Positions 1-64,000 of a DNA stretch of 64,000 bases are shown here, one piece after another (position 1 is the stretch's first letter; each line of letters opens with the position of its first letter). The translations under genes were made by a program, and so were the position numbers. This DNA comes from Candidatus Saccharimonadota bacterium (GTDB lineage Bacteria; Patescibacteriota; Saccharimonadia; Saccharimonadales; Saccharimonadaceae). The notes beneath the pieces were generated by a model. The model worked only from the letters and a program-made list of their open reading frames with translations, was not told the DNA's origin and did not search any database. The DNA is taken from positions 483,330-547,329 of the forward strand of contig JAECRG010000001.1 of the NCBI GenBank assembly GCA_015999875.1. Reading direction: 5' to 3'.

Positions 1-22
1 TGTATTTTCCGACTCTTCTCAT
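1..22 (-). CDS. 5' end of an unidentified gene, cut by the window edge
   Basis: On the minus strand a consensus -10 box (TATAAT, positions 35-30) is followed after 7 nt by an ATG at 22. The frame stays open to the window edge and reads MRRVGKY. The same -10-to-ATG spacing is used by several identified genes here, so this looks like the leaderless start of another gene. The -35 match is poor and the product cannot be told from seven residues. Confidence 0.4.
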
Positions 23-146
23 TAGTACTATTATACCACCTTGCAACTGAAAGAATAATTAAGATCAACTAGGGGCGCAGGAGAATCCGTACCACCTGGA
101 CTCACTGTAGTTCTGCAATCCCATAAAGTAGCCGTGATACTTGTCT

Positions 147-629
147 TTACACCAAACCTCTCGACATCATTGTATGCGTAATAGCCGCCGCCAGTGCGTC
201 CGCGCAATCATCTGGCTTCGGCACATCTTTGAGGCCCAGGTGAATCCGCACCATTTCTTGTACTTGTTTCTTGTCGGCTTTGCCGTAGCCAGTGAGTGTT
301 TGCTTGATCTGCTGTGGCGTATATTCGGCTATCGGTAGTTTCGCCTTGCGACCTGTCAGCATAGCGACACCACGAGCATGCGATACACTCATAGCCGTAG
401 TCACGTTTTGCGCGAAAAATAGTTTTTCTATCGACATTATATCTGGTTTCGTCTCGGCGATAATATCCGTCAGGCCGTCAAAAATCTCCTCCAATCGCTC
501 ATCGAGTGGAGTATGTGCAGGCGTAGTAATCACGCCAGCTGTCACCATTTTTACTTTGTTACCTTTCGCTACGTCTATGACGCCAAATCCGAGGATACCA
601 GTACCTGGATCGATGCCGATAATTCTCAT
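147..629 (-). CDS. ruvC: Crossover junction endodeoxyribonuclease RuvC
   Basis: RuvC is the dimeric resolvase that nicks Holliday junctions after RuvAB branch migration. The 160-residue protein is full length for the family. It begins with the RNase H-fold strand MRIIGIDPGTG, giving catalytic Asp7. Glu68 lies in SIEKLFF and the C-terminal acidic pair lies in PDDCADA (about Asp141 and Asp144), so all four metal ligands are present. The ATG lies 3 nt after the yebC stop, so the two are co-transcribed, a yebC-ruvC order common in bacteria. No ruvA or ruvB is seen next to it. Confidence 0.95.
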   Translation of the reverse strand: MRIIGIDPGTGILGFGVIDVAKGNKVKMVTAGVITTPAHTPLDERLEEIFDGLTDIIAETKPDIMSIEKLFFAQNVTTAMSVSHARGVAMLTGRKAKLPIAEYTPQQIKQTLTGYGKADKKQVQEMVRIHLGLKDVPKPDDCADALAAAITHTMMSRGLV

Positions 630-632
630 CTA

Positions 633-1346
633 CTATTCTACGATATTTGCATTAGTGTGTACGTTCACAACATCTGCCACATCATCAAGCGCATCCATCA
701 CCTTTATGATTTTTGCGGCCGTGTCTTCGTCCGAGATATCGATTTCACTATTTGGCACGTATAAAAGCTCTGCGTCTTTTACTTCTAACCCAGCATCAAT
801 AATCGCCTGACGGACCTTTGCTAAATCTTTTTGCTCCGTGTACACAACAAGTCCACCATCCTCTTCAAGCGCGTCTTCAGCGCCAGCATCCAATACTGTC
901 AGTAAGGCATCTTCACCAGTTGCTGCAACGCGGATCACGCCTTTGCGAGTGAACTGGAATGTCACACTACCTGCGTCGGCGATACGACCACCGTTTTTGA
1001 CAAGTGCGTTTTTCACCTCGGGTAGGGTGCGGTTACGATTATCCGTAGCTGTCTCGATCACCAAACCGATACCGCCAGGGCCATAGCCTTCGTACGTGAT
1101 TTCTTCGAGCACAGCTGCGTTTTTGTCGTTTACACGATCGATTGCACGCTGGATATTGGCGTTTGGCATGTTTGCTGCTTTGGCCTTTTCTATAGCCAAA
1201 GCCAAAGCGGAGTTGATACTTGCATCAGTGCCTGCTCGCGCTGCGATGGCGATCTGATTACCTAGCTTAGTAAATACAGCTCCGCGCTTTGCGTCATTTG
1301 CACCTTTTTGGCGCTTGATAGTTTCCCATTTACTGTGTCCAGACAT
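633..1346 (-). CDS. yebC: YebC/PmpR/TACO1 family protein
   Basis: The 237-residue protein starts with the family signature MSGHSKWETIKRQKGANDAK and carries YEGYGPGGIGLVIE and TDNRNRT in the middle domain. YebC-family proteins were long called transcriptional regulators. Members are now linked to relieving ribosome stalling at proline-rich stretches, and which role applies here is unknown. A GGAG sequence precedes the ATG and an extended -10 promoter lies about 45 nt upstream. It is the first gene of the yebC-ruvC unit. Confidence 0.93.
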   Translation of the reverse strand: MSGHSKWETIKRQKGANDAKRGAVFTKLGNQIAIAARAGTDASINSALALAIEKAKAANMPNANIQRAIDRVNDKNAAVLEEITYEGYGPGGIGLVIETATDNRNRTLPEVKNALVKNGGRIADAGSVTFQFTRKGVIRVAATGEDALLTVLDAGAEDALEEDGGLVVYTEQKDLAKVRQAIIDAGLEVKDAELLYVPNSEIDISDEDTAAKIIKVMDALDDVADVVNVHTNANIVE

Positions 1347-1387
1347 TGTTGTGCTCCGAATATAAGTTAGTAATACAATTACTACAC

Positions 1388-1393
1388 ATTATA
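1388..1393 (-). promoter_or_regulatory. Extended -10 promoter of yebC-ruvC
   Basis: On the minus strand TATAAT is preceded by TG one base upstream (TGTTATAAT), an extended -10 element. No good -35 is visible. The leader is about 35 nt and contains GGAG before the yebC ATG, so this unit is translated from a conventional leadered mRNA. The rest of the gap up to 1554 is AT-rich and shows no gene. Confidence 0.6.
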
Positions 1394-1554
1394 ACAGATT
1401 ACTCAACAAGAATATCTCTAAAGTAATTGTAAGAATCTCGAAAAAGCCTCGTCACAGAAACACCCGGACACAAGGAAAATGGCACTTTTGGCCAAGAATA
1501 CTAAAAGTTTATATAAGTATCAGCAATTCAGATTAGAATATTAAACCACTAAGG

Positions 1555-2637
1555 CTATTCGCATCCGATTCCATCATCATCTCTATCGAGATGGCTCGCA
1601 TATCCAGGTTGTCCCCGGTAGACCGGTGCCGCACCCGCCGCGCGAGCTGCAGTACAGTTCTTGTAATATACGCTCGAAGCAGCTTGCTGTTGTTGAGCTT
1701 GGGCGGCTTGTGCCTGCTGCGCAGCTTGTTGCTGACGTGCAGCCTCAGCTGCAGCGGCTTGCTGTTGTTGAGCGCGTGCTGCTGCGGCAGCCGCAGCTTG
1801 AGCGGCCGCTTCGTCATCCGCTTTCTTCTTTACTTGAATGGCCTGCACTGCTGCTTCTGGAGTTTGTTCTGTATTACTGTTGCAAGTATTTGCCGCCCAG
1901 AAACCAAGTGAACGTACTTTTGCGTCAGACTCTACAAGCTTATATTCGCCTGCGTATTTATACGGTTTACTATAGGTGTATTCGTGTGCATACCCTTCGC
2001 TAATCAGCATCTTACCAACATCTGTGCCGTCTTCTAGGAATACAAAGCGAAGTAGGCGTCCATATTTATCGCGGTCATCTTGCGTAGTATCGGCTTCAAG
2101 ACGTATTTTCTTACTTTGTGCGAGGCTCTGCATCTTAGAGGAAGCTTCTTTGCCATAGCACTGTTTTTTGTTTTGCGTTTCTGGCGTATCAATGCCAATA
2201 AGGCGAACTTTTTCGGTCTTGCTGCCAATTTGGACTTTGATTGTATCGCCATCAGTAATTCCAGCTACTTGGTAGAAAACGCCCTCCTTGGGCTTGTCGG
2301 CTTCTACGGTCTTTGCAGTATCTGTACTTTGCGGTTTAGCCACATTTGCTTCTTGTGTAGTTTGCTCAACAGAGGGCATCGCTACACCGCATGCTACGAA
2401 CAGCACAAGAGACCAAATAACTGACGCGCGTCTCGTATCTTTATAGCGTACCGCCCGATACGCAAGGTAGATCGCACCAAATAGGAAGTACATAGCAAGT
2501 GTTTGCCAGAATCCTGATGCGATAGTTAGAAGGATAAACAGGACGAGTAAGCCAATGATTATCAAGCCACTCCGTGTCTCTTCTTTTGATGGTGGGGTCT
2601 TGTCTTTTGACTTTCCAGTTTTCTTTAAGCTCTTCAT
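1555..2637 (-). CDS. Membrane-anchored thermonuclease (SNase fold) with excalibur domain
   Basis: A 360-residue protein is read from the ATG at 2637, because the upstream in-frame extension has no hydrophobic or conserved content. Two or three membrane segments lie in the first ~90 residues. An SNase domain follows (ITDGDTIKV, VRLIGIDTPE, DKYGRLLRFVF, with the family Asp/Arg/Glu catalytic residues). Next come about 50 residues almost only of Ala and Gln, and a C-terminal excalibur motif (YYKNCTAARAA ... DRDDDGIGCE) of the Ca-binding type. It probably degrades DNA outside the cell, which would suit an organism that scavenges nucleotides. The role is inferred. Confidence 0.85.
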   Translation of the reverse strand: MKSLKKTGKSKDKTPPSKEETRSGLIIIGLLVLFILLTIASGFWQTLAMYFLFGAIYLAYRAVRYKDTRRASVIWSLVLFVACGVAMPSVEQTTQEANVAKPQSTDTAKTVEADKPKEGVFYQVAGITDGDTIKVQIGSKTEKVRLIGIDTPETQNKKQCYGKEASSKMQSLAQSKKIRLEADTTQDDRDKYGRLLRFVFLEDGTDVGKMLISEGYAHEYTYSKPYKYAGEYKLVESDAKVRSLGFWAANTCNSNTEQTPEAAVQAIQVKKKADDEAAAQAAAAAAARAQQQQAAAAEAARQQQAAQQAQAAQAQQQQAASSVYYKNCTAARAAGAAPVYRGQPGYASHLDRDDDGIGCE

Positions 2638-2764
2638 ATTGTACGTATCATACCATGATTTACCAGCAACTTGATGCAAGAAAAATCCGCCCATTACGAT
2701 AGGTTTATGAACTACCCTGTTTGTCCTGTAACTTAAAAGTAAGGCTTTGCTATTAAAGAAGTTT

Positions 2765-2810
2765 CTCCATAGAAATACCCCGTCACAAAGGACGGGGTAT
2801 TTCTATGGAG
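2765..2810 (-). terminator. Terminator of tRNA-Lys, stem includes the tRNA 3' end
   Basis: A perfect inverted repeat with 20-bp arms (2765-2784 and 2791-2810) and a 6-nt loop. Read on the minus strand it directly follows the tRNA-Lys gene. The promoter-proximal arm starts within the last acceptor-stem base and the CCA of the tRNA. Confidence 0.8.
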
Positions 2811-2882
2811 GAGCCACTGGGGCTTGAACCCAGGACACCCTGCTTAAAAGGCAGGTGCTCTAACCAGCTGAGCTATGGCTCC
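2806..2882 (-). tRNA. tRNA-Lys (anticodon TTT)
   Basis: The minus strand folds as a full cloverleaf: acceptor GGAGCCA/TGGCTCC, D-stem GCTC/GAGC, anticodon arm CCTGC-CTTTTAA-GCAGG, and T-arm CTGGG-TTCAAGC-CCCAG. The anticodon is TTT. The bases after the acceptor stem read T-CCA, so CCA appears encoded, with an unusual U discriminator. These bases are also part of the downstream terminator stem, so the exact mature 3' end is less sure. Confidence 0.95.
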
Positions 2883-2947
2883 ATATTTCACGTAAAGTGC
2901 ATGCTCGATTGAGCTCCGTATATGATACCAGATACCTCTGGTAGCTG

Positions 2948-3439
2948 TCAATGTTTCTTGTCGTGTTTTTCGCCGCCACCGGAGCTAGAACGAGCATGCA
3001 TAATATCGACCACTGCACCTGCAAGTGCAATAGTGAGGATATACTGCTGATTTGCTAGCAAGAACTCAAATACCTCGCGGCCCTGGCCCATGAGCACGAG
3101 TGAATACTCTAGTGCGCCCAAGCTAAACACGACAGCGAGCACTGCGTAGAGCGCCGAGCCTACCAAACGACCTCGCTTCGTCTTATAGGTCGGCCCGCCG
3201 AAAAGCAACGCGATAGATGGCAGAAGTATCACTAATAATGTCATCACAGTCACAGATGATACGGCCACGAATTCTACACCAATTCGATCAACAAGCAGTG
3301 GAATATCTTGCTCCCAGAGCCTACTCAACACGTAGCCTGCAGCGAGCGCTAGACCTAGTACACCAAAGCGACGCTTCGTGACATACGCGAGGGCAAATAG
3401 CATGAAAGCAGCGACACCAATAATAATTGCGACTTCCAT
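2948..3439 (-). CDS. Small polytopic membrane protein of unknown function
   Basis: A 163-residue protein with about four or five hydrophobic segments and a short His/Lys-rich cytoplasmic tail (GGGEKHDKKH). The ATG at 3439 is chosen because GGAGG lies about 5 nt before it, overlapping the stop of the DUF192 gene. It is the last gene of the protease-rimK-DUF192 unit. Overall it resembles CvpA-like membrane proteins only loosely, and I cannot assign a function. Confidence 0.7.
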   Translation of the reverse strand: MEVAIIIGVAAFMLFALAYVTKRRFGVLGLALAAGYVLSRLWEQDIPLLVDRIGVEFVAVSSVTVMTLLVILLPSIALLFGGPTYKTKRGRLVGSALYAVLAVVFSLGALEYSLVLMGQGREVFEFLLANQQYILTIALAGAVVDIMHARSSSGGGEKHDKKH

Positions 3440-3440
3440 A

Positions 3441-3917
3441 CTATCCTCCGTAGTCAAATTTGACTGATTTACCAACCGTAATATTGTGCCTCACGATCGA
3501 ACCGGCAGGCAACTGCAGTACATAGCGTGATTTGCCTCCCGGGGTATATGTCGCCGTCGTTGACGGTTTCGCATCTTTTGCCACATAGGCAACTTTTTTG
3601 TTTGCGCTGAGCCAAACGACGTCTATCGGGAATGCCAAACCTTTCGTTTGAATTGGCCACACTTCCTCGCGATCATACACGACCAAAAGTGCTTGATTTT
3701 CCGGCAACACCTTTAGGTCAGTAAGGCCTAAAGCGCGCTTTTCATTCGTATCTGCTACCGCTGCCTGAAATGTCTTAGCACCGATTGACACGTTCGTAGC
3801 GCCCATCGTACTTGGCCAAAAAGTGTATGCCACAAATCCAATAGACAAAAGGATCGTAGCGACAATTCCTATCCAGACGAGACTGTGTTCTGCGTGACTA
3901 CGAGCGCCATATTCCAT
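3441..3917 (-). CDS. Membrane-anchored DUF192 protein
   Basis: A 158-residue protein. One N-terminal membrane segment (about residues 14-34) is followed by a DUF192 domain. Recognisable family features are VADTNEKRALGL, the central AFPIDVVWL strand, and YVLQLPAGSI followed by a hydrophobic repeat and VKFDYGG. DUF192 proteins are small secreted or anchored beta-barrels of unknown activity. The gene lies 33 nt after rimK, and its stop overlaps the ribosome-binding site of the next membrane-protein gene. Confidence 0.8.
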   Translation of the reverse strand: MEYGARSHAEHSLVWIGIVATILLSIGFVAYTFWPSTMGATNVSIGAKTFQAAVADTNEKRALGLTDLKVLPENQALLVVYDREEVWPIQTKGLAFPIDVVWLSANKKVAYVAKDAKPSTTATYTPGGKSRYVLQLPAGSIVRHNITVGKSVKFDYGG

Positions 3918-3950
3918 GGCCTTTAGTATACCCGAGTTATAGCGTAAGCG

Positions 3951-4856
3951 CTACGCGCCGACTTTGTCTTTTTTCGGACGACGCTTAGCATTGAGCTCAA
4001 GATATTCGATAATCTTCGTCGCCACGTCGCGTTTCGTGATAAGTTCTGGGGTCTTGAGGCTAGCAGAAGAGTTTACTTCGAGCACAAGTGGCCCGTTGCT
4101 ACTACGCATCATATCCACTCCACAGACAGGAAGCCCCATTGCCTTGGCAGCTTTGATGGCAGTTTTACGCTCTTCTTCCGTAAGTTTGACTGGCATGCCC
4201 ACGCCACCTTGATGAGTATTACTGCGAAAATCATCGTCCAAACTCTGTCGTTTGACGCTAGCGACGACGCGGCTGCCAACTACCAATGCCCTGATATCTT
4301 CACCGGCAGATTCCTTGATAAATTCTTGCACCAGAAAGTTCACGCCCTCGACATAGAATGCTTGCATTACAGCTTTAGCGGCTTTTGGCGTCTCGGCGAG
4401 TACGACTCCGTTACCATGTGTGCCGCGAGCCACCTTGATGATTAGTGGCGTGCCTCCGGCAAGCCCTACAACATCATCGAAATTGGCTGTTTCGCGGGCA
4501 AATACTGTTTTAGGTATCCCCACGCCAGCTCGAGCCATGATCTGATAGGCGCGCAACTTGTCACGTGAGCGAACGATAGCTATAGAACTTGCCGTAGTAA
4601 AAGCACCTTGGTGCTCAAACTGTCGCACAATCGCAGTACCGTATTTGGTGTAGCTCTGCGCGATACGAGGAATAATTGCATCAAAATGGTCAAGTGAGCG
4701 CCCTTTATAGCGCACGACAGGCTGATTTTTTTCGATAGACACATAACATTTCGCATAGTTGATTACCTCAACTTCGTGACCACGCGCACGCGCAACTTCT
4801 TTGAGTCGACGAGTGGAATAATTTGCCCCACCTTTTGATAGTATCGCTATTCTCAT
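3951..4856 (-). CDS. rimK: RimK-family ATP-grasp amino-acid ligase
   Basis: A 301-residue ATP-grasp protein of RimK type: N-terminal MRIAILSKG, a central IIPRIAQSYTKYG and SRDKLRAYQIMARAGV segment, then the ATP-grasp half with IIKVARGTHGNGV, LVQEFIKE and the metal-binding VLEVNSSASL. RimK ligases add glutamate to the C-terminus of ribosomal protein S6 or make related amide bonds. Its start overlaps the protease stop by 4 nt (ATGA), a classic pairing of RimK with a RimK-associated protease. The true substrate is unknown. This copy is only distantly like the two ATP-grasp proteins upstream. Confidence 0.88.
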   Translation of the reverse strand: MRIAILSKGGANYSTRRLKEVARARGHEVEVINYAKCYVSIEKNQPVVRYKGRSLDHFDAIIPRIAQSYTKYGTAIVRQFEHQGAFTTASSIAIVRSRDKLRAYQIMARAGVGIPKTVFARETANFDDVVGLAGGTPLIIKVARGTHGNGVVLAETPKAAKAVMQAFYVEGVNFLVQEFIKESAGEDIRALVVGSRVVASVKRQSLDDDFRSNTHQGGVGMPVKLTEEERKTAIKAAKAMGLPVCGVDMMRSSNGPLVLEVNSSASLKTPELITKRDVATKIIEYLELNAKRRPKKDKVGA

Positions 4857-5317
4857 AGTGCCCTTTTTTCATTTCCCAGCGTTTCTTGCAGGTCGCTGAT
4901 ACGTTTTTTCTCTTTTGCCTTTAAGCTCTTTCCGAATTGAACATCGACTACAAACTTTCCACGTAGCACATTTCTTCCGATAAGCACCGGGTACACCTGT
5001 GTCGAGCGGTCCGCAATAGTAAAAGTTGCACGAATACGACGGCCCTTCAGCTTAACTACAGTCTTAATCGTGTACCGAGTATCTATGTGCCCCATCGATG
5101 TCGCAACAACCTGTTGGCCGTAGGCATCAAATTTATGTTCAACACCGTCCCCTTCAAAAAAAGAAACATAGAGCTTGTGGTCTTCGCCTACGCGAGCACG
5201 GCCCCATATTGCAGAAGTTCGGGCGCCACTATCTATGCGTGCGTGAATAGTTTTAGGGCTGATCGATGGAAGCGTGATTGTTTCGGCACTTCCTATAACC
5301 TGTTTTTGCTTGAGCAT
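4853..5317 (-). CDS. RimK-associated retropepsin-like protease
   Basis: A 154-residue protein of the family once called ATP-dependent Zn protease and now grouped with retropepsin-like aspartic proteases. The active-site-like motif IDSGARTSAIWG lies near residue 30. GRNVLRGKFVVDV is the conserved second half. The family is found beside RimK-like ligases, and the usual idea is that it trims or matures the ligated tail. It is the first gene of its unit, with a leaderless promoter in the gap after the ATP-grasp gene at 5356. Confidence 0.85.
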   Translation of the reverse strand: MLKQKQVIGSAETITLPSISPKTIHARIDSGARTSAIWGRARVGEDHKLYVSFFEGDGVEHKFDAYGQQVVATSMGHIDTRYTIKTVVKLKGRRIRATFTIADRSTQVYPVLIGRNVLRGKFVVDVQFGKSLKAKEKKRISDLQETLGNEKRAL

Positions 5318-5324
5318 AATCTAT

Positions 5325-5353
5325 ATCATACCATTATTACTAATAAATTACAA
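5325..5353 (-). promoter_or_regulatory. Leaderless promoter for the protease-rimK unit
   Basis: On the minus strand TTGTAA (5353-5348), a 17-bp spacer and TATGAT (5330-5325) are followed after 7 nt by the protease ATG at 5317. No Shine-Dalgarno sequence fits between them. Transcription should start at or next to the ATG. Confidence 0.7.
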
Positions 5354-5355
5354 CC

Positions 5356-6270
5356 TTAAGCTTCAAGAATACTCGTAAAGTATTCATCGAGAATCTTTCT
5401 CTTCTCATCTAAAAATGCACCTGTTGCAAGCTGAGGACTCGCATTCACTTCCAAGATATAGTGCTCACCCGTGTTTTTGTCGAAAAGCACATCCACCCCG
5501 GCAATTTCGCGCGATACTAGTTGAGCAGCTTTTACCGAATCATGCAGCACGGCAGCATCATATGATGCCAAGTCTGTTAGGGAGGCGAGTGCCCCCTGTG
5601 ATGTATTGTTTAGATGAGTACTCTCATCTGCCCGTGTTCGTTTAAACGACAGCTTTGGTTCAAAACCAAGCACAATAACCCGGTGATCACCGTCATTTGG
5701 TATAAAGTTTTGCACCATATACGCCAGCTCGCTCGACTCAATGATAGAAAGGAGCTCTTGTTCATTTGCAATAAGATGATTGTCTTGGCCAGCTGAACCG
5801 TCGACTGCTTTGAGTATAAACGGATAACTAAGTGTTGTCGTATGTCGTGCAATCAGTGCCGGGAGCGAATCGCTGTGCACCGTGAAATAGGTGTCTGGAT
5901 AGGAGAGTCCGTTCATTGCCAGCAGAAATGCTTCAGAAATCTTGTCAGTTGCTCTAAAATTCTGCAACTCGCCACAAATATATCTGACGTTCTTTTTGTC
6001 CAAATATACCGCGAGCGCAGATGCGGCATTTTGATGAGCCTTCCAGTTTTTTACGTACACAAGATCATACTCGCGCACATCACAGTCAGCAGCTGCGTTA
6101 CGAATTGAGGCTTCACCGTTATAAATCACAAATTCCATCTCTTCAAAAAGTACCGTATCCACAGTAGCTTCGACACCACCAAGTGCATCAGCTATCGTAC
6201 GGAGTACCTCGCGCCTGTCAGAATGTGGCGGAGCCTGGTCTTGAGTGGATACCAAAAGTATTCTTTTCAT
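5356..6270 (-). CDS. ATP-grasp ligase A of the peptide-ligation cluster
   Basis: A 304-residue ATP-grasp protein. The ATP-binding half shows YPFILKAVDGSAGQDN, MVQNFIPNDGDHRVIVLG, then HLNNTSQGALASL and the metal-binding EVNASPQLATGAF. It is clearly paralogous to the ATP-grasp protein at 7622-8509, which shares HLNNTS-x-GA and EVN-x-x-PQ-x-x-TGA. Such enzymes form an acyl-phosphate and join it to an amine. The substrate is not known. The ATG overlaps the stop of the MurL-like gene by 4 nt, so translation is coupled. It is the last gene of the four-gene unit. Confidence 0.85.
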   Translation of the reverse strand: MKRILLVSTQDQAPPHSDRREVLRTIADALGGVEATVDTVLFEEMEFVIYNGEASIRNAAADCDVREYDLVYVKNWKAHQNAASALAVYLDKKNVRYICGELQNFRATDKISEAFLLAMNGLSYPDTYFTVHSDSLPALIARHTTTLSYPFILKAVDGSAGQDNHLIANEQELLSIIESSELAYMVQNFIPNDGDHRVIVLGFEPKLSFKRTRADESTHLNNTSQGALASLTDLASYDAAVLHDSVKAAQLVSREIAGVDVLFDKNTGEHYILEVNASPQLATGAFLDEKRKILDEYFTSILEA

Positions 6271-7592
6271 CGCTGCACCCCTTCCATCTCTTTTTTTATG
6301 ATCTTTCGAACCTTTTCGGAAAGCTTAGACGGAAAATACCCAGGTCGATCATACACATCAAAATCAACTTCTTCTACACTACTACCTGCTGCCATAAGTT
6401 CATCAAATCGAACTCTTTGATCGTGAGAAAGTATAATCAGATCCCGCTTTAGCAACTCACCTACTAGGTACCTATTCTCTGCAATCGTCCCTATGCACTC
6501 AAGCGGCTTAGCAGCCACATTCACGAGCTCGACTAGCTCATCTACAAGTGAGTTACCTGCAAATACACTACTCGGATCACCCCATAGCTCACGTGCAGAT
6601 GCTTCGTTTTCGACATATAGTGAGCCGATCACAAACGCACACTTCGCGCAGTCCATGCACCAACGATCTTCGCTCATGCCCTTGTTGCAACTCAAAAAAT
6701 GCGCGTGATATTGTGCATGATTGGCAAATATGCGCATAATCTGCAACTCATACAAAGGTCTTGTGATGCTGAAGTATTCTACCGGTATCTTTGCATGCTC
6801 AAACAGTGCACTAAGCAGCTCCTCATACTCTGATGATTTGGAGTATTGATGATTAACCCAGAAGCCGTCAACTTCGATATTTGGAAAACTCGCCGAATAC
6901 TCATTTGCCGCTACGACGTAGCGTCGGTCGGTCACATATGCCGCAAGCGATGCTACCATCGATACATAAAAACTCATGGGTTTATGACCCTTCATAACGC
7001 TATGTGCTTTTACATACCCGTCAGAAAATCGTTGAACTTGTGTCCAGTCCGAGACTCCCGATGCATCTACTATTCGCGAGCGTGACTCGGCATTACCCGA
7101 AGTAAACCACGCCAACTCAACATCAAGTAGCTTCGCCATCTCAATAGCAACAGCACCATCTTTGCCCCCACCATTAAGCACGTACGCACGCTCTGGAAGT
7201 GATTCCTTTGAGGACTCCTGGGCTGTATTTGCAATGACCTCTGCATCTGCTGCCGCAGTAAAAGATATGGTCTGGCGAATAGGGATGTTGTTGATGTAGC
7301 GAAATTCTGCGAGTCCATTCAAGAAAACTGTTTCAAAAAACTTCAGCTCAGCCTCGTCCAATACAAATGGAAGCTGGATTTCATCGTAATAGCCAAGTCC
7401 AAATGTATATACACTGTCTGCAATTGCCGAATAACTAAGCAGACGTGTAAATGTCGGGTCGTCACTGTAGCCATCGAGATTGACCGAATCATCAAAATCA
7501 TGGCCACGTTCAAACGAATTACCGTCATACATATAGCAATACCGAATAGTTTGCTTTGATGCAATGATCTTGTCGAGAATAAGTGTCTTCAT
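6267..7592 (-). CDS. PP-loop protein resembling MurL (muramyl-dipeptide glutamate epimerase)
   Basis: A 441-residue protein. The N-terminal part contains DDPTFTRLLSYS and GLAEFRYINN. A PP-loop motif, LNGGGKDGAVAIE, lies near residues 139-151, and a four-cysteine cluster with the spacing of a zinc site near the C-terminus (SCNK at 302, then WCMDCAKCAF with Cys312, 315 and 318). This layout fits MurL, the ATP-dependent epimerase that converts the L-Glu of UDP-MurNAc-L-Ala-L-Glu to D-Glu. I recognise the family by pattern only. Its place between two ATP-grasp ligases suggests it activates or epimerises an amino acid in the same pathway. It could also be a non-MurL PP-loop enzyme. Confidence 0.6.
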   Translation of the reverse strand: MKTLILDKIIASKQTIRYCYMYDGNSFERGHDFDDSVNLDGYSDDPTFTRLLSYSAIADSVYTFGLGYYDEIQLPFVLDEAELKFFETVFLNGLAEFRYINNIPIRQTISFTAAADAEVIANTAQESSKESLPERAYVLNGGGKDGAVAIEMAKLLDVELAWFTSGNAESRSRIVDASGVSDWTQVQRFSDGYVKAHSVMKGHKPMSFYVSMVASLAAYVTDRRYVVAANEYSASFPNIEVDGFWVNHQYSKSSEYEELLSALFEHAKIPVEYFSITRPLYELQIMRIFANHAQYHAHFLSCNKGMSEDRWCMDCAKCAFVIGSLYVENEASARELWGDPSSVFAGNSLVDELVELVNVAAKPLECIGTIAENRYLVGELLKRDLIILSHDQRVRFDELMAAGSSVEEVDFDVYDRPGYFPSKLSEKVRKIIKKEMEGVQR

Positions 7593-7621
7593 ACTAGTAC
7601 CTGCTGCCTTTTCTATACCTG

Positions 7622-8509
7622 TTAATGTAGCTCATCTATGAGGCTCTGAAGCTGTGCCATTTTCTGTTCAGTGTGTGCGCCAGTGACAATCTGTGGCTGG
7701 TCATTCACCTCAAGAAACACGTATGTGCCCGTTCGATTGTCATGAATCACATCCACACCTGCAATCGCTTGCCCCACCATACGCGTCAATTGCTTTGCCT
7801 GCGCTATAACGACATCCGGCAAATCGTCGACTAACCGAGCGGCCGCTCCCTTTGACGTGTTGTTTAGGTGTGAGTTTGCGGCAGCAATTCGCTCAATAAC
7901 GGTTGGTTTCGTGTCACCCATAACGAGTATACGAAAATCGCTTTCGTTTGGCACAAACGGCTGCACGATATACTGCTCGTCATTGCTATCGACAACAGCA
8001 AGCTCACTCGCATCATTCAAAAGATAGTTATCCTTGCCATGCGAGCCATGATTACTTTTTGCCACAATCGCACCAGGCATATACTGCTCTACATATGCTT
8101 TAAGTACTTGCTTATCATGCGCAAAAATTGTTCTGATATACGGTATCTTTGCCTCAAGCATCATTACCGTCTGCGACAGCTTTGACATATTATGATAATT
8201 CGAATAATCATTTGCAATCGGAATCCTATTGAGATTTGCGTAGCGACTGATAGCATACATTAGTTCGGTGTACTGGCGTAGTCGACCCCGACACAATATA
8301 ATATCGTACTCATTCAACTGCCCGCCACCTGGAATCGTAATCATAAAATCATCGCCATGAAGATCAAAGACGAACTGCGTTATATCAAGCGCGGTAATGT
8401 CGTTGTGCTCAGAAAAGTGCGCATTAAAAGCCAACACATAGTCAGCTTGTTCGATCGGTTTCCCCTCAACGGTACCACCTATAACTGCAATTTTTCGTCG
8501 TTCCATCAT
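7622..8509 (-). CDS. ATP-grasp ligase B of the peptide-ligation cluster
   Basis: A 295-residue ATP-grasp protein. It has the N-terminal pre-ATP-grasp strand RKIAVIGG, then GAIVAKSNHGSHGKDN (the phosphate-binding loop), YIVQPFVPNESDFRILVMG, and HLNNTSKGAAARL with FLEVNDQPQIVTGA near the C-terminus. It is a paralogue of ligase A with the same signature blocks. It lies 17 nt after the metallopeptidase-like gene and 29 nt before the MurL-like gene, in one unit. Two related ligases in one operon suggest two successive or alternative amide-bond steps. The substrate is unknown. Confidence 0.85.
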   Translation of the reverse strand: MMERRKIAVIGGTVEGKPIEQADYVLAFNAHFSEHNDITALDITQFVFDLHGDDFMITIPGGGQLNEYDIILCRGRLRQYTELMYAISRYANLNRIPIANDYSNYHNMSKLSQTVMMLEAKIPYIRTIFAHDKQVLKAYVEQYMPGAIVAKSNHGSHGKDNYLLNDASELAVVDSNDEQYIVQPFVPNESDFRILVMGDTKPTVIERIAAANSHLNNTSKGAAARLVDDLPDVVIAQAKQLTRMVGQAIAGVDVIHDNRTGTYVFLEVNDQPQIVTGAHTEQKMAQLQSLIDELH

Positions 8510-8526
8510 CTCAGTATAGCGCCCTT

Positions 8527-9924
8527 CTAGGCTTTATGCTCACTACTAAGTACCGATAATCGCTGCAAATAGTCGACGTGCCGACTGTTAGCAATATCAT
8601 ATTTACCCTTATCGCCTTCTGTTACCGCATATGCTCCGCGCTCTTTGGCGGCCTGCCAGGCACGCACATTGCCGTCTAGATATACTTCGTCTTTGCGGTA
8701 TGCTCCACCTGCGCCATCCGTACCTTTAAGTACGCGGAGAGCCAAGTCGCTACTGCGTGTTTGCGCAAGCTTTGCTATAGCACCCTCCTCGCCTGTAGGG
8801 GAATTTGCCAACTGATACATGTATTCGATCTTACGAATAAGCTCATATACCTCTGCCGATCCGTGCGGCTTGTCTTCTCCGAGACCGATCCCATACGATA
8901 TAGCGATCTTGCGCTCCAAGATAAACCGCCACCGCGGTTGCGCAGCAAACTCGGCAAAAGTTTCGTAAGGCACTTGCTCACGAATAAGTGCACGGCCTTC
9001 TGCCCCCTGCTCGTATCTGTCAAGCCCCCACATCATCAGTCCTAGCTGACCCATTTGCGCGTTTATACGCTCACCAATATGCGTAGCGGCTTCGTGCCCA
9101 ACAGGCAAGCCGATAAAACGCTCCCATGGCATCGAATACGAGTCTGGTTGCTTCAATAAACTCTGCTGATGACTCACGCTCCAGGCACTGCCTACCGCGC
9201 GGCCTAGCTCGTAAGTATCACCTAGATTATGTTTGAGAATATGCGCAAGAATAGGTTCGCCCGTCTCACGAGTAACTCGATCACCCTGTGGTTTCTCGAC
9301 ATCAGCTAGCACTCGATCGAAAAAGCCATCCTCTTGAAAATGATCATTGCGCACGGCAGTAAAAGTCGTGTCATCTGGAGTAAGTAGCATTTTATCTCCC
9401 GCAATACTCGGTAGTGCGTCTATTACTTCGCGAGCAGCGAGTTCCACCCGTCCATCAGGCGAAGTAGTAGCAATATCCTTTGCGTCCGATACGATCCAGT
9501 CGACAGCAGCACCGTATGTTTCAACATTTGGCGGACCATAAATGAAGGTGTTCCAGCGAGCAAAATTTCGCATGTCGCCGCGCTGAGATGCCTGCACCAT
9601 ATACATATTGGCTATATCTTCATTGATGCGCCACCGATACAACTGCTTAACATCTACATCAATCTCCGACTCAAGCAAGGAATCTTTCCAGCCTTTCATA
9701 AAGGAGATACGGTCACTCAACTGTGATTCTTCGTGGTGTTCGGCATGAAGTCCAGCATCTTCACCACCATACAGAGCTAGTCTAGCTTCGCCTTTGCGAT
9801 CTTTTGGCAGCGTAAGGAGCTCATAATAATCTTTTTGACCAAGGCGCATCTGGTTGTACGTCTCAAACATCTCTTGATCGAGCTCAAATGAATGCGATGA
9901 TGAAGCTGCTTGTGTTTCTGACAT
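8527..9924 (-). CDS. Predicted metallopeptidase of the DUF1704/MATCAP (tyrosine carboxypeptidase-like) type
   Basis: A 465-residue protein counted from the ATG at 9924. Near residues 275-290 it reads LPVGHEAATHIGERINA, an HExxxH metal-binding motif whose surroundings resemble the HEIGTH motif of DUF1704 proteins. About 25 residues later YEQGAEGRALIRE resembles the family's YEATQEGLAVLAE (QEGLA) segment, which supplies a further acidic ligand. In animals this family includes MATCAP, which removes the C-terminal tyrosine of tubulin. In bacteria DUF1704 genes are known beside ATP-grasp genes. I infer a peptidase that removes what the two neighbouring ligases add. The assignment rests on motif reading, not on a search. 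It is the first gene of its unit. Confidence 0.65.
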   Translation of the reverse strand: MSETQAASSSHSFELDQEMFETYNQMRLGQKDYYELLTLPKDRKGEARLALYGGEDAGLHAEHHEESQLSDRISFMKGWKDSLLESEIDVDVKQLYRWRINEDIANMYMVQASQRGDMRNFARWNTFIYGPPNVETYGAAVDWIVSDAKDIATTSPDGRVELAAREVIDALPSIAGDKMLLTPDDTTFTAVRNDHFQEDGFFDRVLADVEKPQGDRVTRETGEPILAHILKHNLGDTYELGRAVGSAWSVSHQQSLLKQPDSYSMPWERFIGLPVGHEAATHIGERINAQMGQLGLMMWGLDRYEQGAEGRALIREQVPYETFAEFAAQPRWRFILERKIAISYGIGLGEDKPHGSAEVYELIRKIEYMYQLANSPTGEEGAIAKLAQTRSSDLALRVLKGTDGAGGAYRKDEVYLDGNVRAWQAAKERGAYAVTEGDKGKYDIANSRHVDYLQRLSVLSSEHKA

Positions 9925-9934
9925 AAACATGTTC

Positions 9935-9963
9935 ATTATAACATAATCTGATATAAATATCAA
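9935..9963 (-). promoter_or_regulatory. Near-consensus promoter of the ATP-grasp/metallopeptidase operon
   Basis: TTGATA (9963-9958), exactly 17 bp, then TATAAT (9940-9935) on the minus strand. Expected transcription starts fall between the ATGs at 9930 and 9924, so the mRNA is leaderless or nearly so. This rules out the longer reading frame that begins upstream of the promoter. Confidence 0.8.
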
Positions 9964-9975
9964 TGTTCGTGCAGC

Positions 9976-10012
9976 CACACCCACCCTAGCAACTACTGCT
10001 GGGATGGGTGTG
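9976..10012 (-). terminator. Hairpin terminator after the 10021-10656 gene
   Basis: Arms 9976-9983 and 10005-10012 pair perfectly (CACACCCA/TGGGTGTG), extended by an inner CCC/GGG. It lies 9 nt beyond the stop of the minus-strand gene. There is no strong T-run, so termination strength is uncertain. Confidence 0.5.
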
Positions 10013-10020
10013 ACCTAGGG

Positions 10021-10656
10021 TCACGACAACTTCTCTGGAGCGATAGCTCCTTTGCCCATACTGTAGAACCCCGCACTTCTCGGCTCGCTGCTCTGGCTGG
10101 ATGCCGGAGTTTGTGCCGGCCTCGCCTGGTGCGGTGTCGCACCGGAACCACTCTGAGCACCTCGTGCCTTACCCTTGCCAGGCCGCGACGAAGGCTGCTG
10201 AGCGGTATTGCCCTTGCCAGACTGTGCTGGCACCGGATCCTGCTGTATCGGCTTAGTGTCCGGGTTTGCTATCGGAGCACTGGCCTTTTCGGGTGCCGGG
10301 CGCTCCTTGGGCGGATTCACCTTTGAGTTGACCTTACTGGCCTGATCATTGATGATCGCGTCGAAGCCACGCTCTTGAAGAGGATTGAGAATCCAGTTCT
10401 CGACCCGGTCTAACACGATCAAAATCACGATCAACCAGAGAATCAGCCACCCTGCGGTACTCCACTGGTTCAATACCAGTGCAAGCACGGCCGCAAGTAG
10501 CAGCATACCCATGTAAATCAGTGTAGTGATCGCATCGTACTTCTGTCGCCAAAGCGGTGTCTTCTGGATGTCGTGATTCTTCTTCCAGGACGGCACATGC
10601 TGGTACCACGCCTTCGAAGTCGTGTCGTCTCCCTGTGTGTTCGAGCTCGAGCTCAT
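10021..10656 (-). CDS. Two-helix membrane protein with Pro/Ala-rich tail
   Basis: A 211-residue protein. Two closely spaced hydrophobic segments (about residues 40-80, containing LIYMGMLLLAAVLALVL and WLILWLIVILIVLDRVENW) are followed by ~120 residues rich in Pro, Ala, Ser and Gln that look disordered. The ATG at 10656 has AAGGTGG about 8 nt upstream. The gene is distinctly more GC-rich than its neighbours. It lies downstream of the TrbL-like gene on the same strand but has its own promoter. It could be an accessory part of that secretion machinery. I do not recognise the family. Confidence 0.7.
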   Translation of the reverse strand: MSSSSNTQGDDTTSKAWYQHVPSWKKNHDIQKTPLWRQKYDAITTLIYMGMLLLAAVLALVLNQWSTAGWLILWLIVILIVLDRVENWILNPLQERGFDAIINDQASKVNSKVNPPKERPAPEKASAPIANPDTKPIQQDPVPAQSGKGNTAQQPSSRPGKGKARGAQSGSGATPHQARPAQTPASSQSSEPRSAGFYSMGKGAIAPEKLS

Positions 10657-10701
10657 TGTAGAACCCACCTTCTGTAGTTTGCGTACGAGTTGAACATATA
10701 T

Positions 10702-10730
10702 ATTATACCATATATATAAAATATATACAA
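10702..10730 (-). promoter_or_regulatory. Promoter of the 10656 gene
   Basis: TTGTAT (10730-10725), 17-bp spacer, TATAAT (10707-10702) on the minus strand. The region between is almost pure AT. The leader is about 40 nt and contains AAGGTGG, so this gene is translated by the Shine-Dalgarno route. Confidence 0.7.
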
Positions 10731-10821
10731 TACTCCACTCGTAGAGGTGTGGGCTAACCGGCGCTTATCATCGAAGCCATAAGTCGCCCGACGAGGGCAG
10801 TGTCCATCGCCTTAACGTGAG

Positions 10822-13503
10822 TTATATGGAACTAACGTTATAGCCACCCAATTCGGCAATACGCTTAAGTTCTGCCTTGGCGTTTGGCTTAAGCTTGTCT
10901 TTGAGGCGTGGGTTTGTCAGTGTGTCGTATGCGGTCTTATACAATACAGAGATCTGTTCTCCATAGGCCATTCGCTCCTCGCGACTCGCCATACCTGCTG
11001 TCGGATTGATCGTATTACCCTGTCTATCCACCCCACGCAGTAGGTTATTGATATCCTTGAGAGCATCTGCATCATTAGTGATAAGTGCCTGCTGATCAAC
11101 CTTACCTTTTCTGACTGTTTCAGCAATCATCTTATGATAAGAGCTGGCTGTAATCTCACCCTTACCTACCATGTCTATCGGCCTACCACCCATGAAGACA
11201 GCTTTGCCGGGAAGACCATTTTTCACTATGCCATCTTTAATGGTAGCCCGAACGCCCTTATAGGCATCAGTTCCCGAAAGTTCGATAATCTCTCGCACAC
11301 CGGCAAAATTATTTTCTTTCATATCTTTCTCAATCGCCGCTTCGAACATCTGCGCAACGTTAGGGCTAAACGCATATGAGTTACCTTCACTGTCTTTTCC
11401 TACAATCGGCGCGCCGTTGCTATCGACCGATTTGTTCAATGCCAGCGAATGTACTTGGCCGCTGCTCAGGTTGAAGTGTTTCATAAGCTCGGCAGATGCT
11501 TCAACACCTTTTCCGAAGTCTGCCCTAATAGTCTGAGTAGCTCGCGCAGTTGCAAGTAGTTCACCTTCTACACCGGCAATACCACCAGCGGCAGCCTTAA
11601 GTGCTGAGCTCTGTACCATGTGCGAAGCAAACTCGGCTTTATGTACGCCATCCGCAATATCTTTCCTCGAGGCTTGGACCATAGTTTCTTCCGCAAGTGT
11701 GTGCATAGAAGAACCAAGAGTCCTAGCTACCTCATCCCCCTGAGCAACATGATGCGCCTTGCCTTTACCCGACTCAAGCTCATGGAGATATGTATCCATC
11801 TTTGCCTTGTTTGATTCGAGACTCATCTCGGCAATCTTAAGCTTGACTGCGTCAATGCGAACATCTGCGTCGGTGCGTTTGAGACCCTCGTACACTGCAT
11901 CGTTCATCTTGTCAGCTGTCGCTAGGCGATCGTCAGCACGCTTCTGGTCGATGACCGACCTGCGACCTTTACCCTCGTTAAATTGAGCATTCCTCAGTGT
12001 ATCCAGACGCTTTTTGCGAGCTTCATCTTTGCGCTTCACATTGTCTAATGTGCGAGCCATTCCAGAGCCAAGCGAGCCTTTCGTCATACGATCCTGCTTG
12101 GCCATATCTGCCTGGCTCTTGCTCCAGTTCTTTGCGCGGTCACCCAAGCCTTTGGCTGGGTTATTGACCATACCGGCGATCCTACCAAGCAGACTACCAC
12201 TAAACTTAATGAGGAATGGAGTGATAATAAGCGGTGCGACCTGTATAAACATCGCAAACAACACCACTATTACACTCGTGGCGTTTTGGGCTATCAATGT
12301 CGCGGCAAGTTGCGAGCCTCCAAAAAGAAGCGAAAACATCGGGTAGACAAGCAGCATCGTCATGAAGATATCTTTCCATTTATCAAAATACTTCTGTGTA
12401 CTTGGTAATATAAAGGCTGCAAAAGCGAGTGGAGCCAAGATAATTAGCACTGTAATGATTGCCTGGCGTGCAGCAAGCACGATTACAACTACGAGTACCG
12501 CGATAACCGCAGCGATCAACATTGGCATCAACAGGTGTATCGCCGCCGCACCATACGCGCCGAGCGCATACAAGCCAGCTACTGTGCCGATCGTACCTCC
12601 AGACAAAATCATCGTATTTGCCTGCGACCAACTCGCCTTGTCGACTACGTCGTTTGGCGCCACCTGCTCCCTGATGGTATTGAAGATATCTTGCAAATTA
12701 CTGCCAACTATATTTGAAGCATCTACTGCGAGCGCACAGATATAATAGGATGCGTTTATAAGGATAGCTGCCGCTATGAGACGAGGAATAATCGAGCGTA
12801 TATCATATTGTTTTACCCCTTGATTTGTCACATATGAGTAAATAATTACCAAAAAACCAATGATAAACAGTACGTTGGCAAATGTCAGGGCGATAAACCA
12901 CGCTTTGTGAAGCGAGGAGTCTGTGGCTGTTGAGAGTGGCGACACTTGCAAAAATGATTTTAAGATATCAAATATCTTGTCCATCGTGTCAGCCATATAG
13001 TTCATGAGTGGACAGATGACATAGCCGATGCCACTAATCACACAAGATGTTTCTTCTTTTGTGCCATTATCTGCAAACGATGCTTGATTGACCGCAATCG
13101 AATCTGGGCCTCGAACTCTTGTGTATTTCGTGTCGGCACTACGAGTATCTAAGGTGTATTCAGTATACTGCGCCGAGGTGGCATCTTTTTTATCTACCCC
13201 TGGGGTGAAATACAAGATCCTCGATACTTTTGGATCTTGTGAGGTATCGACCGACTCGTAGTACTCTGAATTCTCGGGTATGCCTAACGTGGTAGCCATT
13301 TCGCGATTAGCAGTAGAAGGACCCTGGTAGGTGCGGCTGTCATAGCTTAGACTGCCTGCATCCCACTCGGCATCGGCTGCATGAGCAGCAGGGGAAAATG
13401 TGATTGCCCATAAAAAGGCGGTGACTATCACTACCAAAAATTTTAGGGCATGTCGCCATAGCAACACACCCCCCACGTGCGGTCTCAAGGTTTCAACCCA
13501 CAT
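10822..13503 (-). CDS. TrbL/VirB6-like secretion-system membrane protein
   Basis: An 893-residue protein. A signal-like segment ends near AHA-AD (residue 42). A periplasm-type domain follows to about residue 190, then six to eight membrane helices (about 200-450) with the dense Ala/Ile/Val helices typical of TrbL/VirB6 proteins. The rest is a ~440-residue charged, helical cytoplasmic tail. VirB6/TrbL is the polytopic inner-membrane core of type IV secretion and conjugation systems, and large versions with long tails occur in Saccharibacteria. No other secretion gene lies in the window. The assignment is by topology and composition. Confidence 0.55.
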   Translation of the reverse strand: MWVETLRPHVGGVLLWRHALKFLVVIVTAFLWAITFSPAAHAADAEWDAGSLSYDSRTYQGPSTANREMATTLGIPENSEYYESVDTSQDPKVSRILYFTPGVDKKDATSAQYTEYTLDTRSADTKYTRVRGPDSIAVNQASFADNGTKEETSCVISGIGYVICPLMNYMADTMDKIFDILKSFLQVSPLSTATDSSLHKAWFIALTFANVLFIIGFLVIIYSYVTNQGVKQYDIRSIIPRLIAAAILINASYYICALAVDASNIVGSNLQDIFNTIREQVAPNDVVDKASWSQANTMILSGGTIGTVAGLYALGAYGAAAIHLLMPMLIAAVIAVLVVVIVLAARQAIITVLIILAPLAFAAFILPSTQKYFDKWKDIFMTMLLVYPMFSLLFGGSQLAATLIAQNATSVIVVLFAMFIQVAPLIITPFLIKFSGSLLGRIAGMVNNPAKGLGDRAKNWSKSQADMAKQDRMTKGSLGSGMARTLDNVKRKDEARKKRLDTLRNAQFNEGKGRRSVIDQKRADDRLATADKMNDAVYEGLKRTDADVRIDAVKLKIAEMSLESNKAKMDTYLHELESGKGKAHHVAQGDEVARTLGSSMHTLAEETMVQASRKDIADGVHKAEFASHMVQSSALKAAAGGIAGVEGELLATARATQTIRADFGKGVEASAELMKHFNLSSGQVHSLALNKSVDSNGAPIVGKDSEGNSYAFSPNVAQMFEAAIEKDMKENNFAGVREIIELSGTDAYKGVRATIKDGIVKNGLPGKAVFMGGRPIDMVGKGEITASSYHKMIAETVRKGKVDQQALITNDADALKDINNLLRGVDRQGNTINPTAGMASREERMAYGEQISVLYKTAYDTLTNPRLKDKLKPNAKAELKRIAELGGYNVSSI

Positions 13504-13512
13504 ATCAAATCT

Positions 13513-13560
13513 ATACTATCACTTTTTAGCTATTTAGTCAAGGCTATAACCCCTTGACTA
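13513..13560 (-). promoter_or_regulatory. Promoter of the TrbL-like gene overlapped by an inverted repeat
   Basis: TTGACT (13541-13536), 17 bp and TAGTAT (13518-13513) lie 9 nt before the ATG at 13503. The -35 box sits inside one arm of a perfect inverted repeat, TAGTCAAGG (13535-13543) and CCTTGACTA (13552-13560), separated by 8 nt. A repressor bound there would block the promoter. A structural role as a transcript end for dnaJ is the alternative, but no T-run follows. Confidence 0.6.
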
Positions 13561-13606
13561 GGACACGAATAACTATACTCTCGTTTTGCCAAAAAGCCAA
13601 GTATGT

Positions 13607-14710
13607 TTAAGAGAAGAGTGAACGCTTTTTGCTTGACTTGAATTGTTCGAGCAATTCTTTTTGCTTCTTATTTAATTTCACAGGCGTGTCTACAATAATA
13701 CTCACAATATGAGCACCTCGATGAGCACCCCTTGGCACCCCGTGTGCACTAAGTTTAAAGTCCGTACCGCTCTGTGTGCCGGCTGGCACTTTCATACGCA
13801 CAGTCCCATCGACAGTCTCTACATCTATCTCGACGCCAAGTGCGGCTTCTACCATATCAATATGTTCTTCACTAAGGATTAGATCACCCTCACGAGTAAA
13901 CTTCTTGTGAGCTTTGACGCGAATATGTACATACAAGTCCCCACGGGCACCGCCCGCAATAGCCTCACCACGCTCTCGAAGGCGAACGGTCGCGCCATCA
14001 TCAATACCTGCCGGTATCTTGAGTTTGATGTCTTGAGTGCGACGCTCTGTGCCTCTACCTTTACAGACCGTACAGATCTGCTCCGGTATACGACCACGAC
14101 CTTCACAAGCCTGACAAACCACAGATTGCTGAATTTGACCAAACATCGTATTCATCACCTTAGAAATCTGACCAGAGCCTTTACACGTTTCACACGTCTT
14201 CATACCAGTACCCGGCTCTGCACGTTCACCATGGCAGTGCGAACACTCATCTTGCATATCTAACTTGAGTGTTTTCTCAACACCAAATACAGCTTCTTCA
14301 AAATCAAGTGTAACGCTCGTTTCTACGTCGTTACCACGACGAGCTTGTTGACTCCTGCCTTGACCCCCACCGCCAAAGAATTGACCAAAAATATCACCGA
14401 GTCCGCCATCGCCGAAGTCGAAGTGGACGTTTTGCCCATCAAAGCCACCAAATCCCTCAAATGGATTACCGCCGCCTCCGCCGCCAGACGCACCCCCTAC
14501 GCCAGCATGACCGAACTGATCATAACGCTGCCGCTTTTGCTGATCTTTGAGCACTTCATAAGCCTCGTTGACCTCTTTAAATTTGTCCTCATCACCCCCC
14601 TGCTTATCTGGATGATACTGTACGGCCAATTTGCGAAATGCCTTTTTGATCTCATCAGCACTTGCTGCTTTGGTTACCCCTAGTACTTCGTAATAATCTC
14701 GTTTACTCAT
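13607..14710 (-). CDS. dnaJ: Chaperone DnaJ (Hsp40)
   Basis: A 367-residue type I DnaJ read from [11 protein letters not shown] at 14710. It has the J domain with the HPD motif ([10 protein letters not shown]), a long Gly/Phe-rich linker, four zinc-finger repeats ([31 protein letters not shown]), and the C-terminal substrate-binding domain. It delivers unfolded protein to DnaK and stimulates its ATPase. It stands alone, away from dnaK and grpE, but carries its own CIRCE operator and a leaderless promoter. Confidence 0.97.
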
Positions 14711-14729
14711 TATACCTAGTATACAAAAA

Positions 14730-14756
14730 CTAGCACTCAAATGTAAAGAGTGCTAG
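14730..14756 (-). promoter_or_regulatory. CIRCE operator and promoter of dnaJ
   Basis: CTAGCACTC, 9 bp, GAGTGCTAG is a one-base-per-arm variant of the CIRCE consensus TTAGCACTC-N9-GAGTGCTAA, bound by HrcA. The minus-strand -35 (TTTACA, 14747-14742) lies inside the CIRCE spacer. After 18 bp comes TATACT (14723-14718), and 7 nt later the dnaJ ATG. HrcA binding would mask the -35, and the mRNA should be leaderless. Confidence 0.92.
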
Positions 14757-14769
14757 TTATGGTATCGGG

Positions 14770-15390
14770 TTATTTTATTTCGCTTAGCTTTGCCTGTTTT
14801 GCTATCTCTAGCAGAATAGGCTTAGCTTCTTCTACAGAGTATAGAATCTTGTCGGTTGGTTGAACGATAGCAAATTTATATGCTGTCTTACCACTTGTAG
14901 TCAGTAGTGCAACCTGCTGCTCATTAAGCATTTCTTGCCCGTAAGGAATCAGGTAATGTGCTTCGTTTGGAAGCCCCTCCACGGCAGCCTGTTCAGCACC
15001 TATAAAAGGATTTGATTTTTTCAGGTCACCGGCCGTTGCATATGTGCGTACATCGACTTCAAATGTGACGTCGCCACGTGGCGATTTTACGGTATATGTT
15101 GCCGTCTCAGACTTAGTAGCACCAAGATTGACAGTGCCTGACTCCTTCGCAGACTCAACAATCACTCCATTGCCAAAGCCAGACTTCACGGCGTCCACCG
15201 ATACTACTTTGACGGTACCGAGATGCTCATTTGGATTCACATTGGCACTAAACCCATCAGCGTCTTGACCGTAATACGCACCGGGGTTGCCAACTTTTGA
15301 TTTGTCGTTTGCGACGATAAAGCCTATTACCGCCACGCCGACTACGGCGACGAGGACAACTCCAGTGATTACCAACATACGTTTATTCAT
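14770..15390 (-). CDS. Membrane-anchored extracytoplasmic protein of unknown function
   Basis: A 206-residue protein. A single N-terminal membrane segment (about residues 6-27) is followed by a soluble region of mixed alpha/beta composition with no cysteine and no motif I recognise. The tail ILLEIAKQAKLSEIK is helical. It looks like a protein facing outward, held by an uncleaved anchor. AGAGAAATGAG lies about 12 nt before the ATG. Downstream on the same strand is dnaJ, which has its own promoter, so they are probably separate units. Confidence 0.7.
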   Translation of the reverse strand: MNKRMLVITGVVLVAVVGVAVIGFIVANDKSKVGNPGAYYGQDADGFSANVNPNEHLGTVKVVSVDAVKSGFGNGVIVESAKESGTVNLGATKSETATYTVKSPRGDVTFEVDVRTYATAGDLKKSNPFIGAEQAAVEGLPNEAHYLIPYGQEMLNEQQVALLTTSGKTAYKFAIVQPTDKILYSVEEAKPILLEIAKQAKLSEIK

Positions 15391-15454
15391 AGTCTACTTG
15401 GCTCATTTCTCTTATGCTTATGGCTTTCAGTATACATAATGTATCCGTGTAAAT

Positions 15455-17113
15455 CTAGAATTTCTGCCGAATATGGCCGAAGCTAAATTCCCAGTCTGCA
15501 TCGGTCTTCTTTTTTGGATTGAAGATATTCTGCGGGTCGTAGAGCTGTTTAACTTCTTTCATGTAGCCGAGCACTGTAGGGCCATACATCTGTTCGAGCC
15601 ATGGGCCACGTACCATACCGTCGTTATGCTCACCACTGATACTGCCGCCATATTTGAGCACCAACTCATTGACTTCCCTTTGCGAAGGTTCGAGTTTGGC
15701 ACGCTCGGCTGGATCTTCGATCTTCATGAGCGGAATAACGTGAAAGTTACCATCACCCATGTGACCTGCGATTGTAGCAAACAGCTTGTATTTCTTTATG
15801 ATCGCCTGAAGCTGCGGCAAGAATTCGGGTAGGTGCTCTGGCGGAACAATGAAATCATCGATGTACGGTGCGGTATGTTTATCTTTGACTTTGCTGCGAA
15901 GAATCTGAAAGCTATATCGACGCATAACCCAGAATTTTTCGCTTTTACCTTCTGTTGGCGCTTCTTCGAAACCGTTTATTTCATAACGCGCGCGGTGCTT
16001 ATTAAGCTTGCGATGCAATTCTTGTACTTTTTGACGTACTTCAGCCTCACTATCTCCGTTGAATTCCACCATCAAGATAAGTTTTGGAATCCCGCGCAGC
16101 AGCTGAACACCTGTCGTCACTAGACTAAATAACAGCTTGATGAAGCGCACAGGGCCGAGCATTTTGAGGAAACTCGGGAAAAAGCGAATACTCATCCATA
16201 GAGTCTGGTCATCAAAACTTTCAAATGTCGCTGGCTTGCTCTCGAGCACCTTTGGAATCAATTCCCCAAGTTCATTCGTGCTTTTAAGAAACAATATCAA
16301 AAGACCGCTATGTTCCTGTCGCTTGACAAGCTTGAATTTGATATCTGTCACGATCCCAAGCGTGCCCTGGCCACCCACGAATAGCTTCGTAAGATCAAAG
16401 ATACCCGTATCTCGTTTCCAAACATTCCACAGATGATAGCCTGTCGAGTCTTTTGACACCTTAGGTGCGGCCGCTTGAATCTCGTCGTAGTGAGCTTCTA
16501 GCAGCTCAAATGTTCGTCGATATAAATTACCTTCGAAATCATCCTGGCCCATCTTTGCATTGAGTTCATCTCTATTGAGGGGGCGTAGTATATACTCATT
16601 GCCGTCGCTTAACACAACAGTGAGTTCTGTCACATAGTTGTCGGTTTTACCGTACTCTAGCGATTTTTCACCGCCCGAGTTGTTGTTTACCATGCCCCCC
16701 ACGCTCGCTAGATCACGGCTCGCCGGGTAGCTCGGCAGCAAACTACCTTTTGCTTCAGTAGCTTTATCGAATTCACGAAATAGCATGCCTGGCTGTACAT
16801 GCGCGCTCGTCTCTGTGGCTTCGTGAAGAGCATTCATATACTTGCTGATGTCGAGCAAGATAGACTGGCCAATCGCCGCACCAGACATATCAGTACCGCG
16901 AGAGCGTGGTGTAATACTTAATTCGGGGTACTCAGCCTTGTGCTGATTTACGAACTTAACAGTATTTTTGATATCTTCGGCATCTTTTGGAAAGCCAATC
17001 ACCTCTGGCTTTAGCTCGAACAGACTAGCATCGTGACTATAAAACTCACGAGACTCATCCGAAGTATCAAGCTCGCCTTTGAAGATTTTTGCGAGTTCTT
17101 CTTGTATATTCAT
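15455..17113 (-). CDS. FAD-linked oxidase of the GlcD/D-lactate dehydrogenase type
   Basis: A 552-residue protein. The FAD-binding PCMH domain contains LSITPRSRGTDMSGAAIG and ASVGGMVNNNSGGEKSLEYG. The C-terminal FAD-linked oxidase domain has IAGHMGDGNFHVIPL (a catalytic-site His-rich stretch) and SGEHNDGMVRGPWLEQMYG. These enzymes oxidise D-2-hydroxy acids such as D-lactate or glycolate and pass electrons on. The extra iron-sulfur domain found in some relatives is absent. In a fermenting CPR cell a D-lactate role is plausible, but the substrate and acceptor are not shown by the sequence. Confidence 0.85.
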   Translation of the reverse strand: MNIQEELAKIFKGELDTSDESREFYSHDASLFELKPEVIGFPKDAEDIKNTVKFVNQHKAEYPELSITPRSRGTDMSGAAIGQSILLDISKYMNALHEATETSAHVQPGMLFREFDKATEAKGSLLPSYPASRDLASVGGMVNNNSGGEKSLEYGKTDNYVTELTVVLSDGNEYILRPLNRDELNAKMGQDDFEGNLYRRTFELLEAHYDEIQAAAPKVSKDSTGYHLWNVWKRDTGIFDLTKLFVGGQGTLGIVTDIKFKLVKRQEHSGLLILFLKSTNELGELIPKVLESKPATFESFDDQTLWMSIRFFPSFLKMLGPVRFIKLLFSLVTTGVQLLRGIPKLILMVEFNGDSEAEVRQKVQELHRKLNKHRARYEINGFEEAPTEGKSEKFWVMRRYSFQILRSKVKDKHTAPYIDDFIVPPEHLPEFLPQLQAIIKKYKLFATIAGHMGDGNFHVIPLMKIEDPAERAKLEPSQREVNELVLKYGGSISGEHNDGMVRGPWLEQMYGPTVLGYMKEVKQLYDPQNIFNPKKKTDADWEFSFGHIRQKF

Positions 17114-17147
17114 ACACTTACTTTAGCATAAGCGTAGCGAGAATCAT

Positions 17148-17735
17148 CTAGTGCGATGCTAACACTTGCGCAACTTCATCACCCACCAGCTCCCTGTAGT
17201 CCTCGCCTTTCGCGATTCTATGGCGAAGCTCCGTAGAGCTCGTGTCCATAGGAGCGACCGCTAAACGCACCGCGTTACACCCCATGCCCGCCAACACGTA
17301 CCCCGGTCGGTCAACCACTAACATCGACAAGTTATCCCGCATCCATACGCCTCCATGCCACTCACTCATAGTAGTCACCGAGTCTGACCCAAATACCCAG
17401 CTGAAGTGACGTTCTGGATATTGCGCCGCAAACTCCTGCACCGTATCGTACGTTTCAGTCTTTACACCCCGTGTCAATTCGCTATCCTCAACCCTCACGT
17501 CAACCATCCCCCTGATGACATCCCGGGAAAGCGCTTCACATAGGGCGATCCGTCTCGCAATTGACACATCAATTTCTTTATCTGCTCTGCTAGCGCTTGG
17601 AAGTAACCATACATCACCGTGCATTTCGTCAGCATATTCTACACAAGCTTGCAGTATCTGCTCATGTGCGCGTGTTGGTGGGTTGAATGCACCGCCATAG
17701 ATAACAGTCTCTTTTTGCTCAAATGTATGTTTCAT
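17148..17735 (-). CDS. nadD: Nicotinate-nucleotide adenylyltransferase
   Basis: A 195-residue nucleotidyltransferase. The ATP-binding motif GGAFNPPTRAH lies near residue 14 and the second signature, SSTELRHRI, near the end. HFSWVFGSDS and MSEWHGG match NadD-type middle sections. It converts nicotinate mononucleotide to deamido-NAD, the step between PncB and NadE, both encoded nearby. AAGGAAA precedes the ATG. It is divergent from nadE, and a TAGTGT-type palindrome lies in the shared 95-bp gap. Confidence 0.82.
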   Translation of the reverse strand: MKHTFEQKETVIYGGAFNPPTRAHEQILQACVEYADEMHGDVWLLPSASRADKEIDVSIARRIALCEALSRDVIRGMVDVRVEDSELTRGVKTETYDTVQEFAAQYPERHFSWVFGSDSVTTMSEWHGGVWMRDNLSMLVVDRPGYVLAGMGCNAVRLAVAPMDTSSTELRHRIAKGEDYRELVGDEVAQVLASH

Positions 17736-17752
17736 ACTTACATTTCCTTACT

Positions 17753-17771
17753 TAGTGTTTGTTATACATTA
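17753..17771. promoter_or_regulatory. Candidate NrtR operator between nadD and nadE
   Basis: TAGTGT-N7-ACATTA, one mismatch from the perfect palindrome TAGTGT-N7-ACACTA found before nadR. A second palindrome, GTACACT-G-AGTGTAC, lies about 10 bp further towards nadE. The binding protein is inferred to be NrtR from gene context. Confidence 0.5.
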
Positions 17772-17830
17772 TCTTTGTAGTACACTGAGTGTACCACGTA
17801 AGTGTATGAATAACAATAAAGGAGATCCTT

Positions 17831-18700
17831 ATGCGCACAACTCAACAGGAAATTATTCGGAACCTTGGCGTTGAGCCTGTTATTGACCCAGCCCAAGAAA
17901 TCGAAAGACGTACTGAATTCCTCTCATCATATCTTGCGCAAGCAGGATTAAATGGATTTACACTTGGCATATCTGGAGGCCAAGACTCATTACTCGCTGG
18001 CCTACTTGCCCAGCGAGCCGTAGAGCGCCAAAGAGCAGCTGGAAATAAAGTTGCATTTCATGCAGTACTACTGCCCTATGGGGAGCAAATAGATCGCGAC
18101 GATGCGCTTCTCGCATGCGACACCATACAGCCCGATACGATACATGACCTCGACATCAGAGCAGGCGTAGACGGATTTAGTCAGTCATACAATACCGCGG
18201 AAAATAGTGAGATTGCAGATTTCGACAAAGGCAATGTCAAAGCACGAATGCGCATGATTGCACAATATGCAATCGCAGGCAAAGAACGATTACTAGTAGT
18301 AGGGACTGACCACGCAGCCGAGGCGGTGAGCGGTTTTTTCACTAAGTACGGAGATGGCGGCGCCGACATACTCCCCCTTTCAGGCCTCACCAAACGGCAA
18401 GGTAAAGCGCTTCTGCGTGAACTCGGTGCACCTGAGCGCTTTATCACCAAAGCCCCTTCTGCAGATTTGCTCGATACTACCCCGCAGCAAACAGACGAAA
18501 CTGAGCTCGACATAACTTACGAGACATTGGATGATTATCTGGAAGGTATTTCGATAGCAGACCCCGTAGCGGAAAAGATTGAACAGCGCTACTGGGGTAC
18601 CGAACACAAACGTCAGTTGCCTGTCTCATATTCAAACGTAGCGCGTAAATCATCTGACGACAACAAATTCAACGTTGACCCACAAAAGCGCCGATGTTGA
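17831..18700 (+). CDS. nadE: NAD+ synthase, ammonia-dependent
   Basis: A 289-residue single-domain NadE. The PP-loop [19 protein letters not shown] lies near residue 43, followed by [39 protein letters not shown] and [19 protein letters not shown]. All are hallmarks of ammonia-dependent enzymes, and there is no glutaminase domain. It amidates deamido-NAD to NAD+. AAAGGAGAT gives a strong ribosome-binding site. The 3' end of the gene contains the promoter of nrtR. Confidence 0.95.
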
Positions 18701-18725
18701 GTTACGCGTGCAAGAAACGTATACT
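18697..18725 (+). promoter_or_regulatory. Leaderless promoter of nrtR inside the end of nadE
   Basis: TTGAGT (18697-18702), 17 bp, TATACT (18720-18725), then 6 nt to the ATG at 18732. The -35 overlaps the nadE stop codon. Confidence 0.7.
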
Positions 18726-18731
18726 TATAGT

Positions 18732-19409
18732 ATGAAGTACACATCTCCCTACGAAGCCCCTACTTTGACCGTAGATGCAGTTATATTTCAGTTGCTCGAT
18801 GGCACACTATCTGTCGCGCTAACCAAAAGGCTTCACGAGCCCTTTAAAGGAGAGTGGGCGCTACCAGGTGGCTATAACGCCAAAGGTGAAACTACACGAG
18901 AAGCGCTCGAGCGCATAGTGCAAGAAAAAGCAGGCATAGCTCTCTCTAAAGACTTGAGCTACGTAGAGCAGCTCTATACGTTTGATACTATCGCGCGTGA
19001 CCCCAGGGGTCACGCTGTGTCTGTCACATATATGGGATGTGGCCGCGATGTTACACCGCATAAGAGCATGTCTCATGTGGTGTTTCATCCACTCACTGAT
19101 TTACCGAAACTTGCGTATGATCACGGCGAAATCATACGCTATGCGCACGAACGCCTACAGGCGAAACTTGCTTACACCAATGCCATCTATGGTTTCCTAC
19201 CTCCTAAATTTACCCTTAGCGAGCTTCAGTCCGCATACGAAGCCATACTAGGAAGATCGCTAGACAAGAGGAACTTTCGCAAAAAATTCTTGTCCCTAAA
19301 CCTCATACACGAAACTGATGAGATGAAACGCGAAGGCGCACATCGCCCCGCCAAACTCTATAAATTCAACTCCACAAAACTCGAAGCGCTCTCTCGTAGC
19401 TTCGACTAA
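18732..19409 (+). CDS. nrtR: NrtR-type NUDIX transcriptional regulator of NAD metabolism
   Basis: A 225-residue protein. An N-terminal NUDIX-like domain binds an ADP-ribose-type effector: PFKGEWALPGGYNAKGE is kept, but the rest of the Nudix box (REALERIVQEKAGI) departs from REXXEE, as in regulators that sense rather than cleave. The C-terminal ~75 residues form the winged-helix domain of NrtR proteins (FTLSELQSAYEAILGRSLDK, then RNFRKKFLSLNLI). NrtR represses NAD genes and releases DNA on binding ADP-ribose. Its setting amid nadE, pnuC, nadR, pncA and pncB supports this strongly. Confidence 0.88.
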   Translation: MKYTSPYEAPTLTVDAVIFQLLDGTLSVALTKRLHEPFKGEWALPGGYNAKGETTREALERIVQEKAGIALSKDLSYVEQLYTFDTIARDPRGHAVSVTYMGCGRDVTPHKSMSHVVFHPLTDLPKLAYDHGEIIRYAHERLQAKLAYTNAIYGFLPPKFTLSELQSAYEAILGRSLDKRNFRKKFLSLNLIHETDEMKREGAHRPAKLYKFNSTKLEALSRSFD

Positions 19410-19446
19410 TACAAAGACTGCACCATACGGTGCAGTCTTTGTATTA
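19407..19446. terminator. Bidirectional terminator between nrtR and pnuC
   Basis: A perfect inverted repeat with 18-bp arms (19407-19424, 19429-19446) and loop ATAC. It starts within the nrtR stop codon. A-rich and T-rich outer ends allow it to end the convergent nrtR and nadR-pnuC transcripts. Confidence 0.9.
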
Positions 19447-19455
19447 CATTGATTC

Positions 19456-20181
19456 TTAGTTAGCGAATTGTGCCTTACGCCATTTCCACCAACCATACAC
19501 TGCGTTAAGCAGGTAGAGCACCCACATAGCCAACACCGCCCACCCTTGGCCTTGGTGTTCGATAACCATGATGACCCACATAACAATCGCAACAGAATTC
19601 ACGAGAATCCACACCATCCACTGCTCGGCATAGCGTAGCAACATAAGTGTTGTAGCAAGTACTGACAATACCGCCGTAGCCGAGTCAAGGCCTGGCGAAG
19701 TTCCTTTAAGTAATCCTACTAGCACAGCGTAGCAACTGATTGCCGCTACAGTAAGTATGGTAACCACAACCCTCTGGTGAGCTGTCAACAGTCGCTTTTC
19801 TACGTCTACTATTTCTTCGCGCTCGTCACGGCTAGATGCCCTGAGCCAAATAACATAGCCTATAAACTGCATCGGAAAAAACAACGCAGTATAGAGAATT
19901 GCCTCTCCAAACAATTGGTAGGCATAGGCAATCCATGCATAAGTACCTGTCGCAACAACGCCCCAAACATAACTTGAAAGCTTTGCCTTTGCAACCAGAA
20001 TCGCCCCGATCACGCCCGTGAGTGCACTCACAACTTCAATCCAGCTACTACCCATCACATACGATATCAATAGAATTGCGAAGCTCGCACTAAAAAGCCA
20101 TAAATATTCGAGCTTTTTCCACCCATAAAAGTCAGTCCATTGTGTCGCAAAAAGTGTCTTTGCGGTTATTGTTGATTTCAT
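19456..20181 (-). CDS. pnuC: PnuC-family nicotinamide riboside transporter
   Basis: A 241-residue protein with about seven membrane segments. ALTGVIGAILVAKAKLSSYVWG and the later WMVWILVNSVAIVMWVI stretch fit the two repeated halves of PnuC. PnuC proteins are SWEET-like facilitators that let nicotinamide riboside enter, where phosphorylation by NadR traps it. The ATG overlaps the stop of the nadR-like gene (ATGA), so importer and kinase are translated together. Confidence 0.85.
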   Translation of the reverse strand: MKSTITAKTLFATQWTDFYGWKKLEYLWLFSASFAILLISYVMGSSWIEVVSALTGVIGAILVAKAKLSSYVWGVVATGTYAWIAYAYQLFGEAILYTALFFPMQFIGYVIWLRASSRDEREEIVDVEKRLLTAHQRVVVTILTVAAISCYAVLVGLLKGTSPGLDSATAVLSVLATTLMLLRYAEQWMVWILVNSVAIVMWVIMVIEHQGQGWAVLAMWVLYLLNAVYGWWKWRKAQFAN

Positions 20182-21224
20182 GATGTCACTCCTAACAAAT
20201 TATTTATTGCGGTAATCGCCTTCAGAAGTCGTTGCTCATATGTGCCGTTGATATGCACGATATGTTCTACTTTTCGCTCATCACATAGCTTGCGTAACAT
20301 CGCGTCAGTCTCTGTCCTGCGCCCTGGATCACCATTTCTCCGAAGATTATCTCCCACCCAGCTCACGTCTATGTCTGTATAGAGTACGAGGTCATACTTT
20401 TCTGCGCGACTCATCAGCGCGAGCAGATTGCTCTTTTTTCCCATACACAGCGCAGAAAATTCGGTAATCAAATTATTTGTATCCGAAATAAGCAACTTGT
20501 TGGCAAGCTTTTTCTTTTGGCGCTCTGCTTCTTTGTGAGCAAAAGCTACATCCACATAATCTTGTGCGGCCATGTATTCTTCGTGACTATAGAACTCAGC
20601 TTCGCAAATCACGCGGCCGACCTCAGGTACGTACAATGTAGAGAAATGATCGGCAAGCTGCTTTGCAAGTGTAGATTTGCCGGTACTTTCGCAACCTATT
20701 ATTGCAACTGATTTGACAAAGTCTTTTCGGGCGGACTGCGCAAGGTACTGCCAGTTGTGATATAGCGAGGAGCGTACTTCTGTAGCAGATATTTTCACGA
20801 GCTGACGCTCGGGATCTATCACCTCATGTTTGGTCTCAGGGAAAAATTGCCGAAAATATGAATCGTACGACGGTTCAGATGAAAACGTGTGCGTTAACAT
20901 CACTTCTCCAAATTCTTCACTTAGGGATTTGCGCACAAGCTTAGTAAACTCCGCCGCGCCCTCTGGATACTCTTTGATAAGTGTTTCATCAACTATACCT
21001 ATATGCACATTTGAGTACTTTTCAAATGTCTCAAGCAGCCATATATGGCGATTCTTTAGCGAAAGCTTGCTCTGTAGATCAGTCGGCAACTCAGCTAAAA
21101 ACTTTTCATCGTAACATACCATGACATGCAATTCATCGACTCGCGCGGCAGCGCGATGTATGAAAGTTACGTGGCCTCGTGTCAATGGAGCAAACTTGCC
21201 GACTATCAATCCACGCGTAGTCAT
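20178..21224 (-). CDS. nadR: NadR-like NMN adenylyltransferase/ribosylnicotinamide kinase
   Basis: A 348-residue two-domain protein read from the ATG at 21224, which has AAAGGAG before it. Domain 1 (about 1-165) is a nucleotidyltransferase with GKFAPLTRGH and SATEVRSSL. Domain 2 is a P-loop kinase with IIGCESTGKSTLAKQLA at about 175-191. Together they convert nicotinamide riboside to NMN and then NAD. The DNA-binding domain of enterobacterial NadR is absent, so regulation is left to NrtR. A perfect TAGTGT-N7-ACACTA operator covers the -10 of its promoter. Confidence 0.93.
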   Translation of the reverse strand: MTTRGLIVGKFAPLTRGHVTFIHRAAARVDELHVMVCYDEKFLAELPTDLQSKLSLKNRHIWLLETFEKYSNVHIGIVDETLIKEYPEGAAEFTKLVRKSLSEEFGEVMLTHTFSSEPSYDSYFRQFFPETKHEVIDPERQLVKISATEVRSSLYHNWQYLAQSARKDFVKSVAIIGCESTGKSTLAKQLADHFSTLYVPEVGRVICEAEFYSHEEYMAAQDYVDVAFAHKEAERQKKKLANKLLISDTNNLITEFSALCMGKKSNLLALMSRAEKYDLVLYTDIDVSWVGDNLRRNGDPGRRTETDAMLRKLCDERKVEHIVHINGTYEQRLLKAITAINNLLGVTS

Positions 21225-21266
21225 ATGTCGTTCTCCTTTCTGGGTAGTGAAAGCTATATGCTTTCT

Positions 21267-21285
21267 TAGTGTAATTTTAACACTA
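21267..21285 (-). promoter_or_regulatory. Candidate NrtR operator over the nadR-pnuC promoter
   Basis: TAGTGT-N7-ACACTA, a perfect palindrome. On the minus strand a promoter TCGACA, 17 bp, TAAAAT can be read here, and its -10 lies wholly inside the palindrome. That is the geometry of a repressor site. Confidence 0.6.
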
Positions 21286-21443
21286 TCTATATATACTGTC
21301 GATAGTTTATGTGAAAAATACACTCATATAACTTTTGAAGACAGCCGGAAGGCTCGCTACAGTCGTGTCCTCCTTGTTGCAGTGGCATGTCACACCTGCT
21401 CGCACACGTGTTAGTGCAAGAATATACTAATAATTAATGTGAA

Positions 21444-21462
21444 TAGTGTTGACTCGACACGA
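21444..21462 (+). promoter_or_regulatory. Candidate NrtR operator, distal site of the pncA operon
   Basis: TAGTGT-N7-ACACGA, one mismatch from the palindrome. A TTGACT sequence lies inside it. It is 45 bp upstream of the second site, so two dimers could bind together. Confidence 0.45.
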
Positions 21463-21488
21463 ATACTAACTTACAGTGGTATTATAGT

Positions 21489-21507
21489 TAGTGTTATATA
21501 TACACCA
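21489..21507 (+). promoter_or_regulatory. Candidate NrtR operator, proximal site of the pncA operon
   Basis: TAGTGT-N7-ACACCA, one mismatch from the palindrome, located 16 bp before the pncA ATG. It overlaps the most likely -10 region (TTATAT/TATATA, 17-18 bp from TTACAG). Confidence 0.5.
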
Positions 21508-21523
21508 CTCAAAAGGAGACCCC

Positions 21524-22180
21524 ATGATCACCCAAGATAAATTCACAAAACCAGATAGAATAGTTACGATCGCAGTAGATATGCAGAAAGATTTCTGCCC
21601 AGGTGGTGCGCTCGGAGTCACAGATGGCGACGCCGTCATCCCCCCTCTAAACAATGTACTGCACTACACCCGACAAGAAAATGGACTAGTACTTGCAACT
21701 CGTGATTGGCATCCAGAAGTAACGCCACATTTCGAGCCATATGGCGGCGTATGGAAAACACACTGTGTACAAAACACCGAAGGCGCAGAGTTTCATCCAG
21801 ATCTCGATATTGACGAAGCGACTGTCATCATAAACAAAGGTATGGGCCAGACAGACGGATATTCAGGATATGAAGGTGCCTCAGCAAATGGCAAAACAAT
21901 TGCAGAAATAGTAACTCCTACGAACAGGTATGAGCGTGTTGCGATCGCTATAGGCGGCTTAGCCACAGACTACTGTGACCTCAATACTATACTTGACGCC
22001 GCTAAGCATGCACGCGAAATACAGAAAGCAATGCAGGGCGTGATTGACATCTATGCACTAACCGACGCCATGCGTGCAGTCAACATACACCCCGGAGACG
22101 AGTCGGCCGCACTCGAGCAGATGCGCGACGCTGGTGCCCACCTTGTCACGACAGCACAGTTCATGGAGGCTACGAGATGA
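21524..22180 (+). CDS. pncA: Nicotinamidase
   Basis: A 218-residue isochorismatase-fold hydrolase read from the ATG at 21524 with AAAGGAG before it. The catalytic Asp lies in AVDMQKDFCPGGALGV. RDWHPEVTPHF gives the metal-binding segment, and GGLATDYCDLNTILDA holds the nucleophilic Cys. It deamidates nicotinamide to nicotinate. It is the first gene of pncA-pncB-kinase-NUDIX, with overlapping starts and stops throughout. Confidence 0.93.
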   Translation: MITQDKFTKPDRIVTIAVDMQKDFCPGGALGVTDGDAVIPPLNNVLHYTRQENGLVLATRDWHPEVTPHFEPYGGVWKTHCVQNTEGAEFHPDLDIDEATVIINKGMGQTDGYSGYEGASANGKTIAEIVTPTNRYERVAIAIGGLATDYCDLNTILDAAKHAREIQKAMQGVIDIYALTDAMRAVNIHPGDESAALEQMRDAGAHLVTTAQFMEATR

Positions 22181-23427
22181 AGGACTTTACCCCATACACA
22201 CAGAAAGCACCCCTATCGGCCTCAATCGACTACTACAAGTTTACAATGGGAAGTGTTATCTACGAATACCACCCAGACGCCGAGATAACCTTTACTCTAA
22301 AAAACCGAAACCACACACAACCACTTGGCGAGTATGTGTCACCAGAGGAGCTACAGACACGAATTGACAATATTCGCGAGCGTGGCTTTAATGCCGAAGA
22401 AGTCGCCTACCTCGCTGGCCTCAAAGCTCAAGATGGAGAAGCACGATTTACACCAGAGTATTTAGACCATCTTGTCGAGATGGAGTTACCTGCAGTCAAT
22501 ATCGCAATAGACCCTGAGACACAAGATCTAGCGGTCGACACCTCTGGACCTTGGACAGATGTAAGCGTATGGGAAACAGTCATCATGAGTGAAGTAAATG
22601 AGCTATATTACAAAAACCTGATGGAGCATCATGGCCTTTCATTAGAGGACCTCTACATCGAAGGTGACCGTCGACTTGATGAGAAGATAGATACACTTCG
22701 TAGCAATCCGGGTATTAAATTTGCTGACTTCGGCACTAGGCGACGCTTTAGCCTGGCCTGGCATGAACATGTAGTAGAAAAGCTGACCCATACGCTTCCC
22801 GGGCAATTCACCGGCACGAGCAATCCTTACTTTGCTCACAAATACAGCCTTACTCCTGTCGGTACATTTGCTCACGAGATGCCGATGGTATATGCCGCAC
22901 TCGAAGACGCCGATGGCAACAATCCGATGAACGGTCACGCGAAAATGCTTCATGACTGGCAGGCGCATTATGACGGCGATCTGTCGGTTGCGCTGACTGA
23001 CACGTTTGGTTCAGACTTCTTTTTCGCAAACTTCAGCGCAGAGCAAGCCAGCACATGGAATGGCCTGCGACATGATTCAGGCGACCCCATAGAGTTCGGT
23101 GAAAAAGCCATCAAGTTTTACGAGTCTCACGACATCGACCCTACGACAAAAACAATCGTGTTTAGCGATGGCCTGGATGCAAATAAGATCGTAGAACTAT
23201 ATCAGCACTTCGAGGGTCGTGTGTCACTGCTTTTTGGCTGGGGCACATCCCTCATGAATGATCTTGGCCTATCCGCCAACAACTTCGTGATGAAAGCCAC
23301 CCGCGTCAACAATCAGCCGACTGTCAAACTAAGTGATGAGCCCGGCAAACACACCGGAGATGCTGCGGACATAGACCGCTACCTGGACCTTGCCGCTGCT
23401 ACCGAGGGTGTATATGCGACAGCTTGA
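22177..23427 (+). CDS. pncB: Nicotinate phosphoribosyltransferase
   Basis: A 416-residue protein. Family blocks include SIDYYKFTMGSVIYEYHPD, FADFGTRRRFS, QFTGTSNPYFAHKY, ALTDTFGSDFFF, RHDSGDPIEFGEKAIKFYE and the Mg/phosphate-binding VFSDGLDANKI and FGWGTSLMND. It makes nicotinate mononucleotide from nicotinate and PRPP with ATP hydrolysis. Its ATG overlaps the pncA stop by 4 nt, so the two salvage steps are coupled. Confidence 0.95.
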   Translation: MKDFTPYTQKAPLSASIDYYKFTMGSVIYEYHPDAEITFTLKNRNHTQPLGEYVSPEELQTRIDNIRERGFNAEEVAYLAGLKAQDGEARFTPEYLDHLVEMELPAVNIAIDPETQDLAVDTSGPWTDVSVWETVIMSEVNELYYKNLMEHHGLSLEDLYIEGDRRLDEKIDTLRSNPGIKFADFGTRRRFSLAWHEHVVEKLTHTLPGQFTGTSNPYFAHKYSLTPVGTFAHEMPMVYAALEDADGNNPMNGHAKMLHDWQAHYDGDLSVALTDTFGSDFFFANFSAEQASTWNGLRHDSGDPIEFGEKAIKFYESHDIDPTTKTIVFSDGLDANKIVELYQHFEGRVSLLFGWGTSLMNDLGLSANNFVMKATRVNNQPTVKLSDEPGKHTGDAADIDRYLDLAAATEGVYATA

Positions 23428-24340
23428 AAAAACACCGACACTAGAGCAGATACCTCGAATCAGAAAAGTTAACGGCGGCCATATGAGCTACGAGCGACTG
23501 CTCATCGACTCACCAGAACATGGCACGCAATTCGTCAAACTCCATGATCCGACCATGTTTACCGATCACATTCGCGAGCGGCATTCGCGTGAATATCTCG
23601 TAAAAGAGCATGCGATGATGCAACATCTGCGTGATCGAGATTTCATACATGTGCCGTCCCACTCGCGCATGATCGGTGACTATGGACTTGTGATGGAAGG
23701 TCTGCCTACAGACGAGTCGTGGCATTGGAAAGCGCCCGATTTGGAGCTGAGCTCATATATCGATACAGTGCTCGGCGCGCTAGAAGAGCTTGAAGAGGCA
23801 CAACCACCTAATGATTTCTTAGATTCACACATGCCTGCTCACATTGCACTTCTCGAAGAAGGCTGGAGAAATCTTGGCGATACGTCACTAGAGCATGTGG
23901 CTGTCAAACTTGGGAGTATTCTTCCTAGTCTTAGTCCAAATTTTCAACAAGATGCTGTTCGACTTATTGATAGTCTTCCGTCACTAATCAACCGTGACGT
24001 AGTAGCTGTGCCAAAGAAATTCGCACATCACGACCTGCGCCAAGCAAACCTAGCATGGCATCCTCAACATGGCGTGCGTTTTGTGGACTGGAGCTGGGCT
24101 GGACTGGGTCTTGAAAAAGCGGACCGCACCTCTTTGTTAATCGATCTTCACAAAAGTGGACATAGAGTAATTGACTATATAGAAGAACACTTCAATACTG
24201 ACCATGCTCATCTATTACTTGGTTTTTTACTCGCGAGATCGATCGCGCCAGGACGCAACGAAGATAGCGCCGTACGGTTTCATCAAGCAGTATCCGCCAT
24301 CAGCACGTATTCGCTAATGACACAGGCCGAGACAGCATGA
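23414..24340 (+). CDS. APH/choline-kinase-like small-molecule kinase in the NAD operon
   Basis: A 308-residue protein read from the ATG at 23414 inside the end of pncB, with GAGGGTG before it. The kinase catalytic loop reads AHHDLRQANLAWHP and the metal-binding segment VRFVDWSWAGLGLEKAD. These correspond to HxDxxxxN and D-x-D of aminoglycoside phosphotransferase-like kinases. An N-lobe lysine may lie in FVKLHD. The substrate is unknown. Translational coupling to pncB suggests a vitamin B3-related or ribose-containing molecule. Aminoglycoside resistance is unlikely from context. Confidence 0.75.
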   Translation: MRQLEKTPTLEQIPRIRKVNGGHMSYERLLIDSPEHGTQFVKLHDPTMFTDHIRERHSREYLVKEHAMMQHLRDRDFIHVPSHSRMIGDYGLVMEGLPTDESWHWKAPDLELSSYIDTVLGALEELEEAQPPNDFLDSHMPAHIALLEEGWRNLGDTSLEHVAVKLGSILPSLSPNFQQDAVRLIDSLPSLINRDVVAVPKKFAHHDLRQANLAWHPQHGVRFVDWSWAGLGLEKADRTSLLIDLHKSGHRVIDYIEEHFNTDHAHLLLGFLLARSIAPGRNEDSAVRFHQAVSAISTYSLMTQAETA

Positions 24341-24840
24341 AAGAATCACCAATCCTCCACCCCTGGCGTGATGATCCAGCGCATACAAACTCATTTAGAG
24401 ACATTGGTGGCACTGGAGGACTTTGGCGCTACGGACCAAACTTCACGGCAGATTGCGCAATTCTCACCAAGGACTTGGGATGTATCGCACTCGTCACACG
24501 CCGCGACAATGGCCTACTCGCACTGCCCGGAGGATTTGTAGACAAAGGAGAACTAGCTATCGATACAGCAATCCGTGAAGCAAACGAAGAGACCGGAATA
24601 ACACTGACCAAAGAGGCTGCCGAGGAACTCTATTCGGGGCCAGTTGCAGATTATCGAGCCACCCTTCGGGCGTGGCCTCACACTACATTGTTTCGGTTTT
24701 TGACAGCTCATACCCTTCAGCTAAACCCTAATGATGACGCCATATACGCAGATTGGTATGAAGTTGAAACTCTTACCCCTGATAAACTTCATGGATCTCA
24801 CTTCACTCTTATCCAGAAAGCAATACTCCCGTTGCGATGA
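24337..24840 (+). CDS. NUDIX hydrolase of the NAD operon
   Basis: A 167-residue NUDIX protein with a complete Nudix box, GFVDKGELAIDTAIREANEETGI (about residues 66-88), so it should be a working hydrolase, unlike NrtR. ADP-ribose pyrophosphatase is the natural guess, since ADP-ribose is the usual NrtR effector and its removal would restore repression. The family alone does not fix the substrate. It overlaps the kinase gene by 4 nt and ends the operon. Confidence 0.85.
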   Translation: MKESPILHPWRDDPAHTNSFRDIGGTGGLWRYGPNFTADCAILTKDLGCIALVTRRDNGLLALPGGFVDKGELAIDTAIREANEETGITLTKEAAEELYSGPVADYRATLRAWPHTTLFRFLTAHTLQLNPNDDAIYADWYEVETLTPDKLHGSHFTLIQKAILPLR

Positions 24841-24847
24841 AAATAAA

Positions 24848-24876
24848 TAGAACCCTCCAATCGAGAGGGTTCTATT
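24848..24876. terminator. Bidirectional terminator between the NAD operon and dnaK
   Basis: Arms ATAGAACCCTC (24848-24858) and GAGGGTTCTAT (24866-24876) are fully complementary with a 7-nt loop. It separates the convergent NUDIX and dnaK genes. Confidence 0.85.
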
Positions 24877-24891
24877 GTGTTATCGTGTCTT

Positions 24892-26799
24892 CTATTTCTT
24901 ATCTTTGTCGTCGACAACTTCACCTTCTACAGGCTCATCTTTGTCATCAACTTTTTTACCATCTTCAGAGGCAGGTGCATCCTCTTCTTTGGCAGCAGCT
25001 TCATACATCTTTGCACCGATAGGCATGATCTTGTCGTTGAGTGCTTTGGCAGCCGCCTCAAGTTCATCTTTGCCAGCATCGGCGTTTTCTTTGACCTTTT
25101 TAGCCTCTTCGACAGCTTCTTTAATAACCTTTACGTCGTCTTCAGAAATCTTGTCTTTGTACTCGTCCGGCATTTTTTCAGCCTGGTAAATAGAATTCTC
25201 GAGCGTATTACGAATATCAACAGCTTCACGTCGCTTCTTGTCTTCGTCAGCATGCAGCTCGGCTTCTTTCTGCGCCTTTTCAATATCTTCTTTGCTCATA
25301 TTGCCGCTATCTTGGATAGTGACAGAGTTTTCTTTACCGGTGCCTTTGTCTTTCGCAGTAACGTTCAAGATACCATTCGCATCAAGGCTAAATGTTACCT
25401 CTACTTGTGGCACACCACGCGGCGCTGGTGCGATACCGTCGAGAATAAAGCGTCCAAGTGATTTATTGTCACTGCTCATTTCGCGCTCACCCTGCAATAC
25501 ATGAATCTCTACTTGTGGCTGGTTGTCAGCAGCGGTAGAAAACGTCTCACTTTTGCTTGTAGGGATTGTGCTGTTACGTTCAATAAGCTTCGTAGTGACA
25601 CCGCCCATGGTCTCGATACCAAGACTAAGTGGCGTTACGTCGAGTAGAAGTACGTCTTTGACGTCACCTTGCAAAACTCCGCCCTGGATAGCTGCACCGA
25701 CGGCTACAACTTCGTCTGGGTTCACACCCTGAAGCGGGTCTTTACCGAAGATACCCTTGACCTTCTCGACAACAGCTGGCATACGGGTCATACCACCAAC
25801 AAGTACGATCTCATCGATCTCGCTCGCTTTCATATCAGCATCTTTGAGGGCTTTTTCGACAGGCTCCGCCAAACGATCAATCAAGTCCTTAACAAGCTCT
25901 TCGAGCTTAGCACGAGTCAATGTGTACTCGAAGTGTTTTGGACCATCAGCATCAGCTGTGATAAATGGTAGATTAACTTCGTACATATTGGTACTTGAGA
26001 GCTCTTTCTTGGCTTTCTCCGCCTCATCTTTGAGTCGTTGCATTGCGGCTTTGTCGTTTTTGAGGTTGACACCTTCTTCGTTTTTAAACACATCGATAAA
26101 GTGATTGACTATGCGGTTATCGAAATCTTCACCGCCTAGGTGCGTATCACCGTTGGTCGAACGAACTTCAAACACGCCATCGCCAAGCTCGAGTACCGAT
26201 ACATCAAATGTACCGCCACCGAGGTCGAAAACTGCAATCTTCTCATCTTTCTTGCCCTCGAGGCCGTATGCCAATGCTGCAGCTGTTGGCTCGTTGATAA
26301 TACGCTTAACCTCGAGACCGGCAATCTTGCCAGCATCTTTGGTGGCTTGCCTCTGCGAGTCATCGAAGTACGCAGGAACGGTAATAACCGCTTCGGTGAC
26401 TTTCTCGCCCAGGAACGCCTCTGCATCCGCTTTGATCTTCGAAAGAATCATCGCTGACACTTCTTCTGGCGTATAATCTTTACCTCCGAGTTTTACTGCT
26501 ACACCATCGCCTTTTTTGACGATTTCGTATGGCATGATGTCATGATCTTTTTGCACTTCGTCGTCGCCGAATTTACGGCCAATCAAACGCTTCACACCAT
26601 AGATAGTATCTTTTGCATTTGTGACGCGCTGACGCTGCGCAACTTGCCCAACCAGGCGATCACCTTTTTTGTTGATCGCTACAACGCTGGGTGTCGTGCG
26701 GTTACCCTCTGCGTTTGCAATTACTTCTGGCTTGCCTGCCACCATGTAGGCGAAGGCACTGTTTGTTGTACCGAGATCGATACCAATTATTTTTCCCAT
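24892..26799 (-). CDS. dnaK: Chaperone DnaK (Hsp70)
   Basis: A 635-residue full-length DnaK. It opens [19 protein letters not shown], has [38 protein letters not shown] and [19 protein letters not shown], and ends with an acidic tail ([18 protein letters not shown]). The Leu-rich linker joins the ATPase domain (to about residue 370) to the substrate-binding domain. It stands alone, while dnaJ and hrcA-grpE lie elsewhere in the window and share its CIRCE control. AAAGGA precedes the ATG and the leader is about 80 nt. Confidence 0.99.
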
Positions 26800-26897
26800 A
26801 TTCCTATTCCTTTCTTATCATCATTCAGTAGTTGTAAGGTCTGTATATATTTTAGCAGTCTATTGGGTAGATTGCCAATATCTCTATTATAAATAAA

Positions 26898-26924
26898 TTA
26901 GCACTCACATGTCAAGAGTGCTAA
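26898..26924 (-). promoter_or_regulatory. CIRCE operator and promoter of dnaK
   Basis: A perfect CIRCE: TTAGCACTC, 9 bp, GAGTGCTAA. The consensus -35 TTGACA of the minus-strand promoter lies across the spacer, followed after 18 bp by TATAAT just outside the operator. HrcA binding would block polymerase. Confidence 0.95.
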
Positions 26925-26997
26925 TTTATTTGTTCACCCCTGTTATGCACTCTCACGCTAACTAATATTGTGAACTACAGTATAATTAGTAGTAGCT

Positions 26998-27870
26998 ATG
27001 TTACGTACTATTGTTGCGATTTGTGTCAGCCTTGCCTTCAGCGTAAGCCCTCTTGCACATGCAGACAGCGCAACAGACGACAGCGAGCTGCAAGTTTCAT
27101 CATCTCGTCTCAATGTGTCTATAAAAGCAGGTGAATCCAGGAACATCGAGATTACCACGCGCAATAAATCGATACGACCTATGGAGGTGCATCTGCAGGT
27201 GCAGCAGTTCACCGTAGACAAGACGTCCCATGATATAACGTTTGAAAAGCCGCAATACAACTGGGTGCACGCGAGAGCCACTACCCTACACCTCGAGCCC
27301 AATCAAAGCAAGACAGCAGATTATCAAATAAAAGTCCCAGCAAATGCCGCCGAAAAAGAATACTACTACGCCCTCCTCGCTAGTACGTCCACCGGAAATA
27401 CTGCGGGGTCCAAAACAGTCCAGGTCGCCTCGTTGCTCTACTTGTATGTAGACGGCGGTAATGAAACGCACGCTAGCAGTGTAGTTGACAGCCAAATACC
27501 AATCATTTCTTTTGCAACGTCCATACCCTATGCATTTGCAATTCAAAACTCTGGTAACATTCACCTTCAGGCATCTTCATCTGCGCAACTTAGAGGCTGG
27601 ACTTGGGGTACTAGTGACGTACGCACAAATACTATCGTGCTACCTGAGCGCTCTCGCGATGTAAAAGGTGCATTTGCCGCGCCCTTCTCCCCAGGTATCT
27701 ACACGCTTATCTATGGCTACACCGACGAAGGAACTGGCAAATCAACCGTATTGTCCGCACCAATCATCTACATACCACTCTGGTCAATTGCCACTGTGGT
27801 TCTGTTGCTTCTAGCTGCACTTTGGCTGCGTCAGCGCTATCTCGGTCGACCCTCTAAGTCCGCCCGATAG
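26998..27870 (+). CDS. Surface-anchored DUF916-like beta-sandwich protein
   Basis: A 290-residue protein. A signal peptide ends near AHA-DS (residue 22). The Ig-like extracellular part includes SRLNVSIKAGESRNIEI and a second domain. A C-terminal membrane helix (IPLWSIATVVLLLLAALWL) and a basic tail follow. This layout (signal, two beta-domains, helix, short basic tail) is that of DUF916 proteins, which work with WxL-type cell-wall proteins in Gram-positives. TATAAT lies 11 nt before the ATG. Its end overlaps the converging gene at 27854 by 17 nt. Confidence 0.65.
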   Translation: MLRTIVAICVSLAFSVSPLAHADSATDDSELQVSSSRLNVSIKAGESRNIEITTRNKSIRPMEVHLQVQQFTVDKTSHDITFEKPQYNWVHARATTLHLEPNQSKTADYQIKVPANAAEKEYYYALLASTSTGNTAGSKTVQVASLLYLYVDGGNETHASSVVDSQIPIISFATSIPYAFAIQNSGNIHLQASSSAQLRGWTWGTSDVRTNTIVLPERSRDVKGAFAAPFSPGIYTLIYGYTDEGTGKSTVLSAPIIYIPLWSIATVVLLLLAALWLRQRYLGRPSKSAR

Positions 27871-28411
27871 CAGTATAGGTGACATCAACACTATAGGTGC
27901 CGGCACTTTTGGTGATATCGATCAATGCACCGTAAGTGACATTTGTTGGGGTGCCGCTCGTAAATGGACCAGTACCGGAATTAATAAGAGCTTGAGTGGT
28001 GGTCATTCCTTTAAAGTTTGTTGTGGAGCCCGTAGTATTATAACCCCAGCTGTTTACACTGAGCGCAGCAAGGGTAGCATTGGCACTTGCAGGTATAGTG
28101 TGTGCGCCGTTACTCATTGCAGTACCCGCAGTTGTATTCACGTATAAATCATAGCCCACTACATCAGTTGATGTTACCGTTACAGTATGTGAGCCAGTGC
28201 CACTAAACGTGCCTCCACTTGGTGTTAGCGGCACGTCTGCAACGTTACTTAGGGCGATCGAAAGGCTTGTCTCTGAGCCAAACGGCACGTCTTCACCAAA
28301 TAGCCCCACACCAAATGGCTGAGCCAGGGCAACCTGCTGCAGCCCCAAGCAGACGAGTACCGTAAATGACGCAGCAGCGAGATGAAAAGTGGTGATACGA
28401 GGTGACTTCAT
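27854..28411 (-). CDS. Secreted Thr/Ser-rich beta protein
   Basis: A 185-residue protein. A signal peptide (about residues 1-30, ending VALAQ) is followed by a beta-rich, Thr/Ser/Asn/Gly-rich domain with no Cys. It ends in ITKSAGTYSVDVTYTAIGRT, a strand pattern common at the end of WxL and other Gram-positive surface domains. It converges on and overlaps the DUF916-like gene by 17 nt. A partner role to that protein is suggested by this pairing and is inference. Confidence 0.65.
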   Translation of the reverse strand: MKSPRITTFHLAAASFTVLVCLGLQQVALAQPFGVGLFGEDVPFGSETSLSIALSNVADVPLTPSGGTFSGTGSHTVTVTSTDVVGYDLYVNTTAGTAMSNGAHTIPASANATLAALSVNSWGYNTTGSTTNFKGMTTTQALINSGTGPFTSGTPTNVTYGALIDITKSAGTYSVDVTYTAIGRT

Positions 28412-28482
28412 ACCCCAAGTATAGCAAACGTATGCATCTCATTGGTTGTGTTGATGCTTACGGTTTTGTATACTACCTGGAG

Positions 28483-28701
28483 ATGAATGGGGGTAAATTA
28501 GTGAGGTCACTTGATGACATCATGCGACAAGAGCTAACACGTGCCGAGTTTCTTAAACTCGTAGGCATTGCTGCTATTAGCGCGTTTGGTGTTACCGGCC
28601 TACTAGCTAATCTTTCAGAACGTACATACATCGTAAAGAAATCAACACCCGGACAACGTATTGCGCAACGCGGTTTTGGTACAAGAAAATTTGGCGAATA
28701 G
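28483..28701 (+). CDS. Small single-helix membrane protein, paralogue of the 63786 protein
   Basis: A 72-residue protein read from the ATG at 28483. The upstream promoter TTGTGT, 17 bp, TATACT ends 8 nt before it. It carries TRAEFLKLVGIAAISAFGV followed by the rest of one helix, then a polar tail with QRIAQRGFGTRKFGE. The protein at 63786-63995 has the matching DRSEFLRFSIVAIVAVTGIG segment, so they form a small family. The acidic-hydrophobic EFL start before the helix recalls Tat-like leader regions but lacks twin Arg. Function unknown. Confidence 0.55.
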   Translation: MNGGKLVRSLDDIMRQELTRAEFLKLVGIAAISAFGVTGLLANLSERTYIVKKSTPGQRIAQRGFGTRKFGE

Positions 28702-28790
28702 CCGTCTCCAAGAGACGTACGTTCACTACGTTATTTTTGCCCAAAATGCTATACTGTAAGAGCATATGCTATATATAAGCAGCGTCATCT

Positions 28791-28836
28791 ACGCTACTAA
28801 CTCCGTAGCGTTTCTTCCTCCTAGGGTAGAAGGAGG
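28791..28836 (+). promoter_or_regulatory. Two leader hairpins, the second hiding the ribosome-binding site
   Basis: In the leader of the 28846 gene (a -10-like TATACT lies at 28750-28755) the first hairpin pairs ACGCTAC (28791-28797) with GTAGCGT (28805-28811). The second pairs CCTCCT (28817-28822) with AGGAGG (28831-28836), which is the Shine-Dalgarno sequence of the gene. Opening the second hairpin should be required for translation. Confidence 0.55.
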
Positions 28837-28845
28837 CTATTGCTA

Positions 28846-31080
28846 ATGTACGATCAACGCCTTCCGATAGTCGACGATGACGATGGTATCTGGGGAGATA
28901 TTCTTCGTAAATATCTACAAAAAGAGCATTACGACACAGGAACAGATGACCCAGATAACGGCGGCCACAAGAATGTCACCATTCGAGCCGGTGGGGATGG
29001 TGCTGGTGGCGCACCTCTGAAGTTCGCTTCCGGGACCTTGCTCACGACACCTCAGATTGGCGCAATGGAGTTTGTAGGAGATAATCTCTACATCACTCAG
29101 ACTTCTGGCACAGTACGCAAGAAAGTCGCACTCTACGATGACGCAAGTGGTGCGACAGGAGATATTTATTACCGAAACGCCACCGGCTCTTTCACACGGC
29201 TTGCTGCCGGCACAGCGAGCCAAATCCTTACTCTCATGGGATCACCGGCCCTGCCTACCTGGCAGACCCTTACCGCATACACCTCGGGTGGAACAGATGT
29301 ACCAGTAGCCGATGGAGGCACTGGACGATCTACCTCGACAACCGCATATGGCATTATTGCAGCAGGCACCACCGCGACAGGTGCGCACCAGACAATTTCT
29401 CCAGGCACATCCGGACAATTTCTGAAGTCCGCCGGCGCATCAGCCTTAGCGGCGTTTGCAAACATTACAGCAGCAGACATAACCGGCACCACAGCACAGT
29501 TCAATACAGCGCTCAGCGATAATGACTTTGCGACACTCGCCGGTACAGAAACATTATCAGGCAAAACCCTGACCGCTCCACGCTTTACTTCGGGCGGTTT
29601 GATAGCCGACAACAACGGAAACGAACAAATCGTATTCACTACTACCACCTCAGCTGTCAATGAAGTTGGTATCACAAATGCGGCAACAGGCACTGCGCCA
29701 CAGATTTCAGCTCGCGGGAGTGACACAAACGTCAACCTGAATTTGACATCCAAAGGCACGGGCAGAGTCCAAGCAAATGGGGTTAATATACCCACGACTA
29801 CCTCGACAGATACTTTAACAAATAAGACAATCGACGGCGCAAACAACACTATTTCCAATATTCCATGGAGTGGAGTTTCCGGTAAGCCTGCCGTCATAGC
29901 AGCAGGTGCAACAATCAATGACGCACTAAATGCCGTTAACCTTACCCCAATTATCGGAGGAGCAAGTTCGGCGGATGGTCGCATACTCGGCGCCTACGCA
30001 CGCAATGCACTCTACAGCCATCCGGAATCAGACGCATTTGTGCCAATTCCACATGCATACAATGACATTGCCTACAACAATATTCGCGGAGGCTCCGTAA
30101 CTATTCGACTCAACGGGACTGTGGTCGCGGCAAATGGCAACAATGCGCCCGAGGTATTCACACCGGATGCAACCTATAGTTTTGCGGACATCTATACATC
30201 TACAAACGACACTATCACTCTCGAAATCACCCTCCATCGCACATTTTATTTCGCTTCTCGCTTTGGTATTCAGCAAACCGATTGGTGTCGCGCGCAAAAT
30301 GTTAAATTCGAGGCATATGTAGGCACCACATGGACGACATTGCTCGACAAAACCAATGAAACTACCGGCCTAACCTGGGGAAGTACCGACAGTGGTGGTA
30401 CCGGTGCCACAAGGCTGCGTGTGACACTGACGAATTTTACAGTTCCCGGGTCAACCGGCATTCGCATTACTCAAATATTCATGATTGGCTTTGACTCAAC
30501 TTTACTTTCGGGCACTTTCTTACCCCGTGGCGGAGGCCAGCTATACGGAGATATACAAGCACCAGCGATCAGGACAAACTTGCTGCGTGACGCAAACAAC
30601 AACGGCATCCTCGAACTCTACGGCAACACCTCGGCGGCTAACTATCTGCAGATACAAAACCGCGCCACAGGCACTGGTCCAGGTATATACGCACAGGGAG
30701 CTGACGCAAATATTGATATCGACCTAATACCAAAAGGAACTGGGGCTGTAAAAATTAACGGCGCGCCACTTCCGACAGCATCAAGCACACAGACTCTAAC
30801 CAATAAAACAATTGATGCCACAAACAACACTATCACCAACTTACCCACAACGAGTCTTGCCGACAGTTCAGTCACGAGTGCAAAAATAGCCGATGGGACG
30901 ATAGTTAACGCGGATGTCAACGCCGCAGCGGCAATTGCGCTATCGAAGCTCGCAACCGGATACGTACAAGCTTCCGTCAACGGTACGCCTACGACTACAG
31001 GTATCTGGAGGGGTACTCAGGCTCAGTACGATGCGATCGTGACCAAAGATACTAACACTTTATACTTTATTGCGGGGTAG
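28846..31080 (+). CDS. Phage tail-fibre-like surface protein
   Basis: A 744-residue protein. An N-terminal module (VDDDDGIWGDILRKYLQKEH) is shared with the protein at 45335-47707. Long beta-rich repeats follow, including a tandem tail-fibre unit: TDTLTNKTIDGANNTISN near residue 325 and TQTLTNKTIDATNNTITN near residue 650. The end, IVTKDTNTLYFIAG, is also typical of phage receptor-binding proteins. No other phage structural, terminase or integrase gene is near. A host-contact or surface-fibre role is inferred for this cell type. The ATG at 28846 has AGGAGG 9 nt upstream. Confidence 0.75.
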   Translation: MYDQRLPIVDDDDGIWGDILRKYLQKEHYDTGTDDPDNGGHKNVTIRAGGDGAGGAPLKFASGTLLTTPQIGAMEFVGDNLYITQTSGTVRKKVALYDDASGATGDIYYRNATGSFTRLAAGTASQILTLMGSPALPTWQTLTAYTSGGTDVPVADGGTGRSTSTTAYGIIAAGTTATGAHQTISPGTSGQFLKSAGASALAAFANITAADITGTTAQFNTALSDNDFATLAGTETLSGKTLTAPRFTSGGLIADNNGNEQIVFTTTTSAVNEVGITNAATGTAPQISARGSDTNVNLNLTSKGTGRVQANGVNIPTTTSTDTLTNKTIDGANNTISNIPWSGVSGKPAVIAAGATINDALNAVNLTPIIGGASSADGRILGAYARNALYSHPESDAFVPIPHAYNDIAYNNIRGGSVTIRLNGTVVAANGNNAPEVFTPDATYSFADIYTSTNDTITLEITLHRTFYFASRFGIQQTDWCRAQNVKFEAYVGTTWTTLLDKTNETTGLTWGSTDSGGTGATRLRVTLTNFTVPGSTGIRITQIFMIGFDSTLLSGTFLPRGGGQLYGDIQAPAIRTNLLRDANNNGILELYGNTSAANYLQIQNRATGTGPGIYAQGADANIDIDLIPKGTGAVKINGAPLPTASSTQTLTNKTIDATNNTITNLPTTSLADSSVTSAKIADGTIVNADVNAAAAIALSKLATGYVQASVNGTPTTTGIWRGTQAQYDAIVTKDTNTLYFIAG

Positions 31081-31085
31081 CAAGC

Positions 31086-31754
31086 ATGTCTCTCAAACTC
31101 GGATCGACTGACATCTCAGCCTTAAGTCCAGGAGCAATCAGATTAGGCGCAAACTCACTTGATCGAGTATACGATGGAACGCAGCTCGTATGGGAGCGGG
31201 GCTTCAAATACACTCACAGCTTCACCACCCTTACAAACTTCACACAGACATCTTCAGGCTCGGGCGTAGGAGTTGCAAGTGGCATTGCACGATGGAATGG
31301 CACTACCGATGGTCAAGCAATCCTCAAATATAACTCGCAGGCTCGCACGACGAACCAGTACGGCTCCGTCGTCATCGCAAACGCTAGTGGCAACGCCGTC
31401 GGTATCATACTCCACTGCGATGCAGGCAATACCGGCTACTATGCATGCGCCATCCTCAATTCTCGAGTCAGTCTCTTTCGGACATCAGGTCGATGGAATC
31501 AGAATGCCTACACGACAATAACGTTTACAAACACGACAGTAAGCGCCAATAGCCTTGTTGAATTTTGGAATATACAGGATAGATTTTTTATCGCAGTTAA
31601 TGGTGTCATTCAAGTTGATTTTACTATACCCAGCCCAGTTATCGACTCCTCTCATTTATATCAAGGTTTCGGGATGTTCCGCGCGACGTTCGTCAATTCA
31701 GCGAGTATATCTCAATGGAACGGTGGTGATGCTGGAGCCTGGGGTAAGATCTAA
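31086..31754 (+). CDS. Tail-fibre-associated protein with concanavalin-like fold
   Basis: A 222-residue protein. Its N-terminus, MSLKLGSTDISALSPGA followed by RLGANSLDRVYDGTQLVW, is the short repeat module seen in many phage tail proteins. The rest is a beta-rich domain resembling LamG/concanavalin-type modules (LIVEFWNIQDRFFIAVNGV-like strands). It begins 5 nt after the large fibre-like gene, so they are co-translated and their products probably assemble together. Confidence 0.65.
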   Translation: MSLKLGSTDISALSPGAIRLGANSLDRVYDGTQLVWERGFKYTHSFTTLTNFTQTSSGSGVGVASGIARWNGTTDGQAILKYNSQARTTNQYGSVVIANASGNAVGIILHCDAGNTGYYACAILNSRVSLFRTSGRWNQNAYTTITFTNTTVSANSLVEFWNIQDRFFIAVNGVIQVDFTIPSPVIDSSHLYQGFGMFRATFVNSASISQWNGGDAGAWGKI

Positions 31755-31845
31755 ATACGTTACATATCAGTCTCCACTGTCTCTATTGCCCAATTGATCT
31801 CCATCTCATTAGCAGGGCCACGAGAAATATATGACGGTCACTTTG

Positions 31846-31874
31846 TTTGTGTATTTGGCTGCGACATACACAAA
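31846..31874. terminator. Hairpin after the fibre-like genes
   Basis: TTTGTGTAT (31846-31854) and ATACACAAA (31866-31874) are complementary across an 11-nt loop. It may end the 28846-31754 transcript. A promoter TTACAC, 16 bp, TATGAT for the next gene lies just beyond it. Confidence 0.45.
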
Positions 31875-31936
31875 TAGTTGCATTACACACCATGAATGTA
31901 TTATTATGATAGCCATAAGAGGAATATAAAATCCGT

Positions 31937-33373
31937 ATGCTCAAAACAAAAAACCTCAAACAACTATTCACACCACAGACCCTATTTCTAGCGGGACTCG
32001 TTGCGACTCTTGGCCTTTCGCTTTTTGCGCTCAGTTTAGAAACTCGCGCCGAGAGTACTGTCGGCACATATACCGATAACGCTGGCGGTCAACAAAATAT
32101 GCGTATTACAAAAGCCGACGGCGAGCGACGACCAGCAATCGTCTTTGTCCATGGTGGTGGCTGGGCGACAGATGGTGGAACTTTCGGACCGGATTTTCAA
32201 AATCGAGCCGCCAAATGGGGTTATACATCGTTTCGTATCAATTACCGCTTGATGCCCGGTGGTGTCTACGAACAATTACAGGATGTGATGCGTGCGGTCA
32301 AACATGTTCGTGATAACGCAGACCAATACAACATCGACCCGAATCGCGTCGCCATATGGGGTGACTCTGCAGGAGGAAGCTTGACTGCTCGAGCTGCCGC
32401 CTCAGGCAAATCTGGCGCTGCTGCAGCAGTCGGCTGGTCAGCGCCTACAAACGCATTCCGTGATATGTTCAACTCTGCTCCAGGGTTTATAGATGGCCTG
32501 TTTCATACTCGATGCTTCGGAGAGTACTTACCTCCATTTACTATGGATGCGATTAACTTCTTCAACGGTAATCGTAGTGTCCTAGAAAGACTTGCGAGTG
32601 GCGCACCGCTTTCGCAAGACCAAAGTGCCCGACTGCTCAGTGAATCCTTGCAACTTGGCGGTTTAGTGCTCGAACAGCTTCCTGCCACCGCAGGAAAACT
32701 TCAAAAAGCAGCGAATGATTTTGGCGTAACTATCAATGACGAAGCCCTTGCTGGCAATAGTGTGAAAGCTCCTACCCCTACAATCTCCGAGGGCGAAGTA
32801 AAGCAGAAGCTGACGACACTGACCGCTGAGGATCTCGAGAAGATCGGTACGGCTATCTACGAATTTGAACGAGCTACTAGTAATCTATCTGGCGATGCAG
32901 AAAAAACAGCAGCAACAATCAGCCTTATCAAACTTGGTCTCAACCAACTATCTGACATTCAGGGTAAGATTGTTCAAGAAAAAGCTGCTGCAGGCACGCC
33001 TACTGACACAACAGATACTCCAGGCCTCACTCCACCTACCAACTCGCCCCTTATCAACAACGGCAGCAATGGTGGCCTCGTCGGCATAAACCCTCAGCAG
33101 ATTTCTGCTTCCAAGATTGCACAGTGTATTGATGATTTCGTTGAATTGTCACCGGCACTCTTCGCCAGTCCTCGTACGCCGCCTATGTTCCTTGCTGTAG
33201 CCGCAAACGAAGAACTCGTCAACGCACAAGATGCATACCAGATGCGTGATAAGCTGCGAAGTATGGGTATTCGTTCAGAAGCTCTTGTACTCTCAGGCAA
33301 TCGACATATGGGTTATGATGAGCGTGCCGAGGTCCCCTCTTTCCAATTCTTAAACAGTATTCTCAGGCCATAG
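31937..33373 (+). CDS. Secreted or anchored alpha/beta hydrolase with a large insert
   Basis: A 478-residue protein. The N-terminal hydrophobic signal/anchor (about residues 13-37) is followed by an esterase-lipase fold with the oxyanion motif VFVHGGGWA (72-76) and nucleophile elbow WGDSAGGSL (Ser144). The catalytic His is in NRHMGYDE near the end. About 180 residues between the two halves (around 200-385) are helical, then Pro/Thr-rich, and do not belong to the usual fold. They may form a lid or a surface-binding segment. It probably cleaves ester bonds outside the cell. The substrate is unknown. Confidence 0.8.
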   Translation: MLKTKNLKQLFTPQTLFLAGLVATLGLSLFALSLETRAESTVGTYTDNAGGQQNMRITKADGERRPAIVFVHGGGWATDGGTFGPDFQNRAAKWGYTSFRINYRLMPGGVYEQLQDVMRAVKHVRDNADQYNIDPNRVAIWGDSAGGSLTARAAASGKSGAAAAVGWSAPTNAFRDMFNSAPGFIDGLFHTRCFGEYLPPFTMDAINFFNGNRSVLERLASGAPLSQDQSARLLSESLQLGGLVLEQLPATAGKLQKAANDFGVTINDEALAGNSVKAPTPTISEGEVKQKLTTLTAEDLEKIGTAIYEFERATSNLSGDAEKTAATISLIKLGLNQLSDIQGKIVQEKAAAGTPTDTTDTPGLTPPTNSPLINNGSNGGLVGINPQQISASKIAQCIDDFVELSPALFASPRTPPMFLAVAANEELVNAQDAYQMRDKLRSMGIRSEALVLSGNRHMGYDERAEVPSFQFLNSILRP

Positions 33374-33382
33374 GCTACTACA

Positions 33383-33418
33383 TAAATAAAAACCCGGGGA
33401 TCCCCGGGTTTTTATTTA
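33383..33418. terminator. Perfectly symmetric bidirectional terminator
   Basis: A 36-bp perfect palindrome with a GC core (ACCCGGGGATCCCCGGGT) flanked by A-run and T-run. It ends the hydrolase gene on the plus strand and hrcA-grpE on the minus strand. Confidence 0.92.
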
Positions 33419-33443
33419 CTACAGATTTAGCCTCGGCAATTGG

Positions 33444-33929
33444 CTACTTTCTAGTTACCTTCACCATAGCCGGGCGAATTGGCGCACCCCCAAGTGTATA
33501 ACCCGCCTGCAGTTCTTCGGCAATTACTTCTTTGTCTCCTGCCGCTTCTTCATCAAACTGAATCGCCTCATGCAATGATGGATCAAACTCCACACCGGGT
33601 GCGGCCTTGATACGAACTACGTCGAGCCCTCCAAGCGCCTTTTCTAGGCTCTTGGGTAGTTTAGCTACGCCATCTACCCATTTATTGCCCGCGAGCTCTT
33701 CTGGAGTGTGACCGACGGCCCTATCGATGGTATCTATTACAGGCAGCAACTTAAGGACTGCGGATGACTGACCGTTGGCTCGTGCAGTAGCTTTTTCCGC
33801 TTCAACTCGTTTACGATAATTTTCAAAATCAGCTCGTGTTCGCTGCAAATCTGCCGTTAGCTCTGCGACCTGTTGCTGCGCGTCAGTATCTTGTTGAATC
33901 TCTTCTGAATCTTGAGGTTGTTTGGTCAT
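33444..33929 (-). CDS. grpE: Nucleotide exchange factor GrpE
   Basis: A 161-residue GrpE: a long N-terminal coiled coil (LTADLQRTRADFENYRKR), then LPVIDTIDRAVGH and the C-terminal beta-domain with GVEFDPSLHEAIQFDEE and LQAGYTLGGAPIRPAMVKV. It releases ADP from DnaK. AAGGAG lies before the ATG, and it follows hrcA by 18 nt in a two-gene unit. Confidence 0.95.
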   Translation of the reverse strand: MTKQPQDSEEIQQDTDAQQQVAELTADLQRTRADFENYRKRVEAEKATARANGQSSAVLKLLPVIDTIDRAVGHTPEELAGNKWVDGVAKLPKSLEKALGGLDVVRIKAAPGVEFDPSLHEAIQFDEEAAGDKEVIAEELQAGYTLGGAPIRPAMVKVTRK

Positions 33930-33947
33930 GTATATTCTCCTTCTTGT

Positions 33948-34658
33948 CTACAATGTCTCTTCAAGCATCGTTGCCGTCTGGCTTACGAGGCGTATTACTC
34001 GCGCATAGCTTTGGCGTGTCGAACCAAGCACACCGATATAACTTGCGTCACTATACGGTGAACGGAAACGACTAATCACAAGACTCGCACCGCTCGCCTT
34101 GCCTATCGGGTTCTCTTCGCCTATATATACGCTAAGCGCCTCTGTCGGTGCGGCTTCGCGTAGCCATGGCTCGAGGTTGTCGAGCAAACGTGCGACCGCC
34201 TGTGGCGCCGCACCACCATTCATGAACTCCGGCTGACTAAAGAGATGTCCAATACCGCTCATATAAAGCTGTCCATCAATTGTAGCAATACCCAAATTCT
34301 GCGTCAGCTCCACTAGATTGTCTACTGCGCTGCGAATCACCTGATCTGTCCGATCGCTGCTATTTACCCGAGCCTCTATAACCCTAGTACTGCGATCTGA
34401 TGCCGGCAGTTGTGGTACATAGGTCTGTTCGGTAATCTGATTTACATAAAAACGATAGCCTTTATCGGTAGGGATGCGTCCAGCACTGGTATGAGGCTGG
34501 GTAATAAGCCCCATCTGCTCTAGGCGCGCCATTTCGCTTCGCACGGTAGCGCTCGACACATTAAAAAGCTTGGCGAGCGTTACACTACCCACCGGCACAG
34601 CAATCTCAGCATATTGCTCTACGATTGCGATAAGTATCTGTAGTTGCCGTTCCGTCAT
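33948..34658 (-). CDS. hrcA: Heat-shock repressor HrcA
   Basis: A 236-residue protein read from MTERQLQILIAIVEQY. The N-terminal winged helix contains TLAKLFNVSSATVRSEMARL and EQMGLITQPHTSAGRIPTDKGYRFYV, which are diagnostic of HrcA. A GAF-like effector domain follows. HrcA binds CIRCE, and three CIRCE elements lie in this window (before hrcA itself, dnaJ and dnaK). A TTGATT-N17-TATACT promoter ends 6 nt before the ATG, so the transcript should be leaderless and self-repressed. Confidence 0.95.
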   Translation of the reverse strand: MTERQLQILIAIVEQYAEIAVPVGSVTLAKLFNVSSATVRSEMARLEQMGLITQPHTSAGRIPTDKGYRFYVNQITEQTYVPQLPASDRSTRVIEARVNSSDRTDQVIRSAVDNLVELTQNLGIATIDGQLYMSGIGHLFSQPEFMNGGAAPQAVARLLDNLEPWLREAAPTEALSVYIGEENPIGKASGASLVISRFRSPYSDASYIGVLGSTRQSYARVIRLVSQTATMLEETL

Positions 34659-34678
34659 AGTACTAGTATAGCAAGTTT

Positions 34679-34705
34679 CTGGCACTCAATCAAATAGAGT
34701 GCTAG
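34679..34705 (-). promoter_or_regulatory. CIRCE operator and promoter of hrcA-grpE
   Basis: CTAGCACTC, 9 bp, GAGTGCCAG on the minus strand, a CIRCE with two substitutions in the second arm and one in the first. The -35 TTGATT (34693-34688) lies across the spacer, and the -10 TATACT is at 34670-34665. The operator also overlaps the last codons of the guanylate-kinase-like gene. Confidence 0.88.
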
Positions 34706-35421
34706 CGTATTCCCGCGCGAATATCTGCGAGTAAGTCTGTCGCTACCTGGCGTGCATCCTCGTCATGGAGATTAAATTCATCAGGCTTATGAGCAATCTC
34801 ATCGATAACGCGAACAGCTCGTTCAAGATCATCGTTAATGATGAAGTGATAATACGGCGCTGCAAGCGCATGCTCTAGCTCATCAATCGTAATGTCGCGA
34901 CGCTCTTGCCATTCCTCGTCAAATACATCTTCCGAAGTATAGCGCTGCCGCAAACGACTTCGCCACGTATCATAATCTGGTGGCACAATAAAGAGCGCCG
35001 TTACCGATTCTGGCGCAATCTTTCGAAACGATGCGATCCCGTTGACATCGATATCGGTTAATGCAATCTGATTCTCTCTCTGTGCTGTGATGAATTCGTC
35101 AATATGCGCTCCGTAGAAATTACTGCCAAACTTATTAATCTCGATCATCTCTCGATCATCAATTCGGCGTTTCATTTCTTCCATTGACAAAAAATGATAG
35201 TCAAAACCGTCAGTTTCAAGTACTCCATCATTGATTCGAAGTGGTCGAGTAGTACATGTAACAACTCGTCGATAGCCATCTAACTTCTCAAGCTTACCAA
35301 TAACAGTATCTTTACCGGCAGCAACAATACCGACGAACAAGACAATCCTTGATTTTGCTAGCGTTTCGGCCGTATTCGCCCCTGGAGTGTAATTTTGTAT
35401 AAGCTCTTCGATATTTTCCAT
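34702..35421 (-). CDS. gmk: Guanylate-kinase-like protein
   Basis: A 239-residue protein read from the ATG at 35421, placed just after the lepA stop with GAGGGA upstream. TTRPLRINDGVLETDGFDYH and MIEINKFGSNFYGAHIDEF match the GMP-binding part of guanylate kinases (TRxPR, GxxYG). The P-loop is unusual: FVGIVAAGKDTVIGKLEKL, with Asp where Ser is normal and a widened loop. The C-terminal part is longer than in typical Gmk. It should convert GMP to GDP if active. A divergent nucleotide kinase role is possible. Confidence 0.7.
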   Translation of the reverse strand: MENIEELIQNYTPGANTAETLAKSRIVLFVGIVAAGKDTVIGKLEKLDGYRRVVTCTTRPLRINDGVLETDGFDYHFLSMEEMKRRIDDREMIEINKFGSNFYGAHIDEFITAQRENQIALTDIDVNGIASFRKIAPESVTALFIVPPDYDTWRSRLRQRYTSEDVFDEEWQERRDITIDELEHALAAPYYHFIINDDLERAVRVIDEIAHKPDEFNLHDEDARQVATDLLADIRAGIR

Positions 35422-35422
35422 A

Positions 35423-37201
35423 TTAGTCCCTCTTAAGCATAACTGTAAACGCTTCACTTGGTATATCTACTTTACCAAATCTTTTCAGTCGTTTCTTGCC
35501 TTTTGCTTGTTTGGCGAGTACTTTTTTCTTGCGGCTTACGTCTCCGCCATACAGACCCGTCGTCACATCTTTGCGATATGCACTCAAGTCTTCGCGTGCG
35601 ATAAATCGGCCACCAATAGCAGCCTGCAGACTCACCTGGAAGTTTTGGCGTGGAATCACCTCTTTGAGCTTCTTTACTACCACGCGACCAAGCGCATCTG
35701 CCTCGCTACGATGCGCCATCACACTCAATGCACCCACCATCTCACCAGCCACATAGAAATCAACTCGTACCAGATCCTCTGCGCGGTACTCGTCAAGTTC
35801 ATAATTAAAACTACCGTAGCCGCTTGTCACGCTTTTAAGTTGATCATAGAAATCTGTCAATAGATTTGCAAGTGGTGCTTCGAAACTGATAAGTGCCCGC
35901 TCATCGATATAGCTTAGATTCTTTTGCTGCCCACGCTTACTTACGATCAATTGTATAACAGCACCTATGTACTCCTGTGGCACAACAATTTCGCCCTTGA
36001 TCCAAGGCTCTCTGATCTCGACTATTTTAGTCACATTTGGCAAGTCGCTTGCGGATTTAATATCAAGCTCTTCGCCGGTCGTAATACTTACCTGATAATC
36101 TGTCGACGGGTTTGTTACCACTAGATCGAGATTGTATTCTCGTTCAAGCCTTTCGCGGATAATGTCCATGTGCAGCAAACCAAGAAACCCTATGCGCACA
36201 CCGAAGCCGAGCACTGGCGAGTTTTCTGGTTCAAACTGTAGGGCACTGTCACTTAAGCTCAGTTTTTCGACAGCATCTTTGAGATCATTGTAATCTTCGT
36301 TGCTCATCGGAAAAAAGCCTGCATACACAAACGGTTTCACGTGCTTATAGCCTGGTAGCATTTCCTCTGCACGACTTCGCTTAACCGTGACGGTATCACC
36401 CACGCGCGCATCCCGAGTCGTCTTGAGGTTGGTGACGATGTAGCCAATTTCTCCAGTAGTCATTTCATCGTTTGGTTTCATGGTTGGATTCAGTGATCCC
36501 ACCTCTAGCGCGATGCCACTGGCACCCGTCGCGAGCATTTCGATGGTGTCGCCTTTTTTAATTGAGCCGTCCACGACACGTGTATACAAGATGACACCCC
36601 TGTAGTCATCGTAATAACTATCAAAGATAAGTGCTCGAGTTGGAGAATCCTTGGTGCCTTGAGGTGGAGTAATCCTCTCCACAATCGCCTCTAGTACATC
36701 AGGTACGCCCTCACCTGTCTTCGCGCTGATCTTTAAGATATCAGCCTCGTCACACCCAAGCAAATTGATCACTTCTTTAGTGACACGCGGTACGTCCGCA
36801 GCAGGTAAGTCAACCTTGTTGAGAACTGGTATAATTGTCAGGTCAGCCTCAAGCGCAAGATACACATTTGCGAGAGTTTGTGCCTGAATACCTTGCGAGG
36901 CGTCAACTACTAATATCGCTCCCTCACATGCTTCCAGCGAGCGGCTTACTTCATAGCTAAAATCAACATGGCCTGGTGTATCTATAAGATTAAGATCATG
37001 CCCCTTGTACTGCATACGTACCGGCGCAAGCTTGATCGTAATACCTTTTTCACGCTCCAAATCCATACTGTCGAGTAGCTGGCTTTTCATGTCGCGTTTT
37101 TCTACAGTGCTAGTCATTTCCATCATGCGATCAGCAAGAGTCGACTTGCCGTGATCAATATGAGCAATGATGCAAAAGTTTCGTATGTGTGACTGATCCA
37201 T
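35423..37201 (-). CDS. lepA: Elongation factor 4 (LepA)
   Basis: A 592-residue GTPase. G1 is IAHIDHGKSTLADRM, G3 LIDTPGHVDF and G4 VLNKVDLPAA. The LepA-specific C-terminal domain includes DVSRKKKVLAKQAKGKKRLK and ends in EAFTVMLKRD. LepA acts on ribosomes, promoting back-translocation or subunit assembly. It is followed by the gmk-like gene, whose ATG starts 2 nt after the lepA stop. Confidence 0.97.
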   Translation of the reverse strand: MDQSHIRNFCIIAHIDHGKSTLADRMMEMTSTVEKRDMKSQLLDSMDLEREKGITIKLAPVRMQYKGHDLNLIDTPGHVDFSYEVSRSLEACEGAILVVDASQGIQAQTLANVYLALEADLTIIPVLNKVDLPAADVPRVTKEVINLLGCDEADILKISAKTGEGVPDVLEAIVERITPPQGTKDSPTRALIFDSYYDDYRGVILYTRVVDGSIKKGDTIEMLATGASGIALEVGSLNPTMKPNDEMTTGEIGYIVTNLKTTRDARVGDTVTVKRSRAEEMLPGYKHVKPFVYAGFFPMSNEDYNDLKDAVEKLSLSDSALQFEPENSPVLGFGVRIGFLGLLHMDIIRERLEREYNLDLVVTNPSTDYQVSITTGEELDIKSASDLPNVTKIVEIREPWIKGEIVVPQEYIGAVIQLIVSKRGQQKNLSYIDERALISFEAPLANLLTDFYDQLKSVTSGYGSFNYELDEYRAEDLVRVDFYVAGEMVGALSVMAHRSEADALGRVVVKKLKEVIPRQNFQVSLQAAIGGRFIAREDLSAYRKDVTTGLYGGDVSRKKKVLAKQAKGKKRLKRFGKVDIPSEAFTVMLKRD

Positions 37202-37240
37202 AGTTATAGGGTATAGTATAGCATTTTATAGAGGTAAATC

Positions 37241-38863
37241 CTAGAAGAACCTACCGAACAGTAGCTTTCTCGCACGACTTATAACGGGGTTTGCTTCTTG
37301 TAGCAGCATCAATTTACTCAACAACACATACACTATCACGCTAACAGCTACAATCAGACAAAACTTCGGGAAACTCGCCAGGAAGCTATTGTCACCGACT
37401 CCGAGTGGAAACGATACTACCATAAAGTATGTCACGAGCGACATCAGACCTGTTGCGCTCGCCATGCGCAAGATGGAGCTCCAGAACGCTCGATTGAAAA
37501 GACCGGGTAATCTCGTAGCCATAACACCAAAGAGAATAGTCACTTCTACTACAGCTACTATTGACTGCGCAGCTGCGAGACCCGGTGCACCTAGTTTCAG
37601 AGTATAAGTAAACCAAATCGCCAGAATGATATTGAGTGAGATCGCGACGATAGAAATATAGAGCGGCGTCCTAGTGTCTTGCTGAGCATAAAAACTACGT
37701 GCGGCAATATGATAAATTGAGCGAAACAGAATTGCTACGACAAGTATGCCAAGTAGCGACGACATCAATACGTCGCCGCCATTGACAATAAAGTTAACCA
37801 AGTACCCTCTTGCAAAGTATGTGATGACCGATACCGGTAGTGCAATCCAAATAATTATACGCAAAATGGACTGCAACTCACTGCGAAACAAATCAGGTCT
37901 GTTCTGCCCAAGGCGCTCCGTCATCTTCGGGAATGCTGCGGTACTAATAGCAACTCCGATAAGGTTAACAGGCACCAGATGTAGCGTAGTGGCCTGCTGA
38001 AACGCACGGAGCGTACCCTCGGTCATACGACTTGCGAGATTCATCTCCACTAGGCTGACCGCGTAGTCCATCCCTTGGTCAAACGAGCGAGGAGGCAAAA
38101 GCTTGAGCACCTGGCGAAAGCCTTTGTTTTTCCAGTGTATTTTGAGTTCGTAATCAAAGTCCAATCCTATGAGTCCAATCGAACTGACTATCAACTGCAG
38201 GATTGATCCCAATACCACGCCGAGAGCCACACCCATGATGCCCCCTTCAAAGATTTGCACCCCAAAAATCGTGATGCCACTTGTAAAAAACAGTGCGCCA
38301 ATAATAATTCCAATGTTGTATATCGTCGGAGCCAACGCGAAAAATGCAAATCTACCTACAGCTTGTTGAATACTCGCTATTACCGTTGCGATCGCAAACA
38401 GGAACGGATTCACTGCAATCACTCGCATCATACTAACCGCCAGTGCCATACCCGATTCACTTAAGCCCGGTGCGATTATATAGCGCAAGATTGGATCAGC
38501 AAAAATGATGATCAAGATACTAGCAACAAGCGTAATAAGTGCCATAAAATTCATCAAACTGGAGCTCAATTGCCATGCAGACTTCTTGTTACCGGAAGCT
38601 ATTCTTTGATTGAATACAGGTATAAACGTCACACTAAGTGCACCCGAAACAAGTATAAAGAACATGAAGTCGGGTACAGTAAACGCCGCAGTATACGCAT
38701 CGATCCCTACTTTGTAATTTTCGTAGTACATACCGTTGAGTAAACGGTCTCGAAACAGTCCCAAACCACTAGAGAGCAGAGTTGAACCTGCAAGCAAGGT
38801 AGCGGCTAACTGAATTGTTAGCCGCTTATTCATTCGTAGTACCGCTGACCGGACTCTTCCCAC
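37241..38863 (-). CDS. murJ: Lipid II flippase MurJ
   Basis: A 540-residue MOP-superfamily transporter with about 14 membrane segments. FRDRLLNGMYYENYKVGIDAYTAAFTVPDF and SGALSVTFIPVFNQRIASG are typical of MurJ. It moves lipid II across the membrane for peptidoglycan synthesis, so this cell builds a wall. The GTG at 38863 is chosen because GGGGGA lies 9 nt before it and directly after the ftsH stop. An ATG 10 codons later (38833) lacks such a site. Confidence 0.9.
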   Translation of the reverse strand: MGRVRSAVLRMNKRLTIQLAATLLAGSTLLSSGLGLFRDRLLNGMYYENYKVGIDAYTAAFTVPDFMFFILVSGALSVTFIPVFNQRIASGNKKSAWQLSSSLMNFMALITLVASILIIIFADPILRYIIAPGLSESGMALAVSMMRVIAVNPFLFAIATVIASIQQAVGRFAFFALAPTIYNIGIIIGALFFTSGITIFGVQIFEGGIMGVALGVVLGSILQLIVSSIGLIGLDFDYELKIHWKNKGFRQVLKLLPPRSFDQGMDYAVSLVEMNLASRMTEGTLRAFQQATTLHLVPVNLIGVAISTAAFPKMTERLGQNRPDLFRSELQSILRIIIWIALPVSVITYFARGYLVNFIVNGGDVLMSSLLGILVVAILFRSIYHIAARSFYAQQDTRTPLYISIVAISLNIILAIWFTYTLKLGAPGLAAAQSIVAVVEVTILFGVMATRLPGLFNRAFWSSILRMASATGLMSLVTYFMVVSFPLGVGDNSFLASFPKFCLIVAVSVIVYVLLSKLMLLQEANPVISRARKLLFGRFF

Positions 38864-38877
38864 TTTGCTAGATCCCC

Positions 38878-40761
38878 CTAAGCGTGTAGCTTAGCCTCTT
38901 TTGGTAGCTTCGCGTCTTTGAGCGCCTCGATAACCGCAGCTTCTTCGAGCGTCTCATCCTTGAGAAGTGCTTTGACGAGCACATTCAAGCTCTCACGATT
39001 TGATGTAATCACTGCTTCTGCACGCTTGGCAGCCTCTTTTACGAGTGCCTCGACTTCTTCGTCAATTACCTTAGCAGTTGCATCGCTATACGGCCTGTCG
39101 TGAGTCATCTTATCAAAGACCATACCACCATTATCTTCGTGGAAGACTTGGTCGCGTAGCTTGTTGCCCATGCCTTGTTCGATAACCATATCTCGAGCAA
39201 TTTCAGTTGCCTTGCGAAGGTCTGAACCAGCGCCCGTAGTGATGCCGTCATCGCCATACAAAATCTTCTCTGCTACGCGCCCGCCCATAGCGCGTGCTAG
39301 AATATCTTTGAATTCATACACATTTGTATAGCTTTTATCTTCTGGAGGCAAAAACCATGTCACACCACCAGTGCCGCCACGTGGAATGATAGTAACCTTA
39401 TGTACGGGGTCGCTATCTGGCAATACATGACCTACGATCGCGTGGCCCGCCTCGTGATACGCAGTAAGTTCCTTTTCTTTTTCACTCATGACTTTTGCTT
39501 TTCGCTCTGGTCCAATCGCTACTTTCTCAAATGCCTCAGTGAGATCGGCATTGCTGATCTTTTTGCTATTGCGGCGTGCTGCCACGATAGCCGCCTCGTT
39601 AGCGATGTTTGCAAGGTCGGCACCAGATGAACCAGCCGTCTTAGCTGCAAGTTTATCAAGGCTTACATCGCCATCGGTAGGTTTGTTTTTAAAATGCACC
39701 TTCAAAATTGCTTCGCGGTCTTTGCGCTCAGGTAGCAAAATATTCGTACGACGATCGAAGCGACCTGGTCGCAGAAGCGCTGGGTCAAGCACGTCTGAGC
39801 GGTTTGTCGCTGCAAGCACGATCACATTTGTACCAGTCTCAAATCCATCCATCTCCACAAGAATCTGGTTGAGTGTCTGCTCGCGCTCATCGTGACCGCC
39901 GCCCATGCCACTACCGCGCTTGCGACCGACTGCATCGATCTCATCGATAAAGATGATAGCAGGGGAGTTCTTCTTTGCCTTAGAGAAGAGATCTCGCACA
40001 CGAGATGCACCAACACCTACAAACATTTCTACAAACTCAGAACCAGAGATAGAGAAAAATGGTACATTCGCTTCGCCCGCAACAGCACGAGCAAGCATTG
40101 TCTTACCCGTACCAGGGTTACCTACTAGCAATACACCTTTTGGTATCTTCGCCCCAAGCTGTTCATATTTCTTCGGATGTTTCAAGAAATCTACCACTTC
40201 TTCGAGATCTTGCTTAGCTGCTTCATTACCAGCTATGTCTGCAAACAGAACCTTTTCTTTATCAAGGCCATAAAGTTTAGCTTTTGATTTACCGAAGCCC
40301 ATCGCCTGATTATTCTGACCCTGTGCTTGGCGCATCATAAACATAAAGAAGCCGATAATGAGCACCGTCGGGATAAGTATGATCGCGATATTCCATAGAA
40401 TATCGCTGGTATTTGATGGAGCCTTATCATCAATTACGGTAGCCTTAGCTTTGTCACTCAGCGTCTCATCACGCAGCAGTGTACCTACGCCGCCCTGAAT
40501 ATATGAGCGTTCCGTCGGCTTGTCTTCGCCCTTTAGCGTGATCTTCAACTCGCCGCCCTGACCCTCAATACGTGCGATCTCACCGTTGTTTGCACCTTGA
40601 ATCACTTGAGAAACTGGCACCTCTTTGAGCTGTTCTGGCGGTGAAAAGATTGCCATGAGTGACAACGCTATCACAATAATTACCGCCCAAAAGAGCGACA
40701 ACCTGAGATAGTTTGTCATATTAGAATTCTTTTTCGGGTTTGGACGCTTTCTTGCCGCCAT
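38878..40761 (-). CDS. ftsH: ATP-dependent zinc metalloprotease FtsH
   Basis: A 627-residue AAA+ protease with two membrane segments around a short outer domain, Walker A GNPGTGKT, Walker [12 protein letters not shown], the arginine-finger region [10 protein letters not shown] and the zinc motif [10 protein letters not shown]. It degrades membrane and regulatory proteins. The start is uncertain. An ATG at 40719 ([13 protein letters not shown]) would begin right before the first helix, and its first codon overlaps the stop of an 18-codon reading frame that has the best ribosome-binding site. murJ follows 14 nt downstream. Confidence 0.95.
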
Positions 40762-40772
40762 AAATCAGCCAT
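40716..40772 (-). other. Possible 18-codon leader peptide before ftsH
   Basis: An ATG at 40772 has GAAAGGA about 3-4 nt before it. The frame encodes [18 protein letters not shown] and stops with TGA overlapping the ATG at 40719 (ATGA), which is in frame with ftsH. It could couple translation to a 613-residue FtsH. It could also be chance, with ftsH starting at 40761 in another frame. Confidence 0.35.
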
Positions 40773-40848
40773 GATCCTTTCTGGTTTTTCTGAAACAATC
40801 TCTAGAGACTTTTTCGTATCAAATTATAATCCCACTAGTATCAGTATA

Positions 40849-41682
40849 TCATTTTTTACGGGTGATAAGCTGAAATTCATCTGTGCTAAATACCAAGCTA
40901 TATTCTTTAGTGAGATGGTGTTCACTCCCTGGCTTGGCTATCTTAATAGCCAGTAATGCCCTATGAAGTTGTGGCCTCGTAAGCGGAATATTGAGTGTAT
41001 GCGTCAGCACCTCAGACGCAGCTGCTACCGGCATCATAATATATGGGTGCCTACGTAAGCCACTATGTGTATGTGACTCATGTACGATGTCTCTCTTTAT
41101 TTTGTGCTGCTGCTTCCATAGTGCGAGCAGCTCAAGCTTGATGCTAGTAGGCAAATCCTTCACTTGCTTGCGCACTCGATTTCTCAGATACGCGTCACTT
41201 GCGTTCGTACTATCTTCGCGCCACTCTAACTGATGCTTTTTGGCATATTCGATAATTTCGTGCTTAAACCATACCGTCATCGGTCGATATACATCATCCG
41301 CCCCAAACACCGCCAGTCCCCGCCAGCCAGTTCCTCTAAGTAAGTTGATAGCGATCGTCTCTACTACATCATCGGCATGGTGCGCCGTCACAAGCGCACC
41401 TCCGTAACGTTTAGCCACTGAGCGCAAAAACTCATACCGACCATTTCGGGCTGCTTCTTCACTTGCACTCGGACCAAGTGCCAACTCAGTCACTTCGAAT
41501 GGTACTCCATAGCGTTCTGCAAGACCGCGCACAAACTGCGCATCTTCACCGCTACTGGGTCGGATGCCGTGATCAACATGTGCGACCACCACATCTTGGC
41601 TATGATGCCTATGCACCGTGTCGAGCAGCACGACCGAGTCGACGCCGCCACTTACCGCAACCACGTATCGTGATTTAGTCAC
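40849..41682 (-). CDS. tilS: tRNA(Ile)-lysidine synthase TilS
   Basis: A 277-residue protein read from a GTG at 41682, since the PP-loop YVVAVSGGVDSVVLLDT must lie near the N-terminus. VVAHVDHGIRPSSGEDAQFV, VTAHHADDVVETIAINLLRGTGWRGL and EDSTNASDAYLRNRVRKQV are family hallmarks. It makes lysidine at the wobble base of tRNA-Ile(CAU), essential for reading AUA. Only a shortened C-terminal part follows the PP-loop domain. The start overlaps the small membrane-protein gene by 8 nt. Confidence 0.92.
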   Translation of the reverse strand: MTKSRYVVAVSGGVDSVVLLDTVHRHHSQDVVVAHVDHGIRPSSGEDAQFVRGLAERYGVPFEVTELALGPSASEEAARNGRYEFLRSVAKRYGGALVTAHHADDVVETIAINLLRGTGWRGLAVFGADDVYRPMTVWFKHEIIEYAKKHQLEWREDSTNASDAYLRNRVRKQVKDLPTSIKLELLALWKQQHKIKRDIVHESHTHSGLRRHPYIMMPVAAASEVLTHTLNIPLTRPQLHRALLAIKIAKPGSEHHLTKEYSLVFSTDEFQLITRKK

Positions 41683-41854
41683 CGAAACGCTTACCTGCCC
41701 AGACCCCAAGTGCAATACCGATAATACCACCGACAAACCCGCCAAGCACGGCCCATTGATCAAACGAGTTATAATCTCCAAACAGCATTGGCACTACGCT
41801 ACCTACCGTCATACCCAGTACGCCGAAAAAGCTGATCGTCTTTTTGTTTAGCAT
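41675..41854 (-). CDS. 59-residue two-helix membrane protein
   Basis: A frame of 59 codons from the ATG at 41854 to the TAA at 41675-41677. The sequence has two glycine-rich hydrophobic stretches (VLGMTVGSVVPMLFG and VGGIIGIALGVWAG) and a short KRFGD end. TATACT lies 7 nt before the ATG, giving a leaderless start. Its end overlaps the GTG of tilS (GTGACTAA), a translational-coupling arrangement. It resembles AtpZ/GlyGly-type small membrane proteins only loosely. Confidence 0.65.
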   Translation of the reverse strand: MLNKKTISFFGVLGMTVGSVVPMLFGDYNSFDQWAVLGGFVGGIIGIALGVWAGKRFGD

Positions 41855-41915
41855 ACTTTTCAGTATACGCCGTACCGGTTGTGTTTTACATGAATTTACG
41901 CAATACTCTTAAAGT

Positions 41916-42905
41916 GTGAAGACTATTACACCTCGAAAAATCATGATATACCTTGCAATCACCCTTGGAGTGCTCGTAGCAGTCGCGCTCGTAACGTTCT
42001 TAATATTGTATTTTATGCCTCACCGCAGCACTACCTTGCAGCATGCATCTACCGAGAAATTGTCCTATGACGCGGCAGCTAAAAAAGTCGCTACTCAGCA
42101 GAAAACCGACACCACGAAGCAAGACTTCGAAAAAGGCTGCGAGTCAAAGGTCTATACGCATGGCAAAAAAGTAGCTCGTAGTGTAGTAATGTTCCATGGC
42201 ATCACCGCGTGCCCCAAGCAGTACTCTGAGGTTGCCAAAGCCTTCTTTGATGCTGGCTACAACGTCTACGTACCGCTCGCTCCCGAACACGGCACCACCA
42301 AAAACCCCGAAGCCACAGCCGACATAACTCTTGCCGGCCTTACTCAGTACGTTGGCGACAGCTATTCTGTAGCCACTGGTCTCGGTGACTCGGTTGGTTT
42401 TGTCGGTATATCTGGTGGAGCAGACCTTGCAACATGGGGTGCTCAGTATATAGGTGGCGTATCTCGCCTACTAGTCATCTCACCTTTTTATGAGGTGTCC
42501 GCGCAAGCTTCACCTACTTGGCAAACCCCTCTATTGCTATCGCTATACGGCATGAATCTTGCGCCAGACCGTATCACACAAGGCTTCTCAGTGCGTGCAC
42601 TCGCCAAATATCTCACCATTGTCCAAAACTACCGCGAAGACCTCACCGCTACGAACCTCAAACACATTGCCGTTGTTACATCAGCAAACGATACCCAAAT
42701 AAATCTCAACACAGCTCACCATATACCAAAAACACTCGCTCAAAACAGCAAATCAAGCTTCCAACAAACCCGTCTCGCACCTGAGCTTGATATTGGCCAC
42801 GACGCACTCAATCCCACTGATGCAGCCATCAAAAAACACCAATCGCAACTCAATGACCTCTATCTGAGTTTCTATGAAAACCGCGAGCCAGCCAAAGAAC
42901 TATAG
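41916..42905 (+). CDS. Membrane-anchored alpha/beta hydrolase
   Basis: A 329-residue protein beginning with GTG. One N-terminal helix (about residues 9-33) anchors a serine-hydrolase domain facing outside. VMFHGITACPKQYSEVAKAF is the oxyanion/lid region and FVGISGGADLATWGAQ the nucleophile elbow (Ser166). The catalytic His probably lies in LDIGHDALNP. It is of the type that acts on esters or small peptides at the surface. Divergent from tilS, and the last 6 nt overlap the converging DNA polymerase gene. Confidence 0.75.
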   Translation: MKTITPRKIMIYLAITLGVLVAVALVTFLILYFMPHRSTTLQHASTEKLSYDAAAKKVATQQKTDTTKQDFEKGCESKVYTHGKKVARSVVMFHGITACPKQYSEVAKAFFDAGYNVYVPLAPEHGTTKNPEATADITLAGLTQYVGDSYSVATGLGDSVGFVGISGGADLATWGAQYIGGVSRLLVISPFYEVSAQASPTWQTPLLLSLYGMNLAPDRITQGFSVRALAKYLTIVQNYREDLTATNLKHIAVVTSANDTQINLNTAHHIPKTLAQNSKSSFQQTRLAPELDIGHDALNPTDAAIKKHQSQLNDLYLSFYENREPAKEL

Positions 42906-44198
42906 ATATCGAGTACTCCCAAACGGTATCTTCTCGTTGACCGCTGACCCGCCGATACCGATAGTATCGGCGCTATGTATAACATTTTTGCCGTAGCGAT
43001 CATTTATCTCGTCGACAGCCGTGATAATCTGCCGCTCACGAGCCAACTCATCACCAAATAGGCTAAGCTGCGGATCCACATCATCACTCAGCTCGTACAC
43101 TGTCACTCCTATAGTACGAATCAGTGGTGGCGCATTGCGAAACAATTGTTTCGCCTGGCTATAGATTGCCTGATCTGAGAAAAACGGTGCAGTACTCATG
43201 TGGCGTGCGTGCCAATACCGAGAACCCCGCTGAACCTCCCATCCTCCACGCCCAGGCTCAGGGCGTGGCGCACCCTGCTCACGGTGAGTCGTGGCCCAAA
43301 CCACTACACCACGCGCAACCTTGCCTTGTGAGCGAATCTTTTTACCAGTCGCTTCACACAGATGATGCAATCGCTTAAGGATTTGCTCATACGGTAGATT
43401 GTAGCCGTCCAACACAAATTGTCGCCCTGCCGTCTTCATGTCATAATCCACATCGTCCACTTCCCAACCACGCAAACGTTGGTGCCATTGATCTCCATTG
43501 ATACTCTTAAACACCATGCTACGCAGCATCTGTGCATCCGCATCGAGAAACTGCAACGGCGTATGAATACCTACGGCGTTTAATCTCGCCTCGTTGCGAT
43601 GAGCGATACCCGTCAGTTTAGTTAGCTCGAGGCCACCAAGTGTTTCCCGCAAATTCTGTGCGGTTATAATATCAAGCCCGTCAGGCTTGTGTAGACTCGC
43701 CGCAGTTTTGGCAAGAAACCGATTAGTTGCAATACCAACATTACACCGCATCGCTTTGCCTATCTCTGTGATTAACCGCCCCTTGATCTCCATGCCAATC
43801 GTCTCCATACCTCGCTGGCGTATTGCTTTAGGTGCCTCATGGAAATCTATCACACCTTCATCGATACTCTTCATGCGAACATGCGCAGAATAGTCATTCA
43901 TAATATCAAGCATTTTGTGGTAGACATAGCGGTACTTCGCCGGGTCACTCTCAACGCCCACAAGATCTGGGCAAATCTTTTTGGCATCTTTGAGTTTCAT
44001 TCCAAGCGTCACGCCCATATCCTTAGCCTCATAGCTAGCCGTCACAATCATAGTGTGCTCTGTTCGTCTATTAACAATCGCCACTGGCCTATTTCTAAGC
44101 CGTACACGCGCTTGCTGCTCTACTGTGGCAAAACAGCTATTAAGATCGATATGCATCACAAGTGGCGTTTCAGGATTATAGCCAGTTTGTAGTTTCAT
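42900..44198 (-). CDS. Y-family DNA polymerase (Pol IV/ImuB-like)
   Basis: A 432-residue protein. The catalytic acids are present in VMHIDLNSCFATVEQQA and KSIDEGVIDFHEA, and the thumb helix-hairpin region in ELTKLTGIAHRNEARLNAVG. SYEAKDMGVTLGMKLKDAKK is the finger block. It copies past damaged bases. It overlaps the preceding small gene by 4 nt, with AAGGAG as ribosome-binding site. The presence of all active-site acids argues for an active polymerase rather than the inactive ImuB. Confidence 0.92.
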   Translation of the reverse strand: MKLQTGYNPETPLVMHIDLNSCFATVEQQARVRLRNRPVAIVNRRTEHTMIVTASYEAKDMGVTLGMKLKDAKKICPDLVGVESDPAKYRYVYHKMLDIMNDYSAHVRMKSIDEGVIDFHEAPKAIRQRGMETIGMEIKGRLITEIGKAMRCNVGIATNRFLAKTAASLHKPDGLDIITAQNLRETLGGLELTKLTGIAHRNEARLNAVGIHTPLQFLDADAQMLRSMVFKSINGDQWHQRLRGWEVDDVDYDMKTAGRQFVLDGYNLPYEQILKRLHHLCEATGKKIRSQGKVARGVVVWATTHREQGAPRPEPGRGGWEVQRGSRYWHARHMSTAPFFSDQAIYSQAKQLFRNAPPLIRTIGVTVYELSDDVDPQLSLFGDELARERQIITAVDEINDRYGKNVIHSADTIGIGGSAVNEKIPFGSTRYL

Positions 44199-44458
44199 TC
44201 CCTATCTCCTTCGCGCGTCAGACGCCACGTGAGCCGTTCGGCGTCAAATTCCAGACGATAATCTGCTGCGCCGTCAGTAACATCAAACACATGCACGGTT
44301 CGTCGCCCCTGGGTTGTCGGATGACGCAGACCAATCTCCTCTACGTCAACTACTCGTCCATTGGCGCGCTTAAACTTACGTGGGTAGCACGGATTTAATC
44401 CGCTGCCGAAGGTAGCCAGCACTTCTATTCGTTCATCTAGAAAAAGTTCATCATTCAT
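44195..44458 (-). CDS. Small protein linked to the Y-family polymerase
   Basis: An 87-residue protein from MNDELFLDERIEV, with GGAG about 10 nt upstream. It is beta-rich and charged, and contains PCYPRKFKRANGRVVDVEEI. Short genes coupled to DNA polymerase IV and ImuB are common and may fold as a partner domain. Its stop overlaps the polymerase ATG. I do not recognise a named family with certainty. Confidence 0.65.
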   Translation of the reverse strand: MNDELFLDERIEVLATFGSGLNPCYPRKFKRANGRVVDVEEIGLRHPTTQGRRTVHVFDVTDGAADYRLEFDAERLTWRLTREGDRE

Positions 44459-44657
44459 CGTCAAAAATCTCCAAAAGTTATTTAGAGAACGTAGTAATCT
44501 GAGGATTCGCCCGTATTTTAGTGCCCGTTCGTAGCCATAAAATCCGAAGACGATGAATATGATTCCACCGGAGGGACGCTTCGCGATAGGTCGCTAGTGT
44601 GTGTCGCGGGGATATGTTCTTATTATACACTTGTGAGTCTGTTTTTACATACAAGAA

Positions 44658-44784
44658 TTGTATTATACGTGTTTATATGTTATAATAAATAAATGCACCA
44701 CTCATGGAGATCATGGGCGATGCACGCCCATGCCGATTGAGCTATTCAGCTTCTCGGCTGGATGACAAACGAAAGAGAGTTACC
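44658..44784 (+). promoter_or_regulatory. Promoter and structured 5' leader of the 44785 gene
   Basis: TTGTAT (44658-44663), 17 bp, TATAAT (44681-44686). The ~90-nt leader begins near 44693. It holds a perfect hairpin CATGGGCG/CGCCCATG (44712-44719, 44725-44732) and a weaker one downstream (CCGA...TCGG). GAAAGAGAG precedes the ATG. No known riboswitch was recognised. The gap 44459-44657 shows no gene. Confidence 0.5.
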
Positions 44785-45135
44785 ATGTCGGTCTACGAAG
44801 CAACGTCCATGCCGCCCAGGAAAACCCAACGATTCGAAGCTTTCAATCTCCTGGATCTACGTACCAATCAGCGACTGATACTCACCACTCGCTCGGGCAC
44901 CCGCTACTGGATCACGACAACCCAGCACACCAAGAGAGCCAATGGCTCTGCTCAGGTGATCAGGGGGGTCTTTATTGCAACTGATTCCGCGAGCGGAAGA
45001 GGTTGGTTCACCCAAGGGCCAGACGACACGATCATTGGTCAGTACGCCGTAATCGGCGAAGGGTTCATTATCGGACAAAAAAAGGGCGGTAAATACCCTA
45101 TGACGTCGGACATCGTCGAGTACGTCATCGAGTAA
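44785..45135 (+). CDS. Small beta-rich protein of unknown function
   Basis: A 116-residue protein from the ATG at 44785. It is rich in beta-strands (FNLLDLRTNQRLILTTRSG, then WITTTQHTK) and lacks Cys, a signal or membrane segments. It is more GC-rich than its neighbours and stands alone with its own promoter, structured leader and terminator, so it is a monocistronic unit. I do not recognise the family. Confidence 0.65.
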   Translation: MSVYEATSMPPRKTQRFEAFNLLDLRTNQRLILTTRSGTRYWITTTQHTKRANGSAQVIRGVFIATDSASGRGWFTQGPDDTIIGQYAVIGEGFIIGQKKGGKYPMTSDIVEYVIE

Positions 45136-45150
45136 CTCTCCTCGTGACCA

Positions 45151-45202
45151 ATCCCGAAGGTTTTCTCGGCTCCACAGCCTGAGACTGCCTTCGGGATTTT
45201 CG
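45151..45202 (+). terminator. Terminator of the 44785 gene
   Basis: ATCCCGAAGG and CCTTCGGGAT form the outer stem, with an inner hairpin (GGCT/AGCC) inside. The stem is followed by a T-run (TTTT). Confidence 0.75.
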
Positions 45203-45334
45203 CATTTCTAACTATATAATCTCACTTCATCACGACTCGAATACATATTGATTCAACCCATCATGAGGCGGCTCTTTCTTAATACTGTCGTATCGCCGCA
45301 GACAAGACGACACATTGGCCTACGCAGTGCGCAT

Positions 45335-47707
45335 CTACGATGTGACGGTGCGCAGCGGTCGTACCACAAGATAATCAAACTCAGCACCCGCATCCCAAGT
45401 ACCCACACCAAAGCCCGAACCTGATTTTGTCGCCTCCCAAGTTCCTATTGGTATCCATGCAGCTGGCGCATCGTTAAACGAATAGTACCCGGTCACACGA
45501 TTTCCTTGTTTTTTCAGCGCGACACGTACCCATATGTTCGTCAGGTCCCTACCCCCACCGACAAACGTGACAAACGGCGTACTAAAATCATCTCGCAAGG
45601 TAAGCTTCCAGCTGCGCTGGTGGTCGCGACGAAGCTGAATATGCACTGCGGAACCAAAATACGGATCAGGCGTAGCGCCGAGCATGATAAGCGAGACTTC
45701 TTGATCATCATGAGTCGCATCTGTCACGCGAAACCTTGTCTCGGTCCAATAGTCAGTAGGTAACGATACATTTTTGCGAGCTGCACGCGTATCTTGGTGA
45801 GCTCCTCCACTTCCGTACGGTACGGCAAACGTAGAACCTGTAGCTACAAGCTGCGTACGACTTCCCTCTTGATTCCAGTCTGCAGCATTGAGTGTACCCG
45901 CAGCCTGATTCATCTGGTCGTCTACAACAGGGGTTGCACCAGCGTCCACAGCAGTATAGTTTGGCGTGACTGGCGTGTTGGACCATACGCCCACATATCC
46001 GGCAAAATTAATAGTCGGCGAGACAATACTACCCTGATATGGCTGCCCGACATTTACCACCACTCTCAAATGCGAATTGTAGAAAATTGGATCATCGACA
46101 AAAAATCGATACATCGTTTGATTCGCGCCAGGCTGGTCTGAGTTTCCCGCACGCCCCGCGGGATAACCCCCCACGGGCATCGCGTACCATCCACCGTTAA
46201 ACGCATCTTCCATACCAGACGATGACCATGACGGATACAGCTCATTATCGACATAAATATCGACATTGCCCTCAAGCACCCCTAGATCTCCAGCGTCCTC
46301 TCCAGAGAAGCTCACTACAAGTGACTCGATCTGACCTGCGCCATTGAAATCACAGATAGTCATCGGTGTTTGCGCAGCCTGATTCGTCACACGTTGGCCT
46401 TTGATGCCATAGGCAAGCTGCTGTGAACCTAAATCACTAAAAGAGTTCAACGTAGAGTAATCTGCCGTGCCATAAAACAGCGTGTCGGTGGCAATTGTAC
46501 TTTCCACCTCTACGCGAAGGTATTTCTGAAACGGCATGTGAAGATAGCGATAAGCGGATCCGCCAGAACCGCGATCGGCTCGTCCGACGCGCGGCGTCGA
46601 GAATACATCCGAACGATTTGCGAGACAGAAGAAATCACCAAGCGACATAGACACGGCTGGCACCGTAGAATTATCGGTATAAATGCGAATCGTGCCACCC
46701 TGCTCCAGAAAACCTGCGCTCGTGGCCGAATTGTCACATGCCACCCAAATATGCTTGAGTACGCCTGGTTTGTCCCAAGATTCTGCGAGCACCACGATCT
46801 TGTGTCCTGCCGGGTCGGAGGCATTCGCCCGCGCCACAGCGACCTCTTGTGGCGCAACGATGGCCATTTCTCCAGGTTTTCGTAGCGGAAAACCAGATTG
46901 TGTCGCCGAACCAGATGACGGTGCGGCGGTCTGAAGTGCTGTATCGGCCTTAGCAAGTGATGCCTGCACGTCAGCAGCAAGCTGTGTCTTTGCAATCGCC
47001 GCCGTCGCCGAGATATCTGTAGTAGTGATCGTCGCATCGGCAATCTTCGCACTGGTAATTACACCATTTGCTACTACCGGAAGTGCCGACGTTCCCGCCA
47101 AATCTCCTGCCAGTTGTACGATACCTTTCGCACCCGTCGTAGCATCAGTCGGGATAGTTGGCCGATTTGATAAATCTGCATAAGAACCAGAAGTTGCAAC
47201 AGTCGACAACGTCGAAGCGGTAGCCTTAGTGTTGAGCGCTGTCTGCGTCGCAGTCGAGATTGGCTTGTTGGCATCGGACGTGTCATCGACATTGGTCAAA
47301 CCGACAGCCGCTTTATTGAGCGTTTGCCATGATTTGTCCCCTCTATAGTACTGGCTACTCGTACCTGCTATTATAGAGGCCTCTTTGCCCGCAAGTCCCG
47401 GAACAGTTGGCGCTTCAGCTGTGCCACCCAAATCACCAGTGAGCCTGAGCTTGCCTTTTGTGGTCGCGTCCGCGTCCTGCACCGTACCTGTCGTATTAAG
47501 TTTCGTACGAACTGCCGCATCAAACAGCACTTCAGTAATACTTCCATCGGCTATTGTTGCCGCGCTTACGGCATTATCGGCAAGCGCGCTGTTCGTCACG
47601 CTATTATTCTTCAGCGTCCCATCATTTTTGTGAATCTGAGACAAATAATCATTGAGGATCTCTCCCCAGTCTCCATCATCTCCACCCGGCTGCGGAAGTC
47701 GTGCCAT
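45335..47707 (-). CDS. Large surface protein: tail-fibre-like N-terminus, DUF2961-like and LamG-like domains
   Basis: A 790-residue protein. The N-terminal module MARLPQPGGDDGDWGEILND is shared in pattern with the 28846 protein. Fibre-like repeats follow (ALADNAVSAATIADGSITE; LTNVDDTSDANKP; DATTGAKGIVQLAGDLAGT) to about residue 270. A central DUF2961-like region spans roughly 280-590 (VLKHIWVACDNSATS, TIRIYTDNS, LRVEVES). The end is a concanavalin-like domain (about 630-780). No signal peptide is visible. It may be a secreted carbohydrate-binding fibre, the transport route being unknown. Confidence 0.7.
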   Translation of the reverse strand: MARLPQPGGDDGDWGEILNDYLSQIHKNDGTLKNNSVTNSALADNAVSAATIADGSITEVLFDAAVRTKLNTTGTVQDADATTKGKLRLTGDLGGTAEAPTVPGLAGKEASIIAGTSSQYYRGDKSWQTLNKAAVGLTNVDDTSDANKPISTATQTALNTKATASTLSTVATSGSYADLSNRPTIPTDATTGAKGIVQLAGDLAGTSALPVVANGVITSAKIADATITTTDISATAAIAKTQLAADVQASLAKADTALQTAAPSSGSATQSGFPLRKPGEMAIVAPQEVAVARANASDPAGHKIVVLAESWDKPGVLKHIWVACDNSATSAGFLEQGGTIRIYTDNSTVPAVSMSLGDFFCLANRSDVFSTPRVGRADRGSGGSAYRYLHMPFQKYLRVEVESTIATDTLFYGTADYSTLNSFSDLGSQQLAYGIKGQRVTNQAAQTPMTICDFNGAGQIESLVVSFSGEDAGDLGVLEGNVDIYVDNELYPSWSSSGMEDAFNGGWYAMPVGGYPAGRAGNSDQPGANQTMYRFFVDDPIFYNSHLRVVVNVGQPYQGSIVSPTINFAGYVGVWSNTPVTPNYTAVDAGATPVVDDQMNQAAGTLNAADWNQEGSRTQLVATGSTFAVPYGSGGAHQDTRAARKNVSLPTDYWTETRFRVTDATHDDQEVSLIMLGATPDPYFGSAVHIQLRRDHQRSWKLTLRDDFSTPFVTFVGGGRDLTNIWVRVALKKQGNRVTGYYSFNDAPAAWIPIGTWEATKSGSGFGVGTWDAGAEFDYLVVRPLRTVTS

Positions 47708-47836
47708 GCTACTATATCTTTCTGTTTATGCTTTACCAAAATTATACGTCAAACAACATCAAAATACTACGCGCCGACAAATCACGGCATCACGACGCGC
47801 GCATCGTTTCATAGCGCTCGTCATCAGTGAAAAACA

Positions 47837-47865
47837 TTGCATTATTATATAAAGTATGCTATAAT
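47837..47865 (+). promoter_or_regulatory. Leaderless promoter of the 47872 lipoprotein gene
   Basis: TTGCAT (47837-47842), 17 bp, TATAAT (47860-47865), then 6 nt to the ATG at 47872. This is one of the clearest leaderless promoters in the window. Confidence 0.8.
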
Positions 47866-47871
47866 AATAAA

Positions 47872-48675
47872 ATGAATAGTAAGTACGAACACTCAGTCTC
47901 AGCACATGAATCTGCTAGGAATAAATTCAAAAAAGGAATTGGCACAACCCTTGCAGCAGCCGGCATCCTCCTTGCCCCTGCCTGTGCAACTGATGAAGTC
48001 GAAAATATCAAACCAATATCTATATCGTCACAAGAAACAGCCCTAAAGCAACAAATGCAAGATTTAGAATTTGAAACTGGACGAGAAGAGGCAAAGCAAT
48101 ATGCCGATAAACTCTCGAGTCAGCTTCTTGACCTCATGGAAGATCCACGTAGTCATACACAGACCCTAGATACGGGTGTACACGGAATCGCAAATAAAAA
48201 ACATGTCGTCCAAGATATAAATACCCCCAGCCCAGAGCTTCGCGCGATCTACAGGCCAGAAGGCGGGACTCTTTATATCTCTGGCACACAATCATACGAA
48301 CGCGAAGATGGCTCTCATAAAATTGATGAAGTCTCTATCGGATATGTACTTGGAGGCGAGACACGCCTAAGCCTACAAGATAAAACACTGGAAGACTTTG
48401 ATGCGCGGTCAATACGACAAATGATAAGAAGTGGTGACACAGACTTAGTGTCGGTCGCTTCACATGACCAAGAAGGCAATAGATCGGCCGTCATGTTTCT
48501 GGATGCATTCGCGTCTGAACAAATCACAGATGGGAAGTTTACCGAAATAACCCCTCCAGAATACTACTACCAGGTAGAGACTGTCACTCCAGAGGACTCT
48601 GCGAAAATATCTGCTGACAAAAGTAGGGCTACATTTGATCTCGCCACCAATACTATGTCGCACTTAGACTTTTAG
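47872..48675 (+). CDS. Predicted lipoprotein of unknown function
   Basis: A 267-residue protein. The N-terminus is charged, then hydrophobic, and ends in a lipobox-like LLAPAC at about residue 39, so Cys should be lipidated. The mature part is mixed alpha/beta, rich in Asp, Glu and Ser (ETGREEAKQYADKLSSQLLD; YRPEGGTLYISGTQSY). It has no motif I recognise. The longer frame that starts at 47827 begins upstream of the promoter and is not used. Confidence 0.65.
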   Translation: MNSKYEHSVSAHESARNKFKKGIGTTLAAAGILLAPACATDEVENIKPISISSQETALKQQMQDLEFETGREEAKQYADKLSSQLLDLMEDPRSHTQTLDTGVHGIANKKHVVQDINTPSPELRAIYRPEGGTLYISGTQSYEREDGSHKIDEVSIGYVLGGETRLSLQDKTLEDFDARSIRQMIRSGDTDLVSVASHDQEGNRSAVMFLDAFASEQITDGKFTEITPPEYYYQVETVTPEDSAKISADKSRATFDLATNTMSHLDF

Positions 48676-48754
48676 CGTAAATTACAAACTACGATTTATC
48701 AACTTGTGTGCTACACACATTCCTCGCTTTGCTCTGCTATAGTATGTATGCAGT

Positions 48755-49393
48755 ATGAAGCTACCAACCATTAATCTCTATCTTCTGCGCCACGCCGAAT
48801 CCACCCTAAATGCCACAGGTACTCACCTTATAGGCGGCAGGAGCAACGAAGTAGAGCTTACGAAAGAAGGCATCGAGCAAGCTAAACAGCTCGGTCGTTT
48901 TCTGGCTTCAAAAAATATCAGACCTGATTTCATCTACTCGTCACCTGCTGTTCGGACATTGGCGACAGCATACCACTCACTCGCCGAAATGAATGTCGGT
49001 GCACGCCCTATTATCGATGACGATCTTCAAGAACTCGATCAAGGCTTGAAAGTTGGTCGTAATCGCACTGATGTCTATACAGAGGAGGTACTTTCAGCTA
49101 TCTCCATGTTAGGTAAAGACTTCAAATTAGAGGGTGGAGAATCAATGAGTGATGTAGGTGAACGCATGCTCAATGCTATTTCCGCAATCGCCGATCGTCA
49201 TGCTACCGCGAACTCGACAGCAACAGGACTCATCTATACGCACGGCCTCGCTATACGATGCCTTGCCTCAACAATTCACAATTGGTCACACAAGCAAACT
49301 TACGAAACAGAAATACCTAACGCATCTATCAATTTATTTGTTCGATCATCAGATCAATGGAACGCTCACTATGTGGGGCGTGATACGCAATAG
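48755..49393 (+). CDS. Histidine-phosphatase superfamily protein
   Basis: A 212-residue protein. The phospho-acceptor motif LLRHAESTLNATG lies at about residues 9-21. The second half has FIYSSPAVRTLATA and ICLASTIHNW-type sequences, with a further His in LIYTHGLAIRCLAS. This family covers phosphoglycerate mutases, phosphatases and cobalamin phosphatases. No neighbour narrows the substrate. TATAGT lies near the start. The following gap 49394-49583 shows no gene. Confidence 0.85.
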   Translation: MKLPTINLYLLRHAESTLNATGTHLIGGRSNEVELTKEGIEQAKQLGRFLASKNIRPDFIYSSPAVRTLATAYHSLAEMNVGARPIIDDDLQELDQGLKVGRNRTDVYTEEVLSAISMLGKDFKLEGGESMSDVGERMLNAISAIADRHATANSTATGLIYTHGLAIRCLASTIHNWSHKQTYETEIPNASINLFVRSSDQWNAHYVGRDTQ

Positions 49394-49583
49394 CTACACC
49401 ACACCCTCTAAGTTGTCAAAATCAACTCTTCAACTTGTGCAGATAGGTCCACAAAATCAATCCATGATCGCAGCTTTACGGGTACTATGCCAGAGCTCTG
49501 TGATTGAAGTAATAACTCATTTGAGATCGTAAATTGCTCCAAAAGATAGTTGATGGAATATATTTTTGAAATGGGTATATTCA

Positions 49584-50165
49584 CTATACAAGGTAAACGA
49601 TCATATGAATAATATTTGCAATATAAATATTATCTGTACGCTTGGTCGAGAATGCAAAAACAAATCCAGCGATTGCAACTAGTAAAAGTTGGGGATCAAG
49701 TATGTTATTAAGAGAAAAAAGTACATGTCCGAACGTAAACACAATTGAAGTCATTATCGCTGCTTGATTCGGTGACAATCTCTCTCCTAGCATAGGCTGG
49801 AGGATGCCGAAGGTAACATAATCTTGCCAAAAGACCGTTATAAGAATCATTGGAATGTACACTTTAATGTCTAGTGACAATGCATAATGTAGTGGCAGAA
49901 ATATTAGGGCAGTTATCGGAACAATGTATAGCCAGAGAAGTTTCGACCTAGGTAGTGAAGTTTTTCTATACTTAGGTAAAACAACTAATACGGCAGCCGT
50001 TACAGCTAAAACCCATATTGTAGCAATCATATAGCTTATATCTACGTTCCATGGTAAATTCTTGAGCACCTCACTAATGAAAAGACCTTGGGTTAATACC
50101 CATATAGCGAACCATGATATTACAACAGTAAAGATATTTCGAACTGATTTTTGATGCCTGGTCAC
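49584..50165 (-). CDS. CPBP-like membrane protein with altered catalytic motif
   Basis: A 193-residue protein, GTG start, about six helices. VFTFGHVLFSL matches the FxxxH motif of CPBP/CAAX intramembrane proteases, and a second His lies in NIIHMIVYLV. The first motif, normally EExxxR, reads WQDYVTFGIL, so a key acid and the Arg are missing. It may be an inactive relative or only a similar membrane protein. TATAAT lies 8 nt before the GTG. Confidence 0.5.
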   Translation of the reverse strand: MTRHQKSVRNIFTVVISWFAIWVLTQGLFISEVLKNLPWNVDISYMIATIWVLAVTAAVLVVLPKYRKTSLPRSKLLWLYIVPITALIFLPLHYALSLDIKVYIPMILITVFWQDYVTFGILQPMLGERLSPNQAAIMTSIVFTFGHVLFSLNNILDPQLLLVAIAGFVFAFSTKRTDNIYIANIIHMIVYLV

Positions 50166-50326
50166 TTATTGATATTATATACCAAATGCACAGACCAGAT
50201 TAATAGTCTCCTCAGTACTACTGTCGATCATGAACGTCTCTATCTATACATTACTCTAGATAAAATTAGAACTGAATTAACAGTTCTAATTTACAAATTT
50301 CTGACCTGGCTGCGGCATGTAACGTG

Positions 50327-50776
50327 CTACCATTTGCCAAGTTTATGCGCATACCATAGAACTGCTACTGTCGCGACCGTCGATACACCACACACAATAA
50401 TCTCAAGATACCACCAGTCAAGATCCCCCGTAAACACGACGGGCAGTTGATTGAGCGCCAGATGGCTTATCCCACTTGTTGTCGTGGCTACAATCCAAAC
50501 AATAAACGCAACAAAGACACTTTCAAGTATAAGCGACCCGCCAGATTTGCGGCGTCGATACGCCATAGCAGCAAAAAATATTAGCATTGGCAAAAATATT
50601 TCATAGAGGAATGTCGTATAAAATGCGCTCAAATTTGGGTTGAAGAACCATTGCTGCAACGCGATAGCTAGTGTCGATATTAGATTTACAAGCCATGCCA
50701 CAACCACCAGACTAGCAAGTGTCGCTGCTAGAAATGGACTAATCTCCTGATGTTTTCTTGTCTTGACCACGCCCAC
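50327..50776 (-). CDS. Membrane protein linked to the PAP2 gene
   Basis: A 149-residue protein with about four hydrophobic segments and a basic middle (AYRRRKSGG). It starts with GTG, and AAAGGGG precedes it within the end of the PAP2 gene. The 38-nt overlap suggests coupled translation. No motif is recognised. Confidence 0.6.
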   Translation of the reverse strand: MGVVKTRKHQEISPFLAATLASLVVVAWLVNLISTLAIALQQWFFNPNLSAFYTTFLYEIFLPMLIFFAAMAYRRRKSGGSLILESVFVAFIVWIVATTTSGISHLALNQLPVVFTGDLDWWYLEIIVCGVSTVATVAVLWYAHKLGKW

Positions 50777-51425
50777 CCCTTTTTTGCTTACGCTTTATAT
50801 ATCCATATAATACACCGTAGGTGAGCAAAGTCCACACCAAACTAACTATCCAACCCGCTACTATGTCGCTAGGATAATGTACCCCAAGATACATGCGCGA
50901 CACCCCTATGAGCACTACTGCTAGCATACCGAGCACCACACCCCGCCAACGCCACTTTGTCTTCCAAGCCAGAAAGATTAGCGCAAACACCAGAGCCGAG
51001 CTGCCCATCGCGTGCCCACTCGGAAAAGAATAGCTCGATTCATGTACTAGATGTTGCCAAAAGTCAGGGCGTTCACGAGCGAAAAGCAGTTTCAAGCATA
51101 CATTGAGTAATCCAGCTCCCGCTACGGTTACCGCGACAAACCATGCCCTATATACATGTTTGTTTTTTATCAGCCAAAGAATTACTCCGGTCGTCAGTAA
51201 CATGATTCCAATGCCACCCCCGACCTGAGTTATCACAAGTAGTATATTCGTTAGCCATGGAGTGTTCTGCGCATGAATCGAGCGCATCACCGGCTCATCA
51301 AATGGCAATAAACCCCCCGTGCGTACAGTTCCTGCCAGCCACGTTGCAAGTGCAACTATTGCCGCAAAGACCACAAATAACCCGGTAATTTTCAACGCTC
51401 GCCATGATATCATCGTGTATCGCAT
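50739..51425 (-). CDS. PAP2-family membrane phosphatase
   Basis: A 228-residue protein with six helices and the complete phosphatase signature: KLLFARERPD (KxxxxxxRP), YSFPSGHAMG (PSGH) and SRMYLGVHYPSDIVAG (SRxxxxxHxxxD). Members act on undecaprenyl pyrophosphate or lipid phosphates and matter for cell-wall lipid recycling. The 50327 gene overlaps its 3' end. Confidence 0.9.
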   Translation of the reverse strand: MRYTMISWRALKITGLFVVFAAIVALATWLAGTVRTGGLLPFDEPVMRSIHAQNTPWLTNILLVITQVGGGIGIMLLTTGVILWLIKNKHVYRAWFVAVTVAGAGLLNVCLKLLFARERPDFWQHLVHESSYSFPSGHAMGSSALVFALIFLAWKTKWRWRGVVLGMLAVVLIGVSRMYLGVHYPSDIVAGWIVSLVWTLLTYGVLYGYIKRKQKRGGRGQDKKTSGD

Positions 51426-51484
51426 ATATCCTCTATTATACCTTCATGACAAATTTAGCGGTGTATGTTACGCTAATGCTAGCT

Positions 51485-51838
51485 ATGAACACACCCGTGC
51501 AAACACCAACGCCCGATCCTCGCGGTGGCTACAAACCCAAAAAGCAAGTTGTCAAGACAAATCGCGTTGTCCTTACGCGTGCTATCTGGTATATTCTTGG
51601 CGTTATTACTGCCATTCTTGCGCTTCGCATCGTTCTTTTAATGCTTAGTGCAAATCCTGAGACACCTTTTGTCGCTTTTGTGTATGATATCAGCAGTATA
51701 TTTGTAGTGCCATTTTACGGAATCTTTGATCAACCCGACTACACACGTTTTTACGTCGATACCAGCAGTATCGTTGCAATCGTAATCTACTGGCTACTCG
51801 CCGTGGGTCTCGCAAAACTGATAAATCTCACCCGATAA
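51485..51838 (+). CDS. YggT-like membrane protein
   Basis: A 117-residue protein from the ATG at 51485: a Pro/Lys-rich cytoplasmic start, then two hydrophobic regions, IWYILGVITAILALRIVLLM and SIVAIVIYWLLAVGLAKL, around VAFVYDISSIFVVPFYG. This fits the YggT family of small membrane proteins tied to division or osmotic tolerance. A weak promoter lies upstream. It is divergent from PAP2. Confidence 0.6.
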   Translation: MNTPVQTPTPDPRGGYKPKKQVVKTNRVVLTRAIWYILGVITAILALRIVLLMLSANPETPFVAFVYDISSIFVVPFYGIFDQPDYTRFYVDTSSIVAIVIYWLLAVGLAKLINLTR

Positions 51839-51846
51839 AACCAAAC

Positions 51847-51866
51847 GACCACCGCTCTGGGTGGTC
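51847..51866 (+). terminator. Hairpin after the YggT-like gene
   Basis: GACCACC (51847-51853) and GGTGGTC (51860-51866) with a 6-nt loop. The T-run is weak. The flanks (ACCAA / TTGGT) could extend the stem. Confidence 0.55.
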
Positions 51867-51969
51867 ATACTTGGTGGGTATATAGGTGGAGATGAGGTGT
51901 TGCTACATGCAACATTCATTACTATACGAACTTTTCTTGAGAAAAAACTTAAATCAAAAAAGCTTATGC

Positions 51970-52078
51970 TCGACTTAAAAAAAAGATAGGACTATGATAA
52001 TGAGCACCACTAGGTAGGGTGGGATTCCCAGCGGTACAACACAACTATTAATTCCCTATGCGAGGGAGAGGAATTAAC
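51970..52078 (+). promoter_or_regulatory. Promoter and SD-hiding leader hairpin of the Asn/Thr-rich gene
   Basis: TCGACT (51970-51975), 17 bp, TATGAT (51993-51998). In the ~75-nt leader TTAATTCC (52048-52055) pairs with GGAATTAA (52070-52077), which contains part of the ribosome-binding site (GAGAGGAAT). As before the 28846 gene, translation would need the stem opened. The gap 51867-51969 is AT-rich with no gene. Confidence 0.55.
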
Positions 52079-52082
52079 CATC

Positions 52083-52823
52083 ATGGTTGAAACTACAACG
52101 TACCAGGCGCACCGACAACAACTTTTACTAACGGGGACAACTGTGTTTAGCGCCATCGTCGCCGCTGTTATCGTATCGACAATCGTCGTATCACAAATTA
52201 TCCAAGGTCAACTTGCTAGCGCACTATCTTCGCAAGTTACTACCGGTGCACCAACAACTACTGTTGCCGGCACATGTGTTGACACAAGCGCAACTCCAGC
52301 GGTAGCAGGTAGCGAAAACGCAGCAGCGACCACAGTTGCAGCAGCCAGTTACTCAGCTAGCGCGGACTACATCGCCAAGCCTATCAATGGCGCGTGGGGA
52401 ATCAAAGATTCATTCAACAGCAATACAACTGTTAACAATAATACAACAACCACAACTAACAACAACGAGACCAACACAACTCGTATCAAAACTATCATCC
52501 GCGACAGTTTCAACAGCGGCTCATACAACGACAATCGTGACCAAAGTGATAATAGCCAAGTCAATGTGAGCGTCGATGGTAACACTCTTAACCTCAACTC
52601 AGGTAACACAAATCAGCAGAGCTGGACAAACAACCAGGCGTGGAACACTAATACCACTACAAACACTACGACTAATACCGACAACAGCAACAGCAGCGTG
52701 AACAATTCAGGTAACACTGCGACAGCTACAAACAACACTACGACTAACACAACAAATGTCGTAAACTCAGGTAACACTGCTAATCTTCTTAGCGGCAACA
52801 CCACAGCTGTTATTCTCCCTTAA
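52083..52823 (+). CDS. Asn/Thr-rich low-complexity surface protein
   Basis: A 246-residue protein. A single N-terminal membrane segment (about residues 20-40) is followed by a linker and then ~150 residues dominated by Asn, Thr and Ser. Short irregular repeats are seen (NTTTTNNNETNTT; TNTDNSNSSVNNSGNTATAT; NSGNTANLLSGNT). There is one CVDTSATP Cys. It looks like a disordered surface coat or adhesin stalk. No family is recognised. It sits alone between terminators. Confidence 0.7.
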   Translation: MVETTTYQAHRQQLLLTGTTVFSAIVAAVIVSTIVVSQIIQGQLASALSSQVTTGAPTTTVAGTCVDTSATPAVAGSENAAATTVAAASYSASADYIAKPINGAWGIKDSFNSNTTVNNNTTTTTNNNETNTTRIKTIIRDSFNSGSYNDNRDQSDNSQVNVSVDGNTLNLNSGNTNQQSWTNNQAWNTNTTTNTTTNTDNSNSSVNNSGNTATATNNTTTNTTNVVNSGNTANLLSGNTTAVILP

Positions 52824-52841
52824 TACGGAGTAAGATAACGA

Positions 52842-52873
52842 ATCAAACGACCGTCCTTGGGCGGTCGTTTGAT
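52842..52873 (+). terminator. Terminator of the Asn/Thr-rich gene
   Basis: ATCAAACGACCG (52842-52853) and CGGTCGTTTGAT (52862-52873) with an 8-nt loop. The following 140 nt up to 53012 shows no gene. Confidence 0.85.
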
Positions 52874-53012
52874 ATATCCTCTGAACATAAACCGTCCGGT
52901 GCCTTTAGTTCAACAGAAGCGCCAGGCACAACTTCTTATGGTCACTTGAATTTTTTCACATCCTCGCCCATGTTCTCTGAAGACAGCTCGAGCTGATAAA
53001 AAATAGAGCTAC

Positions 53013-53591
53013 CTAGAGCTTTTTTGCGCGACGAGTTACAAGCGGCCCGTATATCGTAAGCATCGCAAGTATCGAGAGAAGATGACCGACCGCCAGTAGT
53101 GTCATCTTTTGGCAATCAGGTATGAGTGTCTGCTGCACGGGCACAGTAGGGTCATAGAGCGGCACCACTGATACAAATTTACCCCGTTGTACTTTACTGA
53201 GCGCGCGTACCGATGATTCAGCTTGCAACATAGACTCGCGAAAGGCCGGATTGCGTGCGTATATCCGGGGCGCGACGTTGTCCGAACGAGTATTTTTTCC
53301 GCATAGAGTCATCGCACCAGCCACGACGTTCGTGTGCGTTGCATACACACTCAACGCCATGCTGCCACCAGCACTTTCACCCACTAACACTACCCGTTCG
53401 GATACAACCTCTGCAAGCATTTTCTCTACTCGCATGCGCTTGTCGACATACTCCTCATCACGAGTCCATTGCATCGGCACCATTGTCACTCGCACCCCAT
53501 ACAGTCGCCACAGCCACAGGCATGCACGCCTCAGTGGATCATAGCGATCACCAAGTCCGGGTACGTAAATTATATGTGTATGCCGCTTCAT
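53013..53591 (-). CDS. Small alpha/beta hydrolase
   Basis: A 192-residue protein. IIYVPGLGDRYDP is the oxyanion loop and VLVGESAGGSMAL the nucleophile elbow (Ser73). A late His in AVGHLLSI could complete the triad. There is no signal sequence. A final hydrophobic segment with a basic end (LVTRRAKKL) may touch the membrane. The substrate is unknown. Confidence 0.7.
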   Translation of the reverse strand: MKRHTHIIYVPGLGDRYDPLRRACLWLWRLYGVRVTMVPMQWTRDEEYVDKRMRVEKMLAEVVSERVVLVGESAGGSMALSVYATHTNVVAGAMTLCGKNTRSDNVAPRIYARNPAFRESMLQAESSVRALSKVQRGKFVSVVPLYDPTVPVQQTLIPDCQKMTLLAVGHLLSILAMLTIYGPLVTRRAKKL

Positions 53592-53618
53592 TACTTTTTA
53601 GCCTAATCTTTTTGCAAG

Positions 53619-53652
53619 CAAAAGCTGCCAGGCATCACACCCAGCAGCTTTC
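53619..53652 (-). terminator. Hairpin between csbD and the small hydrolase gene
   Basis: GAAAGCTGC and GCAGCTTT pair across a 15-nt loop on the minus strand. It probably limits read-through from csbD. Confidence 0.5.
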
Positions 53653-53670
53653 TATTCGCAAGAGGTAATA

Positions 53671-53889
53671 CTACCTCTTTTTTTCCTCGTCTTTATCGTT
53701 CAACCCGTCTCGCACAGTGTCAAGACCTTTATTCACTGCATCGCCGATATCGTCTTTTGCCTCTGCTATTTTGTCTTTTACGTCTCCGGCGAGCTGCTGC
53801 GCTTTGCCTTTAGCTTCCAGCTCTTGATCGCCAGTTACTTTTCCGGTTACCTCCTTAGCCTTGCCCGAGATGTCGTCTTTTAGACTCAT
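53671..53889 (-). CDS. CsbD-family stress-response protein
   Basis: A 72-residue hydrophilic protein. The family pattern is clear: MSLKDDISGKAKEVTGKVTG and LEAKGKAQQLAGDVKDK, then an acidic/basic end. CsbD-like proteins accumulate under stress and bind no known ligand. ATGACT-N17-TATAAT lies about 45 nt upstream and AAAGGA precedes the ATG. Confidence 0.9.
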   Translation of the reverse strand: MSLKDDISGKAKEVTGKVTGDQELEAKGKAQQLAGDVKDKIAEAKDDIGDAVNKGLDTVRDGLNDKDEEKKR

Positions 53890-54075
53890 ATCTTTTCCTT
53901 TCGCTTAGTTGGTCATGTATCTCTATTATACCATCCATCGCGCAGAGAGTCATGCCATCGTATATGCTCAAACTTCCTGGAAGACCTATATTTGCCCGAA
54001 GCTAGTAGTCACCACAAATGGCATTTCTGATCCAAAAACTAGATATTATCATCAATCAAACTAAGGAACAGGGAG

Positions 54076-54282
54076 TTACTTCTTTGTTTGCTTCGAAGTA
54101 GCGTTCGCATCAAGTCCTGCACCGATTGCTATACCGAGTGCGATACCTATCGCAATACCTATCACCATACTATCAAACAGTAACTGTCCGATTCCCGCAC
54201 CGACGCCAGCGCCTAGTGCAATTCCTATTGCGAGATACTGCTTGCTTGCCTCTTGCTTGTTGTCGTTGTGCTGTTTGTTCAT
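54076..54282 (-). CDS. Glycine-zipper membrane protein
   Basis: A 68-residue protein from the ATG at 54282. After a charged start it has two Gly/Ala/Ile-rich helices (IGIALGAGVGAGIGQLLF, IGIAIGIALGIAIGAGLD), the pattern of glycine-zipper proteins that pack tightly or oligomerise in membranes. TTGCAT-N17-TACCAT ends 6 nt before the ATG, so it appears leaderless. The gap 53890-54075 shows no gene. Confidence 0.65.
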   Translation of the reverse strand: MNKQHNDNKQEASKQYLAIGIALGAGVGAGIGQLLFDSMVIGIAIGIALGIAIGAGLDANATSKQTKK

Positions 54283-54457
54283 ACTTCTATGGTAGTACGT
54301 ATGTATACCAAATGCAAAAGCCACCGAATAATTTGCACAATCACACCCTTGCGCATTACACATGCTGCCTGCACAAGGAGACAAGCCCCTGAGCTACACA
54401 GACAACCCGGCATGTCAGTCTTGTCTATTGACTATGACGTAGTAAGCTAAGTGCAGT

Positions 54458-54808
54458 ATGATTATTATAATCGGCCTGCTTCTGTACTTCTTAACCATCA
54501 AATTCATGGCGTCAACACACGTCAAGCCACTCACGGCAAGTCTCATTGTTGTAATGACCTACTTTACAATATCTACATTTATTCAGAGTATTGTATTGGT
54601 TGGATACAACGTCCCGATATGGCAACTATTTGGATTGTTGCCGATGGCTACTTTGCTACTTCAGTTTGGGTTCGCCTATTTAGCTTTTTACAAGATGAAC
54701 CAGAGCGATAACTCATATATGTCATGGCTACTGTGGGGAGTGTTTGGCTGCCTCGGGATATTTATTGCTGCACCGTTTATCATCGTCAATCTTTTTAGCA
54801 GGTTCTAA
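54458..54808 (+). CDS. Four-helix membrane protein of unknown function
   Basis: A 116-residue, mostly hydrophobic protein with four predicted helices and few charges (FYKMNQSDNSY between helices 3 and 4). ATGs at 54458 and nearby are possible. A weak TTGTCT-N16-TAAGCT promoter lies upstream. No family is recognised. It converges on the 54821 gene. Confidence 0.55.
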   Translation: MIIIIGLLLYFLTIKFMASTHVKPLTASLIVVMTYFTISTFIQSIVLVGYNVPIWQLFGLLPMATLLLQFGFAYLAFYKMNQSDNSYMSWLLWGVFGCLGIFIAAPFIIVNLFSRF

Positions 54809-54820
54809 CATAATACCCGT

Positions 54821-56194
54821 CTACTCACTGTACGATGTGATATTACCAGGATTTTTACGTAAGTATGAGCGGAGTATTTTGTACGTATCAACATCAAAGC
54901 CATTCGTCAAACGCTCAAGCATCGGCTCAAACTCATGATGCATAATACCCTCTATCACCCACTGATCAATGATGAGCGACTTAAGATCGCTGATCTTCAC
55001 GGCAATCTTGGTTTGGAACGGCCATGCTTCAATCTTGGATCTGCCAAGCGCAAACTCTGCGCGCTCATTGTAATTAAAAGGTAGCTCTTCACCCCCGCAT
55101 GCACCTTTGCATAATCCTAGCTGATAGCGAAAACAGTAGCTCTTCGTCTTTTCTAGCCCCATAAGCTTGGGACATAGTTGATAGGTGCGCGTCAGGCTTT
55201 CGAGTGAGGCTTTTGCCTGTGCGCGGGTAGTGTAGACACCATAGATTTTGTCCAGGTCAGTAGCGTCAGATAGTTCACGGTTTTCGATAGCAATCGTCAG
55301 ATAACCATGGTCGTCGTACTTCTTGAGAAGCACAGACTGTGTTGCTTTGCGGCGCAATTGATGGTTGAATATCGGCTGGAGCTCCTTTACCTTGGCAGAT
55401 TCAAGTAGCAATGCTTCTACTTCGGTGTCTGTCTGCTCATACGAAATATTAAAGCTCCGCTGCGAGATTTTCATCTCTTTTGCCACCTTGGTGTCACTAG
55501 CAAAGTGCGACATCACTCTGGCGCGAATATTCACGCTCTTGCCCACGTACAGTGGCGCACCGTCTTCGGCTTCAAATATATAGATGCCGGGAGCAGTAGG
55601 GAGGTGGGCAAACTTACCTTCATCGAGATTTGGCGGTAATGTCTTGGTTTTCATCTGCAGTGCAGCATTTGCCAGAAACGCCTCATGCCCCTTCTCCACA
55701 ATAGCTAATTTGGCAAACTCGTAGATAGCACGGGCATCGTCATATGCCCTATGTCTATCCTCTACAGCTATACCATGCCGATTGATAATCTTTTCTAGAC
55801 TGTGACCCTTGTGCTCTGGGTACATCCCTCGCGACATACGCACTGTGCAAAAAAGCTTCGGCTTGTAATCATGGCCGAGCGCGGCAAAATGTGAGCGAAA
55901 AAACGAATAATCAAACCGTACGTTGTGCGCCACAAATATTGCCCCGTCGAGAATCTCCCGCAGCTCCTGTGCTATATCTTCGAAGTACGGTGCGCCTACA
56001 AGATCACTATTACGTATACCGGTGAGCTGTTCGATCCACACAGGCACACCAGTGCCTGGATTCACCAAGCTCTTATACTCTCGCACCACTTCACCGTCTT
56101 CTACGCGAATCAACCCAACCTCAATAATTCGGCCAGATGGGCCGTTTCCTCCATTTGTTTCTATATCTACAAAGACTGCCGGCTCAGAGAACAT
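54821..56194 (-). CDS. DEDDh exonuclease fused to a UvrC-type GIY-YIG nuclease
   Basis: A 457-residue protein. Residues 1-170 form a DnaQ-like 3'-5' exonuclease: FVDIETNG, FVAHNVRFDYSF and HRAYDDARAIYEF carry the DEDDh residues. Residues about 200-290 form a GIY-YIG nuclease: PGIYIFEAEDGAPLYVGKS and NIRARVMSHF, as in the N-terminus of UvrC/Cho. A C-terminal part resembles the UvrC cysteine-containing region (YCFRYQLGLCKGACGG). Such fusions are known in Actinobacteria and others as repair enzymes. TATAAT ends 7 nt before the ATG. Confidence 0.88.
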   Translation of the reverse strand: MFSEPAVFVDIETNGGNGPSGRIIEVGLIRVEDGEVVREYKSLVNPGTGVPVWIEQLTGIRNSDLVGAPYFEDIAQELREILDGAIFVAHNVRFDYSFFRSHFAALGHDYKPKLFCTVRMSRGMYPEHKGHSLEKIINRHGIAVEDRHRAYDDARAIYEFAKLAIVEKGHEAFLANAALQMKTKTLPPNLDEGKFAHLPTAPGIYIFEAEDGAPLYVGKSVNIRARVMSHFASDTKVAKEMKISQRSFNISYEQTDTEVEALLLESAKVKELQPIFNHQLRRKATQSVLLKKYDDHGYLTIAIENRELSDATDLDKIYGVYTTRAQAKASLESLTRTYQLCPKLMGLEKTKSYCFRYQLGLCKGACGGEELPFNYNERAEFALGRSKIEAWPFQTKIAVKISDLKSLIIDQWVIEGIMHHEFEPMLERLTNGFDVDTYKILRSYLRKNPGNITSYSE

Positions 56195-56263
56195 ACTTCT
56201 TATTATACGCTTGCCTGCTTTAACTTGTTTATGGTTTGGATCTGTTCACCGCTGAGATATCCT

Positions 56264-56295
56264 GGTGTGAAGGTCTAACCTAGACCCTTAACACC
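56264..56295 (+). promoter_or_regulatory. Leader hairpin of the pyrF-like gene
   Basis: GGTGT (56264-56268) with ACACC (56291-56295), and the inner AAGGTCT/AGACCcTT segment, fold into a long stem 20 nt before the ATG. AAAGGTGATG gives the ribosome-binding site downstream. A weak TTTGGA-N17-TATCCT promoter lies ahead of it. Confidence 0.4.
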
Positions 56296-56316
56296 CGTCA
56301 CGAGAAAGGTGATGCT

Positions 56317-57048
56317 ATGTCTGACCCGTACGAACGGATTATCTGGAGCGCCGATGTGCACGATGTACCGACATTGCTTGAGTGGCTAGACGAACTTCCG
56401 CGGCTGCGTTACGTCAAAATCGACCGTGCATTTGTCGACGCCAACGGCTGGGGCGTGTTCGCCGAGCTCGAGGAACGTGGCATCAAGGTTTTTGACGATG
56501 CCAAGATCATCGAAATTCCGAGCAAGCTCGAGCAGATCGCTCAGACTCACTGTCAGAAGGCTCAGCCGTGGATGCTTAACTGCATGGCCGGCGCCATCTC
56601 CAATGGCAATCACAGAGACAATAATCGTGAGCTCGACGGGCTCAAGCGTTTCGCCGACATGTGCCACATACACGACGTCGCTCCGTGCGCCGTCAGTGTT
56701 TTGACGTCGAAATCTCCGACTATTGTAAGTGAGGAGTTCGGTTGCGAAGAAGTACATGAAGCGGTGCTCTACTATACAGAGCACCTTGAGCGAGCTGGTT
56801 TCACCCACATGGTATGTTCGCCACCAGTCGCTGCCTGGCTCCAGATTTACAAGACCAATCTGAAACTGGTAACCCCAGGTGTGCGCCCTAGTGGCGCGCG
56901 CAAGGGTGACCAGAACCAGGTCGATACACCCGCAGGCGCTATCCAAAACGGCTCTAATTACTTGGTGATCGGTCGACCTATTACCGAAGGGCCAGGCACG
57001 CCAGCGGAAAATCTGGCTGCGATTGCCGAAGAAATCACCGTGCTTTAG
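56317..57048 (+). CDS. pyrF: Orotidine-5'-phosphate decarboxylase-like protein
   Basis: A 243-residue (beta/alpha)8 protein. IIWSADVHD gives the first-strand Asp, YVKID the Lys, and VFDDAKIIEIPSK corresponds to the family DxKxxDIPNT motif, but with Glu in place of the second Asp. The phosphate-binding end TPGVRPSGARKGDQNQV followed by NYLVIGRPITEG is excellent. The family decarboxylates OMP to UMP, the last step of de novo UMP synthesis. No other pyr gene is in the window, and the gene is notably GC-rich. It may be an acquired or specialised decarboxylase. Confidence 0.78.
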   Translation: MSDPYERIIWSADVHDVPTLLEWLDELPRLRYVKIDRAFVDANGWGVFAELEERGIKVFDDAKIIEIPSKLEQIAQTHCQKAQPWMLNCMAGAISNGNHRDNNRELDGLKRFADMCHIHDVAPCAVSVLTSKSPTIVSEEFGCEEVHEAVLYYTEHLERAGFTHMVCSPPVAAWLQIYKTNLKLVTPGVRPSGARKGDQNQVDTPAGAIQNGSNYLVIGRPITEGPGTPAENLAAIAEEITVL

Positions 57049-57080
57049 TCACTGATGCGAAGATTCTCGAAGATGGGTGG

Positions 57081-57105
57081 CCCGTTTGCAGAAACTGCGA
57101 ACGGG
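57081..57105 (+). terminator. Terminator of the pyrF-like gene
   Basis: CCCGTTTGCAG (57081-57091) and CTGCGAACGGG (57095-57105), a GC-rich stem with a 3-nt loop and one mismatch. Confidence 0.7.
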
Positions 57106-57126
57106 TTCACTCCATGAAATTATTCA

Positions 57127-57167
57127 CCAAGAAAAAACGACCACTCTATGTGATCGTTTTTTCTTGG
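57127..57167 (-). terminator. Terminator of tRNA-Met, stem includes the CCA end
   Basis: CCAAGAAAAAACGACCAC and its near-perfect complement (57150-57167) form a ~18-bp stem with a 5-nt loop. The outermost pairs are the encoded CCA of the tRNA, as at the tRNA-Lys gene. Confidence 0.8.
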
Positions 57168-57241
57168 TAGCAGCGACAAGAATTGAACTTGTGACCTCAG
57201 GCTTATGAGTCCTGCGCTCTAACCAACTGAGCTACGCTGCC
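57165..57241 (-). tRNA. tRNA with CAT anticodon (elongator Met; Ile2 not excluded)
   Basis: On the minus strand acceptor GGCAGCG pairs with CGCTGCT (one G-U). The D-arm is GCTC/GAGC, the anticodon loop CTCATAA (CAT) and the T-arm ACAAG-TTCAATT-CTTGT. CCA is encoded. The anticodon stem CAGGA/GCCTG has one A-G mismatch next to the loop. The three GC pairs of the initiator are absent. TilS in this window modifies a CAU-anticodon tRNA-Ile, so identity as Ile2 cannot be ruled out. Confidence 0.88.
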
Positions 57242-57434
57242 GCAAATACAAGAGTTATTGTAACAGATAGCCTATGGTTTTTCCAGACCTGTAGACAAAC
57301 GTATTACGCGACCCTCATAAGTCTCCGAGGGCTTCACCCTTTACGGGAAGTAGCTTGCGCCAGGCCATACGGAGCCGAATAGGCAAGCGAGAGATGCTAC
57401 TCATCGATCGCGTAGCTACACTGCGGCACAAATA

Positions 57435-57632
57435 CTATGCGGCAAGCTCAAAGCTATCTTGCAATAGGTCATCCAGTCCTTCACCAAGCATTTCATTAAC
57501 CAATGCGCTCTGACCAAGCTTCGCAGTGATAAATTCCAGACGACGACGACTCTCTAACCTGTCTGCTTCTACTAAATCTTTGACGTGAGTTAACTCACCG
57601 TTTTCTTGAACGGGTAAAGTTTCAAATGACAT
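57435..57632 (-). CDS. Small acidic protein of unknown function
   Basis: A 65-residue helical, acidic protein (ADRLESRRRLEFITAKLGQ; EMLGEGLDDLLQDSFELAA). AAAAAGGAAC precedes the ATG. TTGCAT-N17-TAATAT is at 57700-57672 on the minus strand. It has no recognised motif. The gap 57242-57434 has paired stretches (for example AGCCCTC ... GAGGGT) but nothing I can name. Confidence 0.6.
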   Translation of the reverse strand: MSFETLPVQENGELTHVKDLVEADRLESRRRLEFITAKLGQSALVNEMLGEGLDDLLQDSFELAA

Positions 57633-57780
57633 GTATGTTCCTTTTTGTTTTTGTTATGTTCTAATATACCTATATTAGCATAAACATAATAAAAATGCAA
57701 TACTTTAGAGTCACAATTTTGACTACTGTCGTACGCTTATGCTATAACTAGTCATGAGGCTTACTAAAAAATAGACATTT

Positions 57781-58509
57781 ATGACAGAAATAATAGCACT
57801 CTCGATCGTGTGCCTCGCAGCACTGATCCACGCTAGCTTCCAACTCAGTATCAGCACACTCACTCTCATGAGTGGGCATTCTATTGGAAATGGCCGATCG
57901 CACATGCGGCTCGTCACTCTGCTCGGTGGCTTTGTGGCTGGCGCCACAACCATGACAATCCTGTTAGTCTGCGCCCTTGGCCTACTACTAAGTTATCTCA
58001 TCGTCGGAGAACAAGTACCCCAGGTACTTTGGGCTGCGGGCTGCGGGCTACTATTCGGCGTAGGTATAGCCGTCTGGCTGTTTTACTATCGACGTGGCAA
58101 GGGTACTATGTTGTGGCTCCCGCGCCAGACGGCAGAGTTTCTCGCGGAGCGTAGCAAAAAGACCAAAAACACCGGCGAGGCATTTGCACTCGGACTAGCT
58201 AGTGTCTTCGGCGAGCTGCTGTTTATCATCGCCCCGCTCATGGTAGCTGTGCTCAGTATCGTCACACTCACACCTGACATGCAGCTACTTGGTATCGTAC
58301 TCTATGTAGCCATCTCCATGATTTCACTACTAGCTGTGGCTGCACTCGTAAGCGGCGGGCACAAACTTAGCGATATTCAGCGCTGGCGGGAAGCAAACAA
58401 AAACTTCCTGCAGTTCGCTGCGGGCACGGCGCTGTTTGTGCTAGGCTTTTACCTTTACGTAAACGAAGTACTTGTCACACCAGTATCCACGATTGGAAGC
58501 ATGTTGTGA
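57781..58509 (+). CDS. Polytopic membrane protein of the flavoprotein operon
   Basis: A 242-residue protein with about six helices, split by a charged loop (YYRRGKGTMLWLPRQTAEFL). A Gly-rich GGFVAGATTMTILL helix resembles those in LysE/DsbD-type transporters, but the family is not certain. The promoter TTGACT-N18-TATAAC lies upstream, and a six-codon frame (MRLTKK) starts at 57754 in the leader. The gene ends in GTGA overlapping the next start, so it is coupled to the ATP-cone gene. Confidence 0.65.
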   Translation: MTEIIALSIVCLAALIHASFQLSISTLTLMSGHSIGNGRSHMRLVTLLGGFVAGATTMTILLVCALGLLLSYLIVGEQVPQVLWAAGCGLLFGVGIAVWLFYYRRGKGTMLWLPRQTAEFLAERSKKTKNTGEAFALGLASVFGELLFIIAPLMVAVLSIVTLTPDMQLLGIVLYVAISMISLLAVAALVSGGHKLSDIQRWREANKNFLQFAAGTALFVLGFYLYVNEVLVTPVSTIGSML

Positions 58510-58793
58510 GCGGCAAGGTAATAGATATCGTCAAGTCAGGCGGCAAACGTCCCACTGAGACGTTTGACCGCGTCAAACTACACCACAGCATCAAAGCTGC
58601 GTGTCTCAGCGAACGGAGCCATGACGGTGCTGCAGACAGTACTGCCGAGAAGGTGTGCGATGCTGTGATAGCTTGGCTCGAAGAGCGTCCAGAAGTGACT
58701 AGCCACGATATTCGCCGCATAGCCAGCCGTCATCTGACCCGCCACAATCCTGGGGCAGCCTACATATATGAACATCATAGGTTTACAATCTAA
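58506..58793 (+). CDS. ATP-cone domain protein
   Basis: A 95-residue protein, GTG start. IVKSGGKRPTETFDRVKLHH, SIKAACLSERSHDGAADSTA and ASRHLTRHNPGAAYIYEHHR are an almost bare ATP-cone, the nucleotide-sensing module of NrdR and class I ribonucleotide reductases. A free-standing ATP-cone beside a flavoprotein is unusual. It may sense dATP/ATP for the two neighbours. Confidence 0.8.
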   Translation: MSGKVIDIVKSGGKRPTETFDRVKLHHSIKAACLSERSHDGAADSTAEKVCDAVIAWLEERPEVTSHDIRRIASRHLTRHNPGAAYIYEHHRFTI

Positions 58794-58808
58794 AAAGGGG
58801 ACATACAT

Positions 58809-60188
58809 ATGGCCAAAAAACCAAAATTCGATTTCGATCTCATAGTCATAGGCACTGGTGCAGGCGGCAGCGCCGCAGCCACGATCGCTGCACGTGAGGG
58901 CAAACGTGTTGCCGTAGTAGAAGCAGATACGTTCGGCGGTGATTCACCAAACTGGAGCGACGTGCCCACAAAAGCCCTACTCCATGCAGCGCAACTCTAC
59001 GACGAAGCACGTCACGGTGCTCGCTTTGGCCTACGTTCAAGTGCGATGAGCTACAACTACCCAAGCATTCGCGCCTGGAAAGAGCTTGCCGTCAAACGCA
59101 CGGGCGCAGGTGGTAACCGCAAATACTACGAAAACGAAGGCATCGCTACCTTCCACGGACGTGCACACTTCCTCTCACCAAACGAGATCAGTGTCAATCG
59201 CCGACATATCTCTGGTGAATTCTTTCTCCTCGCAACAGGTTCGACCTGGACCCTCCCCGACATCCAAGGGCTAGATCTAATCAACTACCTCACCCCTCGC
59301 ACTATTCTTGAGGCTATTCGCCCGCCTAAAACCCTCTATATCATCGGCGGAGGCTCTATAGGCGTAGAAATCGCGCAGCTCATGGCTATCTTCGGTACCA
59401 AGGTGTATATCGCTGATATCGCGAGCCGTATACTGCCACACGAAGACGAAGATGTAGGCAAGCTCATGGAGCAGCTACTTTCGACCCAAAAAGGCGTGAC
59501 TGTTTTGACACAGACTCGTACACTTGCTGTAGAAAAAGAAAATATCGCCAAACGCGTCACCTACACTCGCGGTGGCGTAGAGCACTCTATACGAGTAGAT
59601 GAAGTACTCGTAGCTGCTGGCCGCGTACCCGCAGTAGACCTAGGCCTCGAAAACGCTGGTGTCGAGTATACCCCGAAAGGTGTCGAGGTAAATGAACACT
59701 TGCAAACATCCGCCAAGCACATCTACGCTGCGGGCGATATACTTGGTCGGTCAAATAGCTTTACGCATACAGCCTTACTCGAAAGCCGTATCGCAGCTCA
59801 CAACATACTCCAGAAAAACAAAGCCGCTCCAGACTACACCGCCTCACCTCGCCTCACTTTCACATTCCCAGGTATCGCCTCTGTCGGTTTGTCCGAAAAC
59901 GAATGTATCAAGCGTGACCTACAGGTCAAAGTAGGCCTCAGCCCGCTCAATATCATCGCTCGTAGCAACACCAGCGATTTTCGAGACGGCTTCGTGAAGA
60001 TTATTGCCGACAAGCGCGGTACCGTACTGGGCGCAACCGTCGTCGCACCACATGCCGCCGAGATAATCCACGAACTTGCCCTAGCCGTTCGCTATGAGCT
60101 CACAGCCGCAGAAGTTGCCAATACACCTCATGCGTTCCTCAGCTGGAGCGAAGCTGTGCGTGTTGCCGCTTCACGGATTCAGGTCTAG
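58809..60188 (+). CDS. FAD-dependent pyridine-nucleotide oxidoreductase lacking the redox-active disulfide
   Basis: A 459-residue protein with the overall fold of dihydrolipoamide dehydrogenase and mercuric reductase. It has an FAD-binding LIVIGTGAGGSAAATIAAREG, NAD(P)-binding LYIIGGGSIGVEIAQLMAIFG, FAD AAGDILGRS and a dimer domain. Where the family has CxxxxC (GGTCxNxGCxPxK), this protein has GGDSPNWSDVPTK, so both cysteines are replaced. The C-terminal His (NTPHAFLSWSEA) is partly kept. It therefore cannot use a disulfide relay and may be an NAD(P)H oxidase, quinone or metal reductase. AAAGGGG precedes the ATG. Confidence 0.85.
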   Translation: MAKKPKFDFDLIVIGTGAGGSAAATIAAREGKRVAVVEADTFGGDSPNWSDVPTKALLHAAQLYDEARHGARFGLRSSAMSYNYPSIRAWKELAVKRTGAGGNRKYYENEGIATFHGRAHFLSPNEISVNRRHISGEFFLLATGSTWTLPDIQGLDLINYLTPRTILEAIRPPKTLYIIGGGSIGVEIAQLMAIFGTKVYIADIASRILPHEDEDVGKLMEQLLSTQKGVTVLTQTRTLAVEKENIAKRVTYTRGGVEHSIRVDEVLVAAGRVPAVDLGLENAGVEYTPKGVEVNEHLQTSAKHIYAAGDILGRSNSFTHTALLESRIAAHNILQKNKAAPDYTASPRLTFTFPGIASVGLSENECIKRDLQVKVGLSPLNIIARSNTSDFRDGFVKIIADKRGTVLGATVVAPHAAEIIHELALAVRYELTAAEVANTPHAFLSWSEAVRVAASRIQV

Positions 60189-60206
60189 CTTCAACAGTAC
60201 TGACAC

Positions 60207-60235
60207 TTGCATGGTAATGGTTTTTTTGATATGAT
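60207..60235 (+). promoter_or_regulatory. Promoter of tRNA-fMet
   Basis: TTGCAT (60207-60212), 17 bp, TATGAT (60230-60235). The tRNA starts 12 nt after the -10 box. Confidence 0.75.
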
Positions 60236-60246
60236 AGCTGTTGTAT

Positions 60247-60323
60247 CGCGGGGTGGAGCAGTCCGGTAGCTCGCTGGGCTCATAACCCAGAGGTCGTTGG
60301 TTCAAATCCAACCCCCGCTACCA
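60247..60323 (+). tRNA. Initiator tRNA-fMet (CAT)
   Basis: CGCGGGG...CCCCGCT with a 1-72 mismatch, anticodon arm GGG-CTCATAA-CCC with the three GC pairs of initiators, T-arm and encoded CCA. This is an unmistakable initiator tRNA. Confidence 0.97.
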
Positions 60324-60359
60324 AGAAAATAACCAGTCACTTGACTGGTTATTTTCTTT
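60323..60359 (+). terminator. Terminator of tRNA-fMet
   Basis: AAGAAAATAACCAGTCA and TGACTGGTTATTTTCTT form a 17-bp stem that begins at the last base of the encoded CCA. It is followed by a short T-run. Confidence 0.85.
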
Positions 60360-60386
60360 GCCTTTATCCTATAGACCCGGGATGGA

Positions 60387-63332
60387 CTACTTCTTCCCTA
60401 TCTTCGTAAGTCGCCACACTACAAAAATAATCAACAAGATACCGAGGAACAGTGGTGCAAGGAATGTATAGTCTCGCAGGAAGTACAGTACCGCGAGTAC
60501 CACCGACACCACGCCCCACCACATAACCCATGATTTGCGGAGCAGCGCGCCAGCCGTGAGGACTAGGAGATGTTCAACCAAGAATACAAGTGGATACCCA
60601 GGCTCGCCCATGAGTGCGTATACGCCAGTAGAGCCCGTCACAAATGCAAGCGCGATAATCGCTCGTGTCTTATACTCTCCCTTGCGCCACAATGCGACGA
60701 GACCAATCGTAAGCGCCCACCAGTGTCCGTAGAAGACAAGGTTCGATTCGGGTATAAGTACCGAGACAATTCGTTGCAGGGCAAATGTGCCGATATATAC
60801 CGCAGCCTCGACGTAATTCGTTTTGCTCTGCAAGTGACCATGGACACCCAGAGTAAGTGCAATAGCGAGCAGTGAGCCAGCGGCGGCTAGTACAAATTCA
60901 TTCGTACTCGCGAAGACATACGCCAGAGCAACGAGCCCAAGAACCACCCATACTGATACTAGCGAAGCCAGTTGGCGCCACTCGTCTTTTTTGCTAACCA
61001 TTAGCCAGTAAATAGCATAGAAGATTGCAGCGCTCAACCAAACCACGCCACGTAGCAGCCATTCCGAATCAAACTCAAGCCAATACCACAATGCGGTGAG
61101 CGCACAGACAAGCGCGACGTTGCCAGCAATCATGACACCCGGTATCTTCTCGACATGTGAACCGATCCAGAAGATACCAGTGTACACGACACATGCAAGC
61201 GTAACCCAGCCCATACCCGCTTGCCATGCGACAATAAGCCCAAGTAGCGGATAGGCAAAATACACCAACCGACTAATCTGCGTAAGCGTATTTTTTGTGT
61301 CTTTGAGAGTAACACGCAGCGCCACTCCTGCAACAGACGCCAGAAGTAGCAATGCTGTTGCCGTACGATACACTGCTGGATCTATACTGCTTGTCACGGC
61401 CGTCGCTACCAAGCACGCAAACACCGCAGCACCAAGTCCAGCGAGTGCAGTACGTCGCTCCCTCTCGCCGTTGAGATGATGCGCAGCTGCACCAGCAACC
61501 AGTAGCACGGCAGCGACTACAATCGTTACGAGTAATTGCCAATCCGACGCGATCGATGATTCATTTACCCATGCGATAATCGAAACGATACCAAAAAGTG
61601 CACCGATGATTTCAATCGTAACGGACTTAAGTAAGTACGACAACGCGACATAGATTCCTCCGCTCAGCAGCATAGTCCAGCCAATCGATATTCCATCACC
61701 CATCAACAGACCAGAAATTGCCACTAGCGCCGCATACGTGCCGGCCGCCACACTAAGTAGCGCGCGTATCGATTGTGACTTAGCAAGCGCTCTCGCTCGC
61801 TCTAGACCCATAAGCGCAAAGAGTGCCAGTATAGTGAATCCTCCTGCAACTACTTCATATGATACCGGTGGCTCAAACACACCTCGTGCGAGCACATATG
61901 GCAATGCTACAGATGCTACCAACCCCACATATGCCCAACCAGCTTCTCGGAATCGGACTGTAGCAGCAAGACTTAGTCCTCCGATAACCACTAGGCTCAA
62001 GGTAGTCCACCTGGCCATGTACACATCGCCCGCCCACCAACACATACCAGCCACTAGCATCACAAGCGAGACTACTACGAAGATTCGCTCTACTTGCACC
62101 CCCTCCTGATCTTCATTTGGGCGAACGCGTAGCAAGCTGTAGCCCGCCTGCAGTAGCGCCAACACCAGCATCCACACACCGAACTGTACTTGCTGACCGC
62201 TACTTGTCATCACATCAGTTACATCTAATGCAACGATGATTAACGTGATATGTGCGAGTACTCGCACAACCGCTTCGCACATGCGTTCACGTTTCTCAAG
62301 CCATACCACCAAGTAATGCGCTGTTGCTATGCCATACAGAACCTCGTACATAAACAAATCCATACTAGATCCAGTGAGTAAACTAGCTACCAGTGCAATG
62401 GGTGTGGTAATCTGCCCAGTTTTTTCGATAGGCTTCGCAAAAATACGTGGCAACGCAGTTGGCCAAAGGATATGCAGGCTGTTGCATAGTAGCGATACCC
62501 CTATCATCACGATAAAGTACCAGACAATCGACAGACTCAGAGTTGACACCGCAGATAACGCAAGAGAAAGTACAAACGCCATCGTAAGATACGAGACAAG
62601 CTCACTCTGGAGACGAGTAGCGGCGACCGCGTAGGCAAGTAGTCCTACGATCGAAGTAATAAGCCACGCAACTTCACCAGAGAAACCACCGAGCGATGTG
62701 AGCGCGAAGCCGATAAACGGCAAAATAGCGAGACCCGTACCAACAAATGCCGTAGCCGCTGGTCGTAGTCGCTGCGAATTACTATATAGCGCCATACCAC
62801 TGATATAGAACGCTAGAGTAACGAAGATAAGTGAAAACAGTTTTACTCCTGCTGGCATAACAAGCGTAACAAACAGTGCGGCGGCGGCTACAATCAGAAA
62901 GCTCGCTACATAGAGCAGGATATTGAGATTTTGGAGGGTTTCTTTTTCTTTACGTGCAGCTATATCCTCAGTAGAAAGCACTGGCTGTGGAGCGACCGCC
63001 TCTGTATATATAGCTCGTGGTATCTCCATGGGCTCATCGTCGTACTCATCAGTACCCTCGGGTATGATGCCGAGTTCTTCGCAACGCGGCATTGCTGCAT
63101 TGCCTGCACTGTCGGCGACAACACCATTACCTTCATCAACCAGTTGACGGAGCCTGTGTTTACTCACCTCATCACTACGAAGCAACTCCGAAACCTTATT
63201 GCCAAAAGCCCGATAGCCGTCCCAGTAACCCTGACCGTATGAGTTGGCGCTCTGATCATTTTTGTTGCTCGATCGCGCACTACGCCAAAGTGCGAAAAAT
63301 ACTATTGCCAGAAAAAACCAAAAAAAACTCAT
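60387..63332 (-). CDS. Giant polytopic membrane protein (DUF2339-like)
   Basis: A 981-residue protein. After an N-terminal helix and a soluble stretch of ~100 residues there are more than twenty hydrophobic segments to the end. Such many-helix proteins with an N-terminal cytoplasmic part belong to DUF2339/DUF2157-like groups of unknown role. No catalytic motif is visible. GAGGGGATGAG gives a strong ribosome-binding site. It is one of the largest genes in the window and stands alone. Confidence 0.75.
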   Translation of the reverse strand: MSFFWFFLAIVFFALWRSARSSNKNDQSANSYGQGYWDGYRAFGNKVSELLRSDEVSKHRLRQLVDEGNGVVADSAGNAAMPRCEELGIIPEGTDEYDDEPMEIPRAIYTEAVAPQPVLSTEDIAARKEKETLQNLNILLYVASFLIVAAAALFVTLVMPAGVKLFSLIFVTLAFYISGMALYSNSQRLRPAATAFVGTGLAILPFIGFALTSLGGFSGEVAWLITSIVGLLAYAVAATRLQSELVSYLTMAFVLSLALSAVSTLSLSIVWYFIVMIGVSLLCNSLHILWPTALPRIFAKPIEKTGQITTPIALVASLLTGSSMDLFMYEVLYGIATAHYLVVWLEKRERMCEAVVRVLAHITLIIVALDVTDVMTSSGQQVQFGVWMLVLALLQAGYSLLRVRPNEDQEGVQVERIFVVVSLVMLVAGMCWWAGDVYMARWTTLSLVVIGGLSLAATVRFREAGWAYVGLVASVALPYVLARGVFEPPVSYEVVAGGFTILALFALMGLERARALAKSQSIRALLSVAAGTYAALVAISGLLMGDGISIGWTMLLSGGIYVALSYLLKSVTIEIIGALFGIVSIIAWVNESSIASDWQLLVTIVVAAVLLVAGAAAHHLNGERERRTALAGLGAAVFACLVATAVTSSIDPAVYRTATALLLLASVAGVALRVTLKDTKNTLTQISRLVYFAYPLLGLIVAWQAGMGWVTLACVVYTGIFWIGSHVEKIPGVMIAGNVALVCALTALWYWLEFDSEWLLRGVVWLSAAIFYAIYWLMVSKKDEWRQLASLVSVWVVLGLVALAYVFASTNEFVLAAAGSLLAIALTLGVHGHLQSKTNYVEAAVYIGTFALQRIVSVLIPESNLVFYGHWWALTIGLVALWRKGEYKTRAIIALAFVTGSTGVYALMGEPGYPLVFLVEHLLVLTAGALLRKSWVMWWGVVSVVLAVLYFLRDYTFLAPLFLGILLIIFVVWRLTKIGKK

Positions 63333-63456
63333 CTCATCCCCTCGTTTCGTTTACGCTTATCATAGCGCATTTTCAGGGAAATACCTAGGCAATACCTCGA
63401 TCGATTTGACCACACGGTATTTGCTATCATTGCAGATATATTCTAGTATAAGAAGT

Positions 63457-63690
63457 ATGGGATTTTTCAATGATTTAGGCAGTTTTCTGAACGAAGTACA
63501 GCAAGTGACAAATGAAGTTGATGGCTTCAAACAGGAGGTTGGCTCAACAATCAAAACCACTGTCACAGATATCGCCACTCAGGCCAGCGCCGTGCGCGAC
63601 GATGTAACTACACATGTGTCTGACGTGACGCAAACTGTTCAGTCTGCAAAAGACGACATCGCAAAAGAGCTCTCAGAGAGTGCTCAGTAA
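63457..63690 (+). CDS. Small amphipathic coiled-coil protein
   Basis: A 77-residue protein from the ATG at 63457 (MGFFNDLGSFLNEVQQVTNE). It is almost all amphipathic helix with heptad-like spacing and Thr/Val/Asp-rich repeats, similar in style to apolipoprotein-like or phasin-like proteins. TTGCTA-N17-TAGTAT ends 7 nt before the ATG, so it is leaderless. The longer frame from 63262 begins far upstream of the promoter. Function unknown. Confidence 0.6.
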   Translation: MGFFNDLGSFLNEVQQVTNEVDGFKQEVGSTIKTTVTDIATQASAVRDDVTTHVSDVTQTVQSAKDDIAKELSESAQ

Positions 63691-63702
63691 TCTAGCGACT
63701 AG

Positions 63703-63789
63703 CTAGTTATCATTTTTTTGTGGCAAAACGAGTCGTGCAATAAGTACTGCGAGAAATGCACACGCAATAATCAAGATGAAATATCTCAT
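63703..63789 (-). CDS. 28-residue single-helix membrane peptide
   Basis: A tiny frame beginning with ATG overlapping the stop of the 63786-63995 gene (ATGA) and ending at TAG 63703-63705. It reads MRYFILIIACAFLAVLIARL then VLPQKNDN, one membrane helix with a short polar end. Coupled to the 69-residue membrane protein, it may be its partner. It could also be chance, given its length. Confidence 0.4.
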   Translation of the reverse strand: MRYFILIIACAFLAVLIARLVLPQKNDN

Positions 63790-63995
63790 TGATCGTTTTT
63801 AGCGCCGCCATATGGCATACTGCCGTAGCCGTTTGCAACCGTCTGTGAGCTTTGGCGTGAACCAACAACATTAAACGTACGAAGCAATGTGCCGATACCC
63901 GTGACGGCAACGATAGCAACTATCGAAAACCGTAAGAACTCTGAACGATCCATTTCCTTGTTGAGTACTGTACTAATACCTTGTTTGATTGCCAT
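63786..63995 (-). CDS. Small membrane protein, paralogue of the 28483 protein
   Basis: A 69-residue protein: MAIKQGISTVLNKEMDRSEF, a helix (LRFSIVAIVAVTGIGTLL) and a Gly/Ser-rich tail with NGYGSMPYGG. The DRSEFL-helix block matches the TRAEFL-helix block of the 28483 protein. The start is near the window edge, so a longer upstream part or promoter cannot be seen. Confidence 0.55.
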   Translation of the reverse strand: MAIKQGISTVLNKEMDRSEFLRFSIVAIVAVTGIGTLLRTFNVVGSRQSSQTVANGYGSMPYGGAKNDQ

Positions 63996-64000
63996 GTTTC

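Follow-up and report, generated by a model that had tools for sequence, protein, structure and literature searches.

In the window analysed here (the whole 64,000-nucleotide stretch of a Candidatus Saccharimonadota genome), two large proteins start with the same N-terminal module of about 34 residues, which also opens phage tailspike-like proteins and which, in the genomes compared, is nearly always accompanied by TatC. We consider it probable that this module is a phage-type docking handle of fibre proteins, and that a small carrier with a YG motif at its C-terminus takes the fibres through the Tat translocase as hitchhikers. This reading is built from homology, the N-terminal position of the module, its co-occurrence with Tat, gene order, gene fusions and the adjacency of YG motifs to phage module genes. 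The features concerned are listed in Table 1.

Table 1. Features of the window and its right flank (positions are those of the window; those marked C3 lie just past its right edge)
Feature	Position	Strand	Description
Carrier 1	28402..28701	+	TRAEFLK signal, membrane helix, tail GFGTRKFGE; directly upstream of fibre protein 2
Fibre protein 2	28846..31080	+	744 aa from ATG; module, fibre repeats, C-terminal Phage_tail_C
Fibre protein 2, module	28846..28953	+	subtype QRLPIV..WGDILRxYL.KEHY; profile E 6e-11
Virion-structural-like protein	31086..31754	+	phrog_2804; signal-less, directly after fibre protein 2
Fibre protein 1	45335..47707	-	790 aa; module, DUF5907 shaft repeats, GH172 (DUF2961), beta-rich C-terminus
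GH172/DUF2961 domain of fibre protein 1	46043..46693	-	residues 339-555; E 4e-32
Fibre protein 1, module	47606..47707	-	residues 1-34, MARLPQPGGDDGDWGEILNDYLSQIHKNDGTLKN; matched by the profile
Carrier 2	63786..63995	-	DRSEFLR, membrane helix, tail GYGSMPYGG; last gene of the tat operon
tatC	C3:547394-548545		same tat operon as carrier 2
tatA	C3:548481-548675		same tat operon as carrier 2

The original prediction joined the two fibre proteins by a shared N-terminal pattern of about 20 residues. The pattern is real, but it is longer than that, with the consensus M[AST]RLPxPGxDxGxWGxxLNxxLxxxHxxDGTLK over about 34 residues and with two subtypes (MARLPxPG.. and QRLPIVNSDDG..WGDILRQYLxKEHY). In a pairwise BLAST comparison the two N-termini alone were weakly alike (E 0.029). 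A profile made of 22 modules from other genomes, neither window protein included, was then run over the window in six frames and matched fibre protein 1 at E 5.2e-21 and fibre protein 2 at E 6.2e-11, the next match having an E of 1.2; a profile made exclusively of phage modules matched both proteins as well (1e-13 and 1.4e-4). As profiles built without either protein recover exactly these two, their N-terminal similarity is above chance. Consensus-like sequences (one of the five seeds of alignment A8 and one 34-aa query) and a lightly altered module (one row of alignment A3) served solely as search seeds.

The module is N-terminal in all matched ORFs (n = 144, duplicates counted), and neither clearly cytosolic proteins headed by it nor randomly internal copies, both named beforehand as arguments against an export or assembly tag, were found among them; four seemingly non-N-terminal modules were rejected, as they came from alternative start codons or an over-extended upstream ORF. 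In the AlphaFold model of the fibre protein 1 module, residues 14-22 form a short helix (mean pLDDT 85), and a Foldseek search of the module model against the PDB gave no match. For the 83 module proteins encoded on named contigs, the domains recognised by Pfam were pectate-lyase/beta-helix, GDSL esterase, DUF5907, BppL_N, collagen, DUF2961, Phage_depo_C and similar ones, and the PHROG annotations were chiefly tail fibre, tailspike and minor tail protein. Identification of the module with BppL_N was set aside on the basis of the module proteins scanned singly, which gave no Pfam match at the module; the eight BppL_N matches were counted over module proteins as wholes. The plasmid matches and most of the GenBank phage matches obtained with a longer query were also discarded, as they reflect the DUF5907 repeat and do not involve the module.

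Both ORFs lie where the original prediction had placed them; the 1.04 Mb genome, however, holds four module proteins and not two, the others being encoded at C3:152604(-) and C3:257061(+). By inspection, neither window protein has a hydrophobic, signal-like N-terminus, as had been claimed, and since a signal peptide is absent, module proteins would be called cytoplasmic. Across Saccharibacteria genomes the family is dispersed, with up to 20 genes per genome and intact ORFs. The same module starts tailspike-like proteins in IMG/VR siphophage contigs and the Streptomyces phage proteins BRock gp186 and LuckySocke gp41, where tailspike-type domains follow it, so that the window fibre proteins have an N-terminal attachment module in common with phage tail genes.

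The occurrence of the module and its companion domains in phage tailspikes might mean that the fibre genes belong to prophages or phage remnants, without a bacterial function of their own, which we regard as very unlikely. The Pfam-named genes around the fibre genes in the window are housekeeping ones (grpE, hrcA, gmk, lepA, murJ, ftsH, and tilS), and the tape-measure family PF10145, the sole tail-, portal- or terminase-type family tested, was found in two of 245 genomes, none of them module-bearing, and was absent from the genome of the window. Given these neighbours and the absence of the tape-measure family from module genomes, the module genes of Saccharibacteria do not look like prophage genes, and the window fibre genes are not part of a phage structural cluster as judged by the tape-measure gene and the neighbours checked. 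Unlike the genes of phage tail fibres, they are spread across a bacterial chromosome with no tail genes, in step with Tat; dispersed, multi-copy, intact genes are not what the prophage explanation predicts, and remnants would not follow TatC inside genera.

Two further observations concern the distribution of the module. At two loci (L007:4786-6826 and L008:8832-9575) a module protein is followed by signal-less genes of beta-helix-like, PKD-type and alpha/beta-hydrolase products; these may be partner subunits carried by the module protein. The module was also seen on high-GC (0.60-0.64) contigs filed as Actinobacteria, i.e., L117 (Microbacterium sp. MYb62), L129 (Mycolicibacterium agri), and L080 and L123 (Gordonia), with carrier-like and YG sequences on L117 and L129 too; possible sources are horizontal transfer, plasmids and assemblies that include epibiont DNA.

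Linkage to the Tat system was assessed in 245 genomes of the class, which were searched for TatC, the module, the carrier and TrbL. Module and TatC were found together in 65 genomes, the module alone in one, TatC alone in four and neither in 175 (Fisher p 2.7e-53, a measure of correlation only, the genomes not being independent of one another). For carrier and TatC the corresponding counts were 65, 0 (carrier only), 4 (TatC only) and 176, and for module and carrier 63, 3 (module only), 2 (carrier only) and 177. Exceptions were G071, with the module but no TatC found, G170 and G154, with module and TatC but no carrier detected, and G027, G268, and G285, with TatC and without the module. In each of eight genera (g1, g8, g16, g18, g28, g60, g62, and g81) species with both module and TatC stand beside species with neither, so the pattern is more than shared ancestry. 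TatC was likewise present in each of the eight module genomes found beyond the sample, of which two do not belong to the class; the translocase is thus present wherever its supposed passenger is in 65 of 66 module genomes of the sample and in 8/8 outside it.

It had been proposed that the module is an export or assembly tag on surface-type proteins, with TrbL/VirB6-like machinery as the secretion route. The tag itself is supported, being always N-terminal, accompanied by tailspike and fibre domains, and tracking a translocase; the route is not. TrbL-like genes are present in the genome of the window, and export by a T4SS of the TrbL/VirB6 type could be imagined on that ground, but TrbL occurs in 21 of the 66 module genomes as against 93 of the 179 genomes without the module (both 21, module only 45, TrbL only 93, neither 86; phi -0.18, mildly negative). 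This machine does not go with its supposed substrate here, Tat tracks the module instead, and we give the T4SS route next to no credence.

Among the recurrent neighbours of module genes are tatC, in 11 loci, and a gene for a small protein between tatC and the fibre gene. In this carrier (about 65-100 aa) a Tat-type signal [STD]R(K/Q/R)xFL precedes a membrane helix, and the C-terminus has the motif [YF]Gxxx[YF]G; the order tatA-tatC-carrier-fibre is seen in operons (e.g., L128 and L112/L157). Of the 84 carriers, 52 are found no more than 3 kb from TatC (expectation about 0.7% for each), and at least 21 have a module gene 3-203 nt downstream, a lower bound because the module list used in that count was partial. 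The signal motif has the form R[K/Q]xFL in 16 of 23 carriers and RR in 4 of 23, and one carrier matched the Tat-signal model TIGR01409 above the cut-off. Hence, a partner with a Tat signal, mostly R[K/Q]xFL and not RR, is encoded with a signal-less passenger, as in hitchhiker export.

Alternatively, the carrier may be a TatB-like subunit of the translocase, the fibres reaching Tat in another way, perhaps by direct binding of the module to TatC. The carrier gene does belong to the tat operon, and the carriers are matched at 26-61 bits by NF038009 (TatB_1, 'twin-arginine translocation system-associated protein'), the two window carriers at 26 and 54 bits and one of them nearly over its full length. 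Every one of these matches is, however, below the curated cut-off of 100 bits, so that the window carriers are not assigned to the family, and extra carrier copies adjoin fibre genes away from tatC. The [STD]RxxFL signal at the carrier N-terminus, moreover, behaves like a signal peptide, since three genomes have it joined to large passengers.

In these genomes (G262, G186, and G295) the carrier signal is joined to a larger passenger, which is beta-helix-like in two of them, a label read from the sequence, as Pfam gave no match. G262, which has TatC and lacks the module, encodes two such proteins with the carrier signal region fused directly to them, and one is homologous (E 2e-37) to the signal-less beta-helix-like protein L007:5798-6826, whose gene directly follows that of a module protein in the genome of the window; a comparable fusion is present in G186 (E 6e-18). 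Passengers of one kind are thus linked in some cases to a Tat signal and in others to a module partner. The fusion of G295 (L151:1832-2833, 333 aa) combines a carrier-type signal with a different domain without a Pfam match, resembling a GH16-type domain by eye. Together, the fusions and the signal motif favour a putative Tat-exported docking carrier over TatB.

The carrier tail has a counterpart in phages. On the siphophage contigs L043 and L058 the module tailspike gene is immediately followed by a gene whose product starts MPSVYAVGPYGSSLYG.. or MPSLYGSGPYGLGLYG.., with the spacing of the carrier tails, and on L043 the tape measure gene lies directly upstream of the module gene. In 26 phage contigs a terminal [YF]Gxxx[YF]G was present in 14 of 46 immediate same-strand neighbours of module genes versus 1 of 369 other ORFs (p 8e-14; 0.35 on average for shuffled termini), a count that is not fully independent, because the idea came from two of the counted contigs and the motif from the carriers. 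Four contigs examined later had a YG neighbour in two cases (L180 and L185). The exact terminal motif was absent from the immediate neighbours in 12 of the 26 contigs, and it was not found near the module gene of the Streptomyces phages BRock and LuckySocke. Since the phage YG proteins tested mostly lack a PHROG name, calling them tail proteins relies on gene order. A YG tail common to the carriers and to proteins encoded beside phage tailspikes, where TatB is not needed, is a further argument against the TatB explanation, which we judge rather unlikely.

Other genes with YG-type or surface-type sequences were noticed near these loci. Divergent from many tat operons is a gene for a small protein with the motif S.YG[AT]G.Y, followed by an LPxTG-like site and a membrane helix (L147:3761-4030, i.e., C3:548761-549030, outside the window; also L078, L084, L100, L110, L163, L164, and L166); a strict pattern recovered it in about ten of 30 TatC loci, and it may offer another YG peptide, held at the surface. 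A surface-type cassette with WxLIP-like and 'SPFGQGxFGxDVPFG' sequences repeatedly adjoins carrier or tat genes in several genomes (window 26998-28411, L153, L163, and L100). In many Saccharibacteria the tat-carrier-fibre genes, or a fibre gene alone, are located between lepA/gmk and hrcA-grpE-dnaK (L078, L084, L112, and L139), and the carrier-fibre pair of the window is in the same neighbourhood (24892-37201).

According to the hitchhiker model, which takes module and YG peptide for a docking pair of phage tails reused by Saccharibacteria, the signal-less fibre or tailspike would fold in the cytoplasm, where its module would bind the [YF]Gxxx[YF]G peptide, borne by the product of the neighbouring tail gene in phages and by the carrier C-terminus in Saccharibacteria. 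The carrier would bring the folded fibre through TatA/TatC and, if its signal remained uncleaved, would stay as a membrane anchor displaying the fibre. A large number of dispersed fibre genes could then depend on one or a few carriers, and the enzymes on display would probably act on the envelope of the host Actinobacteria. A variant in which the carrier merely anchors, the fibres leaving by lysis or an unknown route and being caught by the YG tails afterwards, deserves mention, as lysis is the usual exit of phage fibres and a further YG protein, LPxTG-like at its C-terminus, is divergently encoded at many tat loci. It leaves unexplained both the close tracking of TatC and the module and the direct fusions of a Tat signal to the same passenger type, and it is in our opinion improbable. 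More tentatively than the hitchhiker model itself, and with somewhat less than even confidence, we suggest a general display system, in which a phage docking pair placed on a Tat-signal mini-protein would export and hold any folded fibre with the 34-residue tag, which outside the cell may be passed on to the LPxTG-like YG protein.

Fibre protein 1 carries the GH172 domain. The original prediction had assigned fibre repeats and a DUF2961-like domain to separate proteins, but phage-type DUF5907 repeats and DUF2961 (PF11175, 112 bits against a gathering score of 27) both occur in this one, and Pfam gave no support for a LamG-like domain at its C-terminus. The full-length AlphaFold model was unusable (mean pLDDT 42, four sequences in the alignment). 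PDB relatives of its GH172 domain are 7v1v and 8ic8 (exo-alpha-D-arabinofuranosidase); E479, E500, and D501 are invariant in four orthologues and align with the catalytic Glu270/Glu291 region of 7v1v, i.e., the two catalytic glutamates of GH172 are retained. Judging from the biochemistry of the family, the domain would cleave D-arabinan. In 121 relatives six GH172 loci were found: the four close orthologues whose N-terminus is intact (fibre protein 1 included) start with the module, and the remaining two are an orthologue without an intact start and a protein of a different type.

These orthologues recall MycGH172 of Ca. Mycosynbacter amalyticus, a Gordonia epibiont. This enzyme cleaves mycobacterial arabinogalactan, its ~67 kDa subunits form a trimer, and it was predicted to remain unsecreted (PMC10115798). 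Fibre protein 1 keeps the domain and the catalytic glutamates of the GH172 family, to which MycGH172 belongs. Orthologues of 622-633 aa start with the module, and three orthologues have 66.2-67.5 kDa, which fits the ~67 kDa subunit without an exact match; on this ground of size MycGH172 may carry the module. Its publication as a non-secreted protein counts against Tat export, whereas the module and its linkage to Tat suggest surface delivery.

Tat hitchhiker export is an established mechanism, and in E. coli PaoABC (PMC4273604) likewise one partner has a Tat signal and another has none. Compared with PaoABC, the putative tag here would be a generic short docking sequence on many unrelated passengers, and the carrier would be a mini-protein and not an enzyme subunit. 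Tat has been reported in some Saccharibacteria with no role in fibre export assigned (PMC6031116, PMC9166423), and no description of a link between Tat and fibres was found in the literature searched, the coverage of which was incomplete.

The proposed system bears on how ultrasmall epibionts recognise and attack their hosts; it would give Tat in Saccharibacteria a specific candidate job and make the module family a set of candidate host-recognition and wall-degrading proteins. It also offers a possible reason why the arabinan-cleaving enzyme of an epibiont was predicted to be non-secreted. If the docking pair binds, it would also provide a short, portable tag with which folded proteins could be exported by Tat, as well as a candidate code for the attachment of some phage tailspikes, and if the general display system is true, Tat in Saccharibacteria would exist largely for host-attacking fibres.

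Follow-up and report, generated by a model that had tools for sequence, protein, structure and literature searches.

Three adjacent genes in the window, the whole 64,000-nucleotide stretch of DNA analysed here, form a conserved operon and a real unit in which a membrane protein (TM) is followed by a free-standing ATP-cone (cone) and a flavoprotein (FLAV). The explanation we favour, with a probability of roughly 0.6, is that this operon descends from a transmembrane reductant relay, has lost the cysteines and has been kept as a membrane-docked, diaphorase-like NAD(P)H flavoenzyme. Its ancestry as a thiol relay is well supported by sequence comparisons; the diaphorase-like reaction of present-day FLAV is suggested by analogy with related enzymes. 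This gives a function hypothesis for a three-gene operon that most genomes in the window's family carry. The features of the locus are the following:

57781..58509, + strand: TM (gene 1), membrane protein of 242 aa with a DsbD/CcdA-like six-span fold and without the conduit cysteines
57844..57846, + strand: codon 22 of TM (Leu), column of the first conduit Cys (INPC) in eight deep relatives
58213..58215, + strand: codon 145 of TM (Glu), 98% conserved, near the second former Cys; helix 4 of the model is broken here
58222..58224, + strand: codon 148 of TM (Phe), column of the second conduit Cys (ELPC)
58506..58793, + strand: cone (gene 2), free-standing ATP-cone of 95 aa (Pfam match above cut-off; fold model)
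58533..58577, + strand: predicted nucleotide-site residues K10 (58533-58535), E18 (58557-58559) and K24 (58575-58577)
58796..58800, + strand: likely ribosome-binding site of FLAV, AGGGG, read from the sequence
58809..60188, + strand: FLAV (gene 3), flavoprotein of 459 aa with the MerA/lipoamide-dehydrogenase fold, redox disulfide absent
58935..58973, + strand: CxxxxC site of FLAV, GGDSPNWSDVPTK (residues 43-55), with S46 (58944-58946) and D51 (58959-58961) in place of the cysteines

An earlier sequence-only reading of this DNA had described an ATP-cone with nothing else attached, coupled by GTGA to a six-helix membrane protein, and the open reading frames, Pfam and the TM model all bear this out: the GTG start of the cone overlaps the TGA stop of the TM gene, and FLAV starts with ATG. 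That the three genes stay together in Saccharibacteria also held, as the order TM-cone-FLAV on one strand recurs in 138 of 147 loci, and free separation of the genes was looked for and not found. FLAV profile matches at E 1e-30 occur in 187 genomes of the class, 130 of which were examined at the locus level; these were drawn from the matches listed with coordinates, leaving out the weakest as possible paralogues, and among the 148 loci (147 in the gene-order count) are duplicates, where a genome was present in both of two collections. For genes other than the three families, frames are the longest non-overlapping ORFs, taken without a gene finder. The pattern is broken in nine loci: L150, L159, L161, L174 and L210 show FLAV with neither TM nor cone in view, L154 lacks a cone, the TM of L147 is too divergent for the profile, and L020 and L045 are cut loci, the genome of the shortened L020 seeming complete in L046. 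In the window's family a FLAV match was found in 164 of 175 genomes, plus two more by locus inspection; nine of the 11 genomes without a match also lack the TM gene and a cone of the operon type, and the remaining two carry all three genes, FLAV in a divergent form. Since both the cysteine replacement and the gene order are found again and again in the class, the unit is not a product of chance or a sequencing artefact. Predicted promoter-like sites numbered 4 and terminator-like sites 7, each against 2.5 (sd 1.5) in shuffles; none of the predicted terminator-like sites lies on the 3' side of the operon, all being within genes or upstream.

FLAV matches the Pfam families Pyr_redox_2 (2.5e-50) and Pyr_redox_dim (4.1e-25) end to end, and it has the fold of two dinucleotide-binding domains with FAD and NAD(P) sites, the GxGxxG motifs and the dimerisation domain. 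Its best NCBIfam models are MerA (TIGR02053, 346.5 bits, cut-off 454.45) and lipoamide_DH (TIGR01350, 344 bits, cut-off 408.8), in agreement with the initial observation that it aligns throughout with mercuric reductase and lipoamide dehydrogenase. Scoring under both curated cut-offs, it is homologous to these enzymes and passes as neither, and such flavoproteins are easily misread as one or the other; FLAV of the deep relative L136 lies barely over the TIGR01350 cut-off (409.1 vs 408.8 bits). The alignments confirmed that CxxxxC has been replaced by Ser and Asp (S46 and D51), and the one Cys in window FLAV lies outside the motif position. Across the relatives, CxxxxC is kept in 14 of 148 loci, the second-Cys (flavin-facing) position carries Asp in 99, Asn in 14 and Glu in 6 of 124 proteins, 119 in all, and the FAD motif GxGxxG is retained in 147 of 148 FLAV proteins. 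The C-terminal His-Glu pair was not found in HAFLSWSE, where Glu448 is kept and Phe443 stands at the His position; the catalytic-His column of the 14 cysteine-bearing relatives holds Phe (12) or Tyr (2). An aromatic residue here is common to MerA, the best full-length NCBIfam match, from which FLAV differs by its score below the cut-off and by having no CxxxxC, no C-terminal Cys pair and no HMA match in the Pfam scan.

By sequence, TM belongs with the DsbD/CcdA thiol conduits, a homology that runs through its orthologues. In the AlphaFold2 model (pLDDT 96.3) the helices suggest six membrane spans, with breaks in the first and the fourth. The conduit cysteine pair of spans 1 and 4 is absent from window TM (L22 and F148) and present in eight deep Saccharibacteria and the f108 genomes L242, L244 and L245. 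With a profile of 14 rows, the window's own included, the cysteine-bearing homologues aligned to E. coli DsbD in hhalign (94.5%, E 7.4e-8) with both conduit cysteines in register; the mostly cysteine-less TM profile alone gave a weak match (3.2%, E 0.014). The NCBIfam DsbD model matched L168 (3.2e-6), L136 (2.9e-5) and L246 (4.5e-4), all below its cut-off, and did not match L242, and among 109 TM relatives the Pfam matches were to DsbD_2 (6, best E 1e-6), SfLAP (5) and DsbD_TM (1, 0.0011). For window TM itself, the Pfam scan gave no credible family and PDB sequence and fold searches gave nothing usable, with no DsbD/CcdA among the matches listed for the fold searches with the model. DsbD and CcdA carry electrons from the cytoplasm to the periplasm, as stated in the available portions of PMC4460558 and PMC3914529. 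The deep members of the operon share their fold family and the position of the two conduit cysteines, whereas window TM lacks both cysteines, its cytosolic partner is presumably the flavoprotein of the same operon and not thioredoxin, and an ATP-cone gene lies between. The electron-transfer unit at the membrane that the sequence-only reading proposed therefore gains support from ancestry, because TM is a DsbD/CcdA-type conduit.

The distribution of cysteines in living relatives indicates how the relay was dismantled. In eight deep-branching genomes, TM has both conduit cysteines (INPC, ELPC), FLAV has CxxxxC, and directly upstream lies the gene for a four-cysteine extracytoplasmic His/Cys protein (the outer partner), which had no convincing Pfam or PDB match. 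This outer partner is present in 8/8 genomes with both TM cysteines vs 1/122 others. Metal handling, put forward in the sequence-only reading, is conjectural, as only this ancestral partner, lost in the window's line, is His-rich. In the 139 loci with both genes in view, the FLAV/TM states were CC/CC in 8, CC/none in 5, none/none in 125 and one-Cys/none in 1, so that TM cysteines beside a cysteine-less FLAV were found in none; the window (L001), omitted from the TM set, counts as "no TM" in these and the outer-partner figures. The cysteine-bearing rows are basal in the tree, with 2 changes for TM and 5 for FLAV in a careful tree with the motif masked and 2 and 4, respectively, in a larger quick tree; loss was stepwise in several lines, and L210 sits on a long branch. 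The cysteine states and the occurrence of the outer partner therefore show that cysteines were lost outside-in, from TM first and from FLAV after. As L154 has no cone, seven of the eight cysteine-bearing loci have one. The former cysteine-based relay, its fourth, extracytoplasmic partner and the coordinated and ordered cysteine loss had been missed by the sequence-only reading, and what is new here is the placement of TM with DsbD/CcdA conduits, the outer partner and the outside-in loss. Living genomes thus hold an evolutionary series that begins with a transmembrane relay built on cysteines and ends with a unit that has none and yet remains whole, which raises a testable general question: what remains of a thiol conduit once the thiols go?

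In the ancestral form, as reconstructed from the deep-branching relatives, NAD(P)H would have reduced the FAD of FLAV, the CxxxxC dithiol would have passed the electrons to the cysteine pair of the DsbD/CcdA-like TM, and TM would have delivered them to the four-Cys, His-rich outer protein; the deep lineages would then represent a direct pairing of a flavoprotein with CcdA that has its own outer partner. The ATP-cone, whose gene lies between those of TM and FLAV at almost every locus, would presumably modulate or gate the complex in response to ATP/dATP. In the window's line, the outer partner and the TM cysteines would have gone first and the FLAV disulfide later. The remaining FLAV may dock on conserved, positively charged cytosolic loops of TM, with its flavin still reduced by NAD(P)H and the electrons of FADH2 passing straight to a small acceptor, for which quinone, Fe(III) or another metal complex, flavin and O2 are candidates; Asp51 would adjoin the flavin in place of the charge-transfer thiol.

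A precedent for such a reaction is yeast Irc15p, a microtubule-associated paralogue of lipoamide dehydrogenase (LPD) that lacks both cysteines and keeps the catalytic His-Glu pair; it accepts electrons from NADH and passes them to quinones and ferricyanide and to no disulfide, and in the same source quinones are also substrates of M. tuberculosis LpdA, and SthA moves hydride from one nicotinamide nucleotide to another (PMC6296175, available portions). Irc15p and window FLAV have in common the flavoprotein disulfide reductase fold and the replacement of both redox cysteines, and differ at the catalytic pair, whose His position is Phe in FLAV. LpdA, SthA and FLAV share this fold with at least one redox Cys lost, one being kept in SthA and neither in window FLAV. 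We know of no membrane or ATP-cone partner of Irc15p, nor of a membrane protein or cone linked to LpdA or SthA.

A bolder reading, which we regard as possible and hold only tentatively, is that FLAV and the DsbD/CcdA-derived TM make up a thiol-free membrane electron-transfer complex of a new type, controlled by the free-standing nucleotide-sensing cone. The outside-in dismantling of the thiol relay would then imply that the conduit scaffold steers or carries electrons, hydride or a small redox carrier without cysteine exchange and, if so, the deep relatives would run a relay from flavoprotein through CcdA to outer protein that has no need of thioredoxin.

It is rather unlikely that TM has become a transporter of the LysE/SfLAP/ArsG kind, with FLAV and the cone as its redox and energy sensors and FLAV no longer an enzyme. 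Deep TM members do score better to the SfLAP and ArsG models than to DsbD (L153 to SfLAP with 6.9e-9, just over the cut-off; L168 to ArsG with 2.3e-8, below it), and Glu145 in the membrane, with Arg203 and Lys207 on the cytosolic side, stays conserved without the conduit cysteines. However, Glu145 and the basic loop residues are conserved in cysteine-bearing conduits too and so are no sign of a new transport function, and the flavin and NAD sites of FLAV are conserved as in enzymes. Slightly less likely still, FLAV would be an SthA-like soluble NADH/NADPH transhydrogenase that shares no more than a transcript with TM and the cone. SthA also has no disulfide, the aligned E. coli motif GGGCTHWGTIPSK having one Cys followed by Thr, and transhydrogenases are counted among such cysteine-poor proteins in the available portions of PMC6296175; yet FLAV is 27% identical to SthA and falls well below the cut-off of its model (NF003585, 235.2 bits against 465), and its strict association with genes for a membrane protein and an ATP-cone would be left unexplained.

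We disfavour, as improbable, a decaying operon that sheds cysteines, outer partner and the nucleotide-binding hairpin of the cone as the relay is no longer needed. The stepwise losses, the cones without a hairpin and degenerate remnants in G113 and G163 would fit such a course. Against it, dN/dS was 0-0.12 in five unsaturated pairs of cysteine-less operons, taken from closer pairs elsewhere in the family because the window's dS to its congeners is saturated; FLAV frames are open, with no internal stops, in nearly all among the matches listed; and one kind of replacement at the flavin-facing position, together with the almost invariant FAD motif, runs through the relatives. On this sequence evidence, the operon is under purifying selection and not decayed.

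The cone exceeds the Pfam ATP-cone cut-off (29.4 vs 25.8 bits), other matches falling under their cut-offs, and the 28 best PDB fold matches of its model are all NrdR or ribonucleotide reductases, with which it has the fold in common. Of the four nucleotide-contact residues of NrdR, taken from the part of PMC9110341 available, three are kept in the window cone, and S11 occupies the position of NrdR R51 in the alignment to S. coelicolor NrdR; from sequence, the window cone is predicted to bind ATP/dATP. It differs from NrdR and the reductases as a single-domain protein inside a redox operon, without the N-terminal Zn ribbon (TIGR00244, 12.7 vs a cut-off of 124.65 bits) and without a reductase, and is thus an unusual free-standing ATP-cone outside nucleotide metabolism. 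As delimited here, 44 of 141 cone rows have no hairpin; wrong starts picked by the script may explain some of these. The suggested nucleotide-sensing module is consequently predicted for the window, but ATP gating cannot be general. In the open-licence papers searched, we found none that pairs the ATP-cone with Saccharibacteria, Patescibacteria or CcdA; neither "free-standing ATP-cone" nor "standalone ATP-cone" was found in the best-matching papers, the matches listed held nothing relevant on Saccharibacteria thiol/flavoprotein, Patescibacteria disulfide or Southlabia Tn-seq, and the TM-cone-FLAV unit does not appear in the titles and abstract openings of the best-matching papers on Saccharibacteria CcdA/DsbD/MerA/LPD.

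A cone acting in trans on ribonucleotide reductase, with FLAV in its reducing system, is very improbable: the domain is most familiar from ribonucleotide reductases and NrdR, and no PF00085 thioredoxin was found in the window genome, but that genome encodes an NrdR-type protein and two further frames with an ATP-cone, one of 839 aa, the size of a ribonucleotide reductase, and one of 161 aa, and a dithiol-less flavoprotein should not reduce a disulfide. These ATP-cone frames also led us to reject the operon as a missing part of ribonucleotide reductase. A general loss of thiol chemistry was likewise rejected as the cause of the cysteine loss, as PF00085 thioredoxin occurs in 146 of 294 class genomes (including two of three congeners examined), many with a cysteine-less operon, and the TrxB-like protein of the window genome keeps CATC.

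Against the favoured explanation, the window genome already encodes two proteins that look NDH-2-like by eye. The heme-copper oxidase COX1 was found in 100 of 294 genomes and in none of genera g3 and g8, both of which carry the operon, so any role in respiration is not shared by all carriers. A strict coupling to respiration was rejected because the distributions of COX1 and FLAV diverge: 126 of 164 FLAV-positive f1 genomes are without COX1 and many COX1-positive f6 genomes are without FLAV, while all 38 COX1-positive f1 genomes have a FLAV match.

Three genes of the window, encoding a membrane protein (TM), a free-standing ATP-cone (cone) and a flavoprotein (FLAV), are read on the plus strand in a region flanked by two tRNA genes:

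57165-57241, minus strand: tRNA-Met (CAT), flanking the operon region
57781-58509, plus strand: TM, membrane protein of 242 aa (ORF call)
58506-58793, plus strand: cone, ATP-cone of 95 aa, its GTG start overlapping the TM stop as GTGA
58809-60188, plus strand: FLAV, flavoprotein of 459 aa, its ATG preceded by AGGGG
60247-60323, plus strand: tRNA-Met (CAT), flanking the region on the other side

Further along, positions 60387-63332 (minus strand) encode a protein of 981 aa that has many hydrophobic stretches and no Pfam match at E 1.

We have high confidence that TM, cone and FLAV form a unit. At E 1e-30, 187 of the 294 genomes searched from the Saccharibacteria class have a FLAV match, and 148 loci with FLAV, duplicates included, were sampled (L-numbers denote loci, G-numbers genomes). 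The order TM-cone-FLAV on one strand is kept in 138 of the 147 loci other than the window's own, four of them with a wider intergenic gap (L046, L146, L192 and L195), and the genes thus do not separate freely among relatives. Of the nine exceptions, L020 and L045 are cut short, L147 has a 236-aa frame at the TM position that is too divergent for the profile, the cone was not found in L154, and FLAV is present with TM and cone not in view in L150, L159, L161, L174 and L210. Eleven genomes of the window's family lacked a FLAV match in the class search at E 1e-30; nine of these have no TM and no cone of this kind (in two the cone search matched only NrdR-length frames), and the other two (G109, G262) carry the complete operon with a divergent FLAV. 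Joint presence and joint absence together indicate that the three genes are gained and lost together, in line with the sequence-only reading of them as one unit.

Over its whole length FLAV is covered by the Pfam domains Pyr_redox_2 and Pyr_redox_dim. It comes closest to mercuric reductase and lipoamide dehydrogenase, with which it had been said to align throughout, scoring under the cut-off of both models. Its redox motif is GGDSPNWSDVPTK, with Ser46 and Asp51 at the cysteine positions, and the proposed replacement of both redox cysteines by S and D is confirmed. Of the 148 FLAV, 147 retain the FAD motif. Among the 124 distinct FLAV without a full CxxxxC, which include three with one cysteine, 86 have Ser at the first position, and at the second Asp is commonest (99), followed by Asn (14) and Glu (6); the second cysteine is the one that we take to face the flavin. 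The five pairs of cysteine-less operons in which dS was unsaturated gave dN/dS ratios of 0.01-0.12, with one cone pair at zero; judged from such comparisons, the cysteine-less operon is maintained by selection.

No credible Pfam family was found for the window's TM. However, orthologues from deep-branching Saccharibacteria carry AIDSINPCAIGVLILM in their first span and AAVELPCTGAPYLAI in the fourth, a cysteine pair placed as in the DsbD/CcdA thiol conduits. These deep TM reach the NCBIfam DsbD model (L168 3.2e-6, L136 2.9e-5) and, for L168, the ArsG model (2.3e-8), all under cut-off, and L153 is barely over cut-off for Pfam SfLAP (6.9e-9). A profile of the 13 cysteine-bearing TM and the window's own matched E. 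coli DsbD (94.5%, E 7.4e-8), with its cysteines opposite those of FTPC and SPCTTAP. The mostly cysteine-less profile alone gave 3.2% (E 0.014), and no DsbD structure was among the matches listed for the TM model in fold searches, so that DsbD/CcdA membership of TM rests on orthology; by descent, TM can with high confidence be considered such a conduit. In its AlphaFold2 model (pLDDT 96.3), the helices taken to be spans 1 and 4 are predicted to be broken near the former cysteine sites. Near-invariant residues are G54, Y102, T109, L111, L137, G138, E145, G193, R203, K207 and F209, and the loops at ~102-129 and 195-207 are probably cytosolic by the positive-inside rule, since both are Arg/Lys-rich.

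Directly 5' of TM in all eight loci with TM cysteines lies a gene for an extracytoplasmic His/Cys protein (outer protein). Members of this protein family, one of them from outside the class, include:

L136:7385-8266, minus strand: outer protein, upstream of cysteine-bearing conduit
L153:2944-3867, plus strand: outer protein, upstream of cysteine-bearing conduit
L242:4153-4863, plus strand: outer protein of family f108, upstream of cysteine-bearing conduit

An N-terminal hydrophobic region is followed by a domain with GGPVHWHADxE-x-W-x-CG, HEHxDKRIHLEG, PPGDC and DKxC, for which no Pfam family was found; all 11 sequences share four invariant cysteines. The protein occurs in 10 of 294 class genomes: the eight with TM cysteines, G113, where the cysteines are kept and most motif histidines are gone beside a divergent TM and a one-cysteine FLAV, and G163, where it is divergent and both cone and FLAV are absent from the 27 kb read. 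By genome, it accompanies TM cysteines in 8/8 versus 1/122 without (Fisher p 5.5e-12, which ignores kinship, the eight positive genomes being related). In G163, the divergent protein forms a remnant pair with a 226-aa hydrophobic protein unmatched by the TM profile (L276:5243-6810, minus strand).

The cysteines appear, with high confidence from the distribution of motifs, to have been lost in a coordinated and ordered manner. Both FLAV CxxxxC and both TM cysteines are present in 8 of 148 loci, CxxxxC beside a cysteine-free TM in 5, neither in 125, and one FLAV cysteine with a cysteine-free TM in 1; TM cysteines beside a cysteine-less FLAV were found in 0. The other nine loci are without TM in the tabulated set, one being the window's own, which the script skipped, and another L147. 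Counted by genome (n=130), the same classes hold 8, 5, 108, 1 and 0, with TM not in view in 8. Cysteine-bearing rows are basal in a quick tree of 146 flavoproteins (4 changes needed for FLAV, 2 for TM), and with the motif masked a careful 53-row tree requires 5 and 2; the long branch of L210 leaves the exact count of loss events unsure. Since GG-x-C-x4-C stands at the motif in 62 of the 64 sequences from outside Saccharibacteria (the remaining two seem misaligned there) and cysteine-bearing rows are basal, the cysteines were lost rather than gained. General thiol loss as the background is rejected, as the TrxB-like protein of the window genome retains CATC, so the loss is not genome-wide, and thioredoxin (146/294 class genomes; no PF00085 detected in the window genome) does not track the trait.

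With a score over the Pfam ATP-cone cut-off, 95 aa and the GTGA overlap, the cone bears out its description as a free-standing module coupled to the membrane protein. Its AlphaFold2 model (pLDDT 85.3) has NrdR/ribonucleotide-reductase chains as the best 28 PDB fold matches (E 4e-3 or worse, probability 0.89-1). Deep cones begin IVKR, then ExxDExK, like NrdR, where the contacts are K50, R51 and E56 for the inner nucleotide and K62 for the outer (PMC9110341), and mutations at the nucleotide site are also reported (PMC12176259). The window's cone aligns K10, S11, E18 and K24 there, and would thus keep the K, E and K contacts but have Ser for R51. The nucleotide-binding hairpin is missing in 44 of 141 cone rows, some of which may reflect start choice, mostly in genera g3 (27/33) and g8 (11/13). 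Examples from these genera, both with a reading frame too short for the hairpin, are:

L197:4753-4989: hairpin-less cone
L211:4732-4968: hairpin-less cone

Hairpin-less g3 and g8 cones retain the conserved T65, D68 and Y88 columns, and without the hairpin the cone of such lines could, as read from sequence, only serve as an adaptor. Other ATP-cones in the window genome lie in frames of 839, 161 and 163 aa, the last of NrdR type and with a CxxC...CxxC that resembles a Zn ribbon.

The ancestral route would have run from NAD(P)H through FAD, CxxxxC and the TM cysteine pair to the outer protein. In DsbD/CcdA, thioredoxin in the cytosol is the source of the electrons passed to outer proteins (PMC4460558, PMC3914529), whereas the deep form would have its own flavoprotein. 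For the present route we propose, with low to moderate confidence, transfer from NAD(P)H-reduced flavin to a small acceptor at the membrane. Disulfide-free function of this fold is already known: in one report (PMC6296175), Irc15p, with both cysteines absent, is NADH-reduced and reduces ferricyanide, DCPIP, menadione and, slowly, O2 but no disulfide, and M. tuberculosis LpdA, with one cysteine missing, reduces quinones. Only the His-rich ancestral partner hints at metal reduction. A respiration-linked quinone role fits the FLAV found in 38/38 oxidase-positive genomes of the window's family and the terminal oxidase and nearby NDH-2-like gene of the window genome, but is ruled out as the general function because 126 of 164 FLAV-positive family genomes lack the oxidase. 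The 1-Mb window genome has a heme-copper oxidase cluster at L277 (G000:C1:155466-168800), with a flavoprotein that is NDH-2-like by eye.

Each component is of a known kind; neither their combination nor the stepwise range of forms, from those with cysteines to those without, turned up among the open-licence papers listed in the searches. Across the phylum, TM homologues occur in 100 of 379 genomes, class members counted in. In family f108, which lies outside the class, four loci (L242-L245) carry TM and cone but no FLAV; TM cysteines were read in L242, L244 and L245, and an outer protein gene in L242 and in L244. The L242 TM matches neither NCBIfam model (DsbD, ArsG). In other Patescibacteria, a TM homologue lies near an apparent thioredoxin reductase gene (L251, L254, L258 and L259, by eye) or adjoins genes that weakly match VKOR and DsbC (L246). 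A divergently oriented P-type ATPase gene, its product nearest to Ca2+-transporting models, lies at L136:8321-11041 (plus strand; only L136 scanned), frames of ~850-970 aa occupy its position in the cysteine-bearing loci L153, L154, L168, L170, L178, L189 and L159, and by eye an apparent P-type ATPase frame lies near the f108 operon.
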